Below, piece by piece: positions 1-64,000 of a DNA stretch of 64,000 nucleotides. Within the stretch, counting starts at the first letter, position 1. The number at the start of each line of letters is the position of its first letter. The notes beneath the pieces are model-generated. The model worked only from the letters and a program-made list of their open reading frames with translations. It was not told the DNA's origin and made no database searches. Source of the DNA: Acidobacteriota bacterium (GTDB taxonomy: Bacteria; Acidobacteriota; Terriglobia; Bryobacterales; UBA6623). The DNA is taken from positions 186,001 to 250,000 of the forward strand of contig WGMB01000010.1 in assembly GCA_016125275.1 (NCBI GenBank), written 5' to 3'. The position numbers and the translations under genes are program-made.

Positions 1-1
1 T

Positions 2-247
2 GAAACGCCGCTCGAGCAGATCCTCGACGCCCGCGTCGGCGACCCCGTCTACGAGGCGATTTCGATGGGCCATCCCGAGCGCATGGGCCTCGGGCGCGGC
101 TGGAGCGTCGAGAAATTCCTGGAAAAGTCGCGCACCACGCTGCCTTCCGGCCGCATCTACCAGAACCTCTGCGTCGGCTGCGACCGCTTCCACGAAGAGG
201 TCCTGGGCGCGGCGCCGGGGCTGGTGAAGATCGCCTCGGGCTCCTGA
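2..247 (+). CDS. C-terminal end of an unrecognised protein (5' truncated by window edge)
   Basis: The frame is open from the first base of the window and stops at TGA 245-247, so this is the last 81 residues of a longer protein. The visible tail holds a short Cys pair (Asn-Leu-Cys-Val-Gly-Cys-Asp) preceded by a Gly/Pro-containing stretch. It is reminiscent of the C-terminal cluster-binding region of radical SAM/SPASM proteins, but one CxxC pair is not enough to assign a family. An internal ATG at 65 is unlikely to be the start because the frame is equally coding-like before it. The next gene starts about 120 bases downstream on the same strand. Confidence 0.6.
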   Translation, partial: ETPLEQILDARVGDPVYEAISMGHPERMGLGRGWSVEKFLEKSRTTLPSGRIYQNLCVGCDRFHEEVLGAAPGLVKIASGS

Positions 248-368
248 ACACAGGGGGCCTTGCATGCAAACGGGTTGCGGAAGAGCCGCCCCTGGGCTAC
301 CTTGGGGCCTTGACGCGGTTCCTCCCAGCCCAGCGTCCGCACCCGTCGTCCAGGCGCCGGAGGACTCC

Positions 369-1124
369 GTGAACGCTGCCGCCCGTCGCGCGATCCTGCT
401 GTTCACCCGCGCCCCCGAGGCTGAGGCGCGCGCCAAGGGCCTGCCCGTCGAGGCCGGCTCGCGGCTCTTTGAAGCCTTCCTCGGCGGCTGGCGCGAGCGC
501 GCCGCCCAGACCGGCGCGGACCTGCTCGTCGTCGCCCCCTCGGAGTCGGTGCGGACCCTGCGCCGGCTCTTCCCCGACGCTTGCGTCGCCGCGCAACAAG
601 GCCCTTCCTTTGGCGCCCGCGTCGAGGCCGCCTTCTCGTTCGCCTTCGCCCGTGGCGCCGGCGCCGTGCTCATGGCGGGTTGCGACAGCCCCCCGCTGGA
701 AGCGCCGGAGGTCGAGGCCGCCTTTGCGCACCTGGACTCCTCCGCCGGGGCGATGGCGCTGGCCCCTGCCGAGGACGGCGGCGTCAACGCCATCGGCCTC
801 AACGCCGCCGCCGACCGCCGCATCGCCCACATCCGCTGGCTCGGCGCGGACGTCGACCGGCAGTTGCGCGCCTTCGCCCGCCGCGACGGACTGGCCTTGT
901 GGCTGTCGTCGAGCAGCCCGGACCTCGACCGGGTCCGCGACCTCGCCGGGCTCTACCGCCTTAGCCGTTTCGCCGCCCGCTGGCGCGTCTTCCGCGCCTT
1001 GCTGCGCCGGCTCCTCGCCGGTGTCGGCGAATTTCTCTCCGGCGACCGCCGCGCCCCGGCCGGCGTCGCCCTCGACTCTCCCATCACTCGCGGTCCTCCC
1101 CGCGCCCTGTCCCTCTCCCTCTAG
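369..1124 (+). CDS. DUF2064 / glycosyltransferase-like protein
   Basis: A 251-residue protein resembling the DUF2064 family (nucleotide-diphospho-sugar transferase-like fold, related to CofC/MobA-type enzymes). The supporting pattern is an N-terminal strand (AILLFTRAPEAEARAKGLP), then a mid-protein GCDSPPL segment where the family has its metal- or sugar-binding GxDxP, then an EDGGVNAIGL loop. I chose the GTG at 369 because GGAGG at 359-363 sits 5 bases upstream. An ATG at 264 in the same frame would add 35 residues unlike the family. The substrate is unknown; some members are linked to arsenosugar synthesis, but nothing here shows that. Confidence 0.7.
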   Translation: MNAAARRAILLFTRAPEAEARAKGLPVEAGSRLFEAFLGGWRERAAQTGADLLVVAPSESVRTLRRLFPDACVAAQQGPSFGARVEAAFSFAFARGAGAVLMAGCDSPPLEAPEVEAAFAHLDSSAGAMALAPAEDGGVNAIGLNAAADRRIAHIRWLGADVDRQLRAFARRDGLALWLSSSSPDLDRVRDLAGLYRLSRFAARWRVFRALLRRLLAGVGEFLSGDRRAPAGVALDSPITRGPPRALSLSL

Positions 1125-1127
1125 CCC

Positions 1128-1160
1128 GGGCGCTTCCCCGCTTTGTGGGGACTCGCGCCC
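1128..1160 (+). terminator. Two-tier GC hairpin behind the DUF2064 gene
   Basis: GGGCGC (1128-1133) pairs with GCGCCC (1155-1160), and inside it CCCC (1136-1139) pairs with GGGG (1147-1150). It begins 3 bases after the stop codon. No U-tract follows, so it is a terminator-like structure rather than a classical intrinsic terminator. Confidence 0.4.
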
Positions 1161-1315
1161 GCCTCGGCTGCGGTCCTACGGCTCGTAAGACTCGTAACAA
1201 CCGCGCCCGTCGGCGTTGTCGAGCCGGAACCGCTGCGTTCCGGCAATCGAACTTCATTTTTTGACAGGGAATCGGCGAGCCGTCCCGCGCTCGCTCGCAG
1301 ACAGGAGAGTTCTTG

Positions 1316-4300
1316 ATGCGAAAGGCTTTTGTGGCCCTTACGGCCTTGTTGTTCTCGCTGGCTGCCGCCGGCTCCGTTCGGGCTCAGAGCTCGGCCTCGG
1401 TCGTCGGCGTCATCACCGACGCCTCCGGCGGCGTCCTCGAAGGCGCCCAGGTGTTGGTCCTCCATCCCGCCACCGGCGTCGAGCGCGCCACCACCGCCAA
1501 CGAGGCCGGCGCCTACCGCCTGCCCGGTCTGCCCGCCGGCCTCTACCGGGTCCGTGCGTCCTTCGCCGACTTCAAGACCGCCGAGAGTTCCGAGTTCCCC
1601 CTCCACGTCGGCCAGGAACGCCGCGTCGACCTCTCGCTCGAGCCCGGGGCCGTCACCGAAACCATCACCGTCGAGGAGAGCGCCGCCGCCGCCGCCACCG
1701 AGAGCGCCACCGTCTCCACCGTCGTCGACCGCGAAAGCATCGCCACCCTGCCGCTCAACGGCCGCCAGCTCCAGAACCTCGCCCTGCTCGCCCCCGGCGT
1801 CACCGCCGGCTGGAACTGGACCACCGCCTCCAACCGCTACGGCAAGGCCCGCGAAAACACCGAAGGCGCCTTCGTCGTCAACGGCGCCCGCTCGCGCTCC
1901 AACGACTTCCTGCTCGACGGCATGCCCATGAACGTCCGCCAGTACGGCGTCATCAACTTCCAGCCCTCCAACGAGGCCGTGCAGGAGTTCGAGCTCAAGA
2001 CCAGCGTGCCCCAGGCCGAGTTCGGCCGCACCATGGGCTCCACCGTCAACATCATCACCCGCTCCGGCTCCAACGCCTTCCACGGCTCCGCCTACGAGTT
2101 CTTCCGCAACAACAAGCTCGACTCCAACGACACCTTCAACAAACGCGCCGGCCTGCCCCGCGGCGTGCTGCGCCAAAACCAGTTCGGAGCCTCCGTCGGA
2201 GGCCCGATCGTCAAGAACAAGCACTTCTTCTTCGGCAACGTCGAGCTGCTGCGCATCCTCGAAGGCGTCGAGACACGCGTCGTCAGCGTCCCCACCGCCG
2301 ACGAGAGGGCCGGCCGCATCAACTACGTCGACCCCAACGGCGCCGCCCAAACCCTCGACCTCTCCGGACGCATCACGCCCCTGTCGGCGCGCCTGCTCGA
2401 CTTCTACCCCGCCCCCAACTCCTCCGGCCCCGGCGGCTTGAACTACAACTCCTCGCTCACCATCGCCCTCAACGACTACCAGACCCACTTCCGCACCGAC
2501 CATCACCTCACCGACCGCGATACCGTCAACGTGCGCGCCTCCTGGAACCTCAACGACCAGGACTACGTGATCAATCGCTTCGGCGGGCCCTACATCCCCG
2601 GCTTCAACCTGCCCAACCCCGAAAGCACCTGGAACGGAACCATCGGCTACCTCCGCGTCTTCGGCCCCTCGCTGGTCAACGAGCTCCGCGTCGGCGTCAA
2701 CCGCTACGCCAACGACCTCGGCAACGGCGACACCGCCGGCGCGGCCGAAACCGGCCTGCCCAACGGCAACGAGACCGCCAACGGCATCCCGTCCATCACC
2801 TTCCTGGCCGGCAACATCGAGCCGCTCGGCGGCCTCTCCTGGTTCAACCGCGAGCAGAACGAGACCACCGGGCTGCTGTCGGACTCCGTGAGCTGGCTGC
2901 GCGGCCGCCACGAGATCAAGGTCGGCGGCCAGCTCAACCGCCTGCAGTTCAACACCCGCGGCGCCTCCAACCAGCGCGGCACGGTGTCGTTCGACGGCTC
3001 CCAGAACGGCCTCATCCCCAACAATTCCGTCAACGCCCGCGCCGCCGCCCTGGCGGACTTCCTGCTCGGCCTGCCTCGCCAGGCCTCCATCACCGTCGGC
3101 CAGTTCGGCCGCGGCTACCGCCAGTGGGCCTACTCCGGCTTCGCCCAAGACACTTGGCGCACCGGCCGCCACCTCACCCTCAACCTCGGCCTGCGCTACG
3201 AGTACTCCGCGCCCTGGACAGAGGTCAACGGCAAGCTCTCGAACCTGGTCGCCGGGAAAGGCCTCACCCTGGTCGGCGATCCCGGCCTCGACCGCTTCTA
3301 CCAGCCCGACCGCAACAACTTCGCGCCCCGCGTCGGCCTCGCCTACGACGTCAGCGGCGACGGCAAGACCGTCGTGCGCGCCGGTGCGGCCGTGCTCTAC
3401 GAGACCCTTTTGCAGGCCAACTCCGTGCAGCCGGTGGAGAACAATCCGCCCTTCTCCGCCTCGGCCGTCACCCGCTCGCCCACGCCCTTCGCCGCCGACG
3501 GCAGCCCGTCGACCACCCTGCTCGACCTGCGTTCCAGCGCCCAGCCCTCACGCGGCATCGCCGCCGTCGCCGTCGACGACTTCCACAACCCCTACACCAT
3601 GCAGTTCCAGCTCTCCGTGCAGCGCCGCCTCAGCAAGGAGTGGCTGGCCGAGCTGGCCTACACAGCCACCCGCGGGCTCAGCTTGCCCGTCTACTCCAAC
3701 CTCAACCAGGTCCCGCTCGACGCCCTCAGCCCCGCCCAGCGCGGCGCCATCGCCGCCGACGTCGCCGCCGGCCGAGACACCACCGCCACCCTGGCGCAGC
3801 TCCGCCTCTTCCCCCAGTACGACGCCATCCAGTACAGCGCCAACGTCGCCTCCTCCACCTTTCACAGCGGCCAAGCCAAGATCGAGCGCCGCTTCGGCGA
3901 CGGCCTCCTGCTGCTGGCCTCCTACACCTTCGGCAAGTCCATCGACAATGCCAGCGACTTCGGCTCCGGCGACTCCTCCGAGCAAGTCCTTGACGCCCGC
4001 GACCTGGCCCGCCAGCGCGGCCTGTCGAGCTTCGACGTCAAGCACCGCCTCAGCAGCTCCTTCCACTACCCCGTCCCGCTCCAAAAGCTCTGGCGCGGCC
4101 CCCGTCTGCTGGTGGAAGGCTGGCAGCTCAACGGCATCGTCACCCTGCAGTCCGGACAGCCGTTCACCCCCTACCTGAGCTCGTTCGATCCCTACCGCAA
4201 CGAGACCTTCAACCGTCCCGACGTCATCGGCGACCCCCTCGCCAACGTCCCCGACGGCCTGGCCTTCAACCCGGCCGCCTTCGTCGCGCCCGCCCCGGGG

Positions 4301-4543
4301 ACCTTTGGCAACGCCGGCCGCAACATCATCCGCGGCGACGGCTTCCAGAGTGTCGACCTCTCCATCTTCAAGCGCATCGCCCTCACCGAGCTGGTCCGTC
4401 TGGAACTGCGCGGCGAGTTCGTCAACTCCTTCAACCAGGTCAACTTCCAGGGCCCTGACGTCAACCTGGCCTCCAACCCCGGGGTCTTCCGGGCGGCCGC
4501 CCAGCCGCGCATCGTGCAGTTGGGCGCCAAGTTGATCTTCTGA
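1316..4543 (+). CDS. TonB-dependent receptor with carboxypeptidase-regulatory domain (Oar-like)
   Basis: A 1075-residue outer-membrane receptor of the type greatly expanded in Acidobacteria, presumably importing oligomeric substrates with TonB energy. A signal peptide (residues 1-25, ending VRAQS) is followed by a carboxypeptidase-D regulatory-like beta-sandwich (about 27-110). A plug domain follows (about 120-230, containing LPLNGRQLQNL), then a long beta-barrel ending in Phe (QLGAKLIF), as expected for BAM-inserted proteins. AGGAG at 1303-1307 lies 8 bases before ATG 1316; a TTG directly before it is not needed. No SusD or substrate-specific enzyme gene is adjacent, so the ligand cannot be told. 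A TTGACA at 1261-1266 has no convincing -10 partner. Confidence 0.93.
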   Translation: MRKAFVALTALLFSLAAAGSVRAQSSASVVGVITDASGGVLEGAQVLVLHPATGVERATTANEAGAYRLPGLPAGLYRVRASFADFKTAESSEFPLHVGQERRVDLSLEPGAVTETITVEESAAAAATESATVSTVVDRESIATLPLNGRQLQNLALLAPGVTAGWNWTTASNRYGKARENTEGAFVVNGARSRSNDFLLDGMPMNVRQYGVINFQPSNEAVQEFELKTSVPQAEFGRTMGSTVNIITRSGSNAFHGSAYEFFRNNKLDSNDTFNKRAGLPRGVLRQNQFGASVGGPIVKNKHFFFGNVELLRILEGVETRVVSVPTADERAGRINYVDPNGAAQTLDLSGRITPLSARLLDFYPAPNSSGPGGLNYNSSLTIALNDYQTHFRTDHHLTDRDTVNVRASWNLNDQDYVINRFGGPYIPGFNLPNPESTWNGTIGYLRVFGPSLVNELRVGVNRYANDLGNGDTAGAAETGLPNGNETANGIPSITFLAGNIEPLGGLSWFNREQNETTGLLSDSVSWLRGRHEIKVGGQLNRLQFNTRGASNQRGTVSFDGSQNGLIPNNSVNARAAALADFLLGLPRQASITVGQFGRGYRQWAYSGFAQDTWRTGRHLTLNLGLRYEYSAPWTEVNGKLSNLVAGKGLTLVGDPGLDRFYQPDRNNFAPRVGLAYDVSGDGKTVVRAGAAVLYETLLQANSVQPVENNPPFSASAVTRSPTPFAADGSPSTTLLDLRSSAQPSRGIAAVAVDDFHNPYTMQFQLSVQRRLSKEWLAELAYTATRGLSLPVYSNLNQVPLDALSPAQRGAIAADVAAGRDTTATLAQLRLFPQYDAIQYSANVASSTFHSGQAKIERRFGDGLLLLASYTFGKSIDNASDFGSGDSSEQVLDARDLARQRGLSSFDVKHRLSSSFHYPVPLQKLWRGPRLLVEGWQLNGIVTLQSGQPFTPYLSSFDPYRNETFNRPDVIGDPLANVPDGLAFNPAAFVAPAPGTFGNAGRNIIRGDGFQSVDLSIFKRIALTELVRLELRGEFVNSFNQVNFQGPDVNLASNPGVFRAAAQPRIVQLGAKLIF

Positions 4544-4629
4544 CCGGCCCGCCCGCCCCGGCCTCCGCGAAGCTGTGCCATCATCTTCGGGAGGCCCGGG
4601 GCGCAGCGCGCCGCGGCCGTTTTTCGCCG

Positions 4630-5109
4630 ATGAAGCCGAATCGCCGTCTCGCCCGGAGCGTCGCTCCGGCCCTTCTCGCCGCGCTGGCCGCCTGTGCGCC
4701 CGCGCCGCCTCCGTTCCCCCCCAAAATGCCCATCCAGCGCCAGTTCTTGAACGTCGGCGAAAAGCCGAACGGCTACACCCACACCGTCACCACCACGCCC
4801 GGCCGCATGGTCTTCGTCTCCGGCGCCGCCGGCGCCAACCCCGACGGCTCCATGCCCGAGGACTTCGCCACGCAGGCCGACAACACCTTCAAGAGCCTCC
4901 GCGAGCGCCTGGCGCTGGCCGGCGCCGACTTCGACGACGTCGTCAAGATCAACTACTTCCTGCGCAACATGGACGATCTGGCCGTGCTGCGCGAGGTCCG
5001 CGCCCGCTACCTGAACGCGGAAAATCCTCCCGCCGCCTCCGCCATCCCCGCGCCCTTCACCGGCGCCATGATGCTCGAGGTCGAGGCCATCGCCGTCGTC
5101 GAGGACTAA
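4630..5109 (+). CDS. RidA-family lipoprotein (single domain, catalytic Arg absent)
   Basis: A 159-residue protein with an N-terminal signal and lipobox (LAAC, Cys22), followed by one RidA/YjgF domain (about 35-158). Family features visible are GRMVFVSGAAG near the start of the fold, FKSLRERLALAGADFDDVVK in the long helix and a C-terminal VEAIAVV strand. RidA enzymes hydrolyse reactive enamines or imines using an Arg in a PxR motif before the last strands. Here that position reads PPAASAIPAP, with no Arg, so canonical deaminase chemistry is unlikely. It ends 10 bases before the three-domain RidA gene and probably shares its transcript. A membrane-anchored RidA is unusual, since well-studied members are cytosolic. 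Confidence 0.82.
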   Translation: MKPNRRLARSVAPALLAALAACAPAPPPFPPKMPIQRQFLNVGEKPNGYTHTVTTTPGRMVFVSGAAGANPDGSMPEDFATQADNTFKSLRERLALAGADFDDVVKINYFLRNMDDLAVLREVRARYLNAENPPAASAIPAPFTGAMMLEVEAIAVVED

Positions 5110-5119
5110 GCTAAGCCCC

Positions 5120-6283
5120 ATGAAGCCCCTCGCCCTGACCCTGCTCTGCCTCCTCGCCGCCCTGCCCGCGCTCGCCCAGTCGACCGAAGAGGTGGCCTTC
5201 GTCGAGGCTCGGGACTTCTTCTTCTTCCCCGGACAGCTCCCGGTCGACTCCTCCGGCCGCACCCCGTCTGACTTCGACGCGCAGGCGCGCCTGGTCCTCT
5301 CCAACCTCCAGACGAAAGCCGACCTCGCCGGCGTCTCCCTGCGTCACATGGTCTGGGTGCAGGTCTACTTGGAGGACATCAACCAGTGGCCGCGCTTCGA
5401 GGACATCGCCCGCGAGCTCTTCGCCGGGCAGTTGCCGGCCTTGGCGCCGCTCGGCATCGCCGCCGTGGGCTCCAAGCAGGCGACCGTGGCCGTCGACGCC
5501 GTCGCCTACCGCACGCTCGCCGGCATCGAGCGCACCCCCGGCAGCGCCGCGGTCAGCGCCGGAGGGCTCACCTTCCTGTCGGCGGCCCAGGGCCGCGACC
5601 TCTCCACCGGCCGCATCCCGGAGACCCACGCCGAGCAGACCCGCATCGGTCTCGAAAATCTCGGCGTCGAGCTCCAAGGCGCCGGCCTGGGCTTCGAGCA
5701 CATGGTCTTCATGCACCCCTACCTGCTGCCCGCCATGGCCTACGGGGACATGAACAAGGTCTACGCCACCTTCTTTGAGTTCGGAGCCACGCCGGCCCGC
5801 GCGACGATCTTCGTCGACGCCCTACCGCATGACCTGACGATTGAATTTACGGGAGTGGCCGTGCGGGACCTGAGCAAGCGGCAGCCGGTGCGGCCCAAGA
5901 ACATGGCGCCGAGCCCCACCGCCAGCCCCTGCGTCTGGGGCGGCGACTTCTACTTCTGCTCCGGCAAGAGCGGCTTCATCCCGGGAGTGGAAGGCGGCGT
6001 TTGGGCGGAGTCGGTCGAGAACCAGTTCCGCCAAACCATGCGCAACCTGCTCGACAACCTCGAGGAGACCGGGCTGGACTTCTCCGACGTCGTCTCCACG
6101 CAGCTCTACCTCGACGACATCGCCGACCTCGAGCGCGTCGACCCCATCTACCAGCGCTATTTCCCGAAAATCAAGCCGACCCGCACGGTCGTGCAGCAGT
6201 TGCCCAGCGGCAGCCGCAAGCAGGCGGCCAACGGGCGCTGGCCGGCGATCGAGCAGATGGCTTTGGTGGCCGTCCGGCGTTGA
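5120..6283 (+). CDS. Exported protein with three tandem RidA domains
   Basis: A 387-residue protein with a signal peptide (residues 1-20, cleavage near ALAQS) and three consecutive RidA/YjgF domains (about 25-125, 130-250 and 255-387). The domain boundaries are seen from the repeated pattern of an SG/SAAQG-like strand, a helix with LENLGVEL or LLDNLEETG, and a VxVxxYL strand. The substrate-carboxylate-binding Arg is kept in domain 2 (PARATIFVDALP) and domain 3 (PTRTVVQQLP) but is missing in domain 1 (ALAPLGIAAV). RidA normally forms a trimer with active sites between subunits, so a three-domain chain could fold as a one-chain trimer. That is inference. It lies directly behind the lipoprotein RidA gene. 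Confidence 0.85.
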   Translation: MKPLALTLLCLLAALPALAQSTEEVAFVEARDFFFFPGQLPVDSSGRTPSDFDAQARLVLSNLQTKADLAGVSLRHMVWVQVYLEDINQWPRFEDIARELFAGQLPALAPLGIAAVGSKQATVAVDAVAYRTLAGIERTPGSAAVSAGGLTFLSAAQGRDLSTGRIPETHAEQTRIGLENLGVELQGAGLGFEHMVFMHPYLLPAMAYGDMNKVYATFFEFGATPARATIFVDALPHDLTIEFTGVAVRDLSKRQPVRPKNMAPSPTASPCVWGGDFYFCSGKSGFIPGVEGGVWAESVENQFRQTMRNLLDNLEETGLDFSDVVSTQLYLDDIADLERVDPIYQRYFPKIKPTRTVVQQLPSGSRKQAANGRWPAIEQMALVAVRR

Positions 6284-6293
6284 GCCGGGAAGA

Positions 6294-6319
6294 GGCCGCC
6301 CGGCGCTCAGCCGGCGGCC
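6294..6319. terminator. GC hairpin between convergent genes
   Basis: GGCCGCC (6294-6300) pairs with GGCGGCC (6313-6319), extended inward by GGC/GCC with one bulged C. It lies between the ends of the triple-RidA gene and the converging YHS-like gene, so it may terminate both. There is no U-tract. Confidence 0.45.
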
Positions 6320-6340
6320 CCCAAAGTTCGTAAGCCCGGC

Positions 6341-6772
6341 CTAGTCGCCGACCTGGAACGCCTTGTCGAAGGCCTCGTCGCTGAAGATCATCGCGTCGAG
6401 CTTCTCGCCGGCCTTCTCCGCCTTGCCCTTGCAGTTGTCGCAGCAGAACGCCACCGGCTTGCCGTCCACCATCACGGTCTTGCTCGAGTCAGCCTTGCTT
6501 CCGCTGAACGGGCAAGCGATCTGCTTGGCCTGGCCGGTCACGAACAGTTGCTTGTTGGCCTGCACCGCATACGAGGCCGGGTTCTGCTGGAACGCGTCCG
6601 GGCAACCGGCGCAGCAGAAGTAGACCTTGCCGCCCTTGTAGTCGACCGACAGACCCTTCATGGCCTGCTCGCCCGCGATGGGGCACTTGGCGCCCGAGAG
6701 ATCCACCTCCGCCACCAACATCGTCACGGCCGCCAGGGCGGCGGCGACCGCCAACAGTACACGCTTGGTCAT
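6341..6772 (-). CDS. Secreted protein with two YHS/TRASH-like metal-binding repeats
   Basis: A 143-residue protein with a signal peptide (about 1-21) and two copies of a Cys module. The first is AKCPIAG with YFCCAGC about 30 residues later; the second is IACPFSG with AFCCDNC. This CP...FCC..C spacing is that of the YHS/TRASH family, short zinc-ribbon-like domains that bind heavy metals. Signal and repeats together suggest a periplasmic metal-binding or metal-sensing protein; no transporter or copper ATPase is adjacent to specify the metal. A strong Shine-Dalgarno (GAGGAGG) lies about 10 bases upstream of the ATG. Confidence 0.75.
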   Translation of the reverse strand: MTKRVLLAVAAALAAVTMLVAEVDLSGAKCPIAGEQAMKGLSVDYKGGKVYFCCAGCPDAFQQNPASYAVQANKQLFVTGQAKQIACPFSGSKADSSKTVMVDGKPVAFCCDNCKGKAEKAGEKLDAMIFSDEAFDKAFQVGD

Positions 6773-6840
6773 GGTTCGGAATCCTCCTCGTTCCCCTCAA
6801 ACTGTAGCAGGCGGCGCCGGAGCGTGCGGAATCGATCCGC

Positions 6841-6846
6841 TATCAT
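6841..6846 (+). promoter_or_regulatory. Candidate -10 element (TATCAT) for the sulfatase gene
   Basis: TATCAT, preceded by CGC, ends 10 bases before ATG 6857. The same arrangement of a TAnnnT hexamer just before a start recurs through the window. No clear -35 is visible. An ATG at 6845 overlaps this hexamer and would not be transcribed if the hexamer is the true -10. Confidence 0.35.
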
Positions 6847-6856
6847 GGCTGGCGGT

Positions 6857-8326
6857 ATGGAACCCACGCTCTCTCGCCGCCAATGCCTGCAGGCTCTCGG
6901 CCTCGGCGCGCTCTCGGCGGGATTCGCGGCGGCCCAGCGCAGCCGTCGGCCCAACGTGCTGATGATCGCCATCGACGATCTCAACGACTGGATCGGCGCC
7001 CTCGGCGGCCACCCGCAATCGCTGACGCCCAACATCGACCGCCTCGCCCAGCGCGGCGTGCTGTTCCGCGCCGCCTACTGCCAGGCCCCGAGCTGCAACC
7101 CTTCCCGCGCCAGCCTGCTCACCGGCATCCGGCCGTCCACTTCCGGCGTCTACCAGAACAACGACGTCTGGCGCGACGCCATGCCCTTGGCCACTACTCT
7201 CCCGCAGCACTTCCAACTGCACGGCTACGAGGTCCTGGGCGGGGGCAAGATCTTCCACGGCCCCATGAACGAGGCGCAGTCGTGGGACTACTACTACAAT
7301 CCCCCCGGCTTTCTGCATCCCGGCGACGAGCCCGTCAACGGCCTCGACATGGGCCACTTCGACTGGGGCCCCCTGCAGGTCGACGACGACCAGACCGCCG
7401 ACACCATGCTCGCCCACTGGGCCTCGGACTACCTGGGCAAGAAGCGCAACCGCCCCTTCTTCCTCGCCTGCGGCTTCTACCGCCCGCACCTGCCCTGGTA
7501 CGCGCCCGAGAAGTACTTCGAGAAGTTCCCCGAGGCCGCCACCCTGCTGCCCAAGTACCTCGCCAACGACCTCGACGACGTGCCGGCCTCCGCGCCCCAC
7601 AACCAGCGCGACCACGACAACGTCACTTCGTCGGGCCAATGGAAGAAGGCCGTCGCCTCCTACCTGGCCTGCATTCACTACGCCGACACGAACGTCGGCC
7701 GCGTGCTCGACGCCCTCGACGCCGGCCCCCACGCCCAGAACACCATCATCGTGTTGTGGACCGACCACGGCTGGCACCTGGGCGAGAAGAACCACTGGCG
7801 CAAGTTCACCCTCTGGGAGGAGAGCTGCCGCGTGCCGCTGATCTTCGCCGGCCCGGGATCGCGCGACAACCGAACCTGCGACCGCCCCGTCGAGCTGCTC
7901 GACATCTACCCCACCCTGATCGACCTGGCCGGCCTGCCCACCCGTCCCGAGCTCGAAGGCCGCACCCTGCGCCCGCTGCTCGAAGAGCCCTCCGCCGAGT
8001 GGGACAAGCCCGCCCTCACCTCCAACGGCCCCGACAAGACCTCCGTCCGCACCGAACGCTGGCGCTATACGAAGTACCCCGACGGCGAGGAGCTCTACGA
8101 CCACTGGCAGGACCCCCAGGAATGGGACAATCTCGCCTCCTCGCCGGCCTACGCCGACGTGAAGGCCGAGCTCGCGGCTCTGCTCCCGCGCCGGACCCAG
8201 ACGCGCAAGGTGCTGCAATATCAGGACTTGCCCGCGGAGAAGAAGCGCCTGACCGAGCTGCCCCCGGGCCGCCGGCACAAGCCCGACCCCGACAGTTGGA
8301 CCGGCCTCAAGCCCGGCCCCAACTAG
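6857..8326 (+). CDS. Exported arylsulfatase-family enzyme (iduronate-2-sulfatase-like)
   Basis: A 489-residue type I sulfatase. The N-terminus carries a twin-arginine-like signal (SRRQCLQALGLG), so export by Tat is likely. The metal-binding Asp pair is in MIAIDDLND (Asp40-Asp41). The formylglycine site is CNPSRASLLTG with Cys80 as the residue to be oxidised, and a later TDHGWHLGEKNHW supplies further metal and substrate ligands. The FYRPHLPW segment is typical of iduronate-2-sulfatase-like members, which act on sulfated sugars. The maturation enzyme (FGE or anSME) is not in the window. I chose ATG 6857 over ATG 6845 because the latter overlaps a -10-like hexamer. Confidence 0.9.
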   Translation: MEPTLSRRQCLQALGLGALSAGFAAAQRSRRPNVLMIAIDDLNDWIGALGGHPQSLTPNIDRLAQRGVLFRAAYCQAPSCNPSRASLLTGIRPSTSGVYQNNDVWRDAMPLATTLPQHFQLHGYEVLGGGKIFHGPMNEAQSWDYYYNPPGFLHPGDEPVNGLDMGHFDWGPLQVDDDQTADTMLAHWASDYLGKKRNRPFFLACGFYRPHLPWYAPEKYFEKFPEAATLLPKYLANDLDDVPASAPHNQRDHDNVTSSGQWKKAVASYLACIHYADTNVGRVLDALDAGPHAQNTIIVLWTDHGWHLGEKNHWRKFTLWEESCRVPLIFAGPGSRDNRTCDRPVELLDIYPTLIDLAGLPTRPELEGRTLRPLLEEPSAEWDKPALTSNGPDKTSVRTERWRYTKYPDGEELYDHWQDPQEWDNLASSPAYADVKAELAALLPRRTQTRKVLQYQDLPAEKKRLTELPPGRRHKPDPDSWTGLKPGPN

Positions 8327-8333
8327 CGCCGGC

Positions 8334-9029
8334 TCAGCTCCGCACGCCGATCGCCGCCACCAGCCGCCCGCTCTTCTTGCCGTCGCGGCGGTACGACGGG
8401 AACAGCTCCGGGTTTCGGAAGGTGCACAGGTTCGAGTCCGCGATGCGTTCCGGCGCCAGCCCGGCCTCGATCAGTTGCAGCCGCGCCGCCCGCGCCAAGT
8501 CCAGGTGCGGACGCGGCCACTCCGGCCGCCGCTGCACGGCCTCTGCGGCGAACCGCTCGGCGACCTCCTCGCCCACCTCGTAGCTCTCGGCGCTGATCGC
8601 CGGCCCCAGCAGCGCTTCCAGCTCTTCCGGCCGCGAGCCGTAGCGCCGCGTCATCTCCGCCGCCGCCTCGGCCACGATGCCGGCCGCCATGCCGCGCCAC
8701 CCGGCGTGCGCCGCGCCCACCGCTCGCCGCACCGGGTCCACCAGCAGCGCCGGCAAGCAGTCCGCCGTGCGGATCGTCAGCAGCACGCCGCCGGCGTCGC
8801 CCACCAGCGCGTCGCCTTCCGGCGGCTCCTCATTGGACGGGGCGATCTCCGCCGCCTCCAGCACGATCGCTGAATGTGTCTGCCGCAGCTCCAGCCGCCG
8901 ACCCGCCCCCGGCTCTCCCTCCCAGGCCGGTTCCACGGCCCGCAGCGTCGAAAAGCCGTGTGCCAGCCAGCCGCGCTCCTCCCAGGGAATCCAGCGCAGC
9001 AGCCCGCGCTCATCGATCCGAAACGACAT
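8334..9029 (-). CDS. pgeF: Peptidoglycan editing factor / multicopper polyphenol oxidase (laccase-domain) family
   Basis: A 231-residue protein of the PgeF/YlmD/LACC1 family. These cytosolic zinc enzymes act as purine nucleoside phosphorylases or adenosine deaminases, and in E. coli remove mis-incorporated amino acids from peptidoglycan precursors. Family motifs are LRQTHSA, TADCLPALL, GAAHAGWRGM, LGPAIS and the C-terminal NLCTFRNPELFPSYRRDG. The His and Cys metal ligands of these motifs are all present. A TAGACT hexamer lies 9 bases upstream of the ATG. The gene converges on the sulfatase with a 7-base gap. Confidence 0.88.
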   Translation of the reverse strand: MSFRIDERGLLRWIPWEERGWLAHGFSTLRAVEPAWEGEPGAGRRLELRQTHSAIVLEAAEIAPSNEEPPEGDALVGDAGGVLLTIRTADCLPALLVDPVRRAVGAAHAGWRGMAAGIVAEAAAEMTRRYGSRPEELEALLGPAISAESYEVGEEVAERFAAEAVQRRPEWPRPHLDLARAARLQLIEAGLAPERIADSNLCTFRNPELFPSYRRDGKKSGRLVAAIGVRS

Positions 9030-9159
9030 GCTTGCCCGAGTCTAGCAACGCCTCGACGCCGAAACCGCCCGCGCCAGCTACGATGGAGAGAGGGGCTGTT
9101 AGGGAATCCGGCGCCCGCCGGAGCGCCGCCCCGCTGTCCGTACCCAGGCCGCCGGTCCC

Positions 9160-9801
9160 ATGCAGGTCACTGAAATCTTCCGCTCCATCCAGGGCGAATC
9201 GACCTTCGCCGGGCTGCCCTGCACCTTCGTCCGGCTCACCGGCTGCAACCTGCGCTGCCGCTGGTGCGATACCGAGTACTCCTTCCACGGCGGCGCCCGC
9301 ATGAGCATTGATGAGGTGCTCGCGGAAGTCGCTCGCCTCGGCGGACGCACCGTCGAGCTCACCGGCGGCGAGCCGCTGCTGCAAAAGGAAGCCGTCCCGC
9401 TGCTGCGCCGCCTGCTGGCCGAAGGCTATCGCGTGCTGCTCGAAACCAGCGGCGAACGGCCCCTCGACGACGTTCCCGCCGAGGTCGTCAAGGTCGTCGA
9501 CGTCAAGTGTCCCGACTCCGGCGAGCCCGACACGTTTCGTCTCGACAACCTGGCCGTCATGGCGCCCCATGACCAGCTCAAGTTCGTCGTCGCCACCCGG
9601 CGCGACTACGAGTTCGCCCGCGACTTCACGCGCGAGCACGATTTGACAGGGAGATTCGCGGCCGTCTTCTTCGCCCCGGTTCACGCTGAAGCGAACCTGC
9701 AGGCTCTAGCCGCTTGGATGATCGAAGACGGGTTGGAAGACGTGCGTTTCGGGCATCAGCTCCACAAGACGATCTGGGGAGCTGACGCGCAAGGCGTCTA
9801 G
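9160..9801 (+). CDS. queE: 7-carboxy-7-deazaguanine synthase (radical SAM)
   Basis: A 213-residue radical SAM enzyme that converts 6-carboxytetrahydropterin to 7-carboxy-7-deazaguanine in queuosine (preQ0) synthesis. The N-terminus EIFRSIQGEST is the QueE hallmark. The cluster ligands are Cys29, Cys33 and Cys36 in GCNLRCRWCDTEY. An ELTGGEPLLQ segment provides the GGE motif for SAM binding. QueC, QueD and FolE are not in the window, so the gene stands alone. A TACGAT hexamer at 9079-9084 may be its -10, leaving a leader of about 70 bases. Confidence 0.92.
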   Translation: MQVTEIFRSIQGESTFAGLPCTFVRLTGCNLRCRWCDTEYSFHGGARMSIDEVLAEVARLGGRTVELTGGEPLLQKEAVPLLRRLLAEGYRVLLETSGERPLDDVPAEVVKVVDVKCPDSGEPDTFRLDNLAVMAPHDQLKFVVATRRDYEFARDFTREHDLTGRFAAVFFAPVHAEANLQALAAWMIEDGLEDVRFGHQLHKTIWGADAQGV

Positions 9802-9815
9802 CGCGGAGGACGCCT
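9792..9815. terminator. Hairpin covering both stop codons of convergent genes
   Basis: AGGCGTC (9792-9798) pairs with GACGCCT (9809-9815) around a 10-base loop. It overlaps the end of queE and of the small minus-strand gene and could work in both directions. No U-tract is seen. Confidence 0.4.
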
Positions 9816-10128
9816 AGTTGCGGTTCAGCTCGGCCAGGGCCGGCGCGGACAGCAGGCCGATCTGCTCGATATGCCGAATCAGCTCGAGGTTGTCATCGAT
9901 CTGCAAGAAGAAGCCGTACTTGAGCATGTCCTTGGCTTCCTTCAGCGTACGTGCATCTTCGAGCGTCAGCCGAGCCACCAAGCCGCCATTCGACCGGTGC
10001 ACTCCGATGTACCAGGAGTCGCCCTCGGCGTATGCTCCCAGCCGCATGCTTTCCCCCAAGTACTGAAACCGCCCTTCTTCTCCGCGGGCTTGAATGAGCT
10101 CCACGCCGGATTCGCGGTAGATAACCAT
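9814..10128 (-). CDS. Small conserved-looking protein of unknown function
   Basis: A 104-residue acidic protein with no signal peptide or membrane segment. It has alternating strands at the N-terminus (VIYRESGVELI, YIGVHRSNGG) and helices later (LEDARTLKEAKDMLK, LELIRHIEQIG), suggesting a small alpha/beta domain. I do not recognise a family. It is the last gene of a same-strand run moxR - antitoxin - toxin - ychF - this gene, 63 bases behind ychF, so it may be co-transcribed with ychF. Its base composition looks somewhat less GC-rich than its neighbours. Confidence 0.65.
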   Translation of the reverse strand: MVIYRESGVELIQARGEEGRFQYLGESMRLGAYAEGDSWYIGVHRSNGGLVARLTLEDARTLKEAKDMLKYGFFLQIDDNLELIRHIEQIGLLSAPALAELNRN

Positions 10129-10191
10129 TGTTGCCGCCCTCTACTAGATTAGTATGGCAAACGCGTCCTAAAGGTTTCGCTCAATGTGAGC

Positions 10192-11265
10192 TCAACTGTG
10201 CCGAATGACCAGTACGTCGCCGTCTTGGACGATGTAGTCGCGACCCTCGAGCCGCAAGACCCCTTTGTCTTTGGCTCCAGCATACCCGTTCAGCGCCACC
10301 AGCGTCTCCCAGGGGATCGTCTCGGCGCGAATGAATTTCTTCTCGAAGTCGCTGTGAATTGCACCGGCCGCCTTCGCCGCCGTCGTCCCCTTGGAGATGG
10401 TCCAGGCCCGCACCTCTGTTTCGCCCGCCGTCAAAAAAGACATCAATCCCAGCAGATCATAGGTGGTTTCGATCAGCCGATCCAGGCCCGGCTCCGCCAA
10501 GCCGTACGATTCCAAGAAACTCTTTTGATCCTCGGGCGGAAGCTGCGCCAACTCGGACTCGATGCCGCCGCACACCGCCGTCAGCGCCACCTTCGGCTGA
10601 TCGCTGAGCCACTCCTCGCGGTAGCGCTGCTCGATTGCCGCCAGATCCGGAGCCTGCTCCTCGCCGAGATTCAGTACCAGTAACATCGGCTTTTCCGACA
10701 AAAACTGAAATCCCCGCAGCCGCTTGGCGTCGTCGGGCTCTAGCTCCATCGTCCGCAGCGGCGTCTCGTTCTCCAGCAGCTCGCGGCACTTCTCCAGCAG
10801 CTCCTTCTCCCGCGGCAGGTCCGGGTTCTTGAGCTTCTTCAGATCCTTCTCCACCCGCTCCAGCCGGTTCTCCACCACCTGCAAGTCCGCCAGAATCAGC
10901 TCGGCCTCCACCGCCCGCCAATCGCGCCGGGGGTCGATCTCCCCCTCCACGTGCATCACCGTGTCGTCTTCGAACAGCCGCAGCACGTGCGCAAAGGCGT
11001 CCACCGCCCGCAAGCTGGCGATGTAGCTGGGCTCCTGCAGGGACTCCTTCGAGATCGCCGGCATATCGACGTACTCGACGGTGGCGTAGGTCACCTTCGG
11101 CGGCTCGAAGATCTTGACCAAGGCGTCAATGCGCTTGTCGGGAACCTTCGCAATGCCGATCTGCGCCTTGGCGCCGCCAATGCGGCCCTCGCTGGCCACG
11201 CCGGTCAGAATGGTGAAAAGAGACGTCTTGCCGACCTGCGGCAGACCGATGATTGCAGTTTTCAT
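10192..11265 (-). CDS. ychF: Redox-regulated ATPase/GTPase YchF (Obg family)
   Basis: A 357-residue Obg-family P-loop protein, close to the usual length of about 363. The P-loop is GLPQVGKTS near the N-terminus. The G3 region reads VEYVDMPAI, and the G4 position is a non-canonical NLGE, consistent with the family's preference for ATP over GTP. A central coiled-coil arm (ENRLERVEKDLKKLKNPDL) and a C-terminal TGS domain (AWTISKGTTAAKAA to DGDVLVIRHS) complete the YchF layout. The protein binds ribosomes and takes part in stress responses. It lies 30 bases downstream of the PIN toxin. Confidence 0.93.
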   Translation of the reverse strand: MKTAIIGLPQVGKTSLFTILTGVASEGRIGGAKAQIGIAKVPDKRIDALVKIFEPPKVTYATVEYVDMPAISKESLQEPSYIASLRAVDAFAHVLRLFEDDTVMHVEGEIDPRRDWRAVEAELILADLQVVENRLERVEKDLKKLKNPDLPREKELLEKCRELLENETPLRTMELEPDDAKRLRGFQFLSEKPMLLVLNLGEEQAPDLAAIEQRYREEWLSDQPKVALTAVCGGIESELAQLPPEDQKSFLESYGLAEPGLDRLIETTYDLLGLMSFLTAGETEVRAWTISKGTTAAKAAGAIHSDFEKKFIRAETIPWETLVALNGYAGAKDKGVLRLEGRDYIVQDGDVLVIRHS

Positions 11266-11295
11266 GGGCGAAACTTCGAGCTTACACTGATGCGG

Positions 11296-11727
11296 CTACA
11301 CGCTGACGGGATCGACGACCGAGATCCCGTATCGGCCGAAATCCCCGGTGTTGAAAGTGAGGATCGAACTGAGGTTGTGTACGAGCATCCCCGCGACCAG
11401 CCGGGCATCGTGGGCGGCCTTGCCAGAGACGCCGCGCGTGATGACCAGACGCTCCCACGTTGCGTAAAACGGCGGCGTCTCGGGCAACAGGATGAAGAGC
11501 CGTCGAATGCGATACAGCTCCGCCCCTGCGACGACCGTGGACATGCCCAGCCCATTGGCCGAAGCGGGTCGCGTGGCCACCGCCCACAGCTCCACGAGGT
11601 TCTGCGGGAGCACGTGGAGTTTCTCGCCTCGTTTCCGCAGTTCCTTCATCGCGCCCACGGCCAGGGCGTGTTGCGGATGTCCTGGCTGCAGCGCCCGCAG
11701 CAGGACGTTCGTGTCAACCAGCATCAA
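11296..11727 (-). CDS. PIN-domain toxin (VapC-like ribonuclease)
   Basis: A 143-residue PIN protein. Acidic metal ligands are visible as MMLVDTNVLL (Asp5), LVELWAV, KAAHDARLVAG and FNTGDF, the four-acid set of VapC-type RNases. It overlaps the preceding gene by 4 bases (ATGA), the usual translational coupling of an antitoxin-toxin pair. VapC toxins cleave tRNA or rRNA when freed from the antitoxin; the target here is not predictable. Confidence 0.88.
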   Translation of the reverse strand: MMLVDTNVLLRALQPGHPQHALAVGAMKELRKRGEKLHVLPQNLVELWAVATRPASANGLGMSTVVAGAELYRIRRLFILLPETPPFYATWERLVITRGVSGKAAHDARLVAGMLVHNLSSILTFNTGDFGRYGISVVDPVSV

Positions 11728-12002
11728 ACCGCATCAGCCGTGGAGTCTGCGATCTCGCCGTAGAAAGCCTCCCGGCTCATCGCCGCGTCGGAAAGCACGG
11801 GCGTCGCCGGATCTTGCGCGTCCGCCCAAGCCTGTAGCTCTTGCGCCCATTCCTGCGCCGACAGCCGATCCTGCAACGACTCGCCGCCGCTGGGAAGTTC
11901 CCCCGGAACAGGTCCCCCCACGGCGCGCCCCAGAAGCCGCTCGACGGCCTTCCGATCCGCGGGCGAAAGCTCTCTGCTGGGAGGGGTGTGAGAAGCGCTC
12001 AT
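11724..12002 (-). CDS. Antitoxin partner of the PIN toxin
   Basis: A 92-residue acidic protein whose end overlaps the PIN toxin start by 4 bases. Its tail (SDAAMSREAFYGE) resembles the SREAIY-type C-terminus seen in proteins encoded directly upstream of PIN toxins, the part that would occupy the toxin active site. No clear DNA-binding fold is visible in the N-terminal half. I chose ATG 12002 because an AGGA lies 6 bases upstream. In-frame ATGs at 12020 and 12053 are possible, but the one at 12053 would place the start within a 28-base duplicated unit. Confidence 0.7.
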   Translation of the reverse strand: MSASHTPPSRELSPADRKAVERLLGRAVGGPVPGELPSGGESLQDRLSAQEWAQELQAWADAQDPATPVLSDAAMSREAFYGEIADSTADAV

Positions 12003-12028
12003 CTCAAATCCTGCGTTCATCTTACATC

Positions 12029-12084
12029 CAGCGCCGGTGGCCGGCGCCCTCACACTCAGCGCCGGCGGCCGGCGCCCTCACACC
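12029..12084. repeat. 28-bp tandem duplication at the 3' end of moxR
   Basis: Two adjacent 28-base units (12029-12056 and 12057-12084) differ at one base within the first 27. Unit 2 contains the moxR stop codon (12078-12080). Each unit also holds a GC palindrome: GCGCCGGC and GCCGGCGC around one G in unit 2, weaker in unit 1. The arrangement looks like a slippage duplication of the gene end, giving two stacked hairpins between moxR and the toxin-antitoxin pair. Confidence 0.85.
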
Positions 12085-13061
12085 GGCACCGCCACCGTCT
12101 GCAAAATCTCCTCGATAATCCGCCGCGCCCGCTCGCCCGACGTCGCCTCGGTGCCGAACCGACGGTCCGGCAGCGCCCTGTGGCCGAACACCGGAATCGC
12201 CAGCGTCTTCACATGGTGCGGCGTCACGAAGTCCAGCCCTTCCAGCAAAGCCAGCGCCTGCGCCGCCCGGTACAGCGCGATCGACCCGCGCGGGCTCACG
12301 CCCAGCGCCAGCTCGCTGTGCTCGCGCGTCGCCTTCACGATCGCCATGATGTAGTCCACCACGGCGTCGTCCACCCGCACCTTGCCCGCCAGCCGCTGCA
12401 GCTCCACCACGTCGTCGCCGTGCAGCACCGGCCGCAGCCCTTCCACCGTCGGCCGCTTGCCGTTCAGCCGCAAGATGTCCCGCTCGCTCTCCGCATCCGG
12501 GTAGCCCATCTCGATCCGCAGCAGAAAGCGGTCCAACTGGGCCTCCGGCAGCGGAAACGTTCCGTGGTACTCGATCGGATTCTGCGTCGCGATCACCATG
12601 AACGGCGCCGGTAGCGGATACGAGTGCCGCTCGATCGAGATCTGCCCCTCGTTCATCGCCTCCAGCAGCGCCGACTGCGTCTTCGGCGTCGTCCGGTTGA
12701 TCTCGTCCGCCAGCAGGATGTTCGCGAAGATCGGCCCGGGCTTGAAGTCGAACTCCTCGCGCGTCGCCGAATACACCGTCACCCCCAGCACGTCGCTGGG
12801 CAGCATATCCGAGGTGAACTGGATGCGCTGAAAGCGGCAGTCGATCGCCCGCGCCAGAGCGTGCCCCAGGGTCGTCTTGCCGACGCCCGGCACATCCTCG
12901 ATCAGCAGGTGCCCGCGCGCCAGCAGGCACACCAGCGCCAGCCGCACGGCTTCGCTCTTGCCGCGGATCACGCTGCTCACAGCCCCTTCCAGGCTGGCCA
13001 GCTTCTCACCGGCGTCAATGGTCGCCAGCGCTTCCCCGGCGCTCGTATCTCCTACGGACAT
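12078..13061 (-). CDS. moxR: MoxR-family AAA+ ATPase
   Basis: A 327-residue AAA+ ATPase. Walker A is PGVGKTT (about residues 58-64), Walker B and sensor regions are LLADEINRTTPKTQSALLEA and VIATQNPIEYHGT, and an arginine-finger region follows in EAQLDRFLLRIEMGYP. MoxR ATPases act as chaperones that activate metalloenzymes or von Willebrand factor A-domain proteins. The usual partners (DUF58, VWA, BatA) are not next to it; the downstream genes are a toxin-antitoxin pair and ychF, so it is an orphan within this window. Confidence 0.92.
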   Translation of the reverse strand: MSVGDTSAGEALATIDAGEKLASLEGAVSSVIRGKSEAVRLALVCLLARGHLLIEDVPGVGKTTLGHALARAIDCRFQRIQFTSDMLPSDVLGVTVYSATREEFDFKPGPIFANILLADEINRTTPKTQSALLEAMNEGQISIERHSYPLPAPFMVIATQNPIEYHGTFPLPEAQLDRFLLRIEMGYPDAESERDILRLNGKRPTVEGLRPVLHGDDVVELQRLAGKVRVDDAVVDYIMAIVKATREHSELALGVSPRGSIALYRAAQALALLEGLDFVTPHHVKTLAIPVFGHRALPDRRFGTEATSGERARRIIEEILQTVAVPV

Positions 13062-13119
13062 CGAAACTTTCAGTGTACTAGGGACCCCGGCGACGCCGGT
13101 TTGGTTCCCCTCCTCGTCC

Positions 13120-14238
13120 TCAGCGCCGAAAGGCCTTCGCCAGCGCCAATCTCCGCTCCGCCTTGTCGTAGAATCCCTGCGGCGCGTACTGGTCGGTGTG
13201 CAGATAGCATTGCACCCGCGCCTGGTCTCCCTCGATCGTCCACACTCGGCTCATCGGCAGCGTCGTCAGCCCGGCGTGATAGCGCGACAGCGAGCTCGTG
13301 TTCACAAACCACACGCCCCACTTGCGCTCGATGTGCGACTTGCCGCCGTAGGTGTCGTCCGGATGCGTGTGCGTGTGGCCTCCCAGCCAAATGTCCACCG
13401 CCCCCGGGTGCGCTTCCAGGTAGCGTTCGAAGGCTTGCGCGTCCGGCACGCCGTCCACCCAGTACAGGTACGACGTCCCCTTCGGCGTCCCCTCGGCCTT
13501 GTAGCCGTGATAGTGCGACTTCCAGCCGCCCTCCGACGTCCGCCGCAGCCCTTCCCACTCGCCCGACGCCACCGTCGTCTCCTTGAGCACGTAGTGGTGC
13601 GCCGACACGATGATCTTGTCCTGGTTCGACTCCACCATCCCCTTCCACCAGCGGAACGTCTCGCCCGACACCACTCCGCTCGGGTTGCCCCCCAGTTCGC
13701 CCCGCCCGGGCCGCTGGCTCGGCTCGTTGATGTCGCTCATCATCAGGAACAGGATGTTGCCCACCTGAAAGCTGTAGCGCTCCCAGCTCCCCTCCACCGC
13801 GTACGGCCGGTTTTGGGCGTCCACCCGCGACTGCTCGGGATACAGCCCCGCCGGGTCCATCCACTTGCGCCACCACTGGTTCTGGACCGGATCGTCCACG
13901 CCGCCCCGGTCGTGGTTGCCGCCCAAGTTGTAGATCTGCTCGCGCTCGTGCTTTTTGAGCGCCGTCGAGAACTGCCGGACGATCTCCTCGCCTTCCTCGT
14001 CCTCCGGCAGGCTCTGGCCGCCGGACATGTCGCCCATGTCCAGCGCCAGCTCCCAGTCGAAGTCGCTCTCGGAGTGTCGAATCGCCTCCACCAGACTCTC
14101 GCGGCCGTCTTTGCGGCGGTCCGTGCCGACGTGCGCGTCGGAGAAGGTCCACAGCCGCAGCGTATCGTTGGACGTCTGAGCCGCCGCCGGCGTGGAGGCG
14201 ACCGCCGCCGCCCCGCCCAAGAATTCGCGCCGCGTCAT
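13120..14238 (-). CDS. Exported calcineurin-like metallophosphoesterase
   Basis: A 372-residue protein with a Tat-type signal (MTRREFLGGAA). The five metallophosphoesterase blocks are visible in order: FSDAHVG (Asp34, His36), LDMGDMSGG, LGGNHDRGG, VSAHHYV and LGGHTHTHP. These give a dinuclear metal site for phosphomono- or diester hydrolysis in the periplasm. The start overlaps the stop of the upstream gamma-glutamyltransferase gene (ATGA), so the two are translationally coupled. It is the last gene of a three-gene exported-hydrolase operon; the natural substrate is unknown. Confidence 0.88.
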   Translation of the reverse strand: MTRREFLGGAAAVASTPAAAQTSNDTLRLWTFSDAHVGTDRRKDGRESLVEAIRHSESDFDWELALDMGDMSGGQSLPEDEEGEEIVRQFSTALKKHEREQIYNLGGNHDRGGVDDPVQNQWWRKWMDPAGLYPEQSRVDAQNRPYAVEGSWERYSFQVGNILFLMMSDINEPSQRPGRGELGGNPSGVVSGETFRWWKGMVESNQDKIIVSAHHYVLKETTVASGEWEGLRRTSEGGWKSHYHGYKAEGTPKGTSYLYWVDGVPDAQAFERYLEAHPGAVDIWLGGHTHTHPDDTYGGKSHIERKWGVWFVNTSSLSRYHAGLTTLPMSRVWTIEGDQARVQCYLHTDQYAPQGFYDKAERRLALAKAFRR

Positions 14239-15857
14239 CGTTCCGCCGTCGCCCATTCGCCGCTGGCCGGATCGAGACCCACCGCGCTCGCTACCGCCAC
14301 CGACGCTTTCGAGACCGTGTAGCCGATCTCCGTCAGCCGGTCCCTCGCCGCCTGCTCCCAAGGCTCGTCCAGCCCCACCGCCAAGCCGCCCTCCACGTGC
14401 ATCCGCGGCGCCGCCACGGCCTGCTGCACGCTCGAGCCCTCCCGGCTGTAGTCCAGCAGCACGCTCAGCACACAGTTGGGAATGCGCCGGCCGCCCCGCG
14501 CCCCCACCGCCAGCGTGGGCTTGCCGTCCCGCCGCACGATCGTCGGACACATGTTGTGCAGCGGCCTCTTGCGCGGCCCCGGCGAGTTCGGATGGCCCGG
14601 CCGCGGGTCGAACCGTGACATCCCGTGGCCCAGCAGCAGTCCCAGCCCCGGAACCGCCACGCGCGCCCCAAAACCCCCGCCGTGCGTCAGCGTCAGCGCC
14701 GCCATGTTGCCCGCGCCGTCGGCCGCGCTCAGGTGGATCGTGCCCACCTGCTCCAGATAGTCGATCTCGATGTCCAGCGGCTTGCCCCCTTCGACGGCCT
14801 TGCGCACGCGCGCCGCGGACTCCTCCGCGTAGGCCTTCGACAGCAGCCGTTCGGTCGGGTCCTCCGACTTCTGCGGGTCCCCGAACAGCTCCAGCCGGTC
14901 CTTCCAGCAGATCCGCAGGGCTTCCAGCCAGGCGTGCGTCTGCTCCAGCGGCGCCTTCATCGCCGGATAGCCGGCGGCGTCCAGAATCGACAGCGCCTCG
15001 AAGATCGTCAGCCCGCCGGCCGTCAACGGTGCCGTAAACAGCTCATCCCCGCGCCACTGCATCTTCAGCGGCTCCACCACCTTCGCCTCGTAGGCCGCGA
15101 AGTCCTCCATCGTCACGATGCCGCCGTTGCTCTGGAACGCCGCCACGATCTTCTCGGCGATGTCCCCCTTGTAGAACGGCTCGGTCGAACCCGCCTTGGC
15201 CAGCTCGTCGAGCATCGCGCCAAGGTCCGGGTTCTCGTAGTGGTCGCCTTCGGCCAGCGGCTTGCCGTTCGGACACAGCAGCGCCGCCGCGGCCGGATCG
15301 GCCAGCAACTGCTCCTTGGCGCTCGCGATCGAGCGCGCCAGCGCCGCGTCCACCGGAAAGCCTTCCTGCGCGTGCCTGATCGCCGGCGCCACCGCTTGCG
15401 CAAAGCTCTTCGTGCCGAACTCCCGCAGCGCCAGGTCCATCCCGGCCAGCGTTCCCGGCACGCCCGAAGCCAGCCAGCCGAACTGGTTGATCTGTCCCGG
15501 CACCGTCCCGTCAGCGTTGGGCGCAAAACGGTCTTCGGTCAGCGCCGCCGGCGACAGCGTGTTGAAGTCGATCGACGTGACCTTGCCCGAGTCCGCGAAG
15601 GCCAGCGTCATGTGGCCGCCGTAGCCTCCGCTGCCGCACATCTGCACCGCCGTCACGCCGGCCGTCAGGGCCGCCGCCACGATGGCGTCCACGGCGTTGC
15701 CGCCGATCTCCAGCATCGCCAGCCCGGCCGCCGCCGCCCGCGGCTCGCCCACCACCGCTCCCTTGCGGGCCGCCGCGGGGCCCTCCGGCGAGGACCCGCC
15801 GCAACCGGCCCACAGCGCTCCCGCCGAGGCCGCCTTCAAGAAATCTCTGCGTTGCAT
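14235..15857 (-). CDS. Gamma-glutamyltransferase family Ntn-hydrolase (lipoprotein)
   Basis: A 540-residue protein with a signal and lipobox (LWAGC, Cys19). The large-subunit part runs to about residue 370, and the expected autoprocessing Thr nucleophile is Thr373 in VGTIHLSAADGAGN. A Gly-rich region and PTIVRRDGKP match the small subunit. Gamma-glutamyltransferases cleave gamma-glutamyl bonds of glutathione or peptides after self-cleavage at the Thr. Family motifs such as CGSGGYGGHM and GVPGTLAGMDLAL are in place. It lies between a sulfatase lipoprotein and a phosphoesterase in one minus-strand operon. Confidence 0.88.
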   Translation of the reverse strand: MQRRDFLKAASAGALWAGCGGSSPEGPAAARKGAVVGEPRAAAAGLAMLEIGGNAVDAIVAAALTAGVTAVQMCGSGGYGGHMTLAFADSGKVTSIDFNTLSPAALTEDRFAPNADGTVPGQINQFGWLASGVPGTLAGMDLALREFGTKSFAQAVAPAIRHAQEGFPVDAALARSIASAKEQLLADPAAAALLCPNGKPLAEGDHYENPDLGAMLDELAKAGSTEPFYKGDIAEKIVAAFQSNGGIVTMEDFAAYEAKVVEPLKMQWRGDELFTAPLTAGGLTIFEALSILDAAGYPAMKAPLEQTHAWLEALRICWKDRLELFGDPQKSEDPTERLLSKAYAEESAARVRKAVEGGKPLDIEIDYLEQVGTIHLSAADGAGNMAALTLTHGGGFGARVAVPGLGLLLGHGMSRFDPRPGHPNSPGPRKRPLHNMCPTIVRRDGKPTLAVGARGGRRIPNCVLSVLLDYSREGSSVQQAVAAPRMHVEGGLAVGLDEPWEQAARDRLTEIGYTVSKASVAVASAVGLDPASGEWATAER

Positions 15858-15967
15858 CGCGCCTCCCCTCTTCGTTCTTGGCCGGGGCGCTTTCCCGCGC
15901 CCTCGGCCGGTTCGCACTTTGTCTTGGGCGGCGTCTCGGCCGGGCCTGCTCGGCGGTCGAATCGCGC

Positions 15968-17413
15968 TCAGAACGGCCGGGCCAGCTCCCCGCCCGACGC
16001 CTTCAGCAGCTCCTCGAGCTTCCCCTGGAGCTTCTTGCGCTCCTCCTGCGCCGCCGGATCGTCGATCACGTTCGTCTGCTCGTACGGGTCCGTCTGCAGG
16101 TCGTACATCTCGTCCATGCCTTCCAGGTCCGTGTAGTGGATCAGCTTCCAGCGGTCCGTGCGCACCGCCTGATAGCCCATCTGCACCAGCCGCGGCCAAA
16201 CCTTGTCCGAGAAGTACTCGATCAGCACCGCGTCCCGCCAATCCGCCGGCGTCTTGCCGTCGGCCAGCGGAACCAGCGAGCGCCCTTGCATGTCGCCCGG
16301 AATCGCCACACCCGCCAAATCCAGCATCGTCGGCGCAAAGTCCGTGCTCTCCACGAACGCTTCCGACTTCGAGCCGGCCTGGAACACCGCCGGATAACGG
16401 ATCGCCGTCGGGATCTTGATCGTCTCCTCGTAGGCCAGCCGCCGCTCTTCGAACAGCCCGTGCTCGCCGTAGAAGTAGCCGTGGTCGCTGGTCACCACCA
16501 CCACCGTGTCGTCCATCTGCCCGGTCTCGTCCAGCGCCTTCAGCACCATCGCAAAGGCTTCATCGGCGGCCGTCAGCATCCGCAGCCGGTTCAGGATCAC
16601 GTCATCCGGCGTCGCCGTCTTCGCGCCCACCGGGTCCAGCCCCGGCACGTCCCTCTCCAGCGCCTTCTTGCCCTTCCCCAGCTCGCTGTAGTTGGACCGC
16701 CGCGGCAGCGTCTCGCCGGCGTACAGCTCCTTCAGCCGGTCCGGCGGCGTAAAGCCGTGGTCTTCCGGAATGTCCTTGATCGAGCCGTCCGCGTTCTGAA
16801 AGATGTTCGGGTGCACGGCCTTGTGCGACAGGTACAGCGCGAACGGCGCATCCCGCTCCCGCCGGATGAACTCCGCCGCCCGCTCCGAGAAAATGTCCGT
16901 GGCGTAGCCCTCCATCTTCTTGGCCTCGCCGTTGTCGTCCACTTCCGGGTCGAAGTAGTAGCCCTGGCCCTTGATGCTCAGCCATTCGTCGAACCCCGGC
17001 CGCGCCGAGGGGTCGATCCCCATGTGCCACTTGCCGATGAACGCCGTGTTGTAGCCCGCCTCATGCAGCAGCCGCGGAAACGTCCGCAGCTTGTGGCTCT
17101 CGGCCGAGCGGTCTACGTTGTCGATGATCCCGTGCGTGTGCGCGTACTGTCCGGTCAAAATCGTGGCCCGGTTCGGAGAACATAGCGGCGTCGAGGCGAA
17201 AGCGTTGTCGAACATCATGCCTTCGTGGGCGATGCGGTCGAAATTCGGAGTCTTGACGAACGGATGGCCGCCGAATCCGACGTCGTCGAAACGCACGTCG
17301 TCCAGCAGCACGAAAACGATGTTCGGCTTCTTCGCAGCCGGGGCTTCGGCGGAGGGTCCGCCGCTCGAACAGGCTCCCAGCAGGACTGCCAGGGAAATCA
17401 AAAGTGTCCGCAT
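15968..17413 (-). CDS. Sulfatase-family lipoprotein
   Basis: A 481-residue sulfatase with a lipoprotein signal (LLGAC, Cys15). Metal-binding Asp residues are in FVLLDDVRFDD, and the formylglycine motif is LCSPNRATILTGQ with Cys78. GKWHMGID and SDHGYFYGEHGLF match conserved sulfatase blocks, and the C-terminal half keeps the usual DLQTDPYEQTNV segment. CSPNR departs from the common CxPSR but fits the wider CxPxR rule. It is the first gene of the operon with the gamma-glutamyltransferase and the phosphoesterase, and is divergent from an MFS transporter that may import a released product. Confidence 0.9.
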   Translation of the reverse strand: MRTLLISLAVLLGACSSGGPSAEAPAAKKPNIVFVLLDDVRFDDVGFGGHPFVKTPNFDRIAHEGMMFDNAFASTPLCSPNRATILTGQYAHTHGIIDNVDRSAESHKLRTFPRLLHEAGYNTAFIGKWHMGIDPSARPGFDEWLSIKGQGYYFDPEVDDNGEAKKMEGYATDIFSERAAEFIRRERDAPFALYLSHKAVHPNIFQNADGSIKDIPEDHGFTPPDRLKELYAGETLPRRSNYSELGKGKKALERDVPGLDPVGAKTATPDDVILNRLRMLTAADEAFAMVLKALDETGQMDDTVVVVTSDHGYFYGEHGLFEERRLAYEETIKIPTAIRYPAVFQAGSKSEAFVESTDFAPTMLDLAGVAIPGDMQGRSLVPLADGKTPADWRDAVLIEYFSDKVWPRLVQMGYQAVRTDRWKLIHYTDLEGMDEMYDLQTDPYEQTNVIDDPAAQEERKKLQGKLEELLKASGGELARPF

Positions 17414-17458
17414 CTTGGGGACCAGTGTCCCTCAGCCCGCCCTATGACGCAATGGCGT

Positions 17459-17464
17459 TACAAT
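17459..17464 (+). promoter_or_regulatory. Candidate -10 element (TACAAT) for the MFS gene
   Basis: TACAAT lies 6 bases before the GTG at 17471, a spacing expected for a leaderless transcript. This decides between GTG 17471 and the in-frame ATG at 17444, which would precede the promoter. No -35 is recognised. Confidence 0.45.
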
Positions 17465-17470
17465 GCCGCC

Positions 17471-18757
17471 GTGACGGACGCTCCCGGCCCCTCCACAGCC
17501 CGCCGAACGAACGCCCGGCGGATCGTCCTGCTCTTCGCCTTCTCGGCCGCCTTCATCACCTACCTCGACCGCGTCTGCATCTCCGCCGCCGCCCCGTCGA
17601 TGACCGCTGACCTGGGCCTGTCCACCACCCAGATGGGCTACGTTTTCAGCATCTTCGCGCTGGCCTACGGCGTCTTCGAGATCCCCATGGGCTGGCTCGG
17701 CGACCGCACCGGCCAGCGCTCCCTGCTCACCCGCATCGTCGGCGGCTGGTCGGTCTTCACCGTCTTGACCGGCGTCGTCCGCGGCTACTGGAGCCTGCTC
17801 GCCGTCCGCTTCGTCTTCGGCGCCGCCGAGGCCGGCGCCTTCCCCACCCTCGCCCGCGCCCTGGCGCGCTGGTTCCCGCTCGCGCAGCGCGGGCGCACCA
17901 CCGGCGTCATGTGGATGGGCGCCCGCCTGGGCGGCTCGCTCGCCCCTCCGCTGGCCGTCTATATGATCGCCGGCCTCGGCTGGCGCTCCACTTTCTTCGT
18001 CTTCGGCCTGGTCGGCGTCGTCTGGTGCTGGTTCTTCTGGAGCTGGTACCGCGACGAGCCCTCCCAGCACCCCGCCGTCGGTCCCGTTGAGCGCGCCGAG
18101 ATCGAAGCCGGCCGCCTGGACCTGCGCTCCGGACCCGCCCGGCCCGTGCCCCTGCTCGAAGTCTTCCGCAGCCGCAACATGTGGGCCCTGTTCTGGATGT
18201 ACTTCTGCTCGGCCTACGGCTTCTTCTTCTTCGTCACCTGGCTGCCCACCTATCTGATGGACGAGCACGGCCTCTCGCTCGAGCGCTCCGGCGTCTACTC
18301 GGCCTTGCCGCTGTTCGCCGGCGCCATCGCCTGCCTCACCGGCGGCGCCGTCTCGGACTGGCTGGTACAGCGCACCGGCAGCCTCCGCTGGGGACGCCGC
18401 TCGGTCGGCGTCGGCGGTTTCCTGCTGGCCTCTGTCGGCTTCGGCGGCGCCGCCGTCGCGCACGACCCGCTCGCCGCCATCCTCTGGCTGGCCTTCGCGC
18501 AAGGCGCGCAAGACCTGACCATGCCGGTCGCCTGGGCCACCTGCGTCGATGTCGGACGCCACTCCGGCGGCACGACCACCGGCTTCATGAACACCGCCTC
18601 GAGCCTCTCGGCGATGCTCTCGCCCATCACCGCCGCTTGGCTGCAGCAAACCTTCGGCTCCTTCAACGCCATGTTCGCCACCGCCGTCGGCGTCTACTTC
18701 ATCGGCGCCCTGCTGTGGTTCCTCATCGATCCCGAAGAACCCCTCGTCAAGGCCTAA
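17471..18757 (+). CDS. MFS transporter, anion:cation symporter (ACS) type
   Basis: A 428-residue inner-membrane carrier with about twelve hydrophobic segments. ITYLDRVCISAAAPSM in helix 1, GWLGDRTGQRSLL in the loop 2-3 motif and RFVFGAAEAGAFPT in helix 4 match the ACS family, which includes hexuronate and glucarate transporters. The transported compound is probably an organic anion such as a sugar acid; this is inference from the family. It is divergent from the sulfatase operon, with starts about 60 bases apart, so both may share a control region. Confidence 0.88.
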   Translation: MTDAPGPSTARRTNARRIVLLFAFSAAFITYLDRVCISAAAPSMTADLGLSTTQMGYVFSIFALAYGVFEIPMGWLGDRTGQRSLLTRIVGGWSVFTVLTGVVRGYWSLLAVRFVFGAAEAGAFPTLARALARWFPLAQRGRTTGVMWMGARLGGSLAPPLAVYMIAGLGWRSTFFVFGLVGVVWCWFFWSWYRDEPSQHPAVGPVERAEIEAGRLDLRSGPARPVPLLEVFRSRNMWALFWMYFCSAYGFFFFVTWLPTYLMDEHGLSLERSGVYSALPLFAGAIACLTGGAVSDWLVQRTGSLRWGRRSVGVGGFLLASVGFGGAAVAHDPLAAILWLAFAQGAQDLTMPVAWATCVDVGRHSGGTTTGFMNTASSLSAMLSPITAAWLQQTFGSFNAMFATAVGVYFIGALLWFLIDPEEPLVKA

Positions 18758-18758
18758 G

Positions 18759-18942
18759 CCGCGTCACCCCCAGCCGAGCAGCCGAGGCGACCAGGAGTCG
18801 ACTCTCCCAAAGCTCGCGCCGAGGGTCGGCGTCCAGGAAGCGAGGGAAGGGAACGTTGTGGTTCCGGTCCACGGACCCGCGAGGGTCTCCATGAAGCCGG
18901 GGCGCCGTAGCAGGCGAACGTGATCAGATACGCCGAGGGCCG
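18759..18942 (-). pseudogene. Frameshifted N-terminal remnant of a REP-associated/IS200-type tyrosine transposase
   Basis: Read on the minus strand, the frame from 18942 gives AYLITFACYGA. After a GGGG run at 18899-18902 the sense continues in another frame as RLHGDPRGSVDRNHNVP, then RFLDADPRRELWESRLL and VASAARLGVTR. This order (AYLITF.cYG..LHGD.RGSVDR.HN, then a P.RRE segment) is the N-terminus of Y1_Tnp/RAYT-like transposases. One extra base in the run breaks the frame, and the sequence ends at the MFS stop codon, before the catalytic Tyr. No start codon fits upstream. It is a dead fragment. Confidence 0.72.
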
Positions 18943-19002
18943 ACAACCGGGCCGATCGGGCGCAACAGGGTCCGGCAAGCGGCCCAAGTATACCCACGAC
19001 GC

Positions 19003-19734
19003 TCACCAAAGCGAAACCGAGCCCGGGACGTCAGTCCCGGGTTCCCGCAGCCCCCCAAACCGCCGCTCCCGCCCCCGAAACTCCGCCAACGCCGCCCGCA
19101 AGTGCCGCTCCTCGAACTCCGGCCACATCACCTCCAAAAAGCACAGCTCCGCATACGCCGCCTCCCACCCGAGCTGATCGCTCACCCGCTTCTCCCCGCC
19201 CGTACGGATCAGCAAATCGATCTCCGGCGCCCCCGGCGGATCGTGTTGCGCCGCCGCCACCGCCGCTGCGAAATCCCCGTCCGCCCCCGCCGCCCGGGCC
19301 GCCCGCGCCAGCACGTCCCGCGCCGAGTAGTCCACCGCCAGCCGCAGCGTCAGCCGCGTCCCGCCCGCCGTCCGCGCCTCGGCCGCCTCCACCGCTTCCC
19401 GGAGCTCCGGCGAGAGCCGGTCCCGCCGCCCGATCACCCGCAGCCGCACGCCCTCGGCCGCGCAACCCTCCGCCTCGCCGCGCAAATACCGCCCGAACAG
19501 CGTCATCAGCGCGTCCACCTCCTGCGCCGGACGCTTCCAGTTCTCGCACGAGAACGCAAAAAGCGTCAGCCAGGGGATCTCCAGCGCCAGCGCCGCCCGC
19601 ACGGTCCGGCGTACCGCGTCGGCTCCGGCCAGGTGCCCCTGAACCCTCATCCGGCCGCGCTGGACCGCCCAGCGGCCGTTGCCGTCCATGATGACGGCCA
19701 CGTGACGCGCCGGCTGCTGAGTACTTTGCATCAT
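19003..19734 (-). CDS. uppS: Isoprenyl (undecaprenyl) diphosphate synthase
   Basis: A 243-residue cis-prenyltransferase that extends farnesyl diphosphate with isopentenyl diphosphate to make the C55 lipid carrier for the cell wall. Motifs are VIMDGNGRWA (catalytic Asp), FAFSCENWKRP and RTGGEKRVSDQLGW with the later WPEFEERHL. Two ATGs lie side by side at 19734 and 19731, within an inverted repeat. GGGG about 9 bases upstream may serve as ribosome site. The regulator gene ends 21 bases upstream. uppP, which recycles the product, lies 4 kb away on the same strand. Confidence 0.92.
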   Translation of the reverse strand: MMQSTQQPARHVAVIMDGNGRWAVQRGRMRVQGHLAGADAVRRTVRAALALEIPWLTLFAFSCENWKRPAQEVDALMTLFGRYLRGEAEGCAAEGVRLRVIGRRDRLSPELREAVEAAEARTAGGTRLTLRLAVDYSARDVLARAARAAGADGDFAAAVAAAQHDPPGAPEIDLLIRTGGEKRVSDQLGWEAAYAELCFLEVMWPEFEERHLRAALAEFRGRERRFGGLREPGTDVPGSVSLW

Positions 19735-19742
19735 AAAGTATT
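19720..19742. promoter_or_regulatory. AGTACTTT inverted repeat spanning the uppS start
   Basis: AGTACTTT (19720-19727) faces AAAGTATT (19735-19742) across 7 bases that contain the uppS start codons. A related AAGTACTTTG lies upstream of the regulator/membrane-protein operon at 20774-20783. The arrangement suggests an operator for the neighbouring winged-helix regulator; the protein-site link is inference. Confidence 0.45.
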
Positions 19743-19755
19743 ACCCCAAAAAAAT

Positions 19756-20136
19756 TTACCTCTCCTCGCGCGCCGCCTGAATCAGCGCCTCCATGTGGTC
19801 CAGATAGCGCGTCAACGCCTCTCGTCCCGCCGCCGCCAGCCGATACTCCGTCCGCGGCATCCGCTTGGCGAACGTCTTGCGGCAATCCACGTACCCGGCC
19901 TCCTCCAGCTTGCGCGCATGCACGCTCAGGTTTCCGTCGGTCACGTCCAGCAGCTTCTTGAGCTCGGCAAAGCTCAGCGACTCGTTCACCGCCAGCGCGC
20001 TCACGATCGCCAGCCGCGTCCGCTCGTGGATCAGCCGGTCCAGGCTCAGCGCCCGCGCGCCCGGCGTCGCCTCCAACCCGGCCTCGTGGTTCTCTTCCGG
20101 CTCCTGCGGCAACCGCGCCTGCGCTCTATCCGCCAT
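19756..20136 (-). CDS. Winged-helix transcriptional regulator
   Basis: A 126-residue protein with a winged helix-turn-helix in the middle (LSFAELKKLLDVTDGNLSVH for helices 2 and 3) followed by a basic wing (KTFAKRMPRTEYRLAAAG). This is the MarR/ArsR-related winged-helix type common in Acidobacteria. ATG 20136 is chosen because GAGGAAAT directly precedes it. The start overlaps the end of the upstream membrane-protein gene by 11 bases, so the two are coupled and the membrane protein may signal to, or be controlled with, the regulator. AGTACTTT-type sites flank the pair. Confidence 0.82.
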   Translation of the reverse strand: MADRAQARLPQEPEENHEAGLEATPGARALSLDRLIHERTRLAIVSALAVNESLSFAELKKLLDVTDGNLSVHARKLEEAGYVDCRKTFAKRMPRTEYRLAAAGREALTRYLDHMEALIQAAREER

Positions 20137-20737
20137 ATTTCCTCGCAATGATCAGCCCGAAGGCGATGTGCAGCCCGCCGAAACCCGCCGCCAGCGCCGC
20201 GTCATGCCACACCGTCGGCAGGAAGAACGTCCCCAGCCCCAGCGCCATGAAGCACAGCCCCATCGCCGGCACCACCCGCACGGAGAACGTCCCCGCCGTC
20301 ACGATGCCCGTCCCGTACAGCAGCAGCCAAGTCCCCGGAACCAGGTCGTGGATCCCTTCGCGCCAAAACACCAGCGTCAGCGCCGCGCCCGCCGCCAACG
20401 GCGGCAGCAGCCCCAGCGCAAAATTCCGAAACGGCCGGTACGAGGTCGTCGGCGCCCCCCGCATCTTGCGGTGCGTCGACCACAGCGTAGCCCCCAGCGC
20501 CACCGCCGCCGCGCCCAGCCACGCCATCAGCCAGCCTTCCCAGCTCGGCGTCCTGCGCCCGATCGCCGCAGCCGCCAATGCCGCGAAGCCCGCGCCCACG
20601 GTCGCCCACCCGGGCACCGCGGTGAACACCGCCGAGCGCTCCATCGTCTCGCGGATGAACCGCAAGTTGTCCATCGCGCGCGAATGCAGCACGACGGGTT
20701 CAGGACGCGGCGGCGGAACCGGGCTCGGCGAAGCCAT
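20126..20737 (-). CDS. Integral membrane protein coupled to the winged-helix regulator
   Basis: A 203-residue protein with a Pro-rich N-terminal tail and about six hydrophobic helices, for example WATVGAGFAALAAAAIG, WLGAAAVALGATLW and MGLCFMALGLGTFFLP. I do not recognise a functional family; proteins of this build are often encoded directly before small winged-helix regulators in Acidobacteria. The gene end overlaps the regulator start by 11 bases. Function unknown. Confidence 0.75.
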   Translation of the reverse strand: MASPSPVPPPRPEPVVLHSRAMDNLRFIRETMERSAVFTAVPGWATVGAGFAALAAAAIGRRTPSWEGWLMAWLGAAAVALGATLWSTHRKMRGAPTTSYRPFRNFALGLLPPLAAGAALTLVFWREGIHDLVPGTWLLLYGTGIVTAGTFSVRVVPAMGLCFMALGLGTFFLPTVWHDAALAAGFGGLHIAFGLIIARKYGG

Positions 20738-20772
20738 CCTCAGCCAGCATAGACGCCGCCGGCTCCCCAGAT

Positions 20773-20783
20773 CAAGTACTTTG
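20773..20783. promoter_or_regulatory. CAAGTACTTTG palindrome upstream of the membrane protein/regulator operon
   Basis: AAGTACTT (20774-20781) is a perfect 8-base palindrome 36 bases before the membrane-protein start. It shares AGTACTTTG with the site at the uppS start. On the minus strand TACAAA overlaps it and could be the -10, so binding here would block transcription. Autoregulation is inferred. Confidence 0.4.
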
Positions 20784-21029
20784 TAGAACCAAGTCAGACC
20801 GACGCGGCCGGATCGAGCGTCGCCAAGCCCTCGAGTTCGGCGGCCCGCAGCAGCGCCGCGTCAGGCCTGCGCCCGTCCATCGAGGCCGGCCCTTGACACG
20901 CCAAGTTATTCTAAAAAAGGATCTTCCGCGCGGCTGAGAGGCCGGCGCGTCCCGGTCGCTCCCAAAACCGCAAGCAACGGGCGCCCTCCGGCAAAAAAGC
21001 GCCGAAGTGCGCCCCGCGGCCCTGGGATT

Positions 21030-21069
21030 TGGCTCAGAATGGCTCAGTTTGGCTCACTCTGGCTCACTT
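21030..21069. repeat. Four tandem 10-bp repeats (TGGCTCAnnn)
   Basis: TGGCTCA is repeated at exactly 10-base spacing, starting at 21030, 21040, 21050 and 21060, with variable last three bases (gaa, gtt, ctc, ctt). Copies therefore fall on the same face of the helix. The array begins 17 bases beyond the ftsK stop codon. It is not a CRISPR (no spacers). A binding array or simple-sequence expansion are both possible. Confidence 0.85.
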
Positions 21070-21085
21070 TTCGAAGGTTTTTTCG

Positions 21086-23542
21086 CTAGTCCGGCACGTT
21101 GTCCAGCCAGTCCGGCGGTTTGAGCAGCTCGCGTGGACGGCTGCCGTTGGGCGGACCGATGATGCCGTCCCGCTCCATCGCGTCCAGGATGCTCGCCGCC
21201 CGGCTGTAGCCCAGTCGCAGCCGCCGCTGCAGCGTCGACGTCGAGGCCTTGCCCATCTCGCACACCACCCGCACAGCGTCCTGGTACATCGGGTCGTCGA
21301 AGCCCGGCAGGTCCTCGTCCTCCGGTCCCTCGATCTCGTCCGGCGGCGCCGCCAGGTAGTCGTTCTCGTAGCGCGGCTTGCCCTGCGCCTTCCAGCGCTG
21401 CACCACCGCCTCGATCTCTTCCTCGGTCACGAACGGCCCGTGCACGCGAACCATCCGCGCCGTGCCCGGCGGCAGGAACAGCATGTCGCCCTTACCCAGC
21501 AGCGCCTCCGCGCCCATGCTGTCCAGAATCGTGCGCGAGTCGATCCGCGTCGCCAGCCGGAAGCTGATGCGCGCCGGCACGTTCGCCTTGATCAGCCCGG
21601 TAATCACGTCCACCGATGGCCGCTGCGTCGCCAGCACCAAGTGGATGCCCACCGCCCGCGCCATCTGCGCCAGCCGCGTGATCGCTTCCTCGATCTGCCG
21701 GCCTTCCAGAATCATCAGGTCGGCCAGCTCGTCGATGATGATCAGGATGTAGGGCAGGTTCTTGAGCGCGTTCGCCAGGTCGGCGTTGCCTTCGCGCTCC
21801 AGCATCTCCCGCCGCTTGGCCATCTTGGCGTTGAACTGGTCGATGTTCCGCACGCCGTGCTCGGCCAGCAGCTTCAGCCGCCGCTCCATCTCCGCCGTCG
21901 CGTTCTTCAGCGCGTTCGACGCCTTCTTCATGTCGGTGATCACCGGCGTGAGCAGGTGCGGAATCTCGTGATACAGCCCCAGCTCCACCGTCTTCGGGTC
22001 CACCATGATGAAGCGCACTTCCGCCGGCGTCGCCCGCAGCAGGATCGACATGATGAACGCGTTCACCATCACCGACTTGCCCGAACCCGTCGAGCCGGCC
22101 ACCAGCAGGTGCGGCATCGACGCCAAATCGGCGATCTTGATCCGCCCGCTGATGTCCTTGCCCAGCGCCACCGTCAGCGGCGAGCGCGCCTCGCGAAACT
22201 CCCTCGACTCCAGGATCTCCCGCAGGCTGATGACCTCGCGCTTCGAGTTCGGCACCTCGATGCCGACCGTCGACTTGCCCGGCACCCTCTCCACCAGGAT
22301 CGATTCGGTCTCCAGCGCCAGGCACAGGTCCTCGGACAGGTTGATGATCTTCGAGTACTTCACGCCCGGGCTGGGCTTGAACTCGAACGTCGTCACCACC
22401 GGCCCCGGCGTGATCAGCGACACCTCGCCGCCAATCTTGAACTCCTCGAACTTCGCCTGGATGCGGCCGGCGATCGCGTGCAGCTCGGCCTGGTCGTACG
22501 CCGTGCGCCCGTGCGGAGGATGCAGGTGCGAGGTCGTCGGCACCCGGTAGTCGATCTCCGCTTCCTCCTCTTCCTCCTCCTCGGCGTACTCCTCCCAGGG
22601 AGCGTCCTCGTCGTCTTCAATGGCTTCGGGACGCTTGGCGAACGCCGGCGCGGGCTCGTCGTCCTCCACCGGGTCCTCGGTCTCCACCTCGTAGGGAATG
22701 ATCGGCGGCAGCGTCGCCCGCGTCCCGCTCGTCCCGCGCGTCTTGCGCTGCAAGGCCGGCGGCGGCAGCGTCTCCACGTCCGCTTCGTCGTCGTTCAAGT
22801 CGTCGCGGTCGACCGGCCCCTGGTCCAGGCTCGCCGGCTCGGCCTCGTCGGTCTCGTCCTCGATCGCCGGCGCTCCCTTGCGGGCCTTGGGCTTCTCGAG
22901 CTGAGCCTTCTCCCGCTGCGACGTCACCCAGGCCGTCCAGCGCTGCCGCAGATTCAGCCCGCCGCCGGGCTGATCTCCGCCGCCGGACTTGCCCGCCTTG
23001 CCGGCCGTCTCCGGGCGCAGCTTAGTCAGGTGCGCCAGCCGGAACGACGTCATCAGGTAGATCGACACGATGCCCGTGGCCGTCAGCAGCAGCGCCGCCC
23101 CCGGCAGGTTCAGCGCACTCACCATCTGCTCGGCCAGCAGCGACCCGATCACGCCGCCCGCCCGAATCGCGCCGCGCCACAGGGTCCAGTCCGGACGCAG
23201 CCCCAGCGCCGCGCAGAACGTCGTCAGGAACAGCACCGCGCCCAGAATGCGGACGTACGGCTGTGGCTTGTCCGCCGAGCGCAGCCAGATCCAGCCCAGC
23301 GCGGCCACGTAAGCCGGCAGCAGCCAGGCCGCCAAGCCCAGCCATTGCAACGAGATGTCAGAGAACCAGGCCCCCGGAGCGCCCACCAAGTTCTGCGTCG
23401 CGCTCGACGCGTTGGCGGCGTTCCACGAAGGGTCCTGCGGGTGATAGGAGATCAAGCCGAGGATCGCGGCGACGGCGATCGTCAGCAAGACAAACCCTAC
23501 CGGCTCGTTCAGCCGGGGATTCGACGTCGGTGAGATTCTCAT
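21086..23542 (-). CDS. ftsK: FtsK/SpoIIIE DNA translocase
   Basis: An 818-residue septal DNA pump that clears and resolves chromosomes at division. The N-terminus has four membrane helices (about residues 15-185). A low-complexity acidic linker (about 190-335, with a run of Glu) is followed by the motor: Walker A VAGSTGSGKSVMVNA, Walker B LIIIDELADLMI and the LATQRPSVDVITGLIKAN segment. The C-terminal winged-helix gamma domain (STLQRRLRLGYSRAASILDA) reads chromosome polarity sequences. The protein is of normal length for the SpoIIIE type. Its neighbour downstream is a 10-bp repeat array. Confidence 0.96.
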   Translation of the reverse strand: MRISPTSNPRLNEPVGFVLLTIAVAAILGLISYHPQDPSWNAANASSATQNLVGAPGAWFSDISLQWLGLAAWLLPAYVAALGWIWLRSADKPQPYVRILGAVLFLTTFCAALGLRPDWTLWRGAIRAGGVIGSLLAEQMVSALNLPGAALLLTATGIVSIYLMTSFRLAHLTKLRPETAGKAGKSGGGDQPGGGLNLRQRWTAWVTSQREKAQLEKPKARKGAPAIEDETDEAEPASLDQGPVDRDDLNDDEADVETLPPPALQRKTRGTSGTRATLPPIIPYEVETEDPVEDDEPAPAFAKRPEAIEDDEDAPWEEYAEEEEEEEAEIDYRVPTTSHLHPPHGRTAYDQAELHAIAGRIQAKFEEFKIGGEVSLITPGPVVTTFEFKPSPGVKYSKIINLSEDLCLALETESILVERVPGKSTVGIEVPNSKREVISLREILESREFREARSPLTVALGKDISGRIKIADLASMPHLLVAGSTGSGKSVMVNAFIMSILLRATPAEVRFIMVDPKTVELGLYHEIPHLLTPVITDMKKASNALKNATAEMERRLKLLAEHGVRNIDQFNAKMAKRREMLEREGNADLANALKNLPYILIIIDELADLMILEGRQIEEAITRLAQMARAVGIHLVLATQRPSVDVITGLIKANVPARISFRLATRIDSRTILDSMGAEALLGKGDMLFLPPGTARMVRVHGPFVTEEEIEAVVQRWKAQGKPRYENDYLAAPPDEIEGPEDEDLPGFDDPMYQDAVRVVCEMGKASTSTLQRRLRLGYSRAASILDAMERDGIIGPPNGSRPRELLKPPDWLDNVPD

Positions 23543-23600
23543 TCCGCTGTTGGCCTTCCTTGTCCGTCCTCAGACGAGAGGAAAGGGATTCGGGCGTGAA

Positions 23601-24452
23601 TCAGGCGCCCGCCGGGAAGCGGAAGAATAACGCAAGAGCCAATACGATTATGCCAAAGACGACGCGATAGATCACGAAAACTCGCATCGTCGCCCGTTGC
23701 AGGTAGCGCAGGAAAGCCGAGATCACGATGTAGCCGAAGATCCCCGCCGTCAGCACGCCCACCACGAACGCCGCCCGGTCGTCGGCCGGAATCCCGCCTT
23801 CCCCGAACGCATCCAGCGAAGCCTTCAAACCCGCGCCCAGAATGATCGGCGTCGACAGCAAGAACGAAAACCGCGCCGCCGAGTGCCGCGAGATTCCCAG
23901 CAGCATCGCCGCCGAAATCGTGATGCCCGAGCGCGACGTCCCCGGGATCAGCGCCAGCGCCTGCGCCGCGCCGATCACCATCGCGTCGCGCAAGGTCAGT
24001 TGCCCTAAATCTCGCCGAAACGTCCCCGTCTTTTCCGCCACATAGATCAGCAGGCCCACCGCGATCAGCATCACCCCAATCACCACCGGGCTGCGCAGCG
24101 TCGATTCCACGAAGTCCTTCAGAATCAACCCGGCCACTCCGGCCGGCAGGGTCGAGGCGACCAGGTACAGGAACAGCCGGGGGTTCTGGTACAGGTCGTA
24201 GTCCGGCTCGCCCGGCGGCGGCTTCCAGACCTCCTTGCCGATCGCCAGAAACGCCAGCCGCACCCAGGTCTTGAAGAAGTACGCGATCACCGCCGCCAGC
24301 GTCCCCATGTGCAGGGCGATGTCGAACAGCAGGCCGTGATCCTGCCAGCCCAGCAGCCAGGGAACCAGGATCAGGTGCGCGGTCGAGGAGACCGGCAAAA
24401 ATTCGGTCACCGCCTGGACCAGCGCCAGGACGACCGCGTGAAGAATGGACAT
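23601..24452 (-). CDS. uppP: Undecaprenyl-diphosphatase
   Basis: A 283-residue polytopic membrane phosphatase (BacA family) that regenerates undecaprenyl phosphate for peptidoglycan and other surface polymers and gives bacitracin tolerance. The two active-site regions are visible: EFLPVSSTAHL near the N-terminus (Thr-Ala-His where most have Thr-Gly-His) and PGTSRSGITISAAMLLG. About eight hydrophobic helices cover the rest. It starts 6 bases after the LarA-like gene and may be co-transcribed with it. Confidence 0.95.
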   Translation of the reverse strand: MSILHAVVLALVQAVTEFLPVSSTAHLILVPWLLGWQDHGLLFDIALHMGTLAAVIAYFFKTWVRLAFLAIGKEVWKPPPGEPDYDLYQNPRLFLYLVASTLPAGVAGLILKDFVESTLRSPVVIGVMLIAVGLLIYVAEKTGTFRRDLGQLTLRDAMVIGAAQALALIPGTSRSGITISAAMLLGISRHSAARFSFLLSTPIILGAGLKASLDAFGEGGIPADDRAAFVVGVLTAGIFGYIVISAFLRYLQRATMRVFVIYRVVFGIIVLALALFFRFPAGA

Positions 24453-24458
24453 GACGCT

Positions 24459-25733
24459 CTAGTGGCTGGCCTGCGGTTCGAATGGCGAGACTAGATTGCC
24501 CGCTTCATCGAACGGCAGCTCGATCGGCTCGCCCACGATCTCGATCTCGGGATTCGCGCGCAGCTCGTCGAGAAGATTCGCGCTCACCAGAGCGTCGGAC
24601 AGGTCCATCGAATTGGCGATCCAGCAGATCGTGCAGTCGGAGACGTCCAGCCGCGCGCACGTCGGCAGGATCTTGTCGACGCACTCCCGGTCGCTCGAAA
24701 AATGCATCGGGATCGCGCCCGGCTGCGTGGTCGACGAGGTCAAGCCGTTGATCCAGGTCGCGTTGAGGTCGATCTTGTCCACCAGACGGTCGGCGACGAT
24801 GTCGGCGAATCCGATGCCGATGGCGTTGCCGTAGCTCATCGACGACAGGTCCCGCACGAAGATGCGCCGGATGAACGGCACGCCCTCCCAGCGGTTGGGG
24901 CCGTCCACGCCGCGGTTCACCACCTTGGTGTCCATGCCGGCGCCGGAGTAGTTCTTGCCCATCTCGTCCACCACGAGCAGGTCCACTTCCTTCACCGGAA
25001 TGTTTGCCTTCCAGGACTTGGTCTTGGCCAGCAGCTCTTCCTCGCGGGCCACCATGCCTTCCACGCCCAGCGCGTGCACCTCGGCGGTGTTGTGCCAGGC
25101 GTCTTCCAGAATCGCCAGCCCGCCCAGCATCTTGCCGGTCGAGAGCACCTTGGCCCCCACCGAGCGGATCACCTGCTCCATGCCTAGCCGCAGCGCCCAG
25201 GTGTGGTAGCGCTTGGCGCCTTCCCACTTGCCCAGGCCGATCGCCATCATCTTGTGGACGCCCGATTCCAGCGCGCCCTCGAAGTCGGTGTGCCACTTCA
25301 CGCGGCTGCACAGCATCACGCCGTCGGCCTCGAAGGCGTTGCGGTCCATCGCCACCTCGATGCCTTCCGGCGTCTGGCCCAGCGAGACCACTTCGAGCGA
25401 GCTCACGATCGGCGCGCCCATCTTCTCTTCGGTAATGCCGTAGTGGTGCAGCACCTCGGCCTGCCCGGCCGCCGTCGCCGCTCCGTGGCTGCCCATCACC
25501 GGGATGATGAACGGCTTCACCCCGCGCGACTTCCAGAAGTCGCAGACCGCCTTGACGATGACGTCGATGTTGGCGATGCCGCGGCTGCCCGCGCCCACCG
25601 CGATGCGTGCGCCGGGCTTCACCGCCTGCGTCCACTCGGCCGCCTCGAGCGTTTTGCGGACGCCCTCGGCCACATCGGCGAGCTTGCGCTCGGGAAAGTT
25701 CTGTCGCACGCGGACGAGCTTCTGGATCGGCAT
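24459..25733 (-). CDS. LarA-like (DUF2088, lactate racemase N-terminal domain) protein
   Basis: A 424-residue cytosolic protein. IAVGAGSRGIANI, then IPVMGSHGAATAAGQAEVL and YGITEEKMGAPI match the N-terminal domain of the LarA nickel-pincer racemase family. LarA itself racemises lactate with a nickel pincer cofactor made by LarB, LarC and LarE; none of those genes is in the window. Many family members act on other 2-hydroxy acids, so the substrate is open. It is followed directly by uppP. Confidence 0.75.
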   Translation of the reverse strand: MPIQKLVRVRQNFPERKLADVAEGVRKTLEAAEWTQAVKPGARIAVGAGSRGIANIDVIVKAVCDFWKSRGVKPFIIPVMGSHGAATAAGQAEVLHHYGITEEKMGAPIVSSLEVVSLGQTPEGIEVAMDRNAFEADGVMLCSRVKWHTDFEGALESGVHKMMAIGLGKWEGAKRYHTWALRLGMEQVIRSVGAKVLSTGKMLGGLAILEDAWHNTAEVHALGVEGMVAREEELLAKTKSWKANIPVKEVDLLVVDEMGKNYSGAGMDTKVVNRGVDGPNRWEGVPFIRRIFVRDLSSMSYGNAIGIGFADIVADRLVDKIDLNATWINGLTSSTTQPGAIPMHFSSDRECVDKILPTCARLDVSDCTICWIANSMDLSDALVSANLLDELRANPEIEIVGEPIELPFDEAGNLVSPFEPQASH

Positions 25734-25763
25734 GATCGAACCGCCATTATACGGCGGACGCAG

Positions 25764-27665
25764 CTACCTTGGCCGGACGTTGACGAGCGCTTCGGCCCAC
25801 TCGCGCAGCTCGCCGCCTTCCCAGCTCACATCGGCCGTCAGCACCTGCAGCCCTTGCGCCGCCTCCGGCGCCTTCACCGTCAGCGCCACCCGGCCCTCCC
25901 GGCGCGGCGCAACCTTCACCGCCCCCTCGCTCACCTGCCAGCCCTGCGGCCCGCGCAGCCGCACTCGAAACTCCCTCTCCCCGGCGGCGTGGTTGAAGAT
26001 CACCCCGTAGAGCGTGAGCTCTCCGCCCGGCTCCATCTCGTTGCCGTAGGGATACAGCCGCATCCACTGCTCGTCGAGCCCGAAGTTCGGGTCCTCCCAC
26101 GGCACCAGCTCCGCCGCCACGGCCTGCTTGGCCCGCAGCGTCCGCTCCATGTAGTCGAGCTGGCCGGGGTCATAGCGGAACACCGGCTCGATGTGCTGGT
26201 TCACCAGCCAGAACTCCGGATCGGCCTCCCTGATCCTTTGCAGGCACAGGTAGTGGCCCAGGCCCTCGTGCAAAAAGTGGCGATTGAGCAGGCAGTAGTC
26301 GTCCAACCCGCTCGGGCTGAACGAGTCGCCCACGAAGAAGAACTTCTCGCCGTCGTCGCGCACCATCTGCAACCCGCCGTGGTAGACCGCTTGTCCGGGA
26401 AAGTACGTGTAGGTGAACAGGTACTCGTTCCAGCGCAGTTGCTCGCCCTCGGCCAGCGTCCGCACGGCCTCGATCGGCTGATCCGTCATGGCCGGCATGC
26501 GGTAGGCGCCGGGCCGCTCCAGGATGTCGGCCACCTCCGGGCCGGCGTAGACCGGGCAGTCGCACTCCTCGGCCATGGTCTGCACCCGGTCGGTGTGGTC
26601 GTCGTGGTAGTGCGTCACGAAGACCCCTTCGATCTTCGAGAACACGCCCCGCGAGCGCATCTCCCGCAACTGCTCCATCACCTGGTCGGTCCCGCAGTCG
26701 ATCAGGAAGGCCGTCCCCGCGTCGGACACCACCAGCCGCGAGGTGCCCAGCTTGTGCAGCCAGCGCGGCGGAATCTCGCGCAGCTCGTTCGCCATCGGCA
26801 TCCACTCGATCGAGGCGTCCGAGAGCACCCGCTTGGCCCGCAACCGCAGGTTGTCGTCGCCCCAATACCAGCGCAGCGCGTCGGTCTTGTAGTACTCCCG
26901 AAAAAGCTCCTGCAGCCGCGCGATCGACTTGCCGATCGCCTCCTCCGGGTTCTCGATCAGCGGCCCGCGCGCCGGCACGATCAAGTCCGGCTGCAGGGCG
27001 CTGATCTTGCGCAGGCTGGCGATTACGTCCGAGGCCCGCGCGGCGTAGCCGTGGTAGCCCCTGACGTTCGCTTCCGGAATGGCGTCCTGCAGGCTGAACA
27101 GGTCGTGGATGCGGCCGTCGCTGTAGAGCAGGTCGCCGGTCGCCGCGATCTTCTTGCCCCCCAGCGTGAACACGTAGCTCACCGCCCCGCGGGTGTAGCC
27201 GGGCGTTTCGACGACCTCCATGTCCAGGCCGCCCGGCAGCGTCAGCTTGCCCGCCGCCACCGTACGGTCCAGGCGCAGCGGCTCGGTCAGCACCTTGCTC
27301 GACTGCTGGCCGTAGTCGTGGAAGCGCGCCGTGGAATACTCGGCCCAGAAGGCGTCGGTCTGCTCGAACAGCTTCTGCTCGGCCGCCGGCCCCATCGCCT
27401 GCGCGCCGGCTTCCACCAGCTTCCGCCCGGCCCACACCACGTCGCGCCGATGGTGCGTGAACAGCACCGCGTCCGCCGGCGGCGGCTGCTCGCGCGGGTC
27501 GCCGTAGATGGCCACGGTCTTGCCTTCGCGTTCGATGCGCAGCCCGTTCACGGGCCCCTCGATCAGCTCCGCGCCGGCCGGCAGCGGCGAATCCTTCGAC
27601 GAGCAGCTCGGCAGCAGGGCGGCCAGGGCGAGGGCGATGAGCCAGGTGACGCGGCTTGATAGCAT
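25764..27665 (-). CDS. Lipoprotein with two tandem MBL-fold domains, the first without metal ligands
   Basis: A 633-residue lipoprotein (ALLPSC lipobox) with two metallo-beta-lactamase folds and a C-terminal Ig-like domain (about 530-633). In domain 1 the metal motifs are replaced: FTHHRRDVV for THxHxDH, TPGYTRG for TPGHTxG and PARGP for xxHGP, although ATGDLLY keeps its Asp. Domain 2 keeps VTHYHDDHTD, the VYHGGL segment, VGDSFSPSG and VNQHIEPV, so it should bind metal and hydrolyse its substrate. I chose ATG 27665 (GGAAA 6 bases upstream) over the TTG at 27677. It is divergent from mqnA. Substrate unknown. Confidence 0.85.
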   Translation of the reverse strand: MLSSRVTWLIALALAALLPSCSSKDSPLPAGAELIEGPVNGLRIEREGKTVAIYGDPREQPPPADAVLFTHHRRDVVWAGRKLVEAGAQAMGPAAEQKLFEQTDAFWAEYSTARFHDYGQQSSKVLTEPLRLDRTVAAGKLTLPGGLDMEVVETPGYTRGAVSYVFTLGGKKIAATGDLLYSDGRIHDLFSLQDAIPEANVRGYHGYAARASDVIASLRKISALQPDLIVPARGPLIENPEEAIGKSIARLQELFREYYKTDALRWYWGDDNLRLRAKRVLSDASIEWMPMANELREIPPRWLHKLGTSRLVVSDAGTAFLIDCGTDQVMEQLREMRSRGVFSKIEGVFVTHYHDDHTDRVQTMAEECDCPVYAGPEVADILERPGAYRMPAMTDQPIEAVRTLAEGEQLRWNEYLFTYTYFPGQAVYHGGLQMVRDDGEKFFFVGDSFSPSGLDDYCLLNRHFLHEGLGHYLCLQRIREADPEFWLVNQHIEPVFRYDPGQLDYMERTLRAKQAVAAELVPWEDPNFGLDEQWMRLYPYGNEMEPGGELTLYGVIFNHAAGEREFRVRLRGPQGWQVSEGAVKVAPRREGRVALTVKAPEAAQGLQVLTADVSWEGGELREWAEALVNVRPR

Positions 27666-27676
27666 GAGAGTTTCCA

Positions 27677-28531
27677 ATGAGCAGTCTGTTGCGGGTTCGC
27701 GCGGTGAGCTATCTCAATACCTCGCCGCTGGTTTGGGGCTTTCTCCACGGTCCCCAGCAAGGGCTGTTCGACCTGCGCGGGTCGCTGCCTTCGGCCTGCG
27801 CGGCCGCTCTGCGGACCAATGCCGCCGACATCGGACTCGTGCCGGTAATCGAGCTCGCCCGCCAGCCGGACCTGCTGGCGCTGGGCGGCTGCTCGATCGC
27901 CTGTCGCGGCCCTGTTCGCAGCATTCTACTCGTTTCCGCCAAACCGCTGGACCAAGTCGAGACGATCGCGGCCGATACCGGCTCGCGCACCTCGGTGGCG
28001 ATGACGCAGGTCGTGCTGCACGAGCGCTTCGGCCGCCGCCCGACCATGCTGGAGCATGAGCCCGAGCTCGGCCCCATGCTGGCCGCCGCCGACGCCGCCC
28101 TCGTCATCGGCGACCCCGCCCTGCGCATCGACCCGGCCATGACCCGCTGGCAGGGCCGCCCGGTCGAGGTGCATGACATGGGTTCGGCCTGGGTCGAGTC
28201 CACCGGGCTGCCGATGGTCTTCGCCGTCTGGGCCGTCAAGGAAGCCGTCGCCGAGCGCGCCTCCGAAGCGCCGTTCGTGGCCTCCAAGCAGTACGGCCTG
28301 GCCCGCCTGCCCGAGATCGTCGAAGCCGAGTCCGCCCGCCTCGACCTCGACCCGGCCCTGGTGGAGAGCTACCTGAGCCGCAACATCGTCTACGATCTGG
28401 GAGAATCGGAGACGCAGGGCATGCGGCGCTTCCTCGAAGCCGCCCGCCGCCTGGGCCTGGCGCCCGGAGACGGCCGGCCGCGCTTTGCCGACGCCCCCGC
28501 CCTGGCCGCCAACACGGAACGAAGCCTATGA
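27677..28531 (+). CDS. mqnA: Chorismate dehydratase, futalosine menaquinone pathway
   Basis: A 284-residue MqnA/MqnD-family protein with the periplasmic-binding-protein-like fold. MqnA removes water from chorismate to give 3-enolpyruvylbenzoate, the first step of the futalosine route. The N-terminal VRAVSYLNTSPLVWGF and the ADIGLVPVIELAR segment are typical of MqnA. It overlaps mqnC by 4 bases (ATGA). A GAGAG precedes the ATG. Assignment as MqnA rather than MqnD rests on the YLNT motif near the N-terminus and the pairing with mqnC. Confidence 0.88.
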   Translation: MSSLLRVRAVSYLNTSPLVWGFLHGPQQGLFDLRGSLPSACAAALRTNAADIGLVPVIELARQPDLLALGGCSIACRGPVRSILLVSAKPLDQVETIAADTGSRTSVAMTQVVLHERFGRRPTMLEHEPELGPMLAAADAALVIGDPALRIDPAMTRWQGRPVEVHDMGSAWVESTGLPMVFAVWAVKEAVAERASEAPFVASKQYGLARLPEIVEAESARLDLDPALVESYLSRNIVYDLGESETQGMRRFLEAARRLGLAPGDGRPRFADAPALAANTERSL

Positions 28532-29568
28532 GCGACCGCATGACCCCCGCCCAGGCGCTCGACGCCCTGCGCAGCGACGACCTGCTCGGCGTCGGCATGG
28601 CCGCTGACGCCGTGCGCGCCAAGTTCCACCCCGAAGGCGTCGCCACCTACATCATCGATCGCAACATCAACCACACCAACTTCTGCACCGAGTACTGCAC
28701 CTTCTGCGCCTTCTACCGGCCCATGGGCCACGCCGAAGGCTACGTGCTCTCGATCGACGAGATCGCCGCCAAGATCCAAGAAACCATCGACTTGGGCGGC
28801 ACCGGCGTGCTCATGCAGGGCGGCGTGAACCCCGACCTCGACATCACCTACTTCGAGAAGCTCTTCTCCGAGCTCAAGAAGCGCTTCGAGATCCACCTGC
28901 ACTGCCTGTCCGCGCCGGAGATCCTCGAGATCGCCCAGGTCAGCAACCTCTCCATCCGCGACACCATCGCCCGGCTGCGCGACGCCGGCCTCGACTCCAT
29001 CCCCGGCGCAGGCGCTGAGATCCTCGACGACGAGGTCCGCTTCAAGATCGCCCGCCTCAAGTGCCGTTCCGCCGACTGGGTCGAGGTGCACCGCACCTGC
29101 CACCAGCTCGGCGTCCGCACCACGGCCACCATGATGTTCGGCTGCGGCGAGACCCTGGAGCAGCGGGTCAATCACCTCGAGACCATCCGCAGCCTGCAGG
29201 ACGAGACCGGCGGCTTCACGGCCTTCATCCCCTGGCCCTTCCAGCCGGAGAACAATCCGCTGGGCAAGAAGGTGCCGGAGGAGTCCACGGCGGTCGAGTT
29301 CCTCAAGACGCTGGCCGTCTGCCGCATCTACCTCGACAACGTCATCAACATCCAGACTTCCTGGGTCACCCAGGGACTGAAAGTCTGCCAGCTCGGTCTG
29401 CGCTTCGGCGGCAACGATGTGGGCAGCGTGATGCTCGAGGAGAACGTGGTGCGCCAGGCCGGCGCGCAGCACGCGGCGACGGAAGAGGATCTGCGGCGGA
29501 TGATTCGGGATGCGGGCTTTGTGCCCAAGCAGCGCGATACGCTCTATCGCACGCTCTTCTTGAACTAG
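28528..29568 (+). CDS. mqnC: Cyclic dehypoxanthinyl futalosine synthase (radical SAM)
   Basis: A 346-residue radical SAM enzyme that cyclises dehypoxanthine futalosine in menaquinone synthesis. Cluster ligands are Cys53, Cys57 and Cys60 in NFCTEYCTFCAFYR. LMQGGVNPDL, HCLSAPEI, DSIPGAGAEIL and FIPWPFQPENN match the MqnC/CofH group, and the DSIPGAGAEI form with the mqnA neighbour favours MqnC. It is coupled to mqnA by a 4-base overlap. The remaining futalosine genes (mqnB, mqnD, mqnE) are elsewhere. Confidence 0.93.
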   Translation: MSDRMTPAQALDALRSDDLLGVGMAADAVRAKFHPEGVATYIIDRNINHTNFCTEYCTFCAFYRPMGHAEGYVLSIDEIAAKIQETIDLGGTGVLMQGGVNPDLDITYFEKLFSELKKRFEIHLHCLSAPEILEIAQVSNLSIRDTIARLRDAGLDSIPGAGAEILDDEVRFKIARLKCRSADWVEVHRTCHQLGVRTTATMMFGCGETLEQRVNHLETIRSLQDETGGFTAFIPWPFQPENNPLGKKVPEESTAVEFLKTLAVCRIYLDNVINIQTSWVTQGLKVCQLGLRFGGNDVGSVMLEENVVRQAGAQHAATEEDLRRMIRDAGFVPKQRDTLYRTLFLN

Positions 29569-29583
29569 CGGCGCTCCGCCGCC

Positions 29584-29604
29584 CCGGCGCTATTGCAGCG
29601 CCGG
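29584..29604. terminator. 8-bp perfect hairpin between convergent mqnC and the DUF5658-like gene
   Basis: CCGGCGCT (29584-29591) pairs with AGCGCCGG (29597-29604) around a 5-base loop. It overlaps the last codons of the minus-strand gene and lies 15 bases after the mqnC stop. It may end both transcripts. Confidence 0.45.
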
Positions 29605-29880
29605 CGAAGTTACGATCAGCACGACCAGGTTGTAGGCGACCAGCATCGCGAAGAAGATGTTGACGCCTCGCAGCAGCCGTTGGCGCGCCCGCAGCAGGCA
29701 GTAGGCCGCCAGCACCACCGCCGCCGCCTTCATCGCAATCAGAGTTTGCACCGGTCCCGGCCCATGCTCGAACGCCAACCGGACGATGGGGTTGCCCTCG
29801 GCCACGCCCTGCAGCAGGAACGCCAGCGTCGTCAAGATGTCGAGGACTTGGAGGTAGGTAAACTCGATCAGCAGCCTCAC
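29590..29880 (-). CDS. Small DUF5658-like membrane protein
   Basis: A 96-residue protein with three hydrophobic helices. EFTYLQVLDILTTLAFLL at the N-terminus, GNPIVR in the first loop, and two further helices (AAAVVLAAYCLL, FFAMLVAYNLVVLIV) match the DUF5658 pattern, in which a membrane Asp and a following GNP loop are conserved. The function is unknown. It converges on mqnC. Confidence 0.7.
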   Translation of the reverse strand: MRLLIEFTYLQVLDILTTLAFLLQGVAEGNPIVRLAFEHGPGPVQTLIAMKAAAVVLAAYCLLRARQRLLRGVNIFFAMLVAYNLVVLIVTSPALQ

Positions 29881-29990
29881 GAAAATGCTCCCCCCGACTT
29901 GCGGGTTCCCTTAGTAGAGCATCAGCGGAACTACTGAGCAAGAGCCAGAACTAACGTACTAGTAAGGCTACTGGGGAGAGTCATAGGGGA

Positions 29991-30950
29991 CTATTGGAAT
30001 ACGCCTTGCAAGCCGTGAAACTCTTCCCGGAATTGCTCCAGGAGGACGCTTGCGGCCGATTCCAGGCCCAAGTGACGGAACGCCTCTTCGGGTCCTTCCG
30101 GCGGCCGATGCTCCGACGAGACCGCTTCCATGCCCTCCGAGCGGACGGCGGCGTCGGCGGCGTGCACCAGCCAAGCCAGGCTCAGCGCCGGCTTCTCCGG
30201 ATCCTGCTCGGGATCGGGCGGACAGGCGTCGGGGTCGTGGTGGTAGCGGGCGGCGTTCTGGATCGCCACCGGCAGCTTCCAGGCCTCCAGCACGATCGCC
30301 GACAGCTCGCTGTGGGTGACGTGCAGAAACTCACGCTCCAGATCCTCCCAGGATTCCTCGCCGGCCTCCCAGCGCTCGATGATCTGCAACACGGCCATCG
30401 GCGCGGTGGTGAAGATCAGCAGCTTGCCCACGTCGTGGAACAGTCCGGCCGCGAAGGCCGCCTCCGGGTCGTGCGAGCGGGTATAGGAGGCCAGAAACTG
30501 GGTGAAGAAGGCGCAGCCCAGGGCGTGCCGCGAGTACGACCCGTACAGAGCCCGCGCCGGTTGGCTCTGGGTCAGCATCCGCCGCATGGAGAACGCCAGC
30601 GCCAGGTTGCGGACCGTCTTGAACCCCAGCAAGGTCACCGCGTGGCGGATCGACGAGACTCGGTTCGGCAGCCCGTAGTAGGCCGAGTTCACGCACTTGA
30701 GCACGCTGCCGCTGAGCACGCTGTCGCGCTCGATGACCGAGGCGATCTGGCCCGCCGAGGCCATCTCGTTGTTGAGCATGCCGATGAGCTGGTTGAGCGT
30801 CGACGGCAGCGGCGGGATGCTGTTGACCGCCGAGAGCAGCTTGAGCCGATACTCGTCCGGAGACGGCTCGGGCCGCCGCAGCGGCTCGCGCGGCGTCTGC
30901 GGAACCGCTCGCGGCGGTTGCTGCGGCGCTTGAAAGAACGGACGGCGCAT
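29991..30950 (-). CDS. HDOD domain protein
   Basis: A 319-residue cytosolic protein with a Pro/Arg-rich N-terminal 35 residues and an HDOD domain (about 40-250). NSIPPLPSTLNQL, IASVIERDSVLSGSVLKCVNSAYYG and RHAVTLLGFKTVRNLALAF are typical of HDOD, and GLFHDVGKLLIF is the HD-like segment. HDOD proteins act as signalling scaffolds linked to chemotaxis, motility or cyclic-di-GMP and are not proven enzymes. The neighbouring PP2C phosphatase, 54 bases downstream of its transcription start side, may belong to the same signalling set, which is inference. Confidence 0.88.
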   Translation of the reverse strand: MRRPFFQAPQQPPRAVPQTPREPLRRPEPSPDEYRLKLLSAVNSIPPLPSTLNQLIGMLNNEMASAGQIASVIERDSVLSGSVLKCVNSAYYGLPNRVSSIRHAVTLLGFKTVRNLALAFSMRRMLTQSQPARALYGSYSRHALGCAFFTQFLASYTRSHDPEAAFAAGLFHDVGKLLIFTTAPMAVLQIIERWEAGEESWEDLEREFLHVTHSELSAIVLEAWKLPVAIQNAARYHHDPDACPPDPEQDPEKPALSLAWLVHAADAAVRSEGMEAVSSEHRPPEGPEEAFRHLGLESAASVLLEQFREEFHGLQGVFQ

Positions 30951-31003
30951 TGCTCCCTAGACCTATCGGCGGGAGCGGGAATCGGATGTAGGAGAGCGGC
31001 GGT

Positions 31004-31729
31004 CTAGCCTTCCGGCTCGACGCGTTCGACCAGCACGACGGTCACGTTGTCGGGGGCGCCCCGGTCGAGCGTCGCCTGGATCAGCGCCTGGCACTTGTCT
31101 TCCAGCCCCGACTTGCGCTGCAGGATGTCGAGCAGCGCTTGCTCGCCGGCCACGCCGTGCAGCCCGTCCGAGCACAGCAGCAGGATGTCGCCGGGCATGA
31201 AGTCGACCTCCAGGGCCTGGGCCTCCACATCGTCCTCGGCCCCGACGGCTTTGGTGAGCACGTTGCGGTAGGGATGCGTCCGCAACTGGTCTTCGGTCAG
31301 CCCCAGCCCGCGGCCCACCTCGTTCACCCAGCTATGGTCGGTGGTCACGCAGTACAGGCCGTCGTCGGTTTGCAGGTAGGCGCGGCTGTCGCCCACGTTC
31401 ACCACCAGCGCCCGCGGCGGCTTGGCGATCACGGCCACCAGGGTGGTGCCCATTCCGGCCAGCTCCGGGTGCGCCCGCGCTTCGGCCCGCACGTTCTGGT
31501 TCGCCAGCCGGACGGCGGCCAGCAGCTCCGGCATCTCGGCCTCCGGTCCGGCCTTCTCGATCTCGCCCACCAAGGTGTCGGCGGCGATCTTCGAAGCCCT
31601 CTCGCCGGCCTGCGCGCCGCCCATCCCGTCGGCGACCACGAACAGCTGCAGGTCGTCGCGAACTCGGAAGCTGTCTTCGTTGTTGGTGCGGGCGCGCCCC
31701 ACGTCGGTTTTGCCGAACGATCGAATCAT
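31004..31729 (-). CDS. PP2C-type Ser/Thr protein phosphatase
   Basis: A 241-residue bacterial PP2C phosphatase of the PrpC/Stp1 type, which reverses Hanks-type kinase phosphorylation. Motifs in order are GRARTNNEDSF, VVADGMGGAQAGERAS, VNVGDSRAYL, LLLCSDGLHG and APDNVTVVLV, giving the Asp residues of the two-metal centre. ATG 31729 is chosen because the protein begins directly with the family strand IRSFGKTDVG. No Hanks kinase is encoded in the window. Confidence 0.93.
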   Translation of the reverse strand: MIRSFGKTDVGRARTNNEDSFRVRDDLQLFVVADGMGGAQAGERASKIAADTLVGEIEKAGPEAEMPELLAAVRLANQNVRAEARAHPELAGMGTTLVAVIAKPPRALVVNVGDSRAYLQTDDGLYCVTTDHSWVNEVGRGLGLTEDQLRTHPYRNVLTKAVGAEDDVEAQALEVDFMPGDILLLCSDGLHGVAGEQALLDILQRKSGLEDKCQALIQATLDRGAPDNVTVVLVERVEPEG

Positions 31730-31811
31730 TCCAGTCTTCCGTTCGCGACCCGAGCGGCCTGCCCGCCCGCGATCCCGACTAGTTTGCCACAGCCGCTCCG
31801 GCGATGCGCTT

Positions 31812-32753
31812 TTAGGGCCATGGCAGGATGCGCGCTGTCCGTCCGTCGACCAGCAGATCCGTTCCCGCCTCCACCGCCACCCGCCGCAGAATCGCAAATC
31901 CCCGCCGGGCGCCGCCTTCCAGCGACTCCACCACGCTGGTCAGCGTCCCGGTCGGCCGTCCGTCGAACAGGACCTCCGCGTTCGTCAGCTCCGCGGCGCC
32001 CTCGACCTCCAGCGGAACCAGCAGCTTGTTCACCTGCCCCAGCGAGCGCACCCGCTCCACGATCTCCTGCCCCACGTAGCAGCCCTTGTTGAACGACACC
32101 CACTGCAGTTGCTGGGTCTCGTGCGGAATGTTGGTGTCGAAGTAGTCCTCGTCGAAGCTCGGGATGCGGTTGCTCACACGCACCCGCAGCAGGTCGCTGG
32201 CGCTGGCCGGGGACGCGCCGGCGCGGTCCAGGCGTTCGAGCAGCTCGGCCTTGCGCTCGGCTTCGGTCATGATCCAGCCGCCGTCCTGGCCGCTGAGCGA
32301 CGAGGCGAACACGCGCCAGGGTCCGTCGGCGGCGTGCGCGTGCGGCTCGGCCGGCGGCGCCAGCCCGTCCAGGGCGCGCGCGATCGTCTCGCGGGCGCCG
32401 GGGCCTTCCACCGCAATCGCCGCCGTGGCCGCCGTGCGGTCCTCCAGCGTCACGTCGTCCATGATGACGTAGCCGTCCAGGTAGCTCTGCAACGCAGCGC
32501 GCCGCCGGGGGTCGGTCTCCAGCAGCACGCGGTCCTCCATCACATACAAGCGACAGAACGCCTGGATGCGCCCTTGCGGGCTGAGGAAGAACGTCTGCGT
32601 TCCCTCCCCCGGGTCCAGGTCCGCGATCGGCATCGTCGCCAGCGCGTGCAGCAGCCGGACGCGGTCTTCGCCGAAGGCTTCCAGCCGCGCCCTGTCGCAC
32701 AGCTCAAGCCGCGCAGCGCCTTCGCACAAGGCCTTTTCCCCAGGGGTCAACAT
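31812..32753 (-). CDS. ygfZ: YgfZ/GcvT-family folate-binding protein
   Basis: A 313-residue protein of the YgfZ/IBA57 family, which uses tetrahydrofolate to help maintain and repair iron-sulfur clusters. The signature FNKGCYVGQEIVER (K-G-C-Y-x-G-Q-E) is intact with its conserved Cys. LSPQGRIQAF in the first half and the C-terminal beta-barrel are as expected. A TATAAT on the minus strand (32781-32786) lies 27 bases upstream and is shared back to back with the MBL gene. The radical SAM enzymes MqnC and QueE in the window are possible beneficiaries. Confidence 0.9.
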   Translation of the reverse strand: MLTPGEKALCEGAARLELCDRARLEAFGEDRVRLLHALATMPIADLDPGEGTQTFFLSPQGRIQAFCRLYVMEDRVLLETDPRRRAALQSYLDGYVIMDDVTLEDRTAATAAIAVEGPGARETIARALDGLAPPAEPHAHAADGPWRVFASSLSGQDGGWIMTEAERKAELLERLDRAGASPASASDLLRVRVSNRIPSFDEDYFDTNIPHETQQLQWVSFNKGCYVGQEIVERVRSLGQVNKLLVPLEVEGAAELTNAEVLFDGRPTGTLTSVVESLEGGARRGFAILRRVAVEAGTDLLVDGRTARILPWP

Positions 32754-32779
32754 CGAAAAATGGGATCGGAAAGAGCTGT

Positions 32780-32786
32780 TATTATA
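32780..32786. promoter_or_regulatory. Overlapping divergent -10 elements (TATTAT plus, TATAAT minus)
   Basis: TATTAT at 32780-32785 lies 7 bases before the plus-strand ATG 32793. Its complement over 32781-32786 reads TATAAT toward ygfZ, whose start is 27 bases away. One AT patch in a GC-rich context thus appears to serve both directions, with a leaderless plus-strand transcript. Confidence 0.45.
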
Positions 32787-32792
32787 GCGGCG

Positions 32793-33431
32793 ATGTTGCA
32801 CCAAGTCCTTCCCGTGGGGCCGTTGCAGTGTAACTGCTCGGTCTTCGGGGACCCCGCAACCGGGGCGGCGCTGGTCATCGATCCGGGCGACGATCTGGAC
32901 CGCATCGAAGCGCTCATGGAGCAGATGGGGCTGGACCACGTGGAGCGGATCGTGTTCACCCACGCCCACCTCGACCACATCGGCCAGGGCGCGGAGTTCA
33001 AACGCCGCACCGGCGCGCCGACCTACCTGCACCGGCTGGAGCTGCCCGTGCTGGCCTCGCTGCGCCAGCAGGCTTCGTGGATGCGCATGCCCGCGCCGGA
33101 GCCGGTGGAGATCGACGAGTTCTTGGAAGAGGGCGACCGTTTCGAGTTTGGCGGCGCCGAGTTCCAGGTGCTGTTCACGCCCGGGCACAGCCCCGGCAGC
33201 ATCAGCCTCTTCATCCCTTCGCTCCAACGCGTGATCGGCGGCGACGTGCTGTTCCGCGGCAGCATCGGCCGTACCGACCTGCCCGGCGGCGACCACGCCG
33301 CGCTGCTGCGCTCGATTCGCGACAAGCTGCTGCCTTTGGACGACGCGGTCGTCGTCTACCCCGGCCACGGCCCCGAGACCACCATCGGCGCCGAACGCCG
33401 CACGAATCCGTTCCTGCGTCAGGCGGGTTAG
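32793..33431 (+). CDS. MBL-fold hydrolase (glyoxalase II-like)
   Basis: A 212-residue cytosolic metallo-beta-lactamase-fold hydrolase. The metal-binding set is complete: FTHAHLDHIG, TPGHSPGS, GGDVLFRGSIGRTDL and YPGHGPETT. Sequence order and the RGSIGRTD segment fit the YcbL/glyoxalase II-like group, which hydrolyses thioesters such as lactoylglutathione. A TATTAT hexamer lies 7 bases upstream of the ATG and no ribosome site is apparent, so a leaderless start is likely. An isochorismatase-like gene follows after 3 bases. Confidence 0.9.
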   Translation: MLHQVLPVGPLQCNCSVFGDPATGAALVIDPGDDLDRIEALMEQMGLDHVERIVFTHAHLDHIGQGAEFKRRTGAPTYLHRLELPVLASLRQQASWMRMPAPEPVEIDEFLEEGDRFEFGGAEFQVLFTPGHSPGSISLFIPSLQRVIGGDVLFRGSIGRTDLPGGDHAALLRSIRDKLLPLDDAVVVYPGHGPETTIGAERRTNPFLRQAG

Positions 33432-33434
33432 CCG

Positions 33435-34013
33435 ATGTCTGCTTCCTGGACTCCCGATACCGGCCCCGGCCCGCACGAGCCCGGCGGCGCCGCGCTCGTC
33501 CTCATCGACCTGCAGGAGAAGCTGGCGCCGCACATCGACGGCATCGGCGAAGCGCTCGAAAACGTCCGCAAGCTGCTGGCGCTGGCCAAGCTCATTGACC
33601 TGCCGGTCCTCCTGACCACCCAGTACGCCAAGGGCCTGGGGCCGACCGTGCCGGCCGTCGCCGAAGCGCTCGACGTCGAGCCGATCGACAAGATCTGCTT
33701 CGGCTGCTTCCGCGACGAGGGCTTCCTGAAGGCGCTCGACGAACGCGTGGGCCCGCGGGCTACGCTGCTGCTGGCCGGCGTCGAGACGCACATCTGCGTG
33801 CTGCAGACCGCCTTGGGCGCGCTGGCCGCCGGTCGCTCCACCCATGTGCTGGCCGACGCCGCCGGATCGCGGTCCCGAGCCAACCACGAGCTCGGCTTGG
33901 CCCGCATGCGCCAGGCGGGATGCGTGATTTCATCCACCGAGATGGCGATCTATGAGCTGCTGGGCGACAGCCGCCGCCCGGAGTTCAAACAGATGCTTCC
34001 TTACCTCAAGTAG
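33435..34013 (+). CDS. Isochorismatase-like cysteine hydrolase
   Basis: A 192-residue cysteine hydrolase with the family triad: Asp25 (VLIDLQEK), Lys86 (DKICFGCF) and Cys121 (AGVETHICV). Family members hydrolyse amides or vinyl ethers; the YcaC/isochorismatase-like group to which this belongs has many unknown substrates. It begins 3 bases after the MBL hydrolase stop and is surely co-transcribed with it, so the two may act on one metabolite. Cytosolic, no signal. Confidence 0.88.
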   Translation: MSASWTPDTGPGPHEPGGAALVLIDLQEKLAPHIDGIGEALENVRKLLALAKLIDLPVLLTTQYAKGLGPTVPAVAEALDVEPIDKICFGCFRDEGFLKALDERVGPRATLLLAGVETHICVLQTALGALAAGRSTHVLADAAGSRSRANHELGLARMRQAGCVISSTEMAIYELLGDSRRPEFKQMLPYLK

Positions 34014-34082
34014 ATCCGCCCTGCTGACCGCCCTGGTTATCGATACCTGGTGCGCCTTGTTGCCGCCCGGCTCGCCCGGGGC

Positions 34083-34088
34083 TACCAT
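34083..34088 (+). promoter_or_regulatory. Candidate -10 element (TACCAT) for pdxS
   Basis: GGCTACCAT, 27 bases before the pdxS ATG, resembles the GC-TAnnAT hexamers ahead of other genes here. GGGAGAG between it and the start can act as ribosome site. Confidence 0.35.
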
Positions 34089-34115
34089 GAGGATTCCCGG
34101 GAGAGATTTCGCAAC

Positions 34116-35000
34116 ATGCACCACTCCGATGAGTATCGTTTGAAGGTCGGGCTCGCCGAGCAGCTCAAGGGCGGCGTCATTCTCGACGTGACCAACGCCG
34201 AACAGGCTGTGATTGCCGAAAAGGCGGGCGCGACGTCGGTGATGGCGCTGGAGCGCGTTCCGGCCGACATCCGCAAGGAAGGCGGCGTGGCCCGCATGGC
34301 CAGCATCTCGAAGATCCGCGAGATCATGGCCGCCGTCAGCATTCCCGTCATGGCCAAGGTGCGCATCGGCCACTTCACCGAGGCGCGGGTGCTCGAATCG
34401 CTCAAGGTCGATTACATCGACGAGAGCGAGGTGCTCACCCCGGCCGACGAGGAGCACCACGTCGACAAGCACGCCTTCCGGATTCCCTTCGTCTGCGGCG
34501 CCCGCAACCTGGGCGAGGCCCTGCGCCGCATCGCCGAGGGTGCGGCCATGATCCGCACCAAGGGCGAGGCCGGCTCCGGCAACATCGTCGAAGCCGTCCG
34601 TCACATGCGCACGATCCAGAAGGAGATGAAGCAGCTCACCGTGCTCGGCGAGGAAGAGCTGGCGACGGCGGCCAAGAACCACCAAGCCCCGCTCGATCTC
34701 ATCAAGATCGTCGCCAAGACCGGCAAGCTGCCGGTGCCGAACTTCTCCGCCGGCGGCATCGCCACCCCGGCCGACGCCGCGCTGGTGATGCAGCTCGGAG
34801 CCGAGGCCGTCTTCGTCGGCTCCGGCGTGTTCAAGTCCGAGGACCCCGAGCGGCGCGCCCGGGCCATCGTCAAGGCGGCCACCTACTTCAACGACCCCGA
34901 AAAGCTGCTCGAGGCCCACGAGGACCTCGGCGAGCCCATGCGCGGCATTGACATCGCGACGCTCGAGGAAACCGAGCTGATGCAGACGCGCGGCTGGTAG
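34116..35000 (+). CDS. pdxS: PLP synthase, synthase subunit
   Basis: A 294-residue TIM-barrel enzyme, exactly the usual PdxS length with the ATG at 34116. It makes pyridoxal 5'-phosphate from ribose 5-phosphate, glyceraldehyde 3-phosphate and ammonia. Asp24 (GVILDV), Lys81 (MAKVRIGHF), which forms the first Schiff base, and the [11 protein letters not shown] loop carrying the second catalytic Lys are present. It partners with PdxT, encoded next, in a 12+12 complex. A 16-bp hairpin separates the two genes. Confidence 0.97.
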
Positions 35001-35020
35001 CATGAACGCAAGAGCTTGAG

Positions 35021-35059
35021 AACAGGGGGCGTCCGCCGCCCGTGCGGACGCCCCCTGTT
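35021..35059 (+). promoter_or_regulatory. 16-bp perfect hairpin between pdxS and pdxT
   Basis: AACAGGGGGCGTCCGC (35021-35036) pairs perfectly with 35044-35059 around a 7-base loop. It starts 20 bases after the pdxS stop and ends 9 bases before the pdxT ATG, leaving no room for a normal ribosome site. No U-tract follows. It may attenuate read-through, protect the upstream RNA or be a mobile palindrome. Confidence 0.85.
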
Positions 35060-35068
35060 ACGTTTCCC

Positions 35069-35662
35069 ATGAACATCGGAGTGCTCGCCCTGCAGGGCGA
35101 TTTCGAAGCGCATCAACGCGCCCTCGAAGAGCTGGGCGTGAAGGCTTTCCAGGTCCGTTCCCAGGCCGACTTCGAGCGAGCCGACGCCCTCGTCATGCCG
35201 GGCGGCGAGAGCACCACCATGCTCCGGATTCTCGACGAGGAGAAGCTGGAAGAGCCGTTACTGGCTCTGGCGAAGGCCGGCAAGCCGATCCTGGCCACCT
35301 GCGCCGGCGTGATCCTGCTGGCGCGCGAGACCCGCTCGCCCTCCCAGCGCTGCTTCGGGCTGCTCGACGTGGCGGTGGTGCGCAACGGCTACGGCCGCCA
35401 GCTCGACAGCTCCATCCGCCGCTTGGAGCCGGCCCCGGCCGCCGCCGGCCGGCTGGGCTCCGAGCCTATCGAGTGCGTCTTCATCCGCGCCCCCATCATC
35501 TGTGAAGCCGGACCGGCGGTGGCGACCTTGCTGGCCGACGGCGACACGCCCGTGCTGGTGGAGCAAGGGCCGATCCTTGGCATCACGTTCCACCCGGAGC
35601 TGACCTCCGACCGCAGGATTCACCAGCTCTTTGTCGATAAAGTGAAGGCGTCGCTGCAATGA
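35069..35662 (+). CDS. pdxT: PLP synthase, glutaminase subunit
   Basis: A 197-residue class I glutamine amidotransferase that feeds ammonia to PdxS. The N-terminus MNIGVLALQGDFEAH is diagnostic. The MPGGEST oxyanion region, the nucleophile Cys78 (LATCAGVILLA) and the His-Glu pair (GITFHPELTSD) are all present. I chose ATG 35069; an upstream in-frame GTG at 35042 falls inside the hairpin loop region. No Shine-Dalgarno is visible. The stop overlaps the next gene (ATGA). Confidence 0.96.
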   Translation: MNIGVLALQGDFEAHQRALEELGVKAFQVRSQADFERADALVMPGGESTTMLRILDEEKLEEPLLALAKAGKPILATCAGVILLARETRSPSQRCFGLLDVAVVRNGYGRQLDSSIRRLEPAPAAAGRLGSEPIECVFIRAPIICEAGPAVATLLADGDTPVLVEQGPILGITFHPELTSDRRIHQLFVDKVKASLQ

Positions 35663-36090
35663 CCGCCTCGCCCCGACTCTATAAGGTGATGTTCGTGTGC
35701 ATCGGCAACTCCTGCCGCAGCCCGATGGCCGAGGCGATCGCCGCTACCAAGCACGCCGACCTGTTCGAGCCGTGCAGCGCGGGGGTCGCGCCGGCCACGA
35801 TCGTGCAGCCCTCCACCTTGCGCTGTCTGGAAGAGAAGGGCTTCCGGCTGGACCCGGCCAAGCAGCCCCAGCGGATCGAAACCTCGCCCTGGCGCGAGAT
35901 GGACGTCATCGTCAACATGAGCGGCGCGGGCATTCTGCCGTTCCTGCCCGGCTACAAGGGCGCCAACCTGATCTGGGAGGTCGCTGATCCGATGGGCCAG
36001 CCCATGTCGGCCTACCGCACCGCCCGCGACCGCATCGAATTGCACGTCGACAAGCTCGCCAAGATGCTGCGCTCGCACCGCGGCGCCTAG
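35659..36090 (+). CDS. Low-molecular-weight protein tyrosine phosphatase / arsenate reductase fold
   Basis: A 143-residue LMW-PTP-fold protein. The P-loop FVCIGNSCRSPMAEAI gives Cys14 and Arg20 (CX5R), and VADPMGQ near the C-terminus keeps the general-acid Asp-Pro. Whether it dephosphorylates tyrosine or reduces arsenate cannot be decided, because the thioredoxin-dependent arsenate reductase Cys pair later in the chain is not seen; phosphatase is more likely. It overlaps pdxT by 4 bases and is therefore in the pdx operon. Confidence 0.88.
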   Translation: MTASPRLYKVMFVCIGNSCRSPMAEAIAATKHADLFEPCSAGVAPATIVQPSTLRCLEEKGFRLDPAKQPQRIETSPWREMDVIVNMSGAGILPFLPGYKGANLIWEVADPMGQPMSAYRTARDRIELHVDKLAKMLRSHRGA

Positions 36091-36139
36091 TGCGCCTTTT
36101 GAGGCCTTTCGCCCCCTTGCTAGGCGCATCGGCGACCGC

Positions 36140-36145
36140 TAAGAT
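36140..36145 (+). promoter_or_regulatory. Candidate -10 element (TAAGAT) for the TonB-like gene
   Basis: CGCTAAGATACAGG is the only AT-rich, -10-like string between the phosphatase stop and the TonB-like gene. It would give a leader of about 55 bases to GTG 36208. No -35 is recognised. Confidence 0.35.
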
Positions 36146-36207
36146 ACAGGCTGCCGGGCAAGATCGTTGAGAATCCGCCTCCGGCGCCCAGGCGCATTCT
36201 TGTAACG

Positions 36208-37398
36208 GTGGAACAGCGCTTATCGTCGAAAGGAGTGTCCGAAGGCGAAGCGCTGAAGATGTCAGTGGAAACCATGCAACCGTTGAACACTCCCACGGGG
36301 AACCTTCCCCACTTGGGACTGGTGGAGTCGATCCACCGGCCCTGGTGGAGCACGTTCCTCGAAGAGGTCGGCGCCGCATTCAAACCGCAGGAGAAGTTGC
36401 CTCCGCTGCCGCAGTATCGGCCGGCCCTGCCGGGCGAGCTGGAGCTGGGACCGCTGAACCAGGAGACGCTGCGGACGCCTTGGTACAAGAACCTCGTGGA
36501 TGGCTTTCGGATCACGGCCGCTGAGAAGGCGATGCCGCCGTTCCAGCCCACCGCCGCGCCGGTCCAAGTCAAGCCGATCTGGGGCGCCTACGGCAACCGC
36601 GCCAAGGCCCTGCCGATCTCGCTGCTCGCACACCTGCTGGTGATCGTGCTGATCACCACGGTCTTTCGGGCCGCGCCGGTGGAAGCCAAGAGCGGCTCGG
36701 TGACGCTGATCATCCCGGTCGACATCAATCCCTACTTGGCGCAGTTGCAGATCAAGCCCAAGGCCAAGGCCGGCGACTCGGGCGGCGGCGGCGGCGGCGG
36801 CACCAACTCGCCCCTGCCTCCGAGCAAGGGCAAGCTGCCGCGCTTCAAGATGGAGCAGCTCGCGCCTCCGCAAGCGGTAATCCTGAACGAGACCCCGAAG
36901 CTGGCGGTGGAGCCGAGCGTGGTGGTGCCGCCGGACGTGACCATGCCCAAGGTCGACATCGCGGCCTTCGGCGATCCGCTGGGTAAGATCGGGCTGCCCT
37001 CCAACGGCCCCGGCTCCGGCGGCGGCATCGGCACCGGCCGCGGCGGCGGCGTGGGTTCGGGCAGCGGCAGCGGCGTCGGCCCCGGTTCGGGCGGCGGCAT
37101 CGGCGGCGGCGCCTTCCGCGTGGGCGGCGGCGTCAGCGCTCCGGCCCTGCTGCGCAAGGTCGAGCCGGAATACTCCGAGGAGGCCCGCAAGGCCAAGTAC
37201 CAGGGCACGGTCCAGTTGGCCGTGGAAGTCTGGCCCGACGGCCGCGCTCACAACATCCGCGTGATCCGCAGCCTCGGCCTGGGTCTGGACGAGAAGGCCA
37301 TCGAGGCCGTGCAGCAGTGGCAGTTCGCACCCGGCAAGAAGGACGGCGCGCCCGTCAAGGTGCAAGCCACCATCGAAGTCAACTTCCGCCTGCTCTAG
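36208..37398 (+). CDS. TonB-family energy transducer with long duplicated cytoplasmic N-terminus
   Basis: A protein of up to 396 residues. A single membrane helix (LPISLLAHLLVIVLITTVF, about 135-153) separates a cytoplasmic part of about 130 residues from a periplasmic part with a Gly-rich linker (about 190-310) and a C-terminal TonB domain (about 312-396, PEYSEEARKAKYQGTVQLAV). The cytoplasmic part contains a repeated motif, PWWSTFLEE...EKLPPLPQ and PWYKNLVDG...EKAMPPFQ, which ordinary TonB lacks. The start is uncertain: GTG 36208 or ATG 36259. ExbB/ExbD are not adjacent. It could energise the large receptor at 1.3-4.5 kb. Confidence 0.85.
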   Translation: MEQRLSSKGVSEGEALKMSVETMQPLNTPTGNLPHLGLVESIHRPWWSTFLEEVGAAFKPQEKLPPLPQYRPALPGELELGPLNQETLRTPWYKNLVDGFRITAAEKAMPPFQPTAAPVQVKPIWGAYGNRAKALPISLLAHLLVIVLITTVFRAAPVEAKSGSVTLIIPVDINPYLAQLQIKPKAKAGDSGGGGGGGTNSPLPPSKGKLPRFKMEQLAPPQAVILNETPKLAVEPSVVVPPDVTMPKVDIAAFGDPLGKIGLPSNGPGSGGGIGTGRGGGVGSGSGSGVGPGSGGGIGGGAFRVGGGVSAPALLRKVEPEYSEEARKAKYQGTVQLAVEVWPDGRAHNIRVIRSLGLGLDEKAIEAVQQWQFAPGKKDGAPVKVQATIEVNFRLL

Positions 37399-38564
37399 GC
37401 GATTCCGGCGAGCGCCGCATCGGCGCGGCGCTCAGCCGGAAGCTCCTCCCCCAACTCTTCCACCAAGTGGGCGCTGAAGTGCCCGAGCTGTTGCGCCAGC
37501 GCCGTGTCGGAGGCCACCAGCCCGCCGCGCCAGGCCGCTCCCCGCACCGCCGGGTAGTCGTTGTCCAACGCCCACTCGGCCGGCAGTCCGGTGATCTGCT
37601 CCACGTGGCGAGTCTCCACCGCGCCCCACGAGCCCACCCGGTTGATCAGCAGCCGCAGCCGCGGCGCGGCGATGCCGTGCTCCATCAGCCGGGCGATCTT
37701 GCGCTTGGCTAGGTGCAGCGCCGTGATCTCGGCGGTGCAGACGATGTGGACGCGGTCCGCGTCGGCCACCGCGCCGATCGATGAGGAGTACAGCGGCGCC
37801 GGCAAGTCCAGGATGGTGAAGCGATAGGCCCGTCGCGCCGCATCGAGCAGCAAAGGCATAGCGGTGAGCTCCGCGGCCGTCACCAGCTCCGGCGTCGGCG
37901 GCGCGGTCAGCACGTCCAGCCGGCGCCAGCGGCACACCGATTCGGCCAGCCCGGTCGGCGTGGGCGTCGCCAGCGCGTCGGCCAGATGCCGCGGAGGCTC
38001 CAACCCGAGCTGGAACGCCGCCGTCCCGGTGTGCAGATCGAGATCCACCAGCAGCGTCGAGCCGCCGATGAGCTCGGAGATCCTCTCGGCTGCGTGCAGC
38101 GCCACCGTCGAGGCCCCGTTGCCGCCCTGGGCCGGGATGAACGCCAGCAGCTTGCCGCGCCGGCCGTCGGCCTCGCTCTGCCGGGAGGCCTCCGGCCGTA
38201 GCCCGAACCGCTCCGCCAGCGCATGCAGGTCGTAGTCGTCGTCCAGGTAGCCCCAGGCTCCGCCCTGCTTGCTGCGCACCAGAGAAGAGAGCTTGCGCGA
38301 CCCGTTCGCCATTACCGTCAAGGTGTCCGGGAGAACCTGACGCAAGGCCGCCAGCGAAGCCATCGCCGCTTCTTCATCGGAGAAATCCAGAAAGGCCGCC
38401 CGTACCGGCTCGCCGCTGCGGCTCAACGTCTGCAGCAGGGGCGCCGAAGGCAGCCGCTCGAACAGCTCGGCCCGCTGCCGGAACCCAACTCGAAACAGCC
38501 CTGCCTGGATTCGTGCGGCCACGCTCTTGTCGGCCGAAAAGATGGCGATCCGCATGTTCTCCAT
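37395..38564 (-). CDS. TadZ/CpaE-like ParA-family ATPase with atypical P-loop
   Basis: A 389-residue protein: an N-terminal pseudo-receiver-like domain (about 1-130) and a ParA/MinD-like domain. The P-loop is AQGGNGASTVALH, lacking both Lys residues of the deviant Walker A (KGGxGKT), as in the TadZ/CpaE group. VDLDLHTGTAAFQLGL is the ParA switch I region. TadZ/CpaE proteins mark cell poles for pilus assembly, but no other tad/cpa gene is in the window. GGAGAG before ATG 38564 decides the start. It follows a coiled-coil gene by 34 bases and shares a CTAG stop with the converging TonB-like gene. Confidence 0.78.
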   Translation of the reverse strand: MENMRIAIFSADKSVAARIQAGLFRVGFRQRAELFERLPSAPLLQTLSRSGEPVRAAFLDFSDEEAAMASLAALRQVLPDTLTVMANGSRKLSSLVRSKQGGAWGYLDDDYDLHALAERFGLRPEASRQSEADGRRGKLLAFIPAQGGNGASTVALHAAERISELIGGSTLLVDLDLHTGTAAFQLGLEPPRHLADALATPTPTGLAESVCRWRRLDVLTAPPTPELVTAAELTAMPLLLDAARRAYRFTILDLPAPLYSSSIGAVADADRVHIVCTAEITALHLAKRKIARLMEHGIAAPRLRLLINRVGSWGAVETRHVEQITGLPAEWALDNDYPAVRGAAWRGGLVASDTALAQQLGHFSAHLVEELGEELPAERRADAALAGIA

Positions 38565-38598
38565 GGCGTCTCTCCGGTCGTTCCAGCGCGTGGGCCGG

Positions 38599-39357
38599 CT
38601 AGCGGCCATGCGGCTCGGCGTCGTCGAAGATCGGCTCGTCCGGCTCGTCGGCTTCCAGCGGGATGTCGACCAGCTCGGGCAGCTCGTCCAACAGGTCCGT
38701 GGCGGGACTCAGGTCCTCCAGGGAAGCCATCAGCTCGCGCGCCGCCTCCTGCTTGCGGCTCTCGAACGCCGCCAGGGCGCGCAGCGCGGCCGCCTGGCGC
38801 TCCGTGGCCTGCTCGGCCGGCGCCAGCCGCTCGGCCAGCTTGCGAACCTGTTCGCCGACGCCGTCGAGCGAGCCCTGCAAGGTCGCCATGTCCCTCCGCA
38901 GCGACTGCTCGGTGGCGGCGATGGTGGTGCGGTTGCGGTCCACGCCCGGCCGCAGCTCGCGCACCTGCGCCAGCGCGTCGTTGGTGCGCTGCTCGGCCCG
39001 CGTCAACGCCTGCTCCAGAGCTCCTACGCGCGTTTGCGCTTCCTCCAGCCCCTGCGCCAGAGTCGCCAACGCGGCTTCGGTCTGGTGCTGAAAGCTCGCG
39101 CGGTTCCGCTCCAGGTTCCGCATCGGACCCATCACGGCGCTGGAGATGCTGTTGGCCAGGTTCTCCAGGATCGCCTGGTCGCCCTGCTCCGGCGCCTCCT
39201 CCGGCTCCGCGGCCATGGCGCCGCGTTTGGCCGCCGAGCGCTCGAGCGCCGCCAAGCTGGAATCGGCCACGTCGCGCAGCTGATCCCGGATCCAGCGTCC
39301 CGAGCTGCTCTCCTCCGCTTTGTCTTTGGCCGTTTCTCGCGCCTGTTCAGCTTCCAC
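38599..39357 (-). CDS. Coiled-coil protein upstream of the TadZ-like ATPase
   Basis: A 252-residue soluble protein, rich in Ala, Glu, Arg and Gln. A long heptad-like stretch (about 75-215) indicates a coiled coil, and the C-terminal 30 residues are acidic (LEADEPDEPIFDDAEP). No domain is recognised. The GTG start at 39357 has GGGGAGG about 8 bases upstream. It is probably the first gene of a two-gene operon with the TadZ-like ATPase, and could be its partner or cargo adaptor; this is inferred from adjacency only. Confidence 0.7.
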   Translation of the reverse strand: MEAEQARETAKDKAEESSSGRWIRDQLRDVADSSLAALERSAAKRGAMAAEPEEAPEQGDQAILENLANSISSAVMGPMRNLERNRASFQHQTEAALATLAQGLEEAQTRVGALEQALTRAEQRTNDALAQVRELRPGVDRNRTTIAATEQSLRRDMATLQGSLDGVGEQVRKLAERLAPAEQATERQAAALRALAAFESRKQEAARELMASLEDLSPATDLLDELPELVDIPLEADEPDEPIFDDAEPHGR

Positions 39358-39410
39358 GTCAGAGCCTCCCCGCCGACAATGGGATTCTCCTTAAACCGCC
39401 CTCGTACCGA

Positions 39411-39433
39411 CAATCCGGGGATTGGTTGTATAC
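39411..39433. promoter_or_regulatory. Palindrome and TATACA hexamer in the divergent region before lspA
   Basis: CAATCC (39411-39416) and GGATTG (39419-39424) form a short palindrome. Next to it TTGTATACA offers a -10-like TATACA on the minus strand toward the coiled-coil gene. On the other side, TAAACT near 39507 may drive lspA. The rest of this 180-base gap shows nothing further. Confidence 0.35.
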
Positions 39434-39537
39434 AGCCCTAGGGTTTCACCCGATCTCGCCCGTGTCGGTTGACCCCAGGCGACCGGGCCCCGGCGGCCCA
39501 GTACGCTAAACTGAACCGTGAGCGGGCCTTTCGACGG

Positions 39538-40050
39538 ATGCGCACGAAGATCGCCTTTTTGCTGCTGGCCGTCGCCCTGTTCGGACTCGATCGTTGGAGC
39601 AAGGCGGCCGTCGTCGACGGGTTGGAGCTGTACTCCTCGCACACGGTCATCCCGGGCTTGTTCGACTTGGTGCATGCCCGCAACACCGGCATCGCCTTCA
39701 GCCTGTTCGCCGACTCGGGCCATTGGATGAGGGAATGGATGCTGCCGGCGCTGACCGCCGGAGCGATCGTCTTCGTGCTGGTGCTGTTCTGGCGCTACGA
39801 CGGCGGCGCCCGCGGGCGCTTGGCGCTGGCGCTGGTGCTGGCCGGGGCGGCCGGCAACCTCTACGACCGCCTACTGTACGGCTATGTGACGGATTTTCTG
39901 GACGTTTACGTCGGCTCCTGGCATTGGCCGGCCTTCAACGTGGCCGATAGCTGCATCACCGTCGGCGCCCTGCTGTTGCTGCTGGACTCGGCCACGTCGG
40001 AGAAGCGCTCCGCGGCGGGCAAGGACCCGGCCCGGGAGGCCGCCGCCTAG
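39538..40050 (+). CDS. lspA: Lipoprotein signal peptidase (signal peptidase II)
   Basis: A 170-residue inner-membrane aspartyl protease that removes signal peptides from prolipoproteins. Four hydrophobic helices are visible. Conserved blocks are NTGIAFSLF, GAAGNLYDR, GYVTDFLDV with catalytic Asp119 and NVADSCI with catalytic Asp137. ATG 39538 is chosen because an upstream GTG is out of frame and earlier in-frame starts add non-family residues. lgt follows after 21 bases, so the two lipoprotein-maturation steps are co-encoded. Several predicted lipoproteins in this window would be substrates. Confidence 0.95.
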   Translation: MRTKIAFLLLAVALFGLDRWSKAAVVDGLELYSSHTVIPGLFDLVHARNTGIAFSLFADSGHWMREWMLPALTAGAIVFVLVLFWRYDGGARGRLALALVLAGAAGNLYDRLLYGYVTDFLDVYVGSWHWPAFNVADSCITVGALLLLLDSATSEKRSAAGKDPAREAAA

Positions 40051-40071
40051 GCGGCTCCTGCAAGAGACGGC

Positions 40072-40881
40072 ATGTATCCGCGCCTGTTCACCATCGGACC
40101 CTTCTCGCTGCCCACCTACGGGGCCCTGGTGGCGCTGGCGTTCCTGCTCGGCCTGCACCTGGCGGGCAAGCTCGCGCGCCGGTCCGGGCTGCCGGCCGAT
40201 CACGTCACCAACATGGGCGTCCACATCGCCCTGGCCGCCATCCTCGGCGCCAAGCTGTTCCTCATCCTCAGCCACGCCGACTACTATTTCGCCGACCCCA
40301 AGCGGCTGTTCACGGTGGAAGCCTTGCAGGCCGGCGGCGTCTTCTACGGCGGGCTGCTGGCCGCCCTGGGCGTGGCCTACTACTACGTCAAGCGCCACGG
40401 GTTGCCCTGGCTGCGCACCGCCGACGTCTTTGCGCCGGCCGCCGCCGCCGGCCACGCCGTCGGGCGCCTGGGCTGCTTCGCCGCCGGCTGCTGCTGGGGG
40501 CGGCCCACCGACGAGCCCTGGGGCGTGGTCTTCAGCGATCCCCGGGCGCACGAGTTCACCGGCGTGCCGCTGGGCGTGCACCTGCATCCGACCCAGCTCT
40601 ATGAGTCGTTCGGCACCGCGCTGGTGGCGCTGTTCCTCTACCGGCGCTTTCTGCGGCCGCACGCCGACGGCGTCATCCTGGGCTGGTACCTGATCCTGTA
40701 CTCGTCGTTCCGCTTCGTCGTCGAGTTCTTCCGGGACGACGCCGCCCGGCCGATGGTGCTCGGCTCGGACACCCTCAGCGCAACCCAGTGGGTGGCGATG
40801 GGGCTGATCGTCGCCGGCTGCGCGCTGCTGCTGCGCAACCGACACAGGGCGCCCGCCCCCGCCGCCGCGCAGCCTCGTTAG
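40072..40881 (+). CDS. lgt: Prolipoprotein diacylglyceryl transferase
   Basis: A 269-residue polytopic membrane enzyme that transfers diacylglycerol from phosphatidylglycerol to the lipobox Cys, the step before LspA. The signature region reads GRLGCFAAGCCWGRPTD, the Cys-rich version of the family motif with the essential Arg. HPTQLYES and the C-terminal RFVVEFFRDD with its Arg complete the pattern. Seven hydrophobic segments are visible. It lies directly behind lspA. Confidence 0.95.
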   Translation: MYPRLFTIGPFSLPTYGALVALAFLLGLHLAGKLARRSGLPADHVTNMGVHIALAAILGAKLFLILSHADYYFADPKRLFTVEALQAGGVFYGGLLAALGVAYYYVKRHGLPWLRTADVFAPAAAAGHAVGRLGCFAAGCCWGRPTDEPWGVVFSDPRAHEFTGVPLGVHLHPTQLYESFGTALVALFLYRRFLRPHADGVILGWYLILYSSFRFVVEFFRDDAARPMVLGSDTLSATQWVAMGLIVAGCALLLRNRHRAPAPAAAQPR

Positions 40882-40894
40882 CGCGCGGGCCGGT

Positions 40895-40900
40895 TAGAAT
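40895..40900 (+). promoter_or_regulatory. Candidate -10 element (TAGAAT) for polA
   Basis: CGGTTAGAATG sits between lgt and polA and would give a leader of about 35-40 bases. No -35 is recognised. Confidence 0.4.
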
Positions 40901-40942
40901 GAAGGGCCCGCGGGCGCTCGGCGCGTCCCTCCGGCGCATGGC

Positions 40943-43534
40943 ATGGAATCCTCTCCCCGTCTCTTCCTGATCGATACCTACGGACTGATCTTCCGCGCCT
41001 ACTACGGCCGCGCCCGCGCCGCCGTGCCCTCCATGCGCACCACCCGCGGCGAGCCCACTGAAGCGGTCTACGTCTTCGCCACCATGCTGCGCCGGCTGCT
41101 GCGCGACCAGCGACCCGACTACGTGGCCGCCGTGTGGGAGGGCGAGGGCCCCACCTTCCGCGACGACGAGTTCGCCGACTACAAGGCCCACCGGGAGGCC
41201 ACCCCTGAAGAGCTCCAACAGCAGATTCCGCTCATCCGGCGGCTGCTCGAAGCCCAGCGCACCCCCGTGCTGGCCTGTGACGGCTACGAGGCCGACGACG
41301 TCATCGGCACGCTCGCCCGGCAGGCCGCCGAGCACGACGTGGACGTCTTTCTGATCAGCTCCGACAAGGACCTGATGCAGCTCGTCGACGAGCGCGTCAA
41401 GCTGCTCAACCCGATGAAGAACGACCAGATCTTCGACGCCGACGGGGTCAAGGAGTTCATGGGCGTCACGCCCAAGCAGGTCATTGACCTGCTGGCGCTG
41501 AAGGGCGATTCGGTCGACAACATCCCCGGCGCGCCCGGCATCGGCGACAAGGGCGCCCGCCAGCTCATCGAGGAGTACGGCTCGGTCGAGGAGGCCATCC
41601 GTCGCGCCGACGAGGTTCAGCGCAAGGCCTACCGCGAGAGCCTGCAGAACAACCAGGACCAGATCCTGCTCTCCAAGCGCCTGGCGACGATCGCCGTGGA
41701 CGCGCCGATCGAGCTGGACCTGGACGCCCTGGCCGTGGGCGAGCCCGACCTGGACAAGGTGCGGGCGCTCTACACCGAGCTCGAGTTCCACAGCCTGCTC
41801 TCCGAGCTCGACGTGCCCGAGGAGCAGAAGGACACCGCCACCACGGTGGTCCAAACCCCCGAGGCGCTCGCCGAATGGCTGGCCGCGCAGCCCGCCGGGC
41901 CGCTGGCCGTCGCCGTCTCGCTGCACGACGCCGGGGACGACGCCGTCATTGAGGCCGGTGGCGTGGCGCTCTCGGCGCAGGCCGGCGACGCCGCCTTTGC
42001 CGCCGCGGCCGACCTGGCGCTGGTGAAGCCCCTGCTCGAAGATGCCGCCCGCGCCAAGCGCGTCCACGACGAGAAGTCCACGCTCAAGGCCCTGCGCCGC
42101 CGGGGCGTCGAGCTGCGCGGCGTCATCGACGACACCATGCTGGCCGGCTTCCTGGTCGACTCCAGCCGCACCGACTACTCCCTGCCCAAGGCCGTCGCGC
42201 GCAAGCTCGGCGTGCAGCTCGACGACGACCTGGGCCGCGCCGCCGACCTCATCCGAGCCCTCGGCGTCGCCCTCGAGCCCGAGCTCGAGCAGGGCGAGCT
42301 CCAGGACGTCTACCGCCGCATCGAGATGCCGCTGGCGCCGATCCTGGCGGCCATGGAAGAGACCGGCGTGCTGGTCGACGCCGCCGTCCTCCACGCCCAG
42401 TCCGACGAGATGGCCAAGGAGATCTGGACGATCGAGCAGGACATCCACGAGCTGGCCGGCGGCCGCGACTTCAACGTCAACTCCACCAAGCAGCTCGCCG
42501 ACATCCTGTTCGACGAGCTAGGCCTGCCCGCCCCGCCCCGCCGCGGCAAGACCAAGGCGCGCTCCACCGCCGCCGACGTGCTCGAAGGTCTCGCCCCGGA
42601 CTACCCCATCGCCGGCAAGATCCTGGAATACCGCGAGCTCAGCAAGCTCAAGTCCACCTACGTCGACGCCTTGCCCAACCAGATTGACCCCCGCGACGGC
42701 CGCATCCACACCACCTTCAACCCGACCGGCTCGGCCACCGGGCGCCTGTCGTCGTCGGACCCGAACCTGCAGAACATCCCGATCCGCACCGAGAGCGGCC
42801 GCCGCATCCGCGCCGCCTTCATCGCCCCGCCCGGCCACAAGCTGCTCGCCGCCGACTACTCTCAGATCGAGCTGCGCGTGCTGGCCCACGTCTCCGGCGA
42901 CAAGACGCTGCAAGACGCCTTCCGCAAGGGCGAGGACGTCCACACCCGCACGGCGGCGGAGGTCTTCGGCGTGCCCCCGATGATGGTCGGCCCCGAGGAG
43001 CGTCGGCGCGCCAAGGCGGTGAACTTCGGCATCGTCTACGGCCTGAGCCCATTCGGCCTGTCGCAGCAGCTCGGCATCCCGCAGAAGGAAGCCCGCGACT
43101 ACATCAACGCCTATCTGGAGCTGTATTCGGGCGTGAAGAAGTACATGGACTCGACCGTGGCGCAGGCCCGCCGCGAGGGCTACTCCAAGACGATGTTCGG
43201 ACGCCGGCGCCCGATCACCGACCTCGGCAGCCGCAACCCGGCGGCCCGCGGCTTCGCCGAGCGCACCGCCATCAACTCGCCCATCCAAGGCGCCGCCGCC
43301 GACCTCATCAAGTTGGCCATGATCGACGTCGACCGCCTGCTGCGCGAGAAGGAGCTGGGCTCCCGGCTGCTGCTGCAGGTGCACGACGAGCTGCTGCTGG
43401 AGGTTCCCGACGCCGAGGTCGAAGCCGTCGGGCCGCTGCTCAAGCGCGCCATGGAACAGGTCCACGAGCTGGCCGTGCCGCTGGTGGCGGACCTGAAGGT
43501 CGGGTTGAATTGGCGCGACCTGAAGGCTCTGTGA
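40943..43534 (+). CDS. polA: DNA polymerase I, proofreading site degenerate
   Basis: An 863-residue repair and Okazaki-fragment polymerase. The N-terminal 5' nuclease (about 1-290) keeps YEADDVIGTLA, SSDKDLMQLV and LKGDSVDNIPG. The middle 3'-5' exonuclease fold (about 300-470) lacks the metal-binding DxE: the aligned strand reads LAVAVSLHDAG, so proofreading is probably lost, as in Taq polymerase. The polymerase domain has all motifs: SSDPNLQNIPIRT, LLAADYSQIELRVLAHVS (motif A), RRRAKAVNFGIVYGLSPFG (O-helix) and LLLQVHDELLLE (motif C). The next gene starts inside its stop codon (GTGA). Confidence 0.97.
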   Translation: MESSPRLFLIDTYGLIFRAYYGRARAAVPSMRTTRGEPTEAVYVFATMLRRLLRDQRPDYVAAVWEGEGPTFRDDEFADYKAHREATPEELQQQIPLIRRLLEAQRTPVLACDGYEADDVIGTLARQAAEHDVDVFLISSDKDLMQLVDERVKLLNPMKNDQIFDADGVKEFMGVTPKQVIDLLALKGDSVDNIPGAPGIGDKGARQLIEEYGSVEEAIRRADEVQRKAYRESLQNNQDQILLSKRLATIAVDAPIELDLDALAVGEPDLDKVRALYTELEFHSLLSELDVPEEQKDTATTVVQTPEALAEWLAAQPAGPLAVAVSLHDAGDDAVIEAGGVALSAQAGDAAFAAAADLALVKPLLEDAARAKRVHDEKSTLKALRRRGVELRGVIDDTMLAGFLVDSSRTDYSLPKAVARKLGVQLDDDLGRAADLIRALGVALEPELEQGELQDVYRRIEMPLAPILAAMEETGVLVDAAVLHAQSDEMAKEIWTIEQDIHELAGGRDFNVNSTKQLADILFDELGLPAPPRRGKTKARSTAADVLEGLAPDYPIAGKILEYRELSKLKSTYVDALPNQIDPRDGRIHTTFNPTGSATGRLSSSDPNLQNIPIRTESGRRIRAAFIAPPGHKLLAADYSQIELRVLAHVSGDKTLQDAFRKGEDVHTRTAAEVFGVPPMMVGPEERRRAKAVNFGIVYGLSPFGLSQQLGIPQKEARDYINAYLELYSGVKKYMDSTVAQARREGYSKTMFGRRRPITDLGSRNPAARGFAERTAINSPIQGAAADLIKLAMIDVDRLLREKELGSRLLLQVHDELLLEVPDAEVEAVGPLLKRAMEQVHELAVPLVADLKVGLNWRDLKAL

Positions 43535-44451
43535 ACCGTCCTTCCGTGGCGGCCTCCGGCGACCTGATCGTGCTCAACCCTCGCTCGGCCGGCGCCGAGG
43601 GCGACGGCGTCCGCCGGATTCTGGCTGAGACGCTGCCCCACGCCGAGCTCCGGGTGCAGCAACCCGGCGAGGATGTCGCCGCGGTCGTCTCCGCCGCGGT
43701 CGCCGCCGGACGCCGCCGCGTGATCGCCGCCGGCGGCGACGGTACGGTCTCCGGCGTCGCCCAGGGCCTGCTGCACACCGAGCCGGCGCTGGGCGTCGTA
43801 CCGCTGGGAACCGGCAACTTGTTCGCGCGTGAGCTGGGCCTGCCGCTCGATCCCCGCCAGGCCGCCGAGCTGTTGGCCGCGGGAGGCTCGACCCGCACCG
43901 TGGACGTCATGCGCGTCAACGGCCTCGTCTCGCTCACTCACATCGGGCTCGGCCTCTACGCCGTATTCATCCGCGAGCCCGAGCCGGAGCTCAAGCGCAG
44001 GCTCGGCGCTGCCGCCTATTTGGGAGGCCTGCGCGACGGCCTGGACGCGCTGCGCCGCGGCCGCTCCTGGAAGCTGAAGATCACCGTCGACGGCGTCAAG
44101 CGCCGCACCCGCGTCTCCCTGGTGGTGGCGGCCAACGCCGGCTGCACGCCGGTGCCGGGGCTGCGCTTCGGTGAAGCCATCGAAGTCGGCGACGGTCGCC
44201 TGGACCTGTGCCTGTACCGCGGACGCACCGTGGGCGACGCCTTCCGCGCCGTCGGGCGGCTGCTGGCGCTGCGCGCGCCCTTCCCGGCCAAGCTCGAATA
44301 CTGGAGCGCCGTGCGGGAGATCCGCATCGAGTCGCGCCGGCCGCTGGCCGTCCAGACGGACCTGCCCCTGGGCCCGACGCGCTCGCTGCACATCGAAAAC
44401 CTGCCCGGCGCCCTGCGCGTGATCACGCCGAGCCCGGGCGGGCGAGCCTAG
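43531..44451 (+). CDS. Diacylglycerol kinase-family lipid kinase
   Basis: A 306-residue cytosolic lipid kinase of the DagK/YegS/LCB5 family. The nucleotide-binding motif AAGGDGTVSGVAQ and the following PLGTGNLFARELGL are intact, and LIVLNPRSAG opens the catalytic domain. The GTG start overlaps the polA stop by 4 bases, indicating translational coupling. It may recycle diacylglycerol released in envelope metabolism. It ends at a CTAG shared with the converging DUF1080 gene. Confidence 0.9.
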   Translation: MNRPSVAASGDLIVLNPRSAGAEGDGVRRILAETLPHAELRVQQPGEDVAAVVSAAVAAGRRRVIAAGGDGTVSGVAQGLLHTEPALGVVPLGTGNLFARELGLPLDPRQAAELLAAGGSTRTVDVMRVNGLVSLTHIGLGLYAVFIREPEPELKRRLGAAAYLGGLRDGLDALRRGRSWKLKITVDGVKRRTRVSLVVAANAGCTPVPGLRFGEAIEVGDGRLDLCLYRGRTVGDAFRAVGRLLALRAPFPAKLEYWSAVREIRIESRRPLAVQTDLPLGPTRSLHIENLPGALRVITPSPGGRA

Positions 44452-45089
44452 CGGGCGCTCAGGTCGCGCAGAAAGATGTCCTTGAAGCGCATGCGGCCCT
44501 GGCCGCCGGAGTGCAACTGGAGCGCGATCACCCCTTCCTCGGCTTCCGGCGAGGGGTAGGTGAAGTCGAGCACGAGCATGCCGTTGAGGTGCACCACGTA
44601 GTGGTTGCCTTCCACCTGGATCAGCATGTCGTTCCAGTCATTGGGCCGCAGCAGCGTCTCGGTCTCCGGCCGCGGCCAGGCCACCCAGCCCTTGCCGTCG
44701 CCGTACAGGCCGCCGGTGTGGTGGTTGAGCGTCCGGTCGATCTCGATTTGCCGGCCGGTGGCCACGTCGGCGGTGCCGGGCTTGAACGAGGTGTGGATGT
44801 AGACGCCGGAGTTGCCGTCGGCCTCGCACTTGAAGCTCAACCGCAGATGGAAGTCGCGGTAGGTCTTCGCCGTCGCCAGGTAGCCGTACTCCTTGGTGAC
44901 GCCCTCTCCGTAGATCACCCCGTCCTCGACCACCCACTTCTCATGGCCGATCTCCGTCCAGCCCGACAGGTCCTTGCCGTTGAACAGCGAGACCCACTCG
45001 GCGCCGAGGATGCGGGGCCGGGGACGGTTTTGCGCCGCCAAAGGCAGCGAAATGAGGCTCAGCAGAGCGAGCGAGGCGAGGGTGCGCAT
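44448..45089 (-). CDS. Secreted DUF1080 (3-keto-disaccharide hydrolase) protein
   Basis: A 213-residue protein with a signal peptide (1-20, LPLAAQ) and one DUF1080 domain, a concanavalin-like beta-jelly-roll. WVSLFNGKDLSGW at the start and FKCEADGNSGVYIHT in the middle are typical. Some family members cleave 3-keto-disaccharides; others are carbohydrate-binding. It is common in Acidobacteria and Planctomycetes along with sulfatases. The usual ketose-forming dehydrogenase is not adjacent. Confidence 0.9.
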   Translation of the reverse strand: MRTLASLALLSLISLPLAAQNRPRPRILGAEWVSLFNGKDLSGWTEIGHEKWVVEDGVIYGEGVTKEYGYLATAKTYRDFHLRLSFKCEADGNSGVYIHTSFKPGTADVATGRQIEIDRTLNHHTGGLYGDGKGWVAWPRPETETLLRPNDWNDMLIQVEGNHYVVHLNGMLVLDFTYPSPEAEEGVIALQLHSGGQGRMRFKDIFLRDLSAR

Positions 45090-45126
45090 GGCCGCAATCC
45101 TAGCGGGAATCGGGTCTCCCCAGCAA

Positions 45127-45969
45127 CTACTTGGAGCCTTCGAGCAGGCGATAGGCTTCGCGCTTGGATAGGCCCCGCTCGCGGGCGGCCTGCTTGAGGG
45201 CGTCCATGTGCGACGCGCCGCCGTCGATCAGCTCCTGCACGCGCTGCTCGAGCGGCAGCTCCGGCGCCGCGGCGGAGGCCTCTCCGCGGCCCACCAGCAG
45301 CACGATCTCGCCCTTCACGCGGTCGCGCGCCTCGAGCGTCGCCAGCACCTCGGAGGCCGAGCCCCGCAGAAACTCCTCATGCAGCTTCGTCAGCTCCCGC
45401 GCCACCGCTACGGGCCGGTCGCCGAGCGTCGCCAGCAGGTCCCGCAGCGAAGCCACGATGCGGTGCGGCGCTTCGTAGAACACCAGCGTCGCCGGCTCGT
45501 CGCGGCAGCTCTCGAACAGGCTCCGGCGCTGGCCCTGCTTGGCCGGCGGAAAGCCTCGGAAGCAGAAGGCGTCGGTCGGCAGCCCGGACGCCGCCAGCGC
45601 CGTGACCGCCGCCACCGGACCCGGAATCGGCACCACCTCCAGGCCGGCCGCCACGGCCGCCTGCACCACCCGGTAGCCGGGGTCTGAGACCGCCGGGGTG
45701 CCCGCGTCGGAGGCCAGGGCCACCTTCGCGCCGCCGCGCACGCGCTCCACCAGCTCGGCCGCCCGCTCGGCTTCGTTGTGCTCGTGGTAGCTCACCAGCG
45801 GCTTGCCGTGGATCTCGAAGTGCGTCAGCAGTTGCCGCGTCCGGCGGGTGTCCTCGCAGGCGATCAGGTCGCACTCCCGCAGCACCCGCAGCGCCCGCAA
45901 GGTGATGTCCTCGAGATTGCCGATCGGGGTAGCTACCAAGTACAAGGCGCCGGCTGCGGAGGAGCTCAC
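45127..45969 (-). CDS. rsmI: 16S rRNA (cytidine(1402)-2'-O)-methyltransferase
   Basis: A 280-residue SAM-dependent methyltransferase that modifies C1402 in the ribosomal decoding centre. ALYLVATPIGNLEDIT, CEDTRRTRQLLTHF, LASDAGTPAVSDPG and FYEAPHRI are RsmI hallmarks. There is no ATG near the start; GTG 45969 begins 9 residues before the first motif. TACCAT on the minus strand ends 7 bases before this GTG, so the transcript is probably leaderless. The promoter hexamer is shared with the divergent M14 peptidase. Confidence 0.95.
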   Translation of the reverse strand: MSSSAAGALYLVATPIGNLEDITLRALRVLRECDLIACEDTRRTRQLLTHFEIHGKPLVSYHEHNEAERAAELVERVRGGAKVALASDAGTPAVSDPGYRVVQAAVAAGLEVVPIPGPVAAVTALAASGLPTDAFCFRGFPPAKQGQRRSLFESCRDEPATLVFYEAPHRIVASLRDLLATLGDRPVAVARELTKLHEEFLRGSASEVLATLEARDRVKGEIVLLVGRGEASAAAPELPLEQRVQELIDGGASHMDALKQAARERGLSKREAYRLLEGSK

Positions 45970-45975
45970 TCGCGC

Positions 45976-45982
45976 TATGGTA
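45976..45982. promoter_or_regulatory. One hexamer as -10 for two divergent leaderless genes
   Basis: CTATGGTAG reads TATGGT on the plus strand (6 bases before ATG 45988) and TACCAT on the minus strand (7 bases before GTG 45969). The two start codons are only 18 bases apart, leaving no room for separate promoters and ribosome sites. Confidence 0.5.
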
Positions 45983-45987
45983 GCGGC

Positions 45988-47175
45988 ATGCTGCCGCTGC
46001 TGCTGCTCGCCCTCACCGTCTCGGCCGACTTCGAAGGCGGCAACATCGGCCCGGTCGAGCAGGTCGCGGACGACCACGTGCGCGTCCACGTGAACGGGGA
46101 GTCCGACCAGGACGGCCGCAACCATCAGCCGAGCTGGTTCTACTTTCAGCTCGACGGCGTGAAGGGCCGCACGGTCACCGTGGACATCGGCGGGCTCGAA
46201 GGCGAGTACAACTACCGCAAGCACGACGGCTCCGGCCTGCGAAACACCCTGCCCTCCTACAGCTTCGACAACCAGCGCTGGCGGGCCGTGGAGACCTCCG
46301 AGTGGCTCACCGATCCTTCCCGCATCCGCATTCGCATCGAGGCCGGCGACGCCGACCGCGTCTGGATCGCCCGCCAGCCGCCCTATACGTTCAGCCGCCT
46401 CGAAGCGCTGCTCGACGATCTCGCCGGCCCCGCGCTGCGCCGCGAAATCGTGGGCCGCTCGCCCCAGGGCCGCCCGCTGTGGCTGCTCAGCGTCACCGAC
46501 CCGGCTGCTCCGGACGAGGGCAAGAAGACCGTCTGGCTGATGGCGCGCCAGCATTCCTGGGAGTCGGGCACGTCCTGGGCTCTGGAGGGCGCCCTGCGCT
46601 TCCTGGCCTCCGATGACCCGGAGGCCGCCGCGCTGCGCCGCACCACGCTGTTCCGGATCATCCCGATGCCCGATCCCGACGGCGTGGCGCGCGGCGGCGT
46701 CCGCTTCAACAGGTCCGGCTACGACATCAACCGCAACTGGGACACGGCGAATCCCGAAAAGATGCCCGAAATTTTCGCGCTGCGGGCGCAAATCCGGCAG
46801 TGGCTCGACGCCGGCCGCGCCATCGATGTCTTCCTGACGCTGCACAACACCGAGCGCGTGGACTACATCCAGGGCGGGCTGGAGCGCGGCGGCGACCGGG
46901 TCCGCTCGATGGCCGCCTACATCTGGGAGGAGCTTTCCCGGCGAACGCACTTCCATTCGCCCGAAGGCCCCAGGGAAAGCCTCGCGCAACAGCCGGACCC
47001 CGGCCGCCAGACCGTCGACCAATGGCTGACGCTCGAGCGGGGCGTTCCGGCCTACCTCATCGAGCTGATGGTCGACCGCAATCCAAAGATAGCCCGGCCG
47101 CCGAGCGTCGAGGACAGGCTGTCGTTCGGGCGCGAGTTGGCCAAGATTCTGGCGGAAGCCGCGGCGAAATACTGA
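45988..47175 (+). CDS. Exported M14-family zinc carboxypeptidase
   Basis: A 395-residue protein with a short signal (MLPLLLLALTVSA). The N-terminal half (about 15-135) is the beta-sandwich seen before cytosolic-carboxypeptidase-like M14 domains, and the catalytic domain follows. Zinc ligands are in MARQHSWESGTSW (HxxE) and LTLHNTE (His). RSGYDINRNWD contributes substrate binding, and IELMVDR carries the catalytic Glu. It should trim C-terminal residues from peptides in the periplasm. It is divergent from rsmI, with which it shares its -10 hexamer. Confidence 0.88.
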   Translation: MLPLLLLALTVSADFEGGNIGPVEQVADDHVRVHVNGESDQDGRNHQPSWFYFQLDGVKGRTVTVDIGGLEGEYNYRKHDGSGLRNTLPSYSFDNQRWRAVETSEWLTDPSRIRIRIEAGDADRVWIARQPPYTFSRLEALLDDLAGPALRREIVGRSPQGRPLWLLSVTDPAAPDEGKKTVWLMARQHSWESGTSWALEGALRFLASDDPEAAALRRTTLFRIIPMPDPDGVARGGVRFNRSGYDINRNWDTANPEKMPEIFALRAQIRQWLDAGRAIDVFLTLHNTERVDYIQGGLERGGDRVRSMAAYIWEELSRRTHFHSPEGPRESLAQQPDPGRQTVDQWLTLERGVPAYLIELMVDRNPKIARPPSVEDRLSFGRELAKILAEAAAKY

Positions 47176-47197
47176 CGCCTTGCCGAGGCGTTATCGA

Positions 47198-47203
47198 TAT
47201 AAT
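47198..47203 (+). promoter_or_regulatory. Perfect TATAAT -10 before the DUF1592 operon
   Basis: TATAAT ends 5 bases before GTG 47209 and 11 bases before ATG 47215. The usual -10 to +1 spacing would place transcription start at or next to the GTG. Best candidate -35 strings (TTGCCG, CTGACG) are badly spaced. Confidence 0.55.
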
Positions 47204-47208
47204 CCTCA

Positions 47209-49122
47209 GTGTCCATGTTGCGTGCTCGCGAGCGCGGTCTGGTTTGGTGCGGCGCCTTGCTGCTGACAGCGGCGCCGCTCGCCGCCGACTACTCGCTCGA
47301 GGACGCCCAGAAATTCCTCACCGGCTACTGCCAGGCCTGCCACCAGGGCGAATCGGCTTCGGCGGGCTTTCGGGCCGACGACCTGAGCACGATCGAATCC
47401 TTCCGCTCGCATCCCGACGACTGGACGCGGCTGGTGGCGCGGGTCTCCAACAGCGAGATGCCGCCCAAGGGCGCCCCCGCTCCGGATCTCGACGCCCGCG
47501 AGGACTTTTTGAGCTGGGTAGAGGCGACCTGGCGACAGCAGGCTTGCGCCGCCGATTTGGCGCCGCCGCCGACGCTGATCCGCCGCCTCAACCGCGACGA
47601 GTATTCGGCCAGCTTGCGCGATCTGCTCGACCTGCAGCTCGACGTCAAAGAGAACCTGCCGGTGGACGGCCCCGGCGGCGAAGGCTTCGATAACGCCGCC
47701 GAGACCCTCTTTCTCTCGCCTCTGCACTCGGAAAAGTACCTCGAGACGGCAAAATTCGTGCTCGACGCCGCCTCCAAGGAGTTCAAGTCGCGGTCGCTGA
47801 TCTTCGTCGCGCGCCCCGAAGACGGCGTCAGCGAGCGCGAAGCGGCCAAGAAGATCCTCGAGCGGTTCCTGTACCGGGCCTTCCGCCGCCCGGTGGACGG
47901 CGAGACGATCGCCTCCTACGTCAACCTCTTTGAGCTGGCGCGGCAGCAGGGCCGGGACTTCGAGCCCGCCATCTTCTTCTCGCTGCGCAGTGCTCTGGTC
48001 TCGCCGTTGTTCCTGTTCCACGTGGAGCCCTCCGGCGACGACCCGGTGTTGCGGCAATACGCGCTGGCCTCGCGGCTGTCGTACTTCCTGTGGGGCAGCA
48101 TGCCCGACGATCTGCTGCTCGACATCGCCGCCGCCGGCAAGATGGACGATCCCGATGTGTTGCGAATGCTCGTACCGCGGATGCTGCGCGACGACCGCTC
48201 GCTCGAGTTCTCCACGCGGTTCGTCGAGCAGTGGCTGCGCACCCGCGAGCTCGAAGGCTCCCACGCGCCGGACCCGGAGCTTTTCAGCGAGTACAAGGAG
48301 CAGGCCGAGCTGCGTTCGGACATCCGCCTCCAGCCGGTGTTCTTCTTCCAGCGCCAGATGCGCGCCGACGCTTCCCTGCTGAGCTTTCTGGATTCGGACT
48401 CCACTATCCTGACGCGGTCGCTGGTGGACCTGATGGGGCTGCACTACGAGGAGAAGCTGTCAAAGAACCCGGAATGGATCGAGCTGCCGCCCGGCTCCAA
48501 CCGCGGCGGGTTGCTGAGCATGCCGGCCGTGCTGGCGGTCTCTTCCTATCCCTATCGCACCAGCCCGGTGCTGCGCGGCGCTTGGATTCTCGACTCCATT
48601 CTGGGCGCGCCGCCGCCTCCTCCTCCGCCGAACGTGCCCGCGCTCGACGAGACCCAGTCCGCCGAGGAACCCAAATCCGTGCGCGAAATGCTGACGCAGC
48701 ATCGCGCCAACCCGGTCTGCGCGAGCTGCCACAACCGCATCGATCCGCTGGGCTTCGCGCTGGAGAACTACGACGCCATCGGGCGCTGGCGCGACGAGGA
48801 AGCCGGCAAGCCGGTGGACGCGCACGGCGAGCTGACCGACGGCACGAGCCTGGACGGACCGGCCGGCCTGAAGCGCGCTCTGCTCGACCGCAACGAGCTG
48901 TTCGTCCGCAATCTCACCAAGCGCATGCTGGGCTACGCCCTGGGCCGCGGCCTCCTGCCGTCGGACGCCTGCGCGGTGGAAACCATCGTTGACCGCGTCC
49001 AAGCCGACGACTATCATGCGTGGACGCTCATCCGCGAAATCGTGGTGAGCGAACCGTTCCGCTCCGTGGCGGCGCCCGCGCCCGAATCCGCTGCTGAACG
49101 TCTTGCCGAGGTCCGACCATGA
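47209..49122 (+). CDS. Secreted cytochrome-like DUF1592 protein
   Basis: A 637-residue exported protein of the type found in Planctomycetes and Acidobacteria. A signal peptide (about 1-26) is followed by a cytochrome c-like region with CQACH (Cys41-His45). Then come DUF1587 (RRLNRDEYSASLRDLL), DUF1595/DUF1592 (ASRLSYFLWGSMPDD), DUF1588 with a second CxxCH (CASCH, Cys504-His508) and DUF1585 at the end. Two haem sites suggest extracytoplasmic electron transfer. The start may be GTG 47209 or ATG 47215. It overlaps the DUF1552 gene by 4 bases; this pair almost always occurs together and its substrate is unknown. Confidence 0.9.
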   Translation: MSMLRARERGLVWCGALLLTAAPLAADYSLEDAQKFLTGYCQACHQGESASAGFRADDLSTIESFRSHPDDWTRLVARVSNSEMPPKGAPAPDLDAREDFLSWVEATWRQQACAADLAPPPTLIRRLNRDEYSASLRDLLDLQLDVKENLPVDGPGGEGFDNAAETLFLSPLHSEKYLETAKFVLDAASKEFKSRSLIFVARPEDGVSEREAAKKILERFLYRAFRRPVDGETIASYVNLFELARQQGRDFEPAIFFSLRSALVSPLFLFHVEPSGDDPVLRQYALASRLSYFLWGSMPDDLLLDIAAAGKMDDPDVLRMLVPRMLRDDRSLEFSTRFVEQWLRTRELEGSHAPDPELFSEYKEQAELRSDIRLQPVFFFQRQMRADASLLSFLDSDSTILTRSLVDLMGLHYEEKLSKNPEWIELPPGSNRGGLLSMPAVLAVSSYPYRTSPVLRGAWILDSILGAPPPPPPPNVPALDETQSAEEPKSVREMLTQHRANPVCASCHNRIDPLGFALENYDAIGRWRDEEAGKPVDAHGELTDGTSLDGPAGLKRALLDRNELFVRNLTKRMLGYALGRGLLPSDACAVETIVDRVQADDYHAWTLIREIVVSEPFRSVAAPAPESAAERLAEVRP

Positions 49123-50468
49123 ATCTCATTCGCACCCGCCCGCTCTCGCGCCGCACTCTGCTTCGGGGGGCCGGCGCAGCCCTCGGCCTGCCGTGGCTGG
49201 AGGCGATGACGCCGTCGGTCGGCCGCGCTTCGCAAGCCGCCAAGAGCCCGGTGCGCATGGCGTTCCTCTACATGCCCAACGGGGCCTATCCCGAGACTTG
49301 GACGCCCAAGACCGCCGGCCGGGACTTTGAGCTGACGCCCTCGCTCGAGCCGCTCGCCGCCCTGCGCGACGAGGTGGTGGTGTTGAGCAACCTGTGGAAC
49401 GAGCAGTCCAAGGACGGCGACGGCCACTACGTGAAGGAAGCGGCCATCCTGACCTGCGAGCGCATCAAGAAGACCCAGGGCGCGGACCTGCGCAACGGCG
49501 TCTCGGTGGACCAGATGGCGGCGCGGTCGGCCGGCCGCCAGACGCCTCTGCCGTCGCTGGAGCTGGGCGTGACGCCGGTGGCGGTGGGCAACGACGCCGT
49601 GGTGGGCTACACCCGCGTCTACGGCTCGCACATCTCCTGGAGCACGCCGACCACGCCGCTGGCTCGGGAGCTCAACCCCAAGGCCGTCTACGAGAGGCTG
49701 TTCCGGGCCGCCAACGGCTCCAGCGCCGATGAGGCGAAGCTTGACGCCCTGCTGCTGGACCGCGTGCTGGCCGACGCCCGGCAGCTCCGCAGCCAGATCG
49801 GCGCCGAGGACAAGGTGCGGCTCGATGAGTATCTGGCGGTGATGCGCTCGCTCGAGGAGCGCATCCAACGCGCCGGCGAGCCAGGCGCCAACCCCTGGAA
49901 GCCGCTGGCGCCGATCAACCCCGACGGCGCTCCGACCGACCACCCCTCCGGCCACCCCGAGCACGTCCGGCTGATGCTCGACATGATCGCCGTCGCCTTC
50001 CAGACCGACACGACGCGCATCTCGACGTTCATGTTCGGCAATGCGGTGAGCAACGTCAGCTTCCGCTGGCTCGAAGGCTGCACGGCCGGGCACCACGACG
50101 TCTCGCACCACCAGGACAAGGACGACAAGCTCGGGGAGTACAAGATCATCAACCGCTGGCACGTGGAGCAGTACGCTTACCTGCTCGAACGGCTGCGCTC
50201 GATGCGCGAGGGCGAGAGCACGGTGCTCGACAACTCCATGGTGCTGTTCGCCTCGGCGCTGGCCGACGGCAACAAGCACGACCCGCACAAGCTGCCGATC
50301 CTGCTGGGCGGCCGCGGCGGCGGACGCGTCGATACCGGCCAGCACTTGGTCTACGCCGACGACGCCCCGCTGTCGGACGTCTACGTCTCGATGCTCGACG
50401 CCTTCGGCACGCCGGTCGAGCGCTTCGCCGACAGCGTCGGCCCGATCCGCGGGCTGCTGCATAGCTGA
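49119..50468 (+). CDS. Tat-exported DUF1552 protein
   Basis: A 449-residue protein with a twin-arginine signal (SRRTLLRGAGAALG). The body matches DUF1552, the regular partner of DUF1592 proteins: AFLYMPNGAYPETWTP near the N-terminus, LLSNLWN-like and GHYVKEAAILT segments, and a C-terminal LLGGRGGGRVDTG. The fold is related to the alkaline-phosphatase/sulfatase-like DUF1501 group. It overlaps the DUF1592 gene (ATGA) and is followed after 1 base by a small secreted protein. Role unknown, presumably in the periplasm with the haem partner. Confidence 0.88.
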   Translation: MNLIRTRPLSRRTLLRGAGAALGLPWLEAMTPSVGRASQAAKSPVRMAFLYMPNGAYPETWTPKTAGRDFELTPSLEPLAALRDEVVVLSNLWNEQSKDGDGHYVKEAAILTCERIKKTQGADLRNGVSVDQMAARSAGRQTPLPSLELGVTPVAVGNDAVVGYTRVYGSHISWSTPTTPLARELNPKAVYERLFRAANGSSADEAKLDALLLDRVLADARQLRSQIGAEDKVRLDEYLAVMRSLEERIQRAGEPGANPWKPLAPINPDGAPTDHPSGHPEHVRLMLDMIAVAFQTDTTRISTFMFGNAVSNVSFRWLEGCTAGHHDVSHHQDKDDKLGEYKIINRWHVEQYAYLLERLRSMREGESTVLDNSMVLFASALADGNKHDPHKLPILLGGRGGGRVDTGQHLVYADDAPLSDVYVSMLDAFGTPVERFADSVGPIRGLLHS

Positions 50469-50469
50469 G

Positions 50470-50943
50470 ATGAGGAGCCTGCGGATCGCCGGAATCGCGC
50501 TGCTGGCGGCCTTGGCAGTCGGCGCCGAGCCGCCGTCCGCCGCCTTCGACCTGACCGGAACCTGGATGGGCATGGTGCCCGGCAAGGGCCGTAGGCTCGA
50601 TTCCGACATCGCCTTCCAGTTCGTCCAGCACGGCGCCGAGCTCAGCGGCAAGCTCTACGTGGACAAGCAGCCGGGCGCGGCGATCCTCGAAGGCCGCGTC
50701 AGCGAGCTCGGCGACATCCATTTCCTGGTCGAGACCCGCGACCAGAGCGGCAACCAGATCAACGACGTGCGCTACCGCTTCGAGGGCGTGATGTGCGACG
50801 GCGGGATCGAGATGACGCTCGAACGGGTGTTCCAACGCGACGCCATCAGCGGCGACATCACGCCCGTCAGCCGCCCGGACGACACGCCTGCTCAGGACAG
50901 GGACCGGCGGTTTCGGAGCTTCCGACTCGAGAAGCTCTACTAG
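50470..50943 (+). CDS. Small secreted beta-rich protein in the DUF1592-DUF1552 operon
   Basis: A 157-residue protein with a signal peptide (about 1-19, AVGAEPP). The mature part has alternating strands such as FDLTGTWMGMVPG, LSGKLYVDKQPG and IEMTLERVF, similar to the small beta-barrel proteins that begin with an LTGTW motif. I do not recognise a specific family. It starts 1 base after the DUF1552 stop and is thus the third gene of the operon. Confidence 0.75.
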   Translation: MRSLRIAGIALLAALAVGAEPPSAAFDLTGTWMGMVPGKGRRLDSDIAFQFVQHGAELSGKLYVDKQPGAAILEGRVSELGDIHFLVETRDQSGNQINDVRYRFEGVMCDGGIEMTLERVFQRDAISGDITPVSRPDDTPAQDRDRRFRSFRLEKLY

Positions 50944-50964
50944 CCGCAGTTCGCCTTAACCGAA

Positions 50965-50993
50965 TTGTCATCAAAACGTCACGGAGCCGTAAC
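50965..50993 (+). promoter_or_regulatory. Pho-box-like array (three 7-base units at 11-base spacing)
   Basis: TTGTCAT (50965-50971), ACGTCAC (50976-50982) and CCGTAAC (50987-50993) are separated by 4 bases each, the 7+4 layout of PhoB boxes (consensus CTGTCAT/CTGTAAC). A -10-like GATAGG lies about 20 bases downstream at 51014. The next gene is a phosphate-type porin, which fits PhoB control. Confidence 0.6.
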
Positions 50994-51017
50994 CTCAGGA
51001 GGGCGCGGCCGGCGATA

Positions 51018-51037
51018 GGGTAACGAATGAGTTACCC
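51018..51037 (+). promoter_or_regulatory. Inverted repeat in the porin leader
   Basis: GGGTAAC (51018-51024) pairs with GTTACCC (51031-51037) around 6 bases. AATGA in its loop can instead pair with TCATT near 51041, so two exclusive short hairpins are possible. It lies between the -10-like site and the porin start and may be a second operator or an RNA element. Confidence 0.45.
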
Positions 51038-51078
51038 GTTCATTACGGTTTCGTGACGAGCGGGCTTTCGCCTGCTCC

Positions 51079-52410
51079 GTGCCCACGAGACCTTTCGAGC
51101 GATCGGCTTGGGCCGATGCCGCCCGGGCGGCGTCGGCTGTGGCGGCCTTGGTTTGGGCCGGCTCCCTGGCGGCGCAATCGGGAGATCTAGCGGCCGGCGC
51201 CGCTTCCCCACCCGCAGCCGCGGTTGCTCCGAGCCCGATCTCTCCCGCGGCCAAGCCGACTGCGCCCGCGGCTTCCGCCTCCAAGAAGTCCTGGTTCCAC
51301 TACGGCAAAGACGGCCTGGACGTGGGCTCCGACGACGGTCTGTTCAGCAGCCGCATCAACTTCCGCTCGCAGATGAGGTTCACCGAGCCGTTCGAGTCTC
51401 CCCCAGGCAATCTCGACGAGATCGACGCAGCCGGCGAGAACGACCTGCGGTTCCGGCGGCTGCGCTTCAAGATGCGCGGCCACCTGCTCAAACCCTGGAT
51501 CGCCTACAAGTACGATCTCAACCTGCTGACCGGCAACGTCCTCGGCCTGAGCTTCGACGTAGGCCCGGAGTGGCTGCGGTTGCGGGTGGGCCAATGGCGC
51601 GTGGACTACAGCCGCGAGCGCGCGGACTCCTCCGGCAAGCAGCAGTTCGCCGACCGCTCAATCGTCAACCGCACCTTCACGCTGGACCGCCAGAAGGGCG
51701 CCATGGCCGTCGGCCGGCTGGCGAAGAATACCTGGGCCGACAGCGAGTACAACGCGGGCCTCTTCACCGGTCACGGGACCGGCCTATTCCGCCGCAATCT
51801 CGCCCCGGGCGCCGACGACGGCTCGCCGATGTGGGCGCTGCGCTACCAGTGGAACCCGCTGGGGGGCGGCGTGGCGTTCTCCCAGAGCGACCTGCTGAAG
51901 TCCCGCAAGGCTCGGCTCAGCCTGGCCGTGGGCGCGGCCGGCAACCGCAGCGCCTATACGCGCTTCTCTTCGATCGGAGGCAGCCAGCTCGACGGCTTCG
52001 CGGCCGGTCTCCCGGGCCAGTACTCGTTGCGGCAGCAGGTGGAGGAGGTCGCCTTCAAGCGGCGGGGGCTGTCCATCCAGCACGAATGGCACTGGAAGCG
52101 AATCTTCGACAACGTGCAACACCGCGCCACAAGGCTCCGCGGCAGCTATCTGCAGAGCGGATACTTCTTTCACGAGACTTGGTCGCGGATCCCTGAACAG
52201 CTCGAGATCGCCGGCCGCGTCGCTTTCGTCGACCCCGACGCGGCCCGGCCGGGCGACCACCTCAGCGAGACCGCCGCGGCCGTCAACTGGTTCTTTCGAG
52301 GCCACGGCGACAAGCTGACCTTCGACGTCGGGCGCTACTCGGTGCAGCAGAACGGCGGCACGCCGCAATCGAGGATCGGCGTCCGGGGGCAGTGGGACGT
52401 CACCTTTTGA
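51079..52410 (+). CDS. Phosphate-selective porin O/P family protein
   Basis: A 443-residue outer-membrane porin. The signal region (about 1-33, WAGSLAAQS) is followed by an Ala/Pro-rich linker and a 16-strand-type barrel of the porin O/P family: LRFRRLRFKMRGHLLKPW, WRVDYSRERADSSGKQQF and a C-terminal Phe (VRGQWDVTF). Related OprP/OprO porins take up phosphate and polyphosphate. GTG 51079 is the only suitable start before the signal. A Pho-box-like array upstream and a PhoU-like gene downstream support a role in phosphate uptake. Confidence 0.85.
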   Translation: MPTRPFERSAWADAARAASAVAALVWAGSLAAQSGDLAAGAASPPAAAVAPSPISPAAKPTAPAASASKKSWFHYGKDGLDVGSDDGLFSSRINFRSQMRFTEPFESPPGNLDEIDAAGENDLRFRRLRFKMRGHLLKPWIAYKYDLNLLTGNVLGLSFDVGPEWLRLRVGQWRVDYSRERADSSGKQQFADRSIVNRTFTLDRQKGAMAVGRLAKNTWADSEYNAGLFTGHGTGLFRRNLAPGADDGSPMWALRYQWNPLGGGVAFSQSDLLKSRKARLSLAVGAAGNRSAYTRFSSIGGSQLDGFAAGLPGQYSLRQQVEEVAFKRRGLSIQHEWHWKRIFDNVQHRATRLRGSYLQSGYFFHETWSRIPEQLEIAGRVAFVDPDAARPGDHLSETAAAVNWFFRGHGDKLTFDVGRYSVQQNGGTPQSRIGVRGQWDVTF

Positions 52411-52438
52411 GGGGGGAGCCCGCCCCGGCCGCTCGGAA

Positions 52439-52456
52439 TCTTAACACTTTTGTAAC
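52439..52456 (+). promoter_or_regulatory. Second Pho-box-like repeat, before the PhoU-like gene
   Basis: TCTTAAC (52439-52445) and TTGTAAC (52450-52456) are separated by 4 bases, the same 11-base period as the array before the porin. It lies about 43 bases before the PhoU-like start. Confidence 0.55.
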
Positions 52457-52498
52457 AATAGGAAGATCCCAGCCGTCGGAAAGCTGGCAGGAGGCCGC

Positions 52499-53245
52499 AT
52501 GCTTCGAGAGTTGATCGCGCTGTTTCGGTCCGGTAGCGCGGACCAACACATCGCCGATGAGTTGAACCGCATGATCGACGAGAGCGCCGAGCTGGTGCGC
52601 TTGGCCGGCGACCTGTGTTTTCAGCGTTCGACGGAGGCCCCTTCGCTGGCCGACATCAAGCAGCGCGACAAGGTCATCAACAAGCTCCAGCGGCGGCTGC
52701 GGCGCGAAGCCTTCGGCGATCTGCTGGGCGATCCCAGGCGGTTCGGGCTGCCCTTCACGCTGTCGGTGATGAACGTCGTCAAGGATGTCGAACGGATCGG
52801 CGATTACGCCAAGGAGCTGGCGGAAGTGGCCGAGCTGGCTGGTTCGGCGCCGGCGACGCGCGCTCCGATCGACCGTCTGCTGCCGCTGGTCCAGCAGGTG
52901 GAGCGGCTGCTGGCGGCGGTGGGGCCGACGATGAAGGAGACGGACCAGCTCAAGGCCGTCCACCTGATCGATCGCGGCAAAGACATCCGCCGCGAGCTGG
53001 CCAAGGTGCAGAAGGCCCTGGTGAGCGAGCGCGAGCCGATGCTGTACGCCGCCGCCGACGCGCTGATCACGCAGTACTACATCCGCGTCGTCAGCCACGC
53101 CCTCAACGTGCTCTCCACGCTGGTGACGCCCCTGGACCGGATGGACTATCTGGGCAAGAAAGACCTGCTGCCGGAGGTCAAGGAGCGGCTCAAGCAGCAG
53201 TCCGACCCGGCCGCGCCGAAACCCACGGCGGAGCTGGCCGACTAA
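52499..53245 (+). CDS. PhoU-like regulator of phosphate uptake
   Basis: A 248-residue all-helical cytosolic protein with two PhoU-type three-helix bundles (about 1-110 and 120-225). Conserved E/D-rich helix motifs are visible as VMNVVKDVERIGDYAKELAE and YYIRVVSHALNVLSTLV. PhoU proteins link the Pst transporter to the PhoR sensor or set transport activity. Only one PhoU gene and no pst or phoRB gene is in the window. GGAGG 7 bases before the ATG is a good ribosome site. A Pho-box-like repeat precedes it. Confidence 0.85.
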   Translation: MLRELIALFRSGSADQHIADELNRMIDESAELVRLAGDLCFQRSTEAPSLADIKQRDKVINKLQRRLRREAFGDLLGDPRRFGLPFTLSVMNVVKDVERIGDYAKELAEVAELAGSAPATRAPIDRLLPLVQQVERLLAAVGPTMKETDQLKAVHLIDRGKDIRRELAKVQKALVSEREPMLYAAADALITQYYIRVVSHALNVLSTLVTPLDRMDYLGKKDLLPEVKERLKQQSDPAAPKPTAELAD

Positions 53246-53260
53246 GGCCAGGCGCGGCGG

Positions 53261-55297
53261 CTATCCGCGGAGCTGAATGTTCAACTTGCGGTCGAGCGCG
53301 CCGGTGAGCTGCTCGGCGTAGGCGTTGACCTGCTCGTCGGTGAAGGTCTGGTCGCCCTGCTGCCAGCGAGCCCGCAACAGCAGGCTGTAGTGGCCTTCGG
53401 TGACCTGCTTGCCGCGGAAGATCTCCATCGGCTCGAGCGAGATCAGGTGCTCCATCACGCCGATGGCGGTGCGGATCTCGCCGAACGGGATGCCCTCGGG
53501 CACCAGCAGCGAGAAGTCCCGGTAGACCGAGGGGGCCTTGGGCAGGTCCCTGTGCTGCGGACGGCGCAGGCCGGCCTCGTAGAGCTTGTCGAGGAAGATC
53601 TCGGCCAGAAACACCGGCTGGCGGATCTTACGCTTCTCGGTGATCTGCGGATCGACCTCGCCCAGGTAGGCGACCGTGCCGCGCTCGGTCTGCACCCGCG
53701 CCGAGCAGCCGCCGATGTAGTGCGCCGGCGTATCCTGGTCGTCGAACTGGATCTGGGCCAGGTCGAAGCGCCGCAACAGCGCCTCCACGTCCGCCTTCAA
53801 GTCGTAAAAATCGAGCTCTTTGGCCGGCTCGCGCAGGTCCGCGGGCCGCACGTCGCCGGTCGCCCCGAGCGTCAGCACCGGCGGCTCGCTGAAGTCGTCG
53901 TGATCGCGCCGGTAGAGCCGTCCCAGCTCGGCCAGCTTCACATTCGTCTCATTGCGGTGGACGTTGTGCGCGATGGCCTGCAGCATCGTCGGCGCGGAGC
54001 TGGTGCGCATCACCGCCGCCAGCTCGGAGAAGGGGTTGCGCAGCGGAATCGCCGGCCAGGCGCCGAACATCTCGGCTTCCTCGGCGCTCTGGAAGGCGTA
54101 GCCGATGGTCTCGTCGTAGCCCAGCGCGCGCAACGTCTCGCGCACCAGCCCTTCCTCGGCGACGTGCGGGGCCGGCCGCAGCGGGCGTCCGATGGTGGGC
54201 AGCGTCGACGGCACGTGGTCGTAGCCGTGCACGCGGGCGACTTCCTCGATCAGGTCGATCTCGCGCTCGACGTCGAGCCGATGCGACGGGATCTCGACCG
54301 ACAGCGTCTCGCCGCCGGCGTAGAAGCAGTGGAAGTCCAGCCGCTCCAGCACGGCGCGCATCGAATCCACGCTCAGGTCCACGCCGATCACCCGCCGGAA
54401 GCGATCCGCCCGCAAATCGACGCGTAGCGCCTCGCGGCGGCGGGGATAGACGTCCAGGCGGCCTTGCAAGACCGCACCGGGGCTCAGGCGGCCGAGCAGC
54501 GCGGCGATCCGGTCGGCGGCCCAAGGCGCGGCCTCGATGTCGGCGCCGCGAGCGAAGCGGTAAGAGGCTTCGGTGTGCAGGCTCAGCCGGCGGGAGGTGC
54601 GCCGCACCGGGCCGGGCTCGAACCAAGCGGCCTCGATCAGCACGTCGCGGGTGGAGTCGGAGATCTCGCTCTCGAGCCCGCCCATGATTCCGGCCAGCGC
54701 CACCGGGTGGTAGGCGTCGGCGATCACCAGATCCTCGGGCGTGAGCTTGCGCTCCAGACCGTCGAGCGTGCGCATGGCCTCGCCGGCCGCAGCGCGCCGC
54801 ACCACAATGCGGCGGTCATTGAGCGTGTTCAGGTCGAAAGCGTGCGTCGGGTGGCCGCACTCGAGCAGCACGTAGTTGGTGAGGTCCGCGATGTTGTTGA
54901 TCGAGCGGGTGCCGCACAGCTCCAGCCGGCGCCGCAGCCAGTCCGGCGACGGCTTGACCTCCACGCCCAGCAGCACACGGCCCACGTAGCGCGCGCACAG
55001 GTCCTCGGCGTCGATCTCGATGCGGGCGAAGTCGGCGGCGGGCCGCACATCCTCCACCAGCTCGATCTTGGGGCGCTTGAGCGGACGGCCGAAGATGGCC
55101 GCGATCTCGCGCGCCAGGCCCAGGTGGTTGGCGGCGTCGGGGCGGTTGCTGGTGATGTCGAGCTCGAGAACGGCTTCGCCGTCGACGGTCTCCACCGTGT
55201 CCACCGCCATGCCGGCCAGCGTCAGCGCCGCAGCCAATTGGGCGGGAGATTCGGGGATCTCGACGAAATCCTGGAGCCAACTGACTAGAGCGCGCAT
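53261..55297 (-). CDS. pheT: Phenylalanyl-tRNA synthetase beta subunit, short form
   Basis: A 678-residue PheT, shorter than the usual 790-800. The sequence runs directly from LTLAGMAVDTVETVDGEAVL into LDITSNRPDAANHLGLAREI, so the OB-fold tRNA-binding (EMAP-like) insert near the N-terminus is absent. The B3/B4 editing region (LFNTLND-like DLNTLNDRRIVVRRA), B5 and the catalytic-like core follow, and the C-terminal FDX-ACB anticodon-binding domain (SVYRDFSLLVPEGIPFGEIR) is complete. It lies 3 bases behind pheS in the translation operon. Confidence 0.95.
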   Translation of the reverse strand: MRALVSWLQDFVEIPESPAQLAAALTLAGMAVDTVETVDGEAVLELDITSNRPDAANHLGLAREIAAIFGRPLKRPKIELVEDVRPAADFARIEIDAEDLCARYVGRVLLGVEVKPSPDWLRRRLELCGTRSINNIADLTNYVLLECGHPTHAFDLNTLNDRRIVVRRAAAGEAMRTLDGLERKLTPEDLVIADAYHPVALAGIMGGLESEISDSTRDVLIEAAWFEPGPVRRTSRRLSLHTEASYRFARGADIEAAPWAADRIAALLGRLSPGAVLQGRLDVYPRRREALRVDLRADRFRRVIGVDLSVDSMRAVLERLDFHCFYAGGETLSVEIPSHRLDVEREIDLIEEVARVHGYDHVPSTLPTIGRPLRPAPHVAEEGLVRETLRALGYDETIGYAFQSAEEAEMFGAWPAIPLRNPFSELAAVMRTSSAPTMLQAIAHNVHRNETNVKLAELGRLYRRDHDDFSEPPVLTLGATGDVRPADLREPAKELDFYDLKADVEALLRRFDLAQIQFDDQDTPAHYIGGCSARVQTERGTVAYLGEVDPQITEKRKIRQPVFLAEIFLDKLYEAGLRRPQHRDLPKAPSVYRDFSLLVPEGIPFGEIRTAIGVMEHLISLEPMEIFRGKQVTEGHYSLLLRARWQQGDQTFTDEQVNAYAEQLTGALDRKLNIQLRG

Positions 55298-55300
55298 CGT

Positions 55301-56377
55301 CTATCGGAACTGCCGCAGGAAGCGGACATCGCCGTTGTAGAGCAACGAGATGTCGTTGATGTCGTACTTGAGCATCGCAAAGCGGTCCAGGCCGAAGCCG
55401 GCGGCGAAGCCCTGATAGCGGTCCGGATCGAGCCCGGCCGAGCGCAGCACGTTGGGGTCGATCATGCCGCAGCCGAGCACCTCGATCCAGCCGGTCTGCT
55501 TGCAGATGCGGCAGCCGCGGCCGGCGCAGAACGGACAAGTGACGTCCATCTCCGCGCTGGGCTCGGTGAACGGGAAGAAGCTGGGCCGCAGACGGGTCTT
55601 GGTGCCCTTGCCGAAGAAGCGCTCGGCAAAGTATTCGAGAGTGCCCTTTAGATCGCCCAGCGTGGTCGACTCGGAGACCGCGAAGACCTCGAGCTGATGG
55701 AACATCGGGCTGTGCGTGGCGTCAGGGGCGTCGTTGCGGTAGACCTTGCCGTGCACCACGTAGCGCAGGGGAGGCTCGATGGCCTCCATGATGCGGATCT
55801 GATTGGGCGACGTGTGGGTCCGCAGCAACGTGTCGTCGGTGACGAACAGCGTGTCCATCTCGTCGACGGCCGGGTGGTCGGGCGGAAAGTTCAGCGCCTC
55901 GAAGTTGTAGAAGAACTTCTCGATCTCCGGGCCCTCGGCCACTGAATAGCCGAGCGAGCCGAAGATCTCGATGCACTCCTCGAGCACCAGCCGCACCGGA
56001 TGCCGCGCGCCCAAATCGCGGCGCGGGCCCGGCAAGGTCACGTCGATGGCCTTGCGCTTGCGGCCGGCGGCGGCCAGGGTCTCCTGCAAGGAGGCCAAGT
56101 CGCCTTCCACGCGCTTGCGGGTCTCGTTCTGGAGCTTGCCGACCTGCGGCTTCAGCTCGCGCGGGGCGAGCTTGAGCCATTGGTCGTTGGTCGCCGACAG
56201 CAGGCCGTTCTTGCGACCCAGCCAGCGATCGCGAAAAGTCTTGAGGGCGTCGTCGGAACGAACGCCCCCTCGCTCGGTCTCAAAGGCCCGCAGCAGCTCC
56301 GCGTAGAGCGCATCCACGGACTCGCCGGCGGCGACGAGCTCCGCGATGGGCCGGGCGGCTTTCTCGTCGAAGCTCAT
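55301..56377 (-). CDS. pheS: Phenylalanyl-tRNA synthetase alpha subunit
   Basis: A 358-residue catalytic alpha subunit that charges tRNA-Phe. A helical N-terminal arm (about 1-115) is followed by the class II core: GARHPVRLVLEECIEIF (motif 1), THTSPNQIRIME and YRNDAPDATHSPMFHQ (motif 2 region) and GFGLDRFAMLKY (motif 3). A zinc-ribbon-like pair (CPFC and CRIC) lies before TGWIEVLGCGMIDP. Gene order rpmI-rplT-pheS-pheT is the common bacterial one. Confidence 0.97.
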   Translation of the reverse strand: MSFDEKAARPIAELVAAGESVDALYAELLRAFETERGGVRSDDALKTFRDRWLGRKNGLLSATNDQWLKLAPRELKPQVGKLQNETRKRVEGDLASLQETLAAAGRKRKAIDVTLPGPRRDLGARHPVRLVLEECIEIFGSLGYSVAEGPEIEKFFYNFEALNFPPDHPAVDEMDTLFVTDDTLLRTHTSPNQIRIMEAIEPPLRYVVHGKVYRNDAPDATHSPMFHQLEVFAVSESTTLGDLKGTLEYFAERFFGKGTKTRLRPSFFPFTEPSAEMDVTCPFCAGRGCRICKQTGWIEVLGCGMIDPNVLRSAGLDPDRYQGFAAGFGLDRFAMLKYDINDISLLYNGDVRFLRQFR

Positions 56378-56391
56378 CCCACGCCGACCTG

Positions 56392-56892
56392 TCAGTCCGC
56401 CTGGGGCTCTTCGCCCTCGTCGTCAGCCGCTTCGTCTTCGGCTTCGTCAGCGGCCACGGCCGCTTCGGCCGCCGCCAACTCGGCTTCCGCCTCGGCCTGC
56501 ACCGCCGAAGGCGCCGAAGCGGCCTCGGCCGGTTCCAGACCCAGCGCTTCGCGAGCCTTGGCCGCGATCTGCCCGAATCCTCGGGGGTCGCGCACGGCCA
56601 TCTCGGCGAGCATTTTGCGATTGATCTCGATCTCGGCCAGCGTCAGCCCATGGATGAGCCGGCTGTAGGAGAGCTCGTGCAGGCGCGCCGCTGCGTTGAT
56701 GCGGATGATCCACAGCGAGCGGAAGTCCCGCTTCTTGCGCTTGCGACCGACGTAGGCGAACTTCTGGCCGCGGTCAACGGCTTCCTTCGCATAGCGGTAG
56801 AGCTTGCTTTTTCCTTGGAAATAGCCTTTTGCTTGGGCTAATACCTTCTTGCGCTTCAAGCGGCGTTTATTGCCGCGTTTGACTCTGGGCAC
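56392..56892 (-). CDS. rplT: Ribosomal protein L20 with acidic C-terminal tail
   Basis: A 166-residue L20. Residues 1-118 are standard: MPRVKRGNKRRLKRKKVLAQ, AYVGRKRKKRDFRSLWI and INAAARLHELSYSRLI. Ordinary L20 ends near residue 118; here a further 45-50 residues of Ala, Glu and Asp follow (ending DEGEEPQAD), opposite in charge to the body. The start is GTG 56892 with AGGAGGT 8 bases upstream. L20 binds 23S rRNA early in assembly and represses its own operon in well-studied bacteria. Confidence 0.96.
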   Translation of the reverse strand: MPRVKRGNKRRLKRKKVLAQAKGYFQGKSKLYRYAKEAVDRGQKFAYVGRKRKKRDFRSLWIIRINAAARLHELSYSRLIHGLTLAEIEINRKMLAEMAVRDPRGFGQIAAKAREALGLEPAEAASAPSAVQAEAEAELAAAEAAVAADEAEDEAADDEGEEPQAD

Positions 56893-56928
56893 GCTTTTTA
56901 CCTCCTGGTCAACTTCGTCTCAACATGA

Positions 56929-56952
56929 GGAAAGCCCCGACGGGGGCCTTCC
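56929..56952 (-). promoter_or_regulatory. 10-bp hairpin between rpmI and rplT
   Basis: GGAAAGCCCC (56929-56938) pairs with GGGGCCTTCC (56943-56952) around GACG with one wobble. On the minus strand it lies 37 bases before the rplT start, downstream of rpmI. It could be an attenuator or the site of L20 autoregulation; on the minus strand TTTCC ends the stem but no long U-tract follows. Confidence 0.5.
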
Positions 56953-57032
56953 GGACGGCGGGACAGGCGCGTGCCTGCGGCGCTGCCCGCACGTTCGGGA
57001 TGACGGCGCATGCGCCGCTCCCGATGCCGAAC

Positions 57033-57227
57033 CTAGTGGCTCAGCATGTTGCGGATGGTCTTCTCGAAGGCCGGGCTCACCAGAGCCCCCTTCCGCAGAT
57101 GCCGCTTCCGCTTGGTGGACTTCTTCGTCAAGATGTGGTTCGCCAACGAGTGGGACCGCTTGACCTTGCCTTTGCTGGTCAGCTTGAACCGCTTCTTGGC
57201 GCCGCTATGGGTTTTCATTTTCGGCAC
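57033..57227 (-). CDS. rpmI: Ribosomal protein L35
   Basis: A 64-residue, very basic L35 of normal length. [20 protein letters not shown] is the standard N-terminus, and [20 protein letters not shown] the C-terminus. The start is GTG 57227 with GAGGGA just upstream. infC, which usually precedes rpmI, is not here; ribA lies upstream on the same strand instead. Confidence 0.97.
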
Positions 57228-57248
57228 GGCGTTCCCTCTAATACGTCC

Positions 57249-57269
57249 GGTCGCACGCGCGGTGCGACC
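57249..57269 (-). promoter_or_regulatory. 8-bp hairpin in the rpmI leader
   Basis: GGTCGCAC (57249-57256) pairs with GTGCGACC (57262-57269) around GCGCG, 21 bases before the rpmI start. It may end the ribA transcript, control the ribosomal-protein operon, or be a dispersed palindrome. No U-tract is seen. Confidence 0.45.
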
Positions 57270-57384
57270 GCACTCCTACCTACCAACCGTCACTGACGAT
57301 GATGGGACGAAAGCGCGTAAGGACGTTCTTCCGACTCTAATGAGCCTATCACGAATTCGCTGCCGCGGCTACAAGCCCTGGAAA

Positions 57385-58008
57385 CTACATGCCTTGGAGC
57401 AGGTGTCCGAGCTTTTCCTTCTTGGTGCGCAGGTAGGCCGCCGCGCGATCTCCGGCTGAAGGCTCGCAAGGCAGACGGGCCTCCACCTCGATGCCGCCTT
57501 CCTCGAGAGCGCTCACCTTGGCCGGGTTGTTGGACAGGAAACGCACCCGCCGCAGTCCCAGCGCCTCGAGCACCGCCACCGCCAGAGCGTAGTCGCGGTG
57601 GTCGGCGGCGAAGCCGAGCTGCTCGTTGGCCTCCACGGTGTCGGCGCCGTTGTCCTGCAAGGCGTAGGCCCGCAGCTTGTTGAGCAAGCCGATGCCGCGG
57701 CCCTCCTGCGGATCATAGATCAGCACGCCACGGCCGTCCTCGGCGATCATGCGCAAAGCCATCTGGAGCTGCGGACCGCAGTCGCAGCGCAGGCTGCCGA
57801 AGACCTCCCCGGTAAGGCACTGGGAGTGAATCCGCACCAACGGAGCCGGCCCGGGCGCTTCGAGATCGCCCAACTTCAGGGCAATGATCTCTTGCTCCAC
57901 GTCGCCAAAACGGCCGCGAAAGCCGAGGATGCGAAACTCGCCGAGAGAAATCGGCAGCGCCGCGTCGGCGACCAGCTCAACGCGGGCGGCTATGGACTGC
58001 TGGGGCAC
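57385..58008 (-). CDS. ribA: GTP cyclohydrolase II
   Basis: A 207-residue enzyme that opens GTP to start riboflavin synthesis. The zinc ligands are in HSQCLTGEVFGSLRCDCGPQ (three Cys), and YDPQEGRGIGLLNKLRAY is the catalytic region. I chose GTG 58008 (MPQQSIAARVELVADAALP...), close to the family start. The in-frame ATG at 58098 lies inside a TATAAT hexamer that is probably the -10 and so would not be transcribed. It is a single-domain RibA, not fused to RibB. Confidence 0.9.
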   Translation of the reverse strand: MPQQSIAARVELVADAALPISLGEFRILGFRGRFGDVEQEIIALKLGDLEAPGPAPLVRIHSQCLTGEVFGSLRCDCGPQLQMALRMIAEDGRGVLIYDPQEGRGIGLLNKLRAYALQDNGADTVEANEQLGFAADHRDYALAVAVLEALGLRRVRFLSNNPAKVSALEEGGIEVEARLPCEPSAGDRAAAYLRTKKEKLGHLLQGM

Positions 58009-58096
58009 GATGGAAAATCCGCAAGACAGGCCGCCCCGCTCCGGGCTCGATCCGCGTCGGCGGTTGGCCGGGGCGTCCGGGACAGCTACTATTTGC

Positions 58097-58102
58097 ATTA
58101 TA
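58097..58102. promoter_or_regulatory. TATAAT (minus strand) in the ribA/lytS-like divergent region
   Basis: The minus strand reads CTATAATGCAAATAG, giving a perfect -10 toward ribA about 90 bases upstream of GTG 58008. On the plus strand CATTAT/TTATAG of the same patch may serve the kinase gene at 58166. Confidence 0.45.
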
Positions 58103-58165
58103 GGCGAGCGCTGATCGCGGGACGGCCTGACGGCCTGCCCACGGCGCGGCTTCCCGCTGCCGGCC

Positions 58166-59536
58166 ATGGGCGTCGAAAACACCATCCTCATCCAGTTGCT
58201 GGTGAAGATCGCCGTGATCGCGTCGATGGCGAGCTTCCTGCTGCGCTGGTCGTTCGCCAAGCGGATGCTGCTGCGGGAGCGCCGCGGCTTCCAGCAACGC
58301 CTGGAGCTGGGCGCGCTGTTCGGCGCGGTTTTCGCCGGCGGCACGCTGGTCCGCATCGTCCTCAAGTACGACGCCGCCGACCTGGGGCTGGAGGGCGCCT
58401 TCGTCTCCGGGCTAGTGGGCGGCTACGTCACCGGCATGCTCACCGGCGGCATGGTGGCGCTGACGGCCACGTTCACGCCGCCCACCCACGAATGGCTGGC
58501 GATTCCCTTGCTGGTGGGGGTAGGCGCGCTCGGCGGCTTGTTGCGTGATATCGCCCCGGGCCCGGAAGAGATCTGGCGCTTTACGCCGTTCTTCCCGTTC
58601 ACGATCTCGTCATGGGTCATGCGCATGCCCAGCGTGGAGAGCGCCTTCCAGATGCTGCTGCTGTTCGCCTGCCTGGCGATCGAGTTCCTGCGCATCAGCG
58701 TGGCCCAGGCGTTCGGCGTGCGGGGCTGGATCTTTTCGCTCTACAACCCGGCGATCGACGACGTGGGCGTCTTCGGCGTGGCGCTGGTCTACTTCTCCAC
58801 CGTGGTCGCTATCGGCGTGACGCTGAAGGTGTGGAACAACACCCGCAACGAGTGGAAGCTCGAGGAGCAGCAGCGGCTGCTGCTGCAAGCTCGGCTCCGC
58901 AACTTGTCGAGCCAGATCAATCCGCACTTCCTGTTCAACACGCTCAATACGGTGGCGTCGCTCATCCGCATCGACCCGGACGGAGCGCGCGAGCTGATCG
59001 TGAAGCTCTCGGCCATCCTGCGCCGGCTCATGCGGCGCCAGCAGGCCTTCGAGCCGCTGCGCAAGGAGCTGCGCTTCATCGAAGACTACCTGGAGATCGA
59101 GAAGGTCCGCTTCGGCGACAAGCTCACCGTGCATGAAGAGCTCGACTCCACCTCCCTGGACGCCTTCGTGCCCAGCATGCTGCTGCAGCCCTTGGTCGAG
59201 AACGCGCTCAAGCACGGGCTCGGCCCGAAGGTGGAGGGCGGCTCGCTATGGATCCGCAGCGCGCGCCGTGGCGGCCGCCTGCAGATCGAGATCGAGGACG
59301 ACGGGACGGGCATCCCCGAAGAGGTTCTGCCGGTCGTGTTCGAGTCCGGCATCGGCTTGAGCAACGTGTACGAGCGGCTGAGCGTGCTGTTCGCCGGCGA
59401 CTTCCAGATGACGATCGAGAACCGTCAGGGCGGCGGCGTGCGGCTGCGCATCCAGATTCCGGAGCTGCAAGACGCGCTGGGGCCCGAAGCGGCGGCGGCC
59501 GAGGCGGCTCCGGCCGATCAAAGCGCGGCGCGGTAG
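58166..59536 (+). CDS. LytS-type sensor histidine kinase
   Basis: A 456-residue membrane kinase. The N-terminal 220 residues form the five-to-six-helix 5TMR-LYT-type sensor (for example GLVGGYVTGMLTGGMVAL). The His_kinase module follows: LSSQINPHFLFNTLNTVASL with the phospho-accepting His, then the ATPase-like domain LLQPLVENALKHGLG, IEDDGTGIPEE and GIGLSNVYERL. LytS kinases normally work with a LytTR response regulator; none is encoded in the window, so it is an orphan here. Its end overlaps the converging galT-like gene by 19 bases. Confidence 0.92.
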   Translation: MGVENTILIQLLVKIAVIASMASFLLRWSFAKRMLLRERRGFQQRLELGALFGAVFAGGTLVRIVLKYDAADLGLEGAFVSGLVGGYVTGMLTGGMVALTATFTPPTHEWLAIPLLVGVGALGGLLRDIAPGPEEIWRFTPFFPFTISSWVMRMPSVESAFQMLLLFACLAIEFLRISVAQAFGVRGWIFSLYNPAIDDVGVFGVALVYFSTVVAIGVTLKVWNNTRNEWKLEEQQRLLLQARLRNLSSQINPHFLFNTLNTVASLIRIDPDGARELIVKLSAILRRLMRRQQAFEPLRKELRFIEDYLEIEKVRFGDKLTVHEELDSTSLDAFVPSMLLQPLVENALKHGLGPKVEGGSLWIRSARRGGRLQIEIEDDGTGIPEEVLPVVFESGIGLSNVYERLSVLFAGDFQMTIENRQGGGVRLRIQIPELQDALGPEAAAAEAAPADQSAAR

Positions 59537-60492
59537 CGCCGAGCCGTGTCGACCGGATCGGTCTGGTTGACGAACAGGCCGCCGGCCCACTCGAAACCGC
59601 CGATCTTCGTCAGCCGGGGGAAGACCTCGATACGCCAGCGCCAGCGCTCGCGGCCCTCGGCCCGGAACGGCGCCGTCGCCAGCAGCAGGTGATAGGACGG
59701 CCGCCCGTGGAGCGCGTTCATGGCGCCCAGCACCGCCCGCAGAACGGCCGCCGGCGCCTCCACGTCCGCCGTCTCTTCGAAGCAGGCCTCCGGCGCCGCC
59801 GGGGCGATCCAGACCTCGTCGGGAAAACGCGACGCGGCCGGCGCGAAGGCCACGGCGCCCCCATTGCCCGTGACGCGCAGGGCCGGATGGGCTGCGTCGG
59901 CGTCGAGCCGCGCGCCGGCCTCCCCACTGCCGAAGGCGGCCAGCTCCGCCCGCACCCTGGCGGGCACGAAGGGGATCGCCATGAGCTGCGAGTGGGAGTG
60001 CTCCAGCGAGGCGCCCGCCTCCGGACCGTGGTTCTTGAACAAGCTGGCGTAGCGTAGCCGAGGGTCGGCGGCGGCGGCCTGCAGCCGGCGGCGCCAGGCG
60101 CCCAGCGCGCTGATCAGCTCCGGCTCGCTCAGCTCGCCCAGGCCCCGGTCGTGGTCCGGCGTCTCGATCAGCACCTCGTGTACGCCGAAGGCGCCGCCGG
60201 GCTCGGCCGGCTCTCGCGGGAAGGCCGGAAAGCGGTTCGGGACCACACGCCAGCTCCAGCCCGGGGCGTCGGCCGGGACGCCGGCGGGGCGTTCGGCGGC
60301 GACCTCCGGCGGCGTCTCCCCTTCCCTGCCGGGGCAAAACGGGCAGCGGTTGCGGCGCTCGGCGGCCTCCGAGCGAAAGTCATACGGCCGGGCGGCGCGG
60401 CCGGGGGAGAGCAGAACGGGTTCGCCGCGCAGATCCGTCCGCCACTCAGCGCCGGCGGCGGGCTTCGGCTTCGGATTGCTCGGAGAAGGCAT
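59518..60492 (-). CDS. GalT-like HIT-superfamily nucleotidyltransferase
   Basis: A 324-residue protein of the galactose-1-phosphate uridylyltransferase family. CPFCPGREGE carries the first metal Cys pair, VPNRFPAF is conserved, and the catalytic block reads LEHSHSQLMAIPF, with HSHSQ in place of the HPHGQ of true GalT. That change is seen in relatives acting as ADP-glucose or sulfate-adenylate transferases, so galactose metabolism should not be assumed; no galK or galE is nearby. The start overlaps the yraN end by 47 bases and there is no later Met, so the overlap is probably real. Confidence 0.85.
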   Translation of the reverse strand: MPSPSNPKPKPAAGAEWRTDLRGEPVLLSPGRAARPYDFRSEAAERRNRCPFCPGREGETPPEVAAERPAGVPADAPGWSWRVVPNRFPAFPREPAEPGGAFGVHEVLIETPDHDRGLGELSEPELISALGAWRRRLQAAAADPRLRYASLFKNHGPEAGASLEHSHSQLMAIPFVPARVRAELAAFGSGEAGARLDADAAHPALRVTGNGGAVAFAPAASRFPDEVWIAPAAPEACFEETADVEAPAAVLRAVLGAMNALHGRPSYHLLLATAPFRAEGRERWRWRIEVFPRLTKIGGFEWAGGLFVNQTDPVDTARRYRAAL

Positions 60493-60886
60493 TCTTGAAC
60501 AGCTCGACGACCGGCGGCTCGGAGAGCACTACACTCACCATGTCATATCGCAGCCGGTTCGAATCCACCTTCGCACGCCGGGCGTATTCGTGGGCGGCGC
60601 TGATGATCTTGCGGCGCTTGGCGCGGTCCACGAAGGCCTCCGGGCGTCCGAAGTCGGCGTTCTTGCGGGCCTTCACCTCCACGCAGGCCAGGAACTCGCC
60701 GTCCCAGCCGATGGCGTCGATCTCGCCGCGGCCCGAGCGGGCGCGGTAGTTGCGCGCCACCACCTGGTAGCCTTCGGCGCGCAGCCGTTCACAGGCCAAA
60801 TCTTCGCCGCGGCGGGCGTCTCGCAAGTGGGCCGGCAGGTCGCGGTCAGCGGCGGACCTGAGGCGCTCAAGCAGCCGCGCGATCAT
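60446..60886 (-). CDS. yraN: YraN/UPF0102 family endonuclease-like protein
   Basis: A 146-residue protein with the restriction-endonuclease-like fold of UPF0102. ARRGEDLACERLRAEGYQVVARNYR, GEIDAIGWDGEFLACVEVKARK and a following DRAKRRKI helix give the (D/E)xK nuclease core. The family is often adjacent to rnhB or rsmI but its role is uncertain. It overlaps the upstream oxidoreductase gene by 4 bases (ATGA). Confidence 0.9.
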   Translation of the reverse strand: MIARLLERLRSAADRDLPAHLRDARRGEDLACERLRAEGYQVVARNYRARSGRGEIDAIGWDGEFLACVEVKARKNADFGRPEAFVDRAKRRKIISAAHEYARRAKVDSNRLRYDMVSVVLSEPPVVELFKNAFSEQSEAEARRRR

Positions 60887-61845
60887 TGCCGATAGGCTTC
60901 CTCCAGCAGTCGCTGCACTTCGCGGCCCGCGGTGCCATCGACCACGGGGTCGCGACCGGCCCGCACCGTTTGCACGAAGTTCTCCACCAGCGGCTGGTGC
61001 AGGTTCGGATGCGGCGGATGAATCTCGAGGCGCTCCACGCCGGCCGTGGCGATGCGGAGGTCACCCTTGTTGAGCGACGTCACGTGCAGGGAACCGGCGG
61101 TTCCGTAGAGGTCGAGCGTATCTTGCGGCTCGGCCGGCGCGTGGGAGACCAGCAGCAGCCCGCGCGCGCCGGACGCGAAGCGCAGCCGCAACAGCGCGGT
61201 GTCCTCCACGGGCCGCTCGAAGGTCAACCGGCTCAGCTCGGCGTCGGCGATCTCGAAGGGGCCGAGCAGATTGTGCAGGGCCTCCAGCCGATGCGAGCCG
61301 AAGTCCATCAGGGGGCCGCCGCCGGCCTGCGCCGGGTCGATCAACCACGAGCGAGCCGTTCCGGGGGCCGGGTTGAAGCGCTCAAACGCCCGAATCTCCG
61401 CCAGCACGACGCGTCCGATCGCCCCGGCGCGGATCAGCTCGGACATCCGCCGCAGTACCGGATAGAAGCGGCGGTAGTAGGCCACGCCGAGGCGCACGCC
61501 GTGGGCTTGGCAGGCGGCGATCATGCGGTCGCAGGCGGCCGTGTCGATCGCCATCGGCTTCTCGCACAGCACGTGCTTGCCGGCCTCGGCGGCGGCGATG
61601 GTCTGCTCGGCGTGCTGATCGACCGGCGTGGCGATGTAGACGGCGTCGACCGAGGGGTCGCGGACCTGTTCGCGCCAATCAGCGAAGAAGGATGGCGCGG
61701 CAATCTGACACGCGCACTCCTCGGCGCGGTCCGGGTTGCCGCGGCTCACCGAAACCAGCGCGCTGCCCGGCGCCTCGCGCAAGGCGGCGGCCACGCGCTT
61801 GCGAACGATGTCTCCACACCCGATCAGAGCCCAACGCAACGGCAT
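60883..61845 (-). CDS. Gfo/Idh/MocA-family oxidoreductase
   Basis: A 320-residue NAD(P)-dependent oxidoreductase. The Rossmann loop is LIGCGDIVRKR, the family HVLCEKPMAI segment with the catalytic Lys is present, and GGGPLMDFGSHRLEAL starts the C-terminal sheet domain. These enzymes oxidise sugars or inositols; the substrate is unknown. ATG 61845 is preceded after 15 bases by TACCAT on the minus strand (61860-61865), a likely -10. It heads an operon with yraN and the galT-like gene. Confidence 0.9.
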   Translation of the reverse strand: MPLRWALIGCGDIVRKRVAAALREAPGSALVSVSRGNPDRAEECACQIAAPSFFADWREQVRDPSVDAVYIATPVDQHAEQTIAAAEAGKHVLCEKPMAIDTAACDRMIAACQAHGVRLGVAYYRRFYPVLRRMSELIRAGAIGRVVLAEIRAFERFNPAPGTARSWLIDPAQAGGGPLMDFGSHRLEALHNLLGPFEIADAELSRLTFERPVEDTALLRLRFASGARGLLLVSHAPAEPQDTLDLYGTAGSLHVTSLNKGDLRIATAGVERLEIHPPHPNLHQPLVENFVQTVRAGRDPVVDGTAGREVQRLLEEAYRQ

Positions 61846-61884
61846 CGCTTCGGCCTCTGATGGTAGCGCGAACGCCCCGCGCGC

Positions 61885-61916
61885 CGGGCCGGTTAAATCG
61901 CCGTAAAACCGGCCCG
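61885..61916. repeat. 10-bp inverted repeat in a divergent intergenic region
   Basis: CGGGCCGGTT (61885-61894) pairs with AACCGGCCCG (61907-61916) across 12 bases. It lies between the oxidoreductase start and the small basic-protein gene, a place suited to an operator. No gene for a regulator is adjacent. Confidence 0.55.
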
Positions 61917-61976
61917 TAACGCACGTCCGCGCCCCGGTTCCGGTCATCTCAACAGGTAGGAAAGGAGGCCAAGACC

Positions 61977-62387
61977 ATGAAACGCATGATGGTTTGGACG
62001 GCTGCAGCGGCGCTGGCATTGACCGGCGCGGCCTACGGGCAGAACGGGGCCCAAACGCAGGCCGGAGATCAGCAGCAGGCGAGGATCCACAAGCCCGCCG
62101 ACGGAAAGGGGCTCAACAAGGATCAAGCCAAGGCGGCCCGCAAGCAACAGAAGCAAGCGGAAAAGGCCGCCAAGAAAGCCGCCCGAGCGGAGCGGAAGGC
62201 GAACAAGGCGGCGGCCATGAACGGACCCGGCAACGGAACGGGCAACCAAGGCGCCGGCCCCAAGGACGGGACCGGCTATGGCGTCAACACCGGCAAGAAG
62301 GCCGGCCCGATGGATGGAACCGGCCCGCAAGTGGGCCAAGGCCAAGCCGGCCAGACCGGCGCCCGCGGCGGTCGCGGCCGCCGCTAG
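61977..62387 (+). CDS. Small secreted Lys/Ala-rich protein with GTG-type C-terminal repeats
   Basis: A 136-residue protein with a signal peptide (about 1-21, GAAYGQ). The middle (about 45-80) is a Lys/Ala/Gln-rich helix, and the C-terminal half is Gly-rich with repeated Gly-Thr-Gly and DGTG units (GNGTGNQGAGPKDGTGYG, later MDGTGPQ). The Shine-Dalgarno AAGGAGG is the strongest in the window, suggesting high expression. The family is unknown to me; it may be a periplasmic or surface structural or nucleic-acid-binding protein. A strong hairpin follows. Confidence 0.8.
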   Translation: MKRMMVWTAAAALALTGAAYGQNGAQTQAGDQQQARIHKPADGKGLNKDQAKAARKQQKQAEKAAKKAARAERKANKAAAMNGPGNGTGNQGAGPKDGTGYGVNTGKKAGPMDGTGPQVGQGQAGQTGARGGRGRR

Positions 62388-62404
62388 CAACGTTTAGATG
62401 AGAG

Positions 62405-62434
62405 GGGAACGGCCGCCCCCGGGCGGCCCTTCCC
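62405..62434 (+). terminator. Strong hairpin behind the small basic secreted protein
   Basis: GGCCGCCC (62411-62418) pairs with GGGCGGCC (62421-62428), and the flanks GGGAA/TTCCC (62405-62409 and 62430-62434) extend the stem. It follows the stop by 18 bases. The 3' arm ends in CTTCCC rather than a U-tract. Confidence 0.6.
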
Positions 62435-62485
62435 ATTCGGTGGGAAAAGGCTTAGACTTTGGGCCACCCCCCTCTCGATGAGCTC

Positions 62486-64000
62486 ATGACGGACGCCGAA
62501 ATCCGATCTCGACTCGAAAAGAGTCGCCTCGAGCTACTGGACCTTACGACCCGCAATCGCCTCCTGCACTGCCCGGCTTCGCGCGTCGGGGGCATTGAGA
62601 TCGTGGAGGAGAAGGCATCGGAGGTCTTTCAGATCCTCGCCATCCAAAGGAAGGCGATGACTTTTGACGAAGCTCCGGGACAATCCGAGGCGGAGTCTGA
62701 CGGCGATCAGGCGGCCGTGTTCGGTCAGCCGAAAGACTTCGACGTCGACCCAAAGCGCTACACCGATACTCGGCTCCAGACGACGCTCGGCTCGGAAGCG
62801 CTCCAGAAGGCTCTGTTGCGCGTGGAGAGGCAAGCCAAGACACTGGTCGAGGAACAGGGCTTCAATACCTTGTATCTCGCACTGGGCTTCCTCCACTGGA
62901 AGGACGGAGACAAGTCGCGTCGGGCTCCGTTGCTGCTGCTGCCGGTCGAGCTGAAGCGGAAGGGCGCCGCCTCACGGTTCCAACTGTCGTTGACCGATGA
63001 CGACATCGAGTCCAATCTGTCTCTCGAGGAGAAGATGAAGACCCTGGGAGTGGCGCTGCCGCCCTTTCCAGAGTCCGACGACCTGGACCCCTCGGCGTAC
63101 TTTGACTCGGTCGCGGCCGCGGTTCGGACCCGCGAAGACTGGCACGTTCGTCCTGACGCGATGCGGCTGGCGTTCTTCTCCTTCACGAAGTTGAGGATGT
63201 ATCGTGACCTCGATCCCGCTGCCTGGACCGAGCGACCCCTGGAACGGCACGCCTTGCTGCGCGGACTGATGGGCGCGCAGGAACTGGATCGCGAGCCCGA
63301 GGAGACGGTTCCGGAGTTCCTGGACGATCACTCGCCCGCGGTCGATCTTTCGCCCATTCATGACGCGGACTCGAGCCAGTTGCAGGCGCTACTGCGGGCG
63401 CGAGTGGGCCGCTCGATGATCATCCAGGGGCCGCCGGGCACCGGCAAGTCCCAGACGATCGCCAACCTGATCGGCCAGGCTCTGACCGACGGCAAGAAGG
63501 CGCTGTTCGTGGCGGAGAAACTGGCGGCGCTCGAAGTCGTCATGCGGCGTCTCGAGCAGGCCGGCGTCGGAGACGCCTGTTTGGAGCTCCACAGCCGGAC
63601 CTCCAACAAGCGGGCGGTTCTGGAAGAGCTCGACCGCACGCTGAACCTGGCTGAGCCGCGGCTCCTCGACGCCGCTGAGGATGGCGACCTCGCGCCGGAC
63701 CGGGAGCGCCTCAATGCCTACTGTCGGGCTGTCGGCCAGCCGATCGGGGACTCCGGCGTGCTTCCGCGAGACGCCTTCGTGGCGTGGCATCGCGCCACAT
63801 GGCGGTTGGAACCCGAATCCGCGCCCGCAGTCACGATCCCTGGCGCCGCCGAATGGAACGCCGACCGGCTCCAGGCGATGCGACGCACGGTGCGAGAGCT
63901 GGCGGCGGCGCGAGAAGCATTGGGGATGGCGCCCCAAGCCCATCCTTTTGCCGGTTCGGCGATCCGTTCGTGGACGCCGATGGGCGATTCCGACCTCCGG
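62486..64000 (+). CDS. N-terminal 505 residues of a DUF4011-type SF1 helicase (3' truncated by window edge)
   Basis: The frame opens at ATG 62486 and has no stop before the window ends. The N-terminus SRLELLDLTTRNRLLHC is the DUF4011 signature, and RRAPLLLLPVEL with FFSFTKLRMYRDL continues the domain. An AAA_11 (Upf1-like SF1 helicase) motor begins after residue 300 with Walker A IIQGPPGTGKSQTIANL (Gly315-Ser322) and VAEKLAALEVV. Full-length relatives often carry a C-terminal Vsr-like nuclease and DUF3320 and are suspected in phage or plasmid defence. The remaining domains and neighbours are outside the window. A short ATG at 62478 is out of frame and rejected. Confidence 0.88.
   Translation, partial: MTDAEIRSRLEKSRLELLDLTTRNRLLHCPASRVGGIEIVEEKASEVFQILAIQRKAMTFDEAPGQSEAESDGDQAAVFGQPKDFDVDPKRYTDTRLQTTLGSEALQKALLRVERQAKTLVEEQGFNTLYLALGFLHWKDGDKSRRAPLLLLPVELKRKGAASRFQLSLTDDDIESNLSLEEKMKTLGVALPPFPESDDLDPSAYFDSVAAAVRTREDWHVRPDAMRLAFFSFTKLRMYRDLDPAAWTERPLERHALLRGLMGAQELDREPEETVPEFLDDHSPAVDLSPIHDADSSQLQALLRARVGRSMIIQGPPGTGKSQTIANLIGQALTDGKKALFVAEKLAALEVVMRRLEQAGVGDACLELHSRTSNKRAVLEELDRTLNLAEPRLLDAAEDGDLAPDRERLNAYCRAVGQPIGDSGVLPRDAFVAWHRATWRLEPESAPAVTIPGAAEWNADRLQAMRRTVRELAAAREALGMAPQAHPFAGSAIRSWTPMGDSDLR

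Follow-up and report, generated by a model that had tools for sequence, protein, structure and literature searches.

A perfect hairpin between pdxS and pdxT as a probable internal, leaky terminator in a GC-rich genome

The window analyzed here is a stretch of 64,000 nt (contig C20, positions 186001–250000) from a genome of 7.55 Mb. On its forward strand, it encodes the two subunits of PLP synthase: the lyase subunit PdxS (34116–35000, 294 aa), which is matched by the NCBIfam models NF003215 and TIGR00343 above their cut-offs as well as by Pfam SOR_SNZ, and the glutaminase subunit PdxT (35069–35662), which is matched by TIGR03800 above its cut-off. Both identities pass NCBIfam equivalog cut-offs, and the nearest titled relatives of PdxT belong to Bryobacteraceae and other Acidobacteria MAGs. 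The two genes are co-directional and contribute to one complex, the arrangement expected around an internal operon terminator that sets stoichiometry; the gap between them is 68 nt. They are followed on the same strand by an ORF of the low-molecular-weight phosphatase family (35659–36090, Pfam LMWPc), which shares its first 4 nt with the last ones of pdxT; it would be the next gene to depend on read-through from pdxS. A scan of 33400–36500 found no sigma-70-like promoter serving pdxT alone, so a strong terminator in the gap would starve pdxT.

The gap contains a hairpin, which an earlier note, made from the sequence alone, had described as perfect over 16 bases and as ending 9 bases before the pdxT start. 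This description is accurate: its arms (35021–35036 and 35044–35059, forward strand) comprise 16 nt each, are 100% complementary and enclose a 7-nt loop (35037–35043), and 9 nt separate the end of the stem at 35059 from the pdxT ATG at 35069. The stem begins 20 nt 3' of the pdxS stop codon TAG (34998–35000). Its 5' arm consists of an AACA foot and a G-rich core from 35025 onward, and the final TGTT of its 3' arm is also the beginning of a T tract, TGTTACGTTT, which is interrupted and lies partly inside the stem. The region 35001–35085 folds with −38.2 kcal/mol, compared with a mean of −25.9 kcal/mol (sd 3.1) for 200 shuffles, none of which folds as well. The hairpin itself reaches −34.9 kcal/mol in the scoring of post-stop hairpins described below and, with its perfect 16-bp stem, represents the stable GC-rich hairpin that is typical of intrinsic terminators. 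By base composition, perfect arms of at least 16 nt with loops of 3–12 nt are expected about 0.014 times per Mb, or 0.10 times per genome, and simulated sequences (2 × 0.8 Mb) held no perfect arms of at least 13 nt; within 1.2 Mb sampled from this genome, four hairpins have arms of at least 16 nt and such loops, including the one after pdxS. A search of 34900–35200 with the Rfam covariance models, up to E = 1, gave just two matches, with 17 and 13 bits against the 50 and 48 bits needed.

How this hairpin relates to others in the genome was assessed in a sample of 1.199 of the 7.553 Mb, in which genes were called with our own hexamer script. We scored the first 80 nt beyond each stop codon, ending at the next gene if it was nearer, in the 497 gaps that measured 20 nt or more, of which 120 were convergent and 377 tandem, allowing for one mismatch and loops of 3–10 nt; hairpins within genes, found with no mismatch and loops of 3–8 nt, served as a control. 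Convergent gaps were examined from both strands, so that one hairpin may count once per strand. Hairpins of −20 kcal/mol or better were found in 32 of the 120 convergent gaps, in 21 of the 148 tandem gaps of more than 100 nt and in 16 of the 229 tandem gaps of 20–100 nt. The hairpin after pdxS ranks first among these 229 short tandem gaps and fourth among all 497. The strong post-stop hairpins (n = 107) often begin 15–30 nt after the stop codon (25/45 in convergent, 17/36 in long tandem and 17/25 in short tandem gaps), a zone in which the pdxS hairpin, at 20 nt, also falls. In ten other pairs with a short-gap hairpin that were inspected, the two genes mostly seem unrelated by eye, and the pdxS hairpin may therefore simply mark a transcript end. 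Another member of this class within the window, a hairpin at 62405–62434 that scores −23.2 kcal/mol and occupies a tandem gap of 98 nt, precedes a gene of 1569 aa that looks helicase-like by eye; it is the second strongest among the post-stop hairpins listed for the window.

The likeness to this class extends to the sequence that follows the GC core. The 12 nt at 35056–35067, TGTTACGTTTCC, which we predict to be the zone of transcript 3' ends, form a broken tail with six Ts. In the genome sample, where the tail was long enough for a T count in 106 and for a terminator score in 105 of the strong hairpins, the mean number of Ts in 12 nt was 4.5 in convergent and 4.2 in short tandem gaps, compared with 2.2 for hairpins within genes (n = 195; Mann–Whitney p = 3e-10 and 3e-6, respectively). 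Six or more Ts, as in the pdxS tail, occur in 20 of 45 convergent hairpins and in 2 of 195 in-gene hairpins. Likewise, the terminator score of the pdxS hairpin, 28.9, is reached by 14/45 convergent and 1/195 in-gene hairpins. This score is a rough guide only, because seven of the 195 in-gene hairpins equal the pdxS hairpin in the weighted tail measure alone and 29 of them score above zero. A terminator scan with the standard rule does not call the pdxS hairpin, because its T tract is broken and partly placed within the stem.

Terminators within operons are a known kind of element, of which the pdxS hairpin would be a good example, ordinary in kind. The available part of PMC9045158 describes internal terminators with longer GC stems, fewer U and a U tract paired to 5' bases; it reports that they set the ratio of the flanking transcripts and that their termination efficiency is tied to tail and stem, and suggests that they protect the upstream transcript. 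All three structural marks recur in the pdxS hairpin, which, like the elements of the Ruminiclostridium cellulolyticum ABC importer operons described there, consists of one stem-loop after the first gene of a cluster. While the R. cellulolyticum elements sit after genes for substrate-binding proteins and their termination was demonstrated by Northern blot, the element described here lies between pdxS and pdxT in a GC-rich genome of another phylum, and its termination is a prediction (PMC9045158). With canonical Rho-independent terminators, it has in common the GC-rich stem shortly after a stop codon and the T-rich 3' side, but it differs from them in its broken T tract, in its position between two genes of the same pathway and in failing the scan rule. 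In another GC-rich genome, that of Streptomyces clavuligerus, the part of the Term-seq study available to us (PMC8269248) reports highly structured 3' ends that lack U, as well as I-shaped terminators; some strong stems with poor U tracts lie inside transcription unit clusters, where such non-terminal sites alter the transcript level between genes. The pdxS hairpin resembles these ends in its strong stem, its poor U tract and its GC-rich genome, and, given that its tail is enriched in T relative to in-gene hairpins, it stands between the U-rich and the U-lacking classes. The literature available to us on the pdxS/pdxT operon, its stoichiometry and its cotranscription describes no terminator between the two genes, in the parts that could be consulted.

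The stem also adjoins a start codon with little support from a ribosome site. As the earlier note had claimed, no such site precedes pdxT: the anti-SD duplex energy 5' of its ATG is +0.7 kcal/mol, with no SD match, and a match this weak or weaker is found at 12% of 587 called ATG starts. Missing SD sequences are common in this genome; the SD is weaker than −3 kcal/mol at 40% of 77 unambiguous starts, and called starts overall are similar to shuffles (median −3.0 versus −2.9 kcal/mol). An SD bridged across the stem appears unlikely, as the stretch 5' of the stem gives a weak match of −2.1 kcal/mol. An in-frame GTG at 35042, inside the hairpin, is a possible alternative start that would add nine residues ahead of the Met at 35069; the ATG is favored, because position 2 of the TIGR03800 profile aligns with residue 3 of the ATG form. 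Elsewhere in the genome, outside the window (C20:145004–145037), a perfect 14-bp hairpin, flanked by genes that by eye resemble gyrB and an MscS channel gene, carries AGGAGG within its 3' arm, immediately upstream of the called start, and possibly hides a ribosome site.

We then looked at the pdxS–pdxT junction in relatives, in a comparison set that includes no other genome of the window's genus. From 130 loci of the family and a wider set, 6 did not have pdxS directly upstream and 122 non-identical ones of the other 124 were kept; strong PdxT matches at five places (G032:C50, G033, G027, G045 and G051) were left out. A search of the phylum matched 73 of 297 genomes, with partial matches in G154, G223 and G111 left out, and gave 119 loci, of which 19 lacked pdxS within the stretch examined (282 nt long in one case) and one had no pdxT after pdxS. 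After removal of two identical ones (including L232, which repeats genome G019) from the remaining 99 junctions, 97 distinct junctions were obtained, with gaps of less than 20 nt in 50, of 20–39 nt in 10, of 40–150 nt in 24 and of greater length in 13. In the family f4 (e.g. L214, L224, L230 and L241), pdxT is found without pdxS in the upstream stretch examined; as 15 of the 19 pdxS-lacking loci belong to f4, the two genes appear unlinked in many of its genomes.

The window's hairpin is lineage-specific. Within the same family, it is shared by none of the 15 junctions, the gaps of which (4–85 nt) are unrelated in sequence; among the 11 distinct family gaps of at least 40 nt, only that of L043 has a clear hairpin, a different one. 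In the phylum, every gap of at least 40 nt was searched over its first 110 nt for a hairpin with a positive score that was better than that of each of 40 shuffles. Eight of 37 gaps passed (those of the window, L256, L252, L258, L248, L217, L259 and L043) and 29 failed; in 18 of the 37, the script had no hairpin to score. Set beside the 37 of 377 tandem gaps that reach −20 kcal/mol in the window's genome alone, this proportion was obtained by differing criteria and need not mean an excess over other gene pairs. L252 and L256, which belong to one genus (g35) of the same class as the window's genome, share a hairpin that, like the window's, follows pdxS, opens with ACAG and closes with CTGT, and in L252 pdxT starts 14 nt past the stem in a similar geometry; unlike the window's, this hairpin has an uninterrupted T6 tail, is otherwise unrelated in sequence and is common to two genomes of one genus. 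The wider set, which includes another collection, adds gap hairpins in L055 and L051 (titled Bryobacterales) and one with a T-rich tail in L101 (titled Alphaproteobacteria). The earlier note had held that a lack of conservation in relatives would argue against regulation: at the level of the family the comparison does so, though similar hairpins reappear in other parts of the phylum. These sequences suggest several separate origins for terminator-like hairpins downstream of pdxS.

Crystal structures of the 24-mer suggest that PdxS and PdxT occur one to one. A structure inside the operon had appeared unexpected to the earlier note, for which the two proteins were needed in equal number. This premise is doubtful: as far as the available part of PMC11708016 goes, native PdxS 12-mers without PdxT were found in Methanosarcina lysate, sub-stoichiometric complexes in S. 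aureus are cited, and the occupancy or expression of PdxT is suggested to be often low. An element that yields more PdxS than PdxT is therefore not contradictory.

We consider the hairpin most likely to be an intrinsic terminator internal to the operon, probably a leaky one, that is also a 3' stabilizer of the pdxS mRNA, through which more PdxS than PdxT would be made, and assign this reading a probability of about two in three. RNA polymerase would clear the GC core and slow down on the broken T tract, the 12-bp GC core would fold, and a fraction of the transcripts would end upstream of pdxT. The pairing of AACA with TGTT would lengthen the hairpin, which may also protect the 3' end of pdxS, and the 20 nt separating the stop codon from the stem possibly give the last pdxS ribosome time to move off before the RNA folds. 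Transcripts of pdxT and the phosphatase gene would come from the polymerases that read through; on such RNA, the stem, 9 nt upstream of an ATG without SD, would probably cut pdxT translation further, with an excess of PdxS over PdxT as the outcome. Of what the earlier note had proposed, a tuning of read-through together with a stabilization of pdxS RNA is the best supported option, in that position, stem and tail match the terminator-like class, with termination itself as a prediction. This reading best explains the location 15–30 nt after the stop, the T-rich tail, the score, the recurrence in the phylum and the likeness to published internal terminators; the failure under the standard rule, the broken T tract, the lack of conservation in the family and the lack of a promoter for pdxT count against it. 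A broader idea, that PLP synthase needs its glutaminase only sub-stoichiometrically and that a terminator following pdxS was acquired on several occasions by lineages of this phylum and serves to keep PdxS in excess, with the window's hairpin as the strongest one seen, is tentative and, on balance, unlikely.

Much the same stem could serve without any real termination, if polymerase read through, a nuclease cut downstream and the hairpin blocked 3' exonucleases. The great stability of the stem (−34.9 kcal/mol) and the broken T tract are in line with this, and differential decay is a known route to unequal expression within operons (PMC5927463, in the part available to us); however, T-rich tails typify the hairpin class and are unnecessary for protection, and the overall terminator score is among the higher ones, so that we give this explanation a rather low chance. 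Less probable still is a block of pdxT translation, in which the stem beside the SD-less start lowers ribosome loading whatever transcription does. It would account for the proximity to the ATG and its poor SD match, and among the remaining 24 strong stems in short gaps, 5 likewise end 0–10 nt ahead of a called start, but it leaves the T-rich tail unexplained, and the same distance from the stop codon is found in convergent gaps, where no start follows. We regard it as similarly improbable that the hairpin is without function, either as the former terminator of a separate unit or as a neutral palindrome retained by chance in one lineage: its absence from the rest of the family, in a set with no second genome of the genus, would fit, yet its perfect 16-bp pairing and the occurrence of similar hairpins downstream of pdxS in further lineages do not.

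Finally, the earlier note had raised the possibility of a transposed palindrome copied around the genome and into this gap, which can be dismissed with near certainty. Palindromic elements do seem, by eye, to be present in the same gap in L209 and L227; but in the window's genome, a DNA search of all 7.55 Mb finds the hairpin as a single copy, which as a palindrome gives a match on each strand, and not in the many copies of a REP-like dispersed repeat. Allowing up to two mismatches, the arm pattern occurs at 11 other scattered places, compared with 5 for a reversed control, and no two neighboring arms are found among these 11, which refutes a repeat at that sensitivity. The decamer CAGGGGGCGT occurs six times on both strands of the 1.2-Mb sample, five times in intergenic sequence; two occurrences are the arms of the pdxS hairpin and two, by reading, lie in a hairpin at C14:145522, and with four of six occurrences thus falling in two hairpins, no repeat family is seen. 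The latter hairpin (C14:145522–145552, outside the window) lies between convergent genes and resembles the pdxS hairpin in the decamer and in a GTTTCCC tail, a likeness that probably reflects shared composition. As for L209 (identical in sequence to L047) and L227, their pdxS–pdxT gaps of 170 and 174 nt are flanked by inverted, partly tandem repeats of CAGTCCT type and of CCACGGAGGCACGGAG type, which by eye look like dispersed palindromic elements.

The hairpin offers a cheap handle on a question of vitamin B6 synthesis, namely whether PdxS and PdxT are made one to one or PdxT is kept scarce. Moreover, post-stop hairpins form a large class in this GC-rich genome, and many have broken T tracts; a standard rule for terminators may overlook such hairpins, and did so for the one after pdxS. 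A further structure in the window, at 61885–61916 (C20:247885–247916), has a perfect 10-bp stem with a 12-nt loop and lies between divergent genes; it may act as an operator and not as a terminator.
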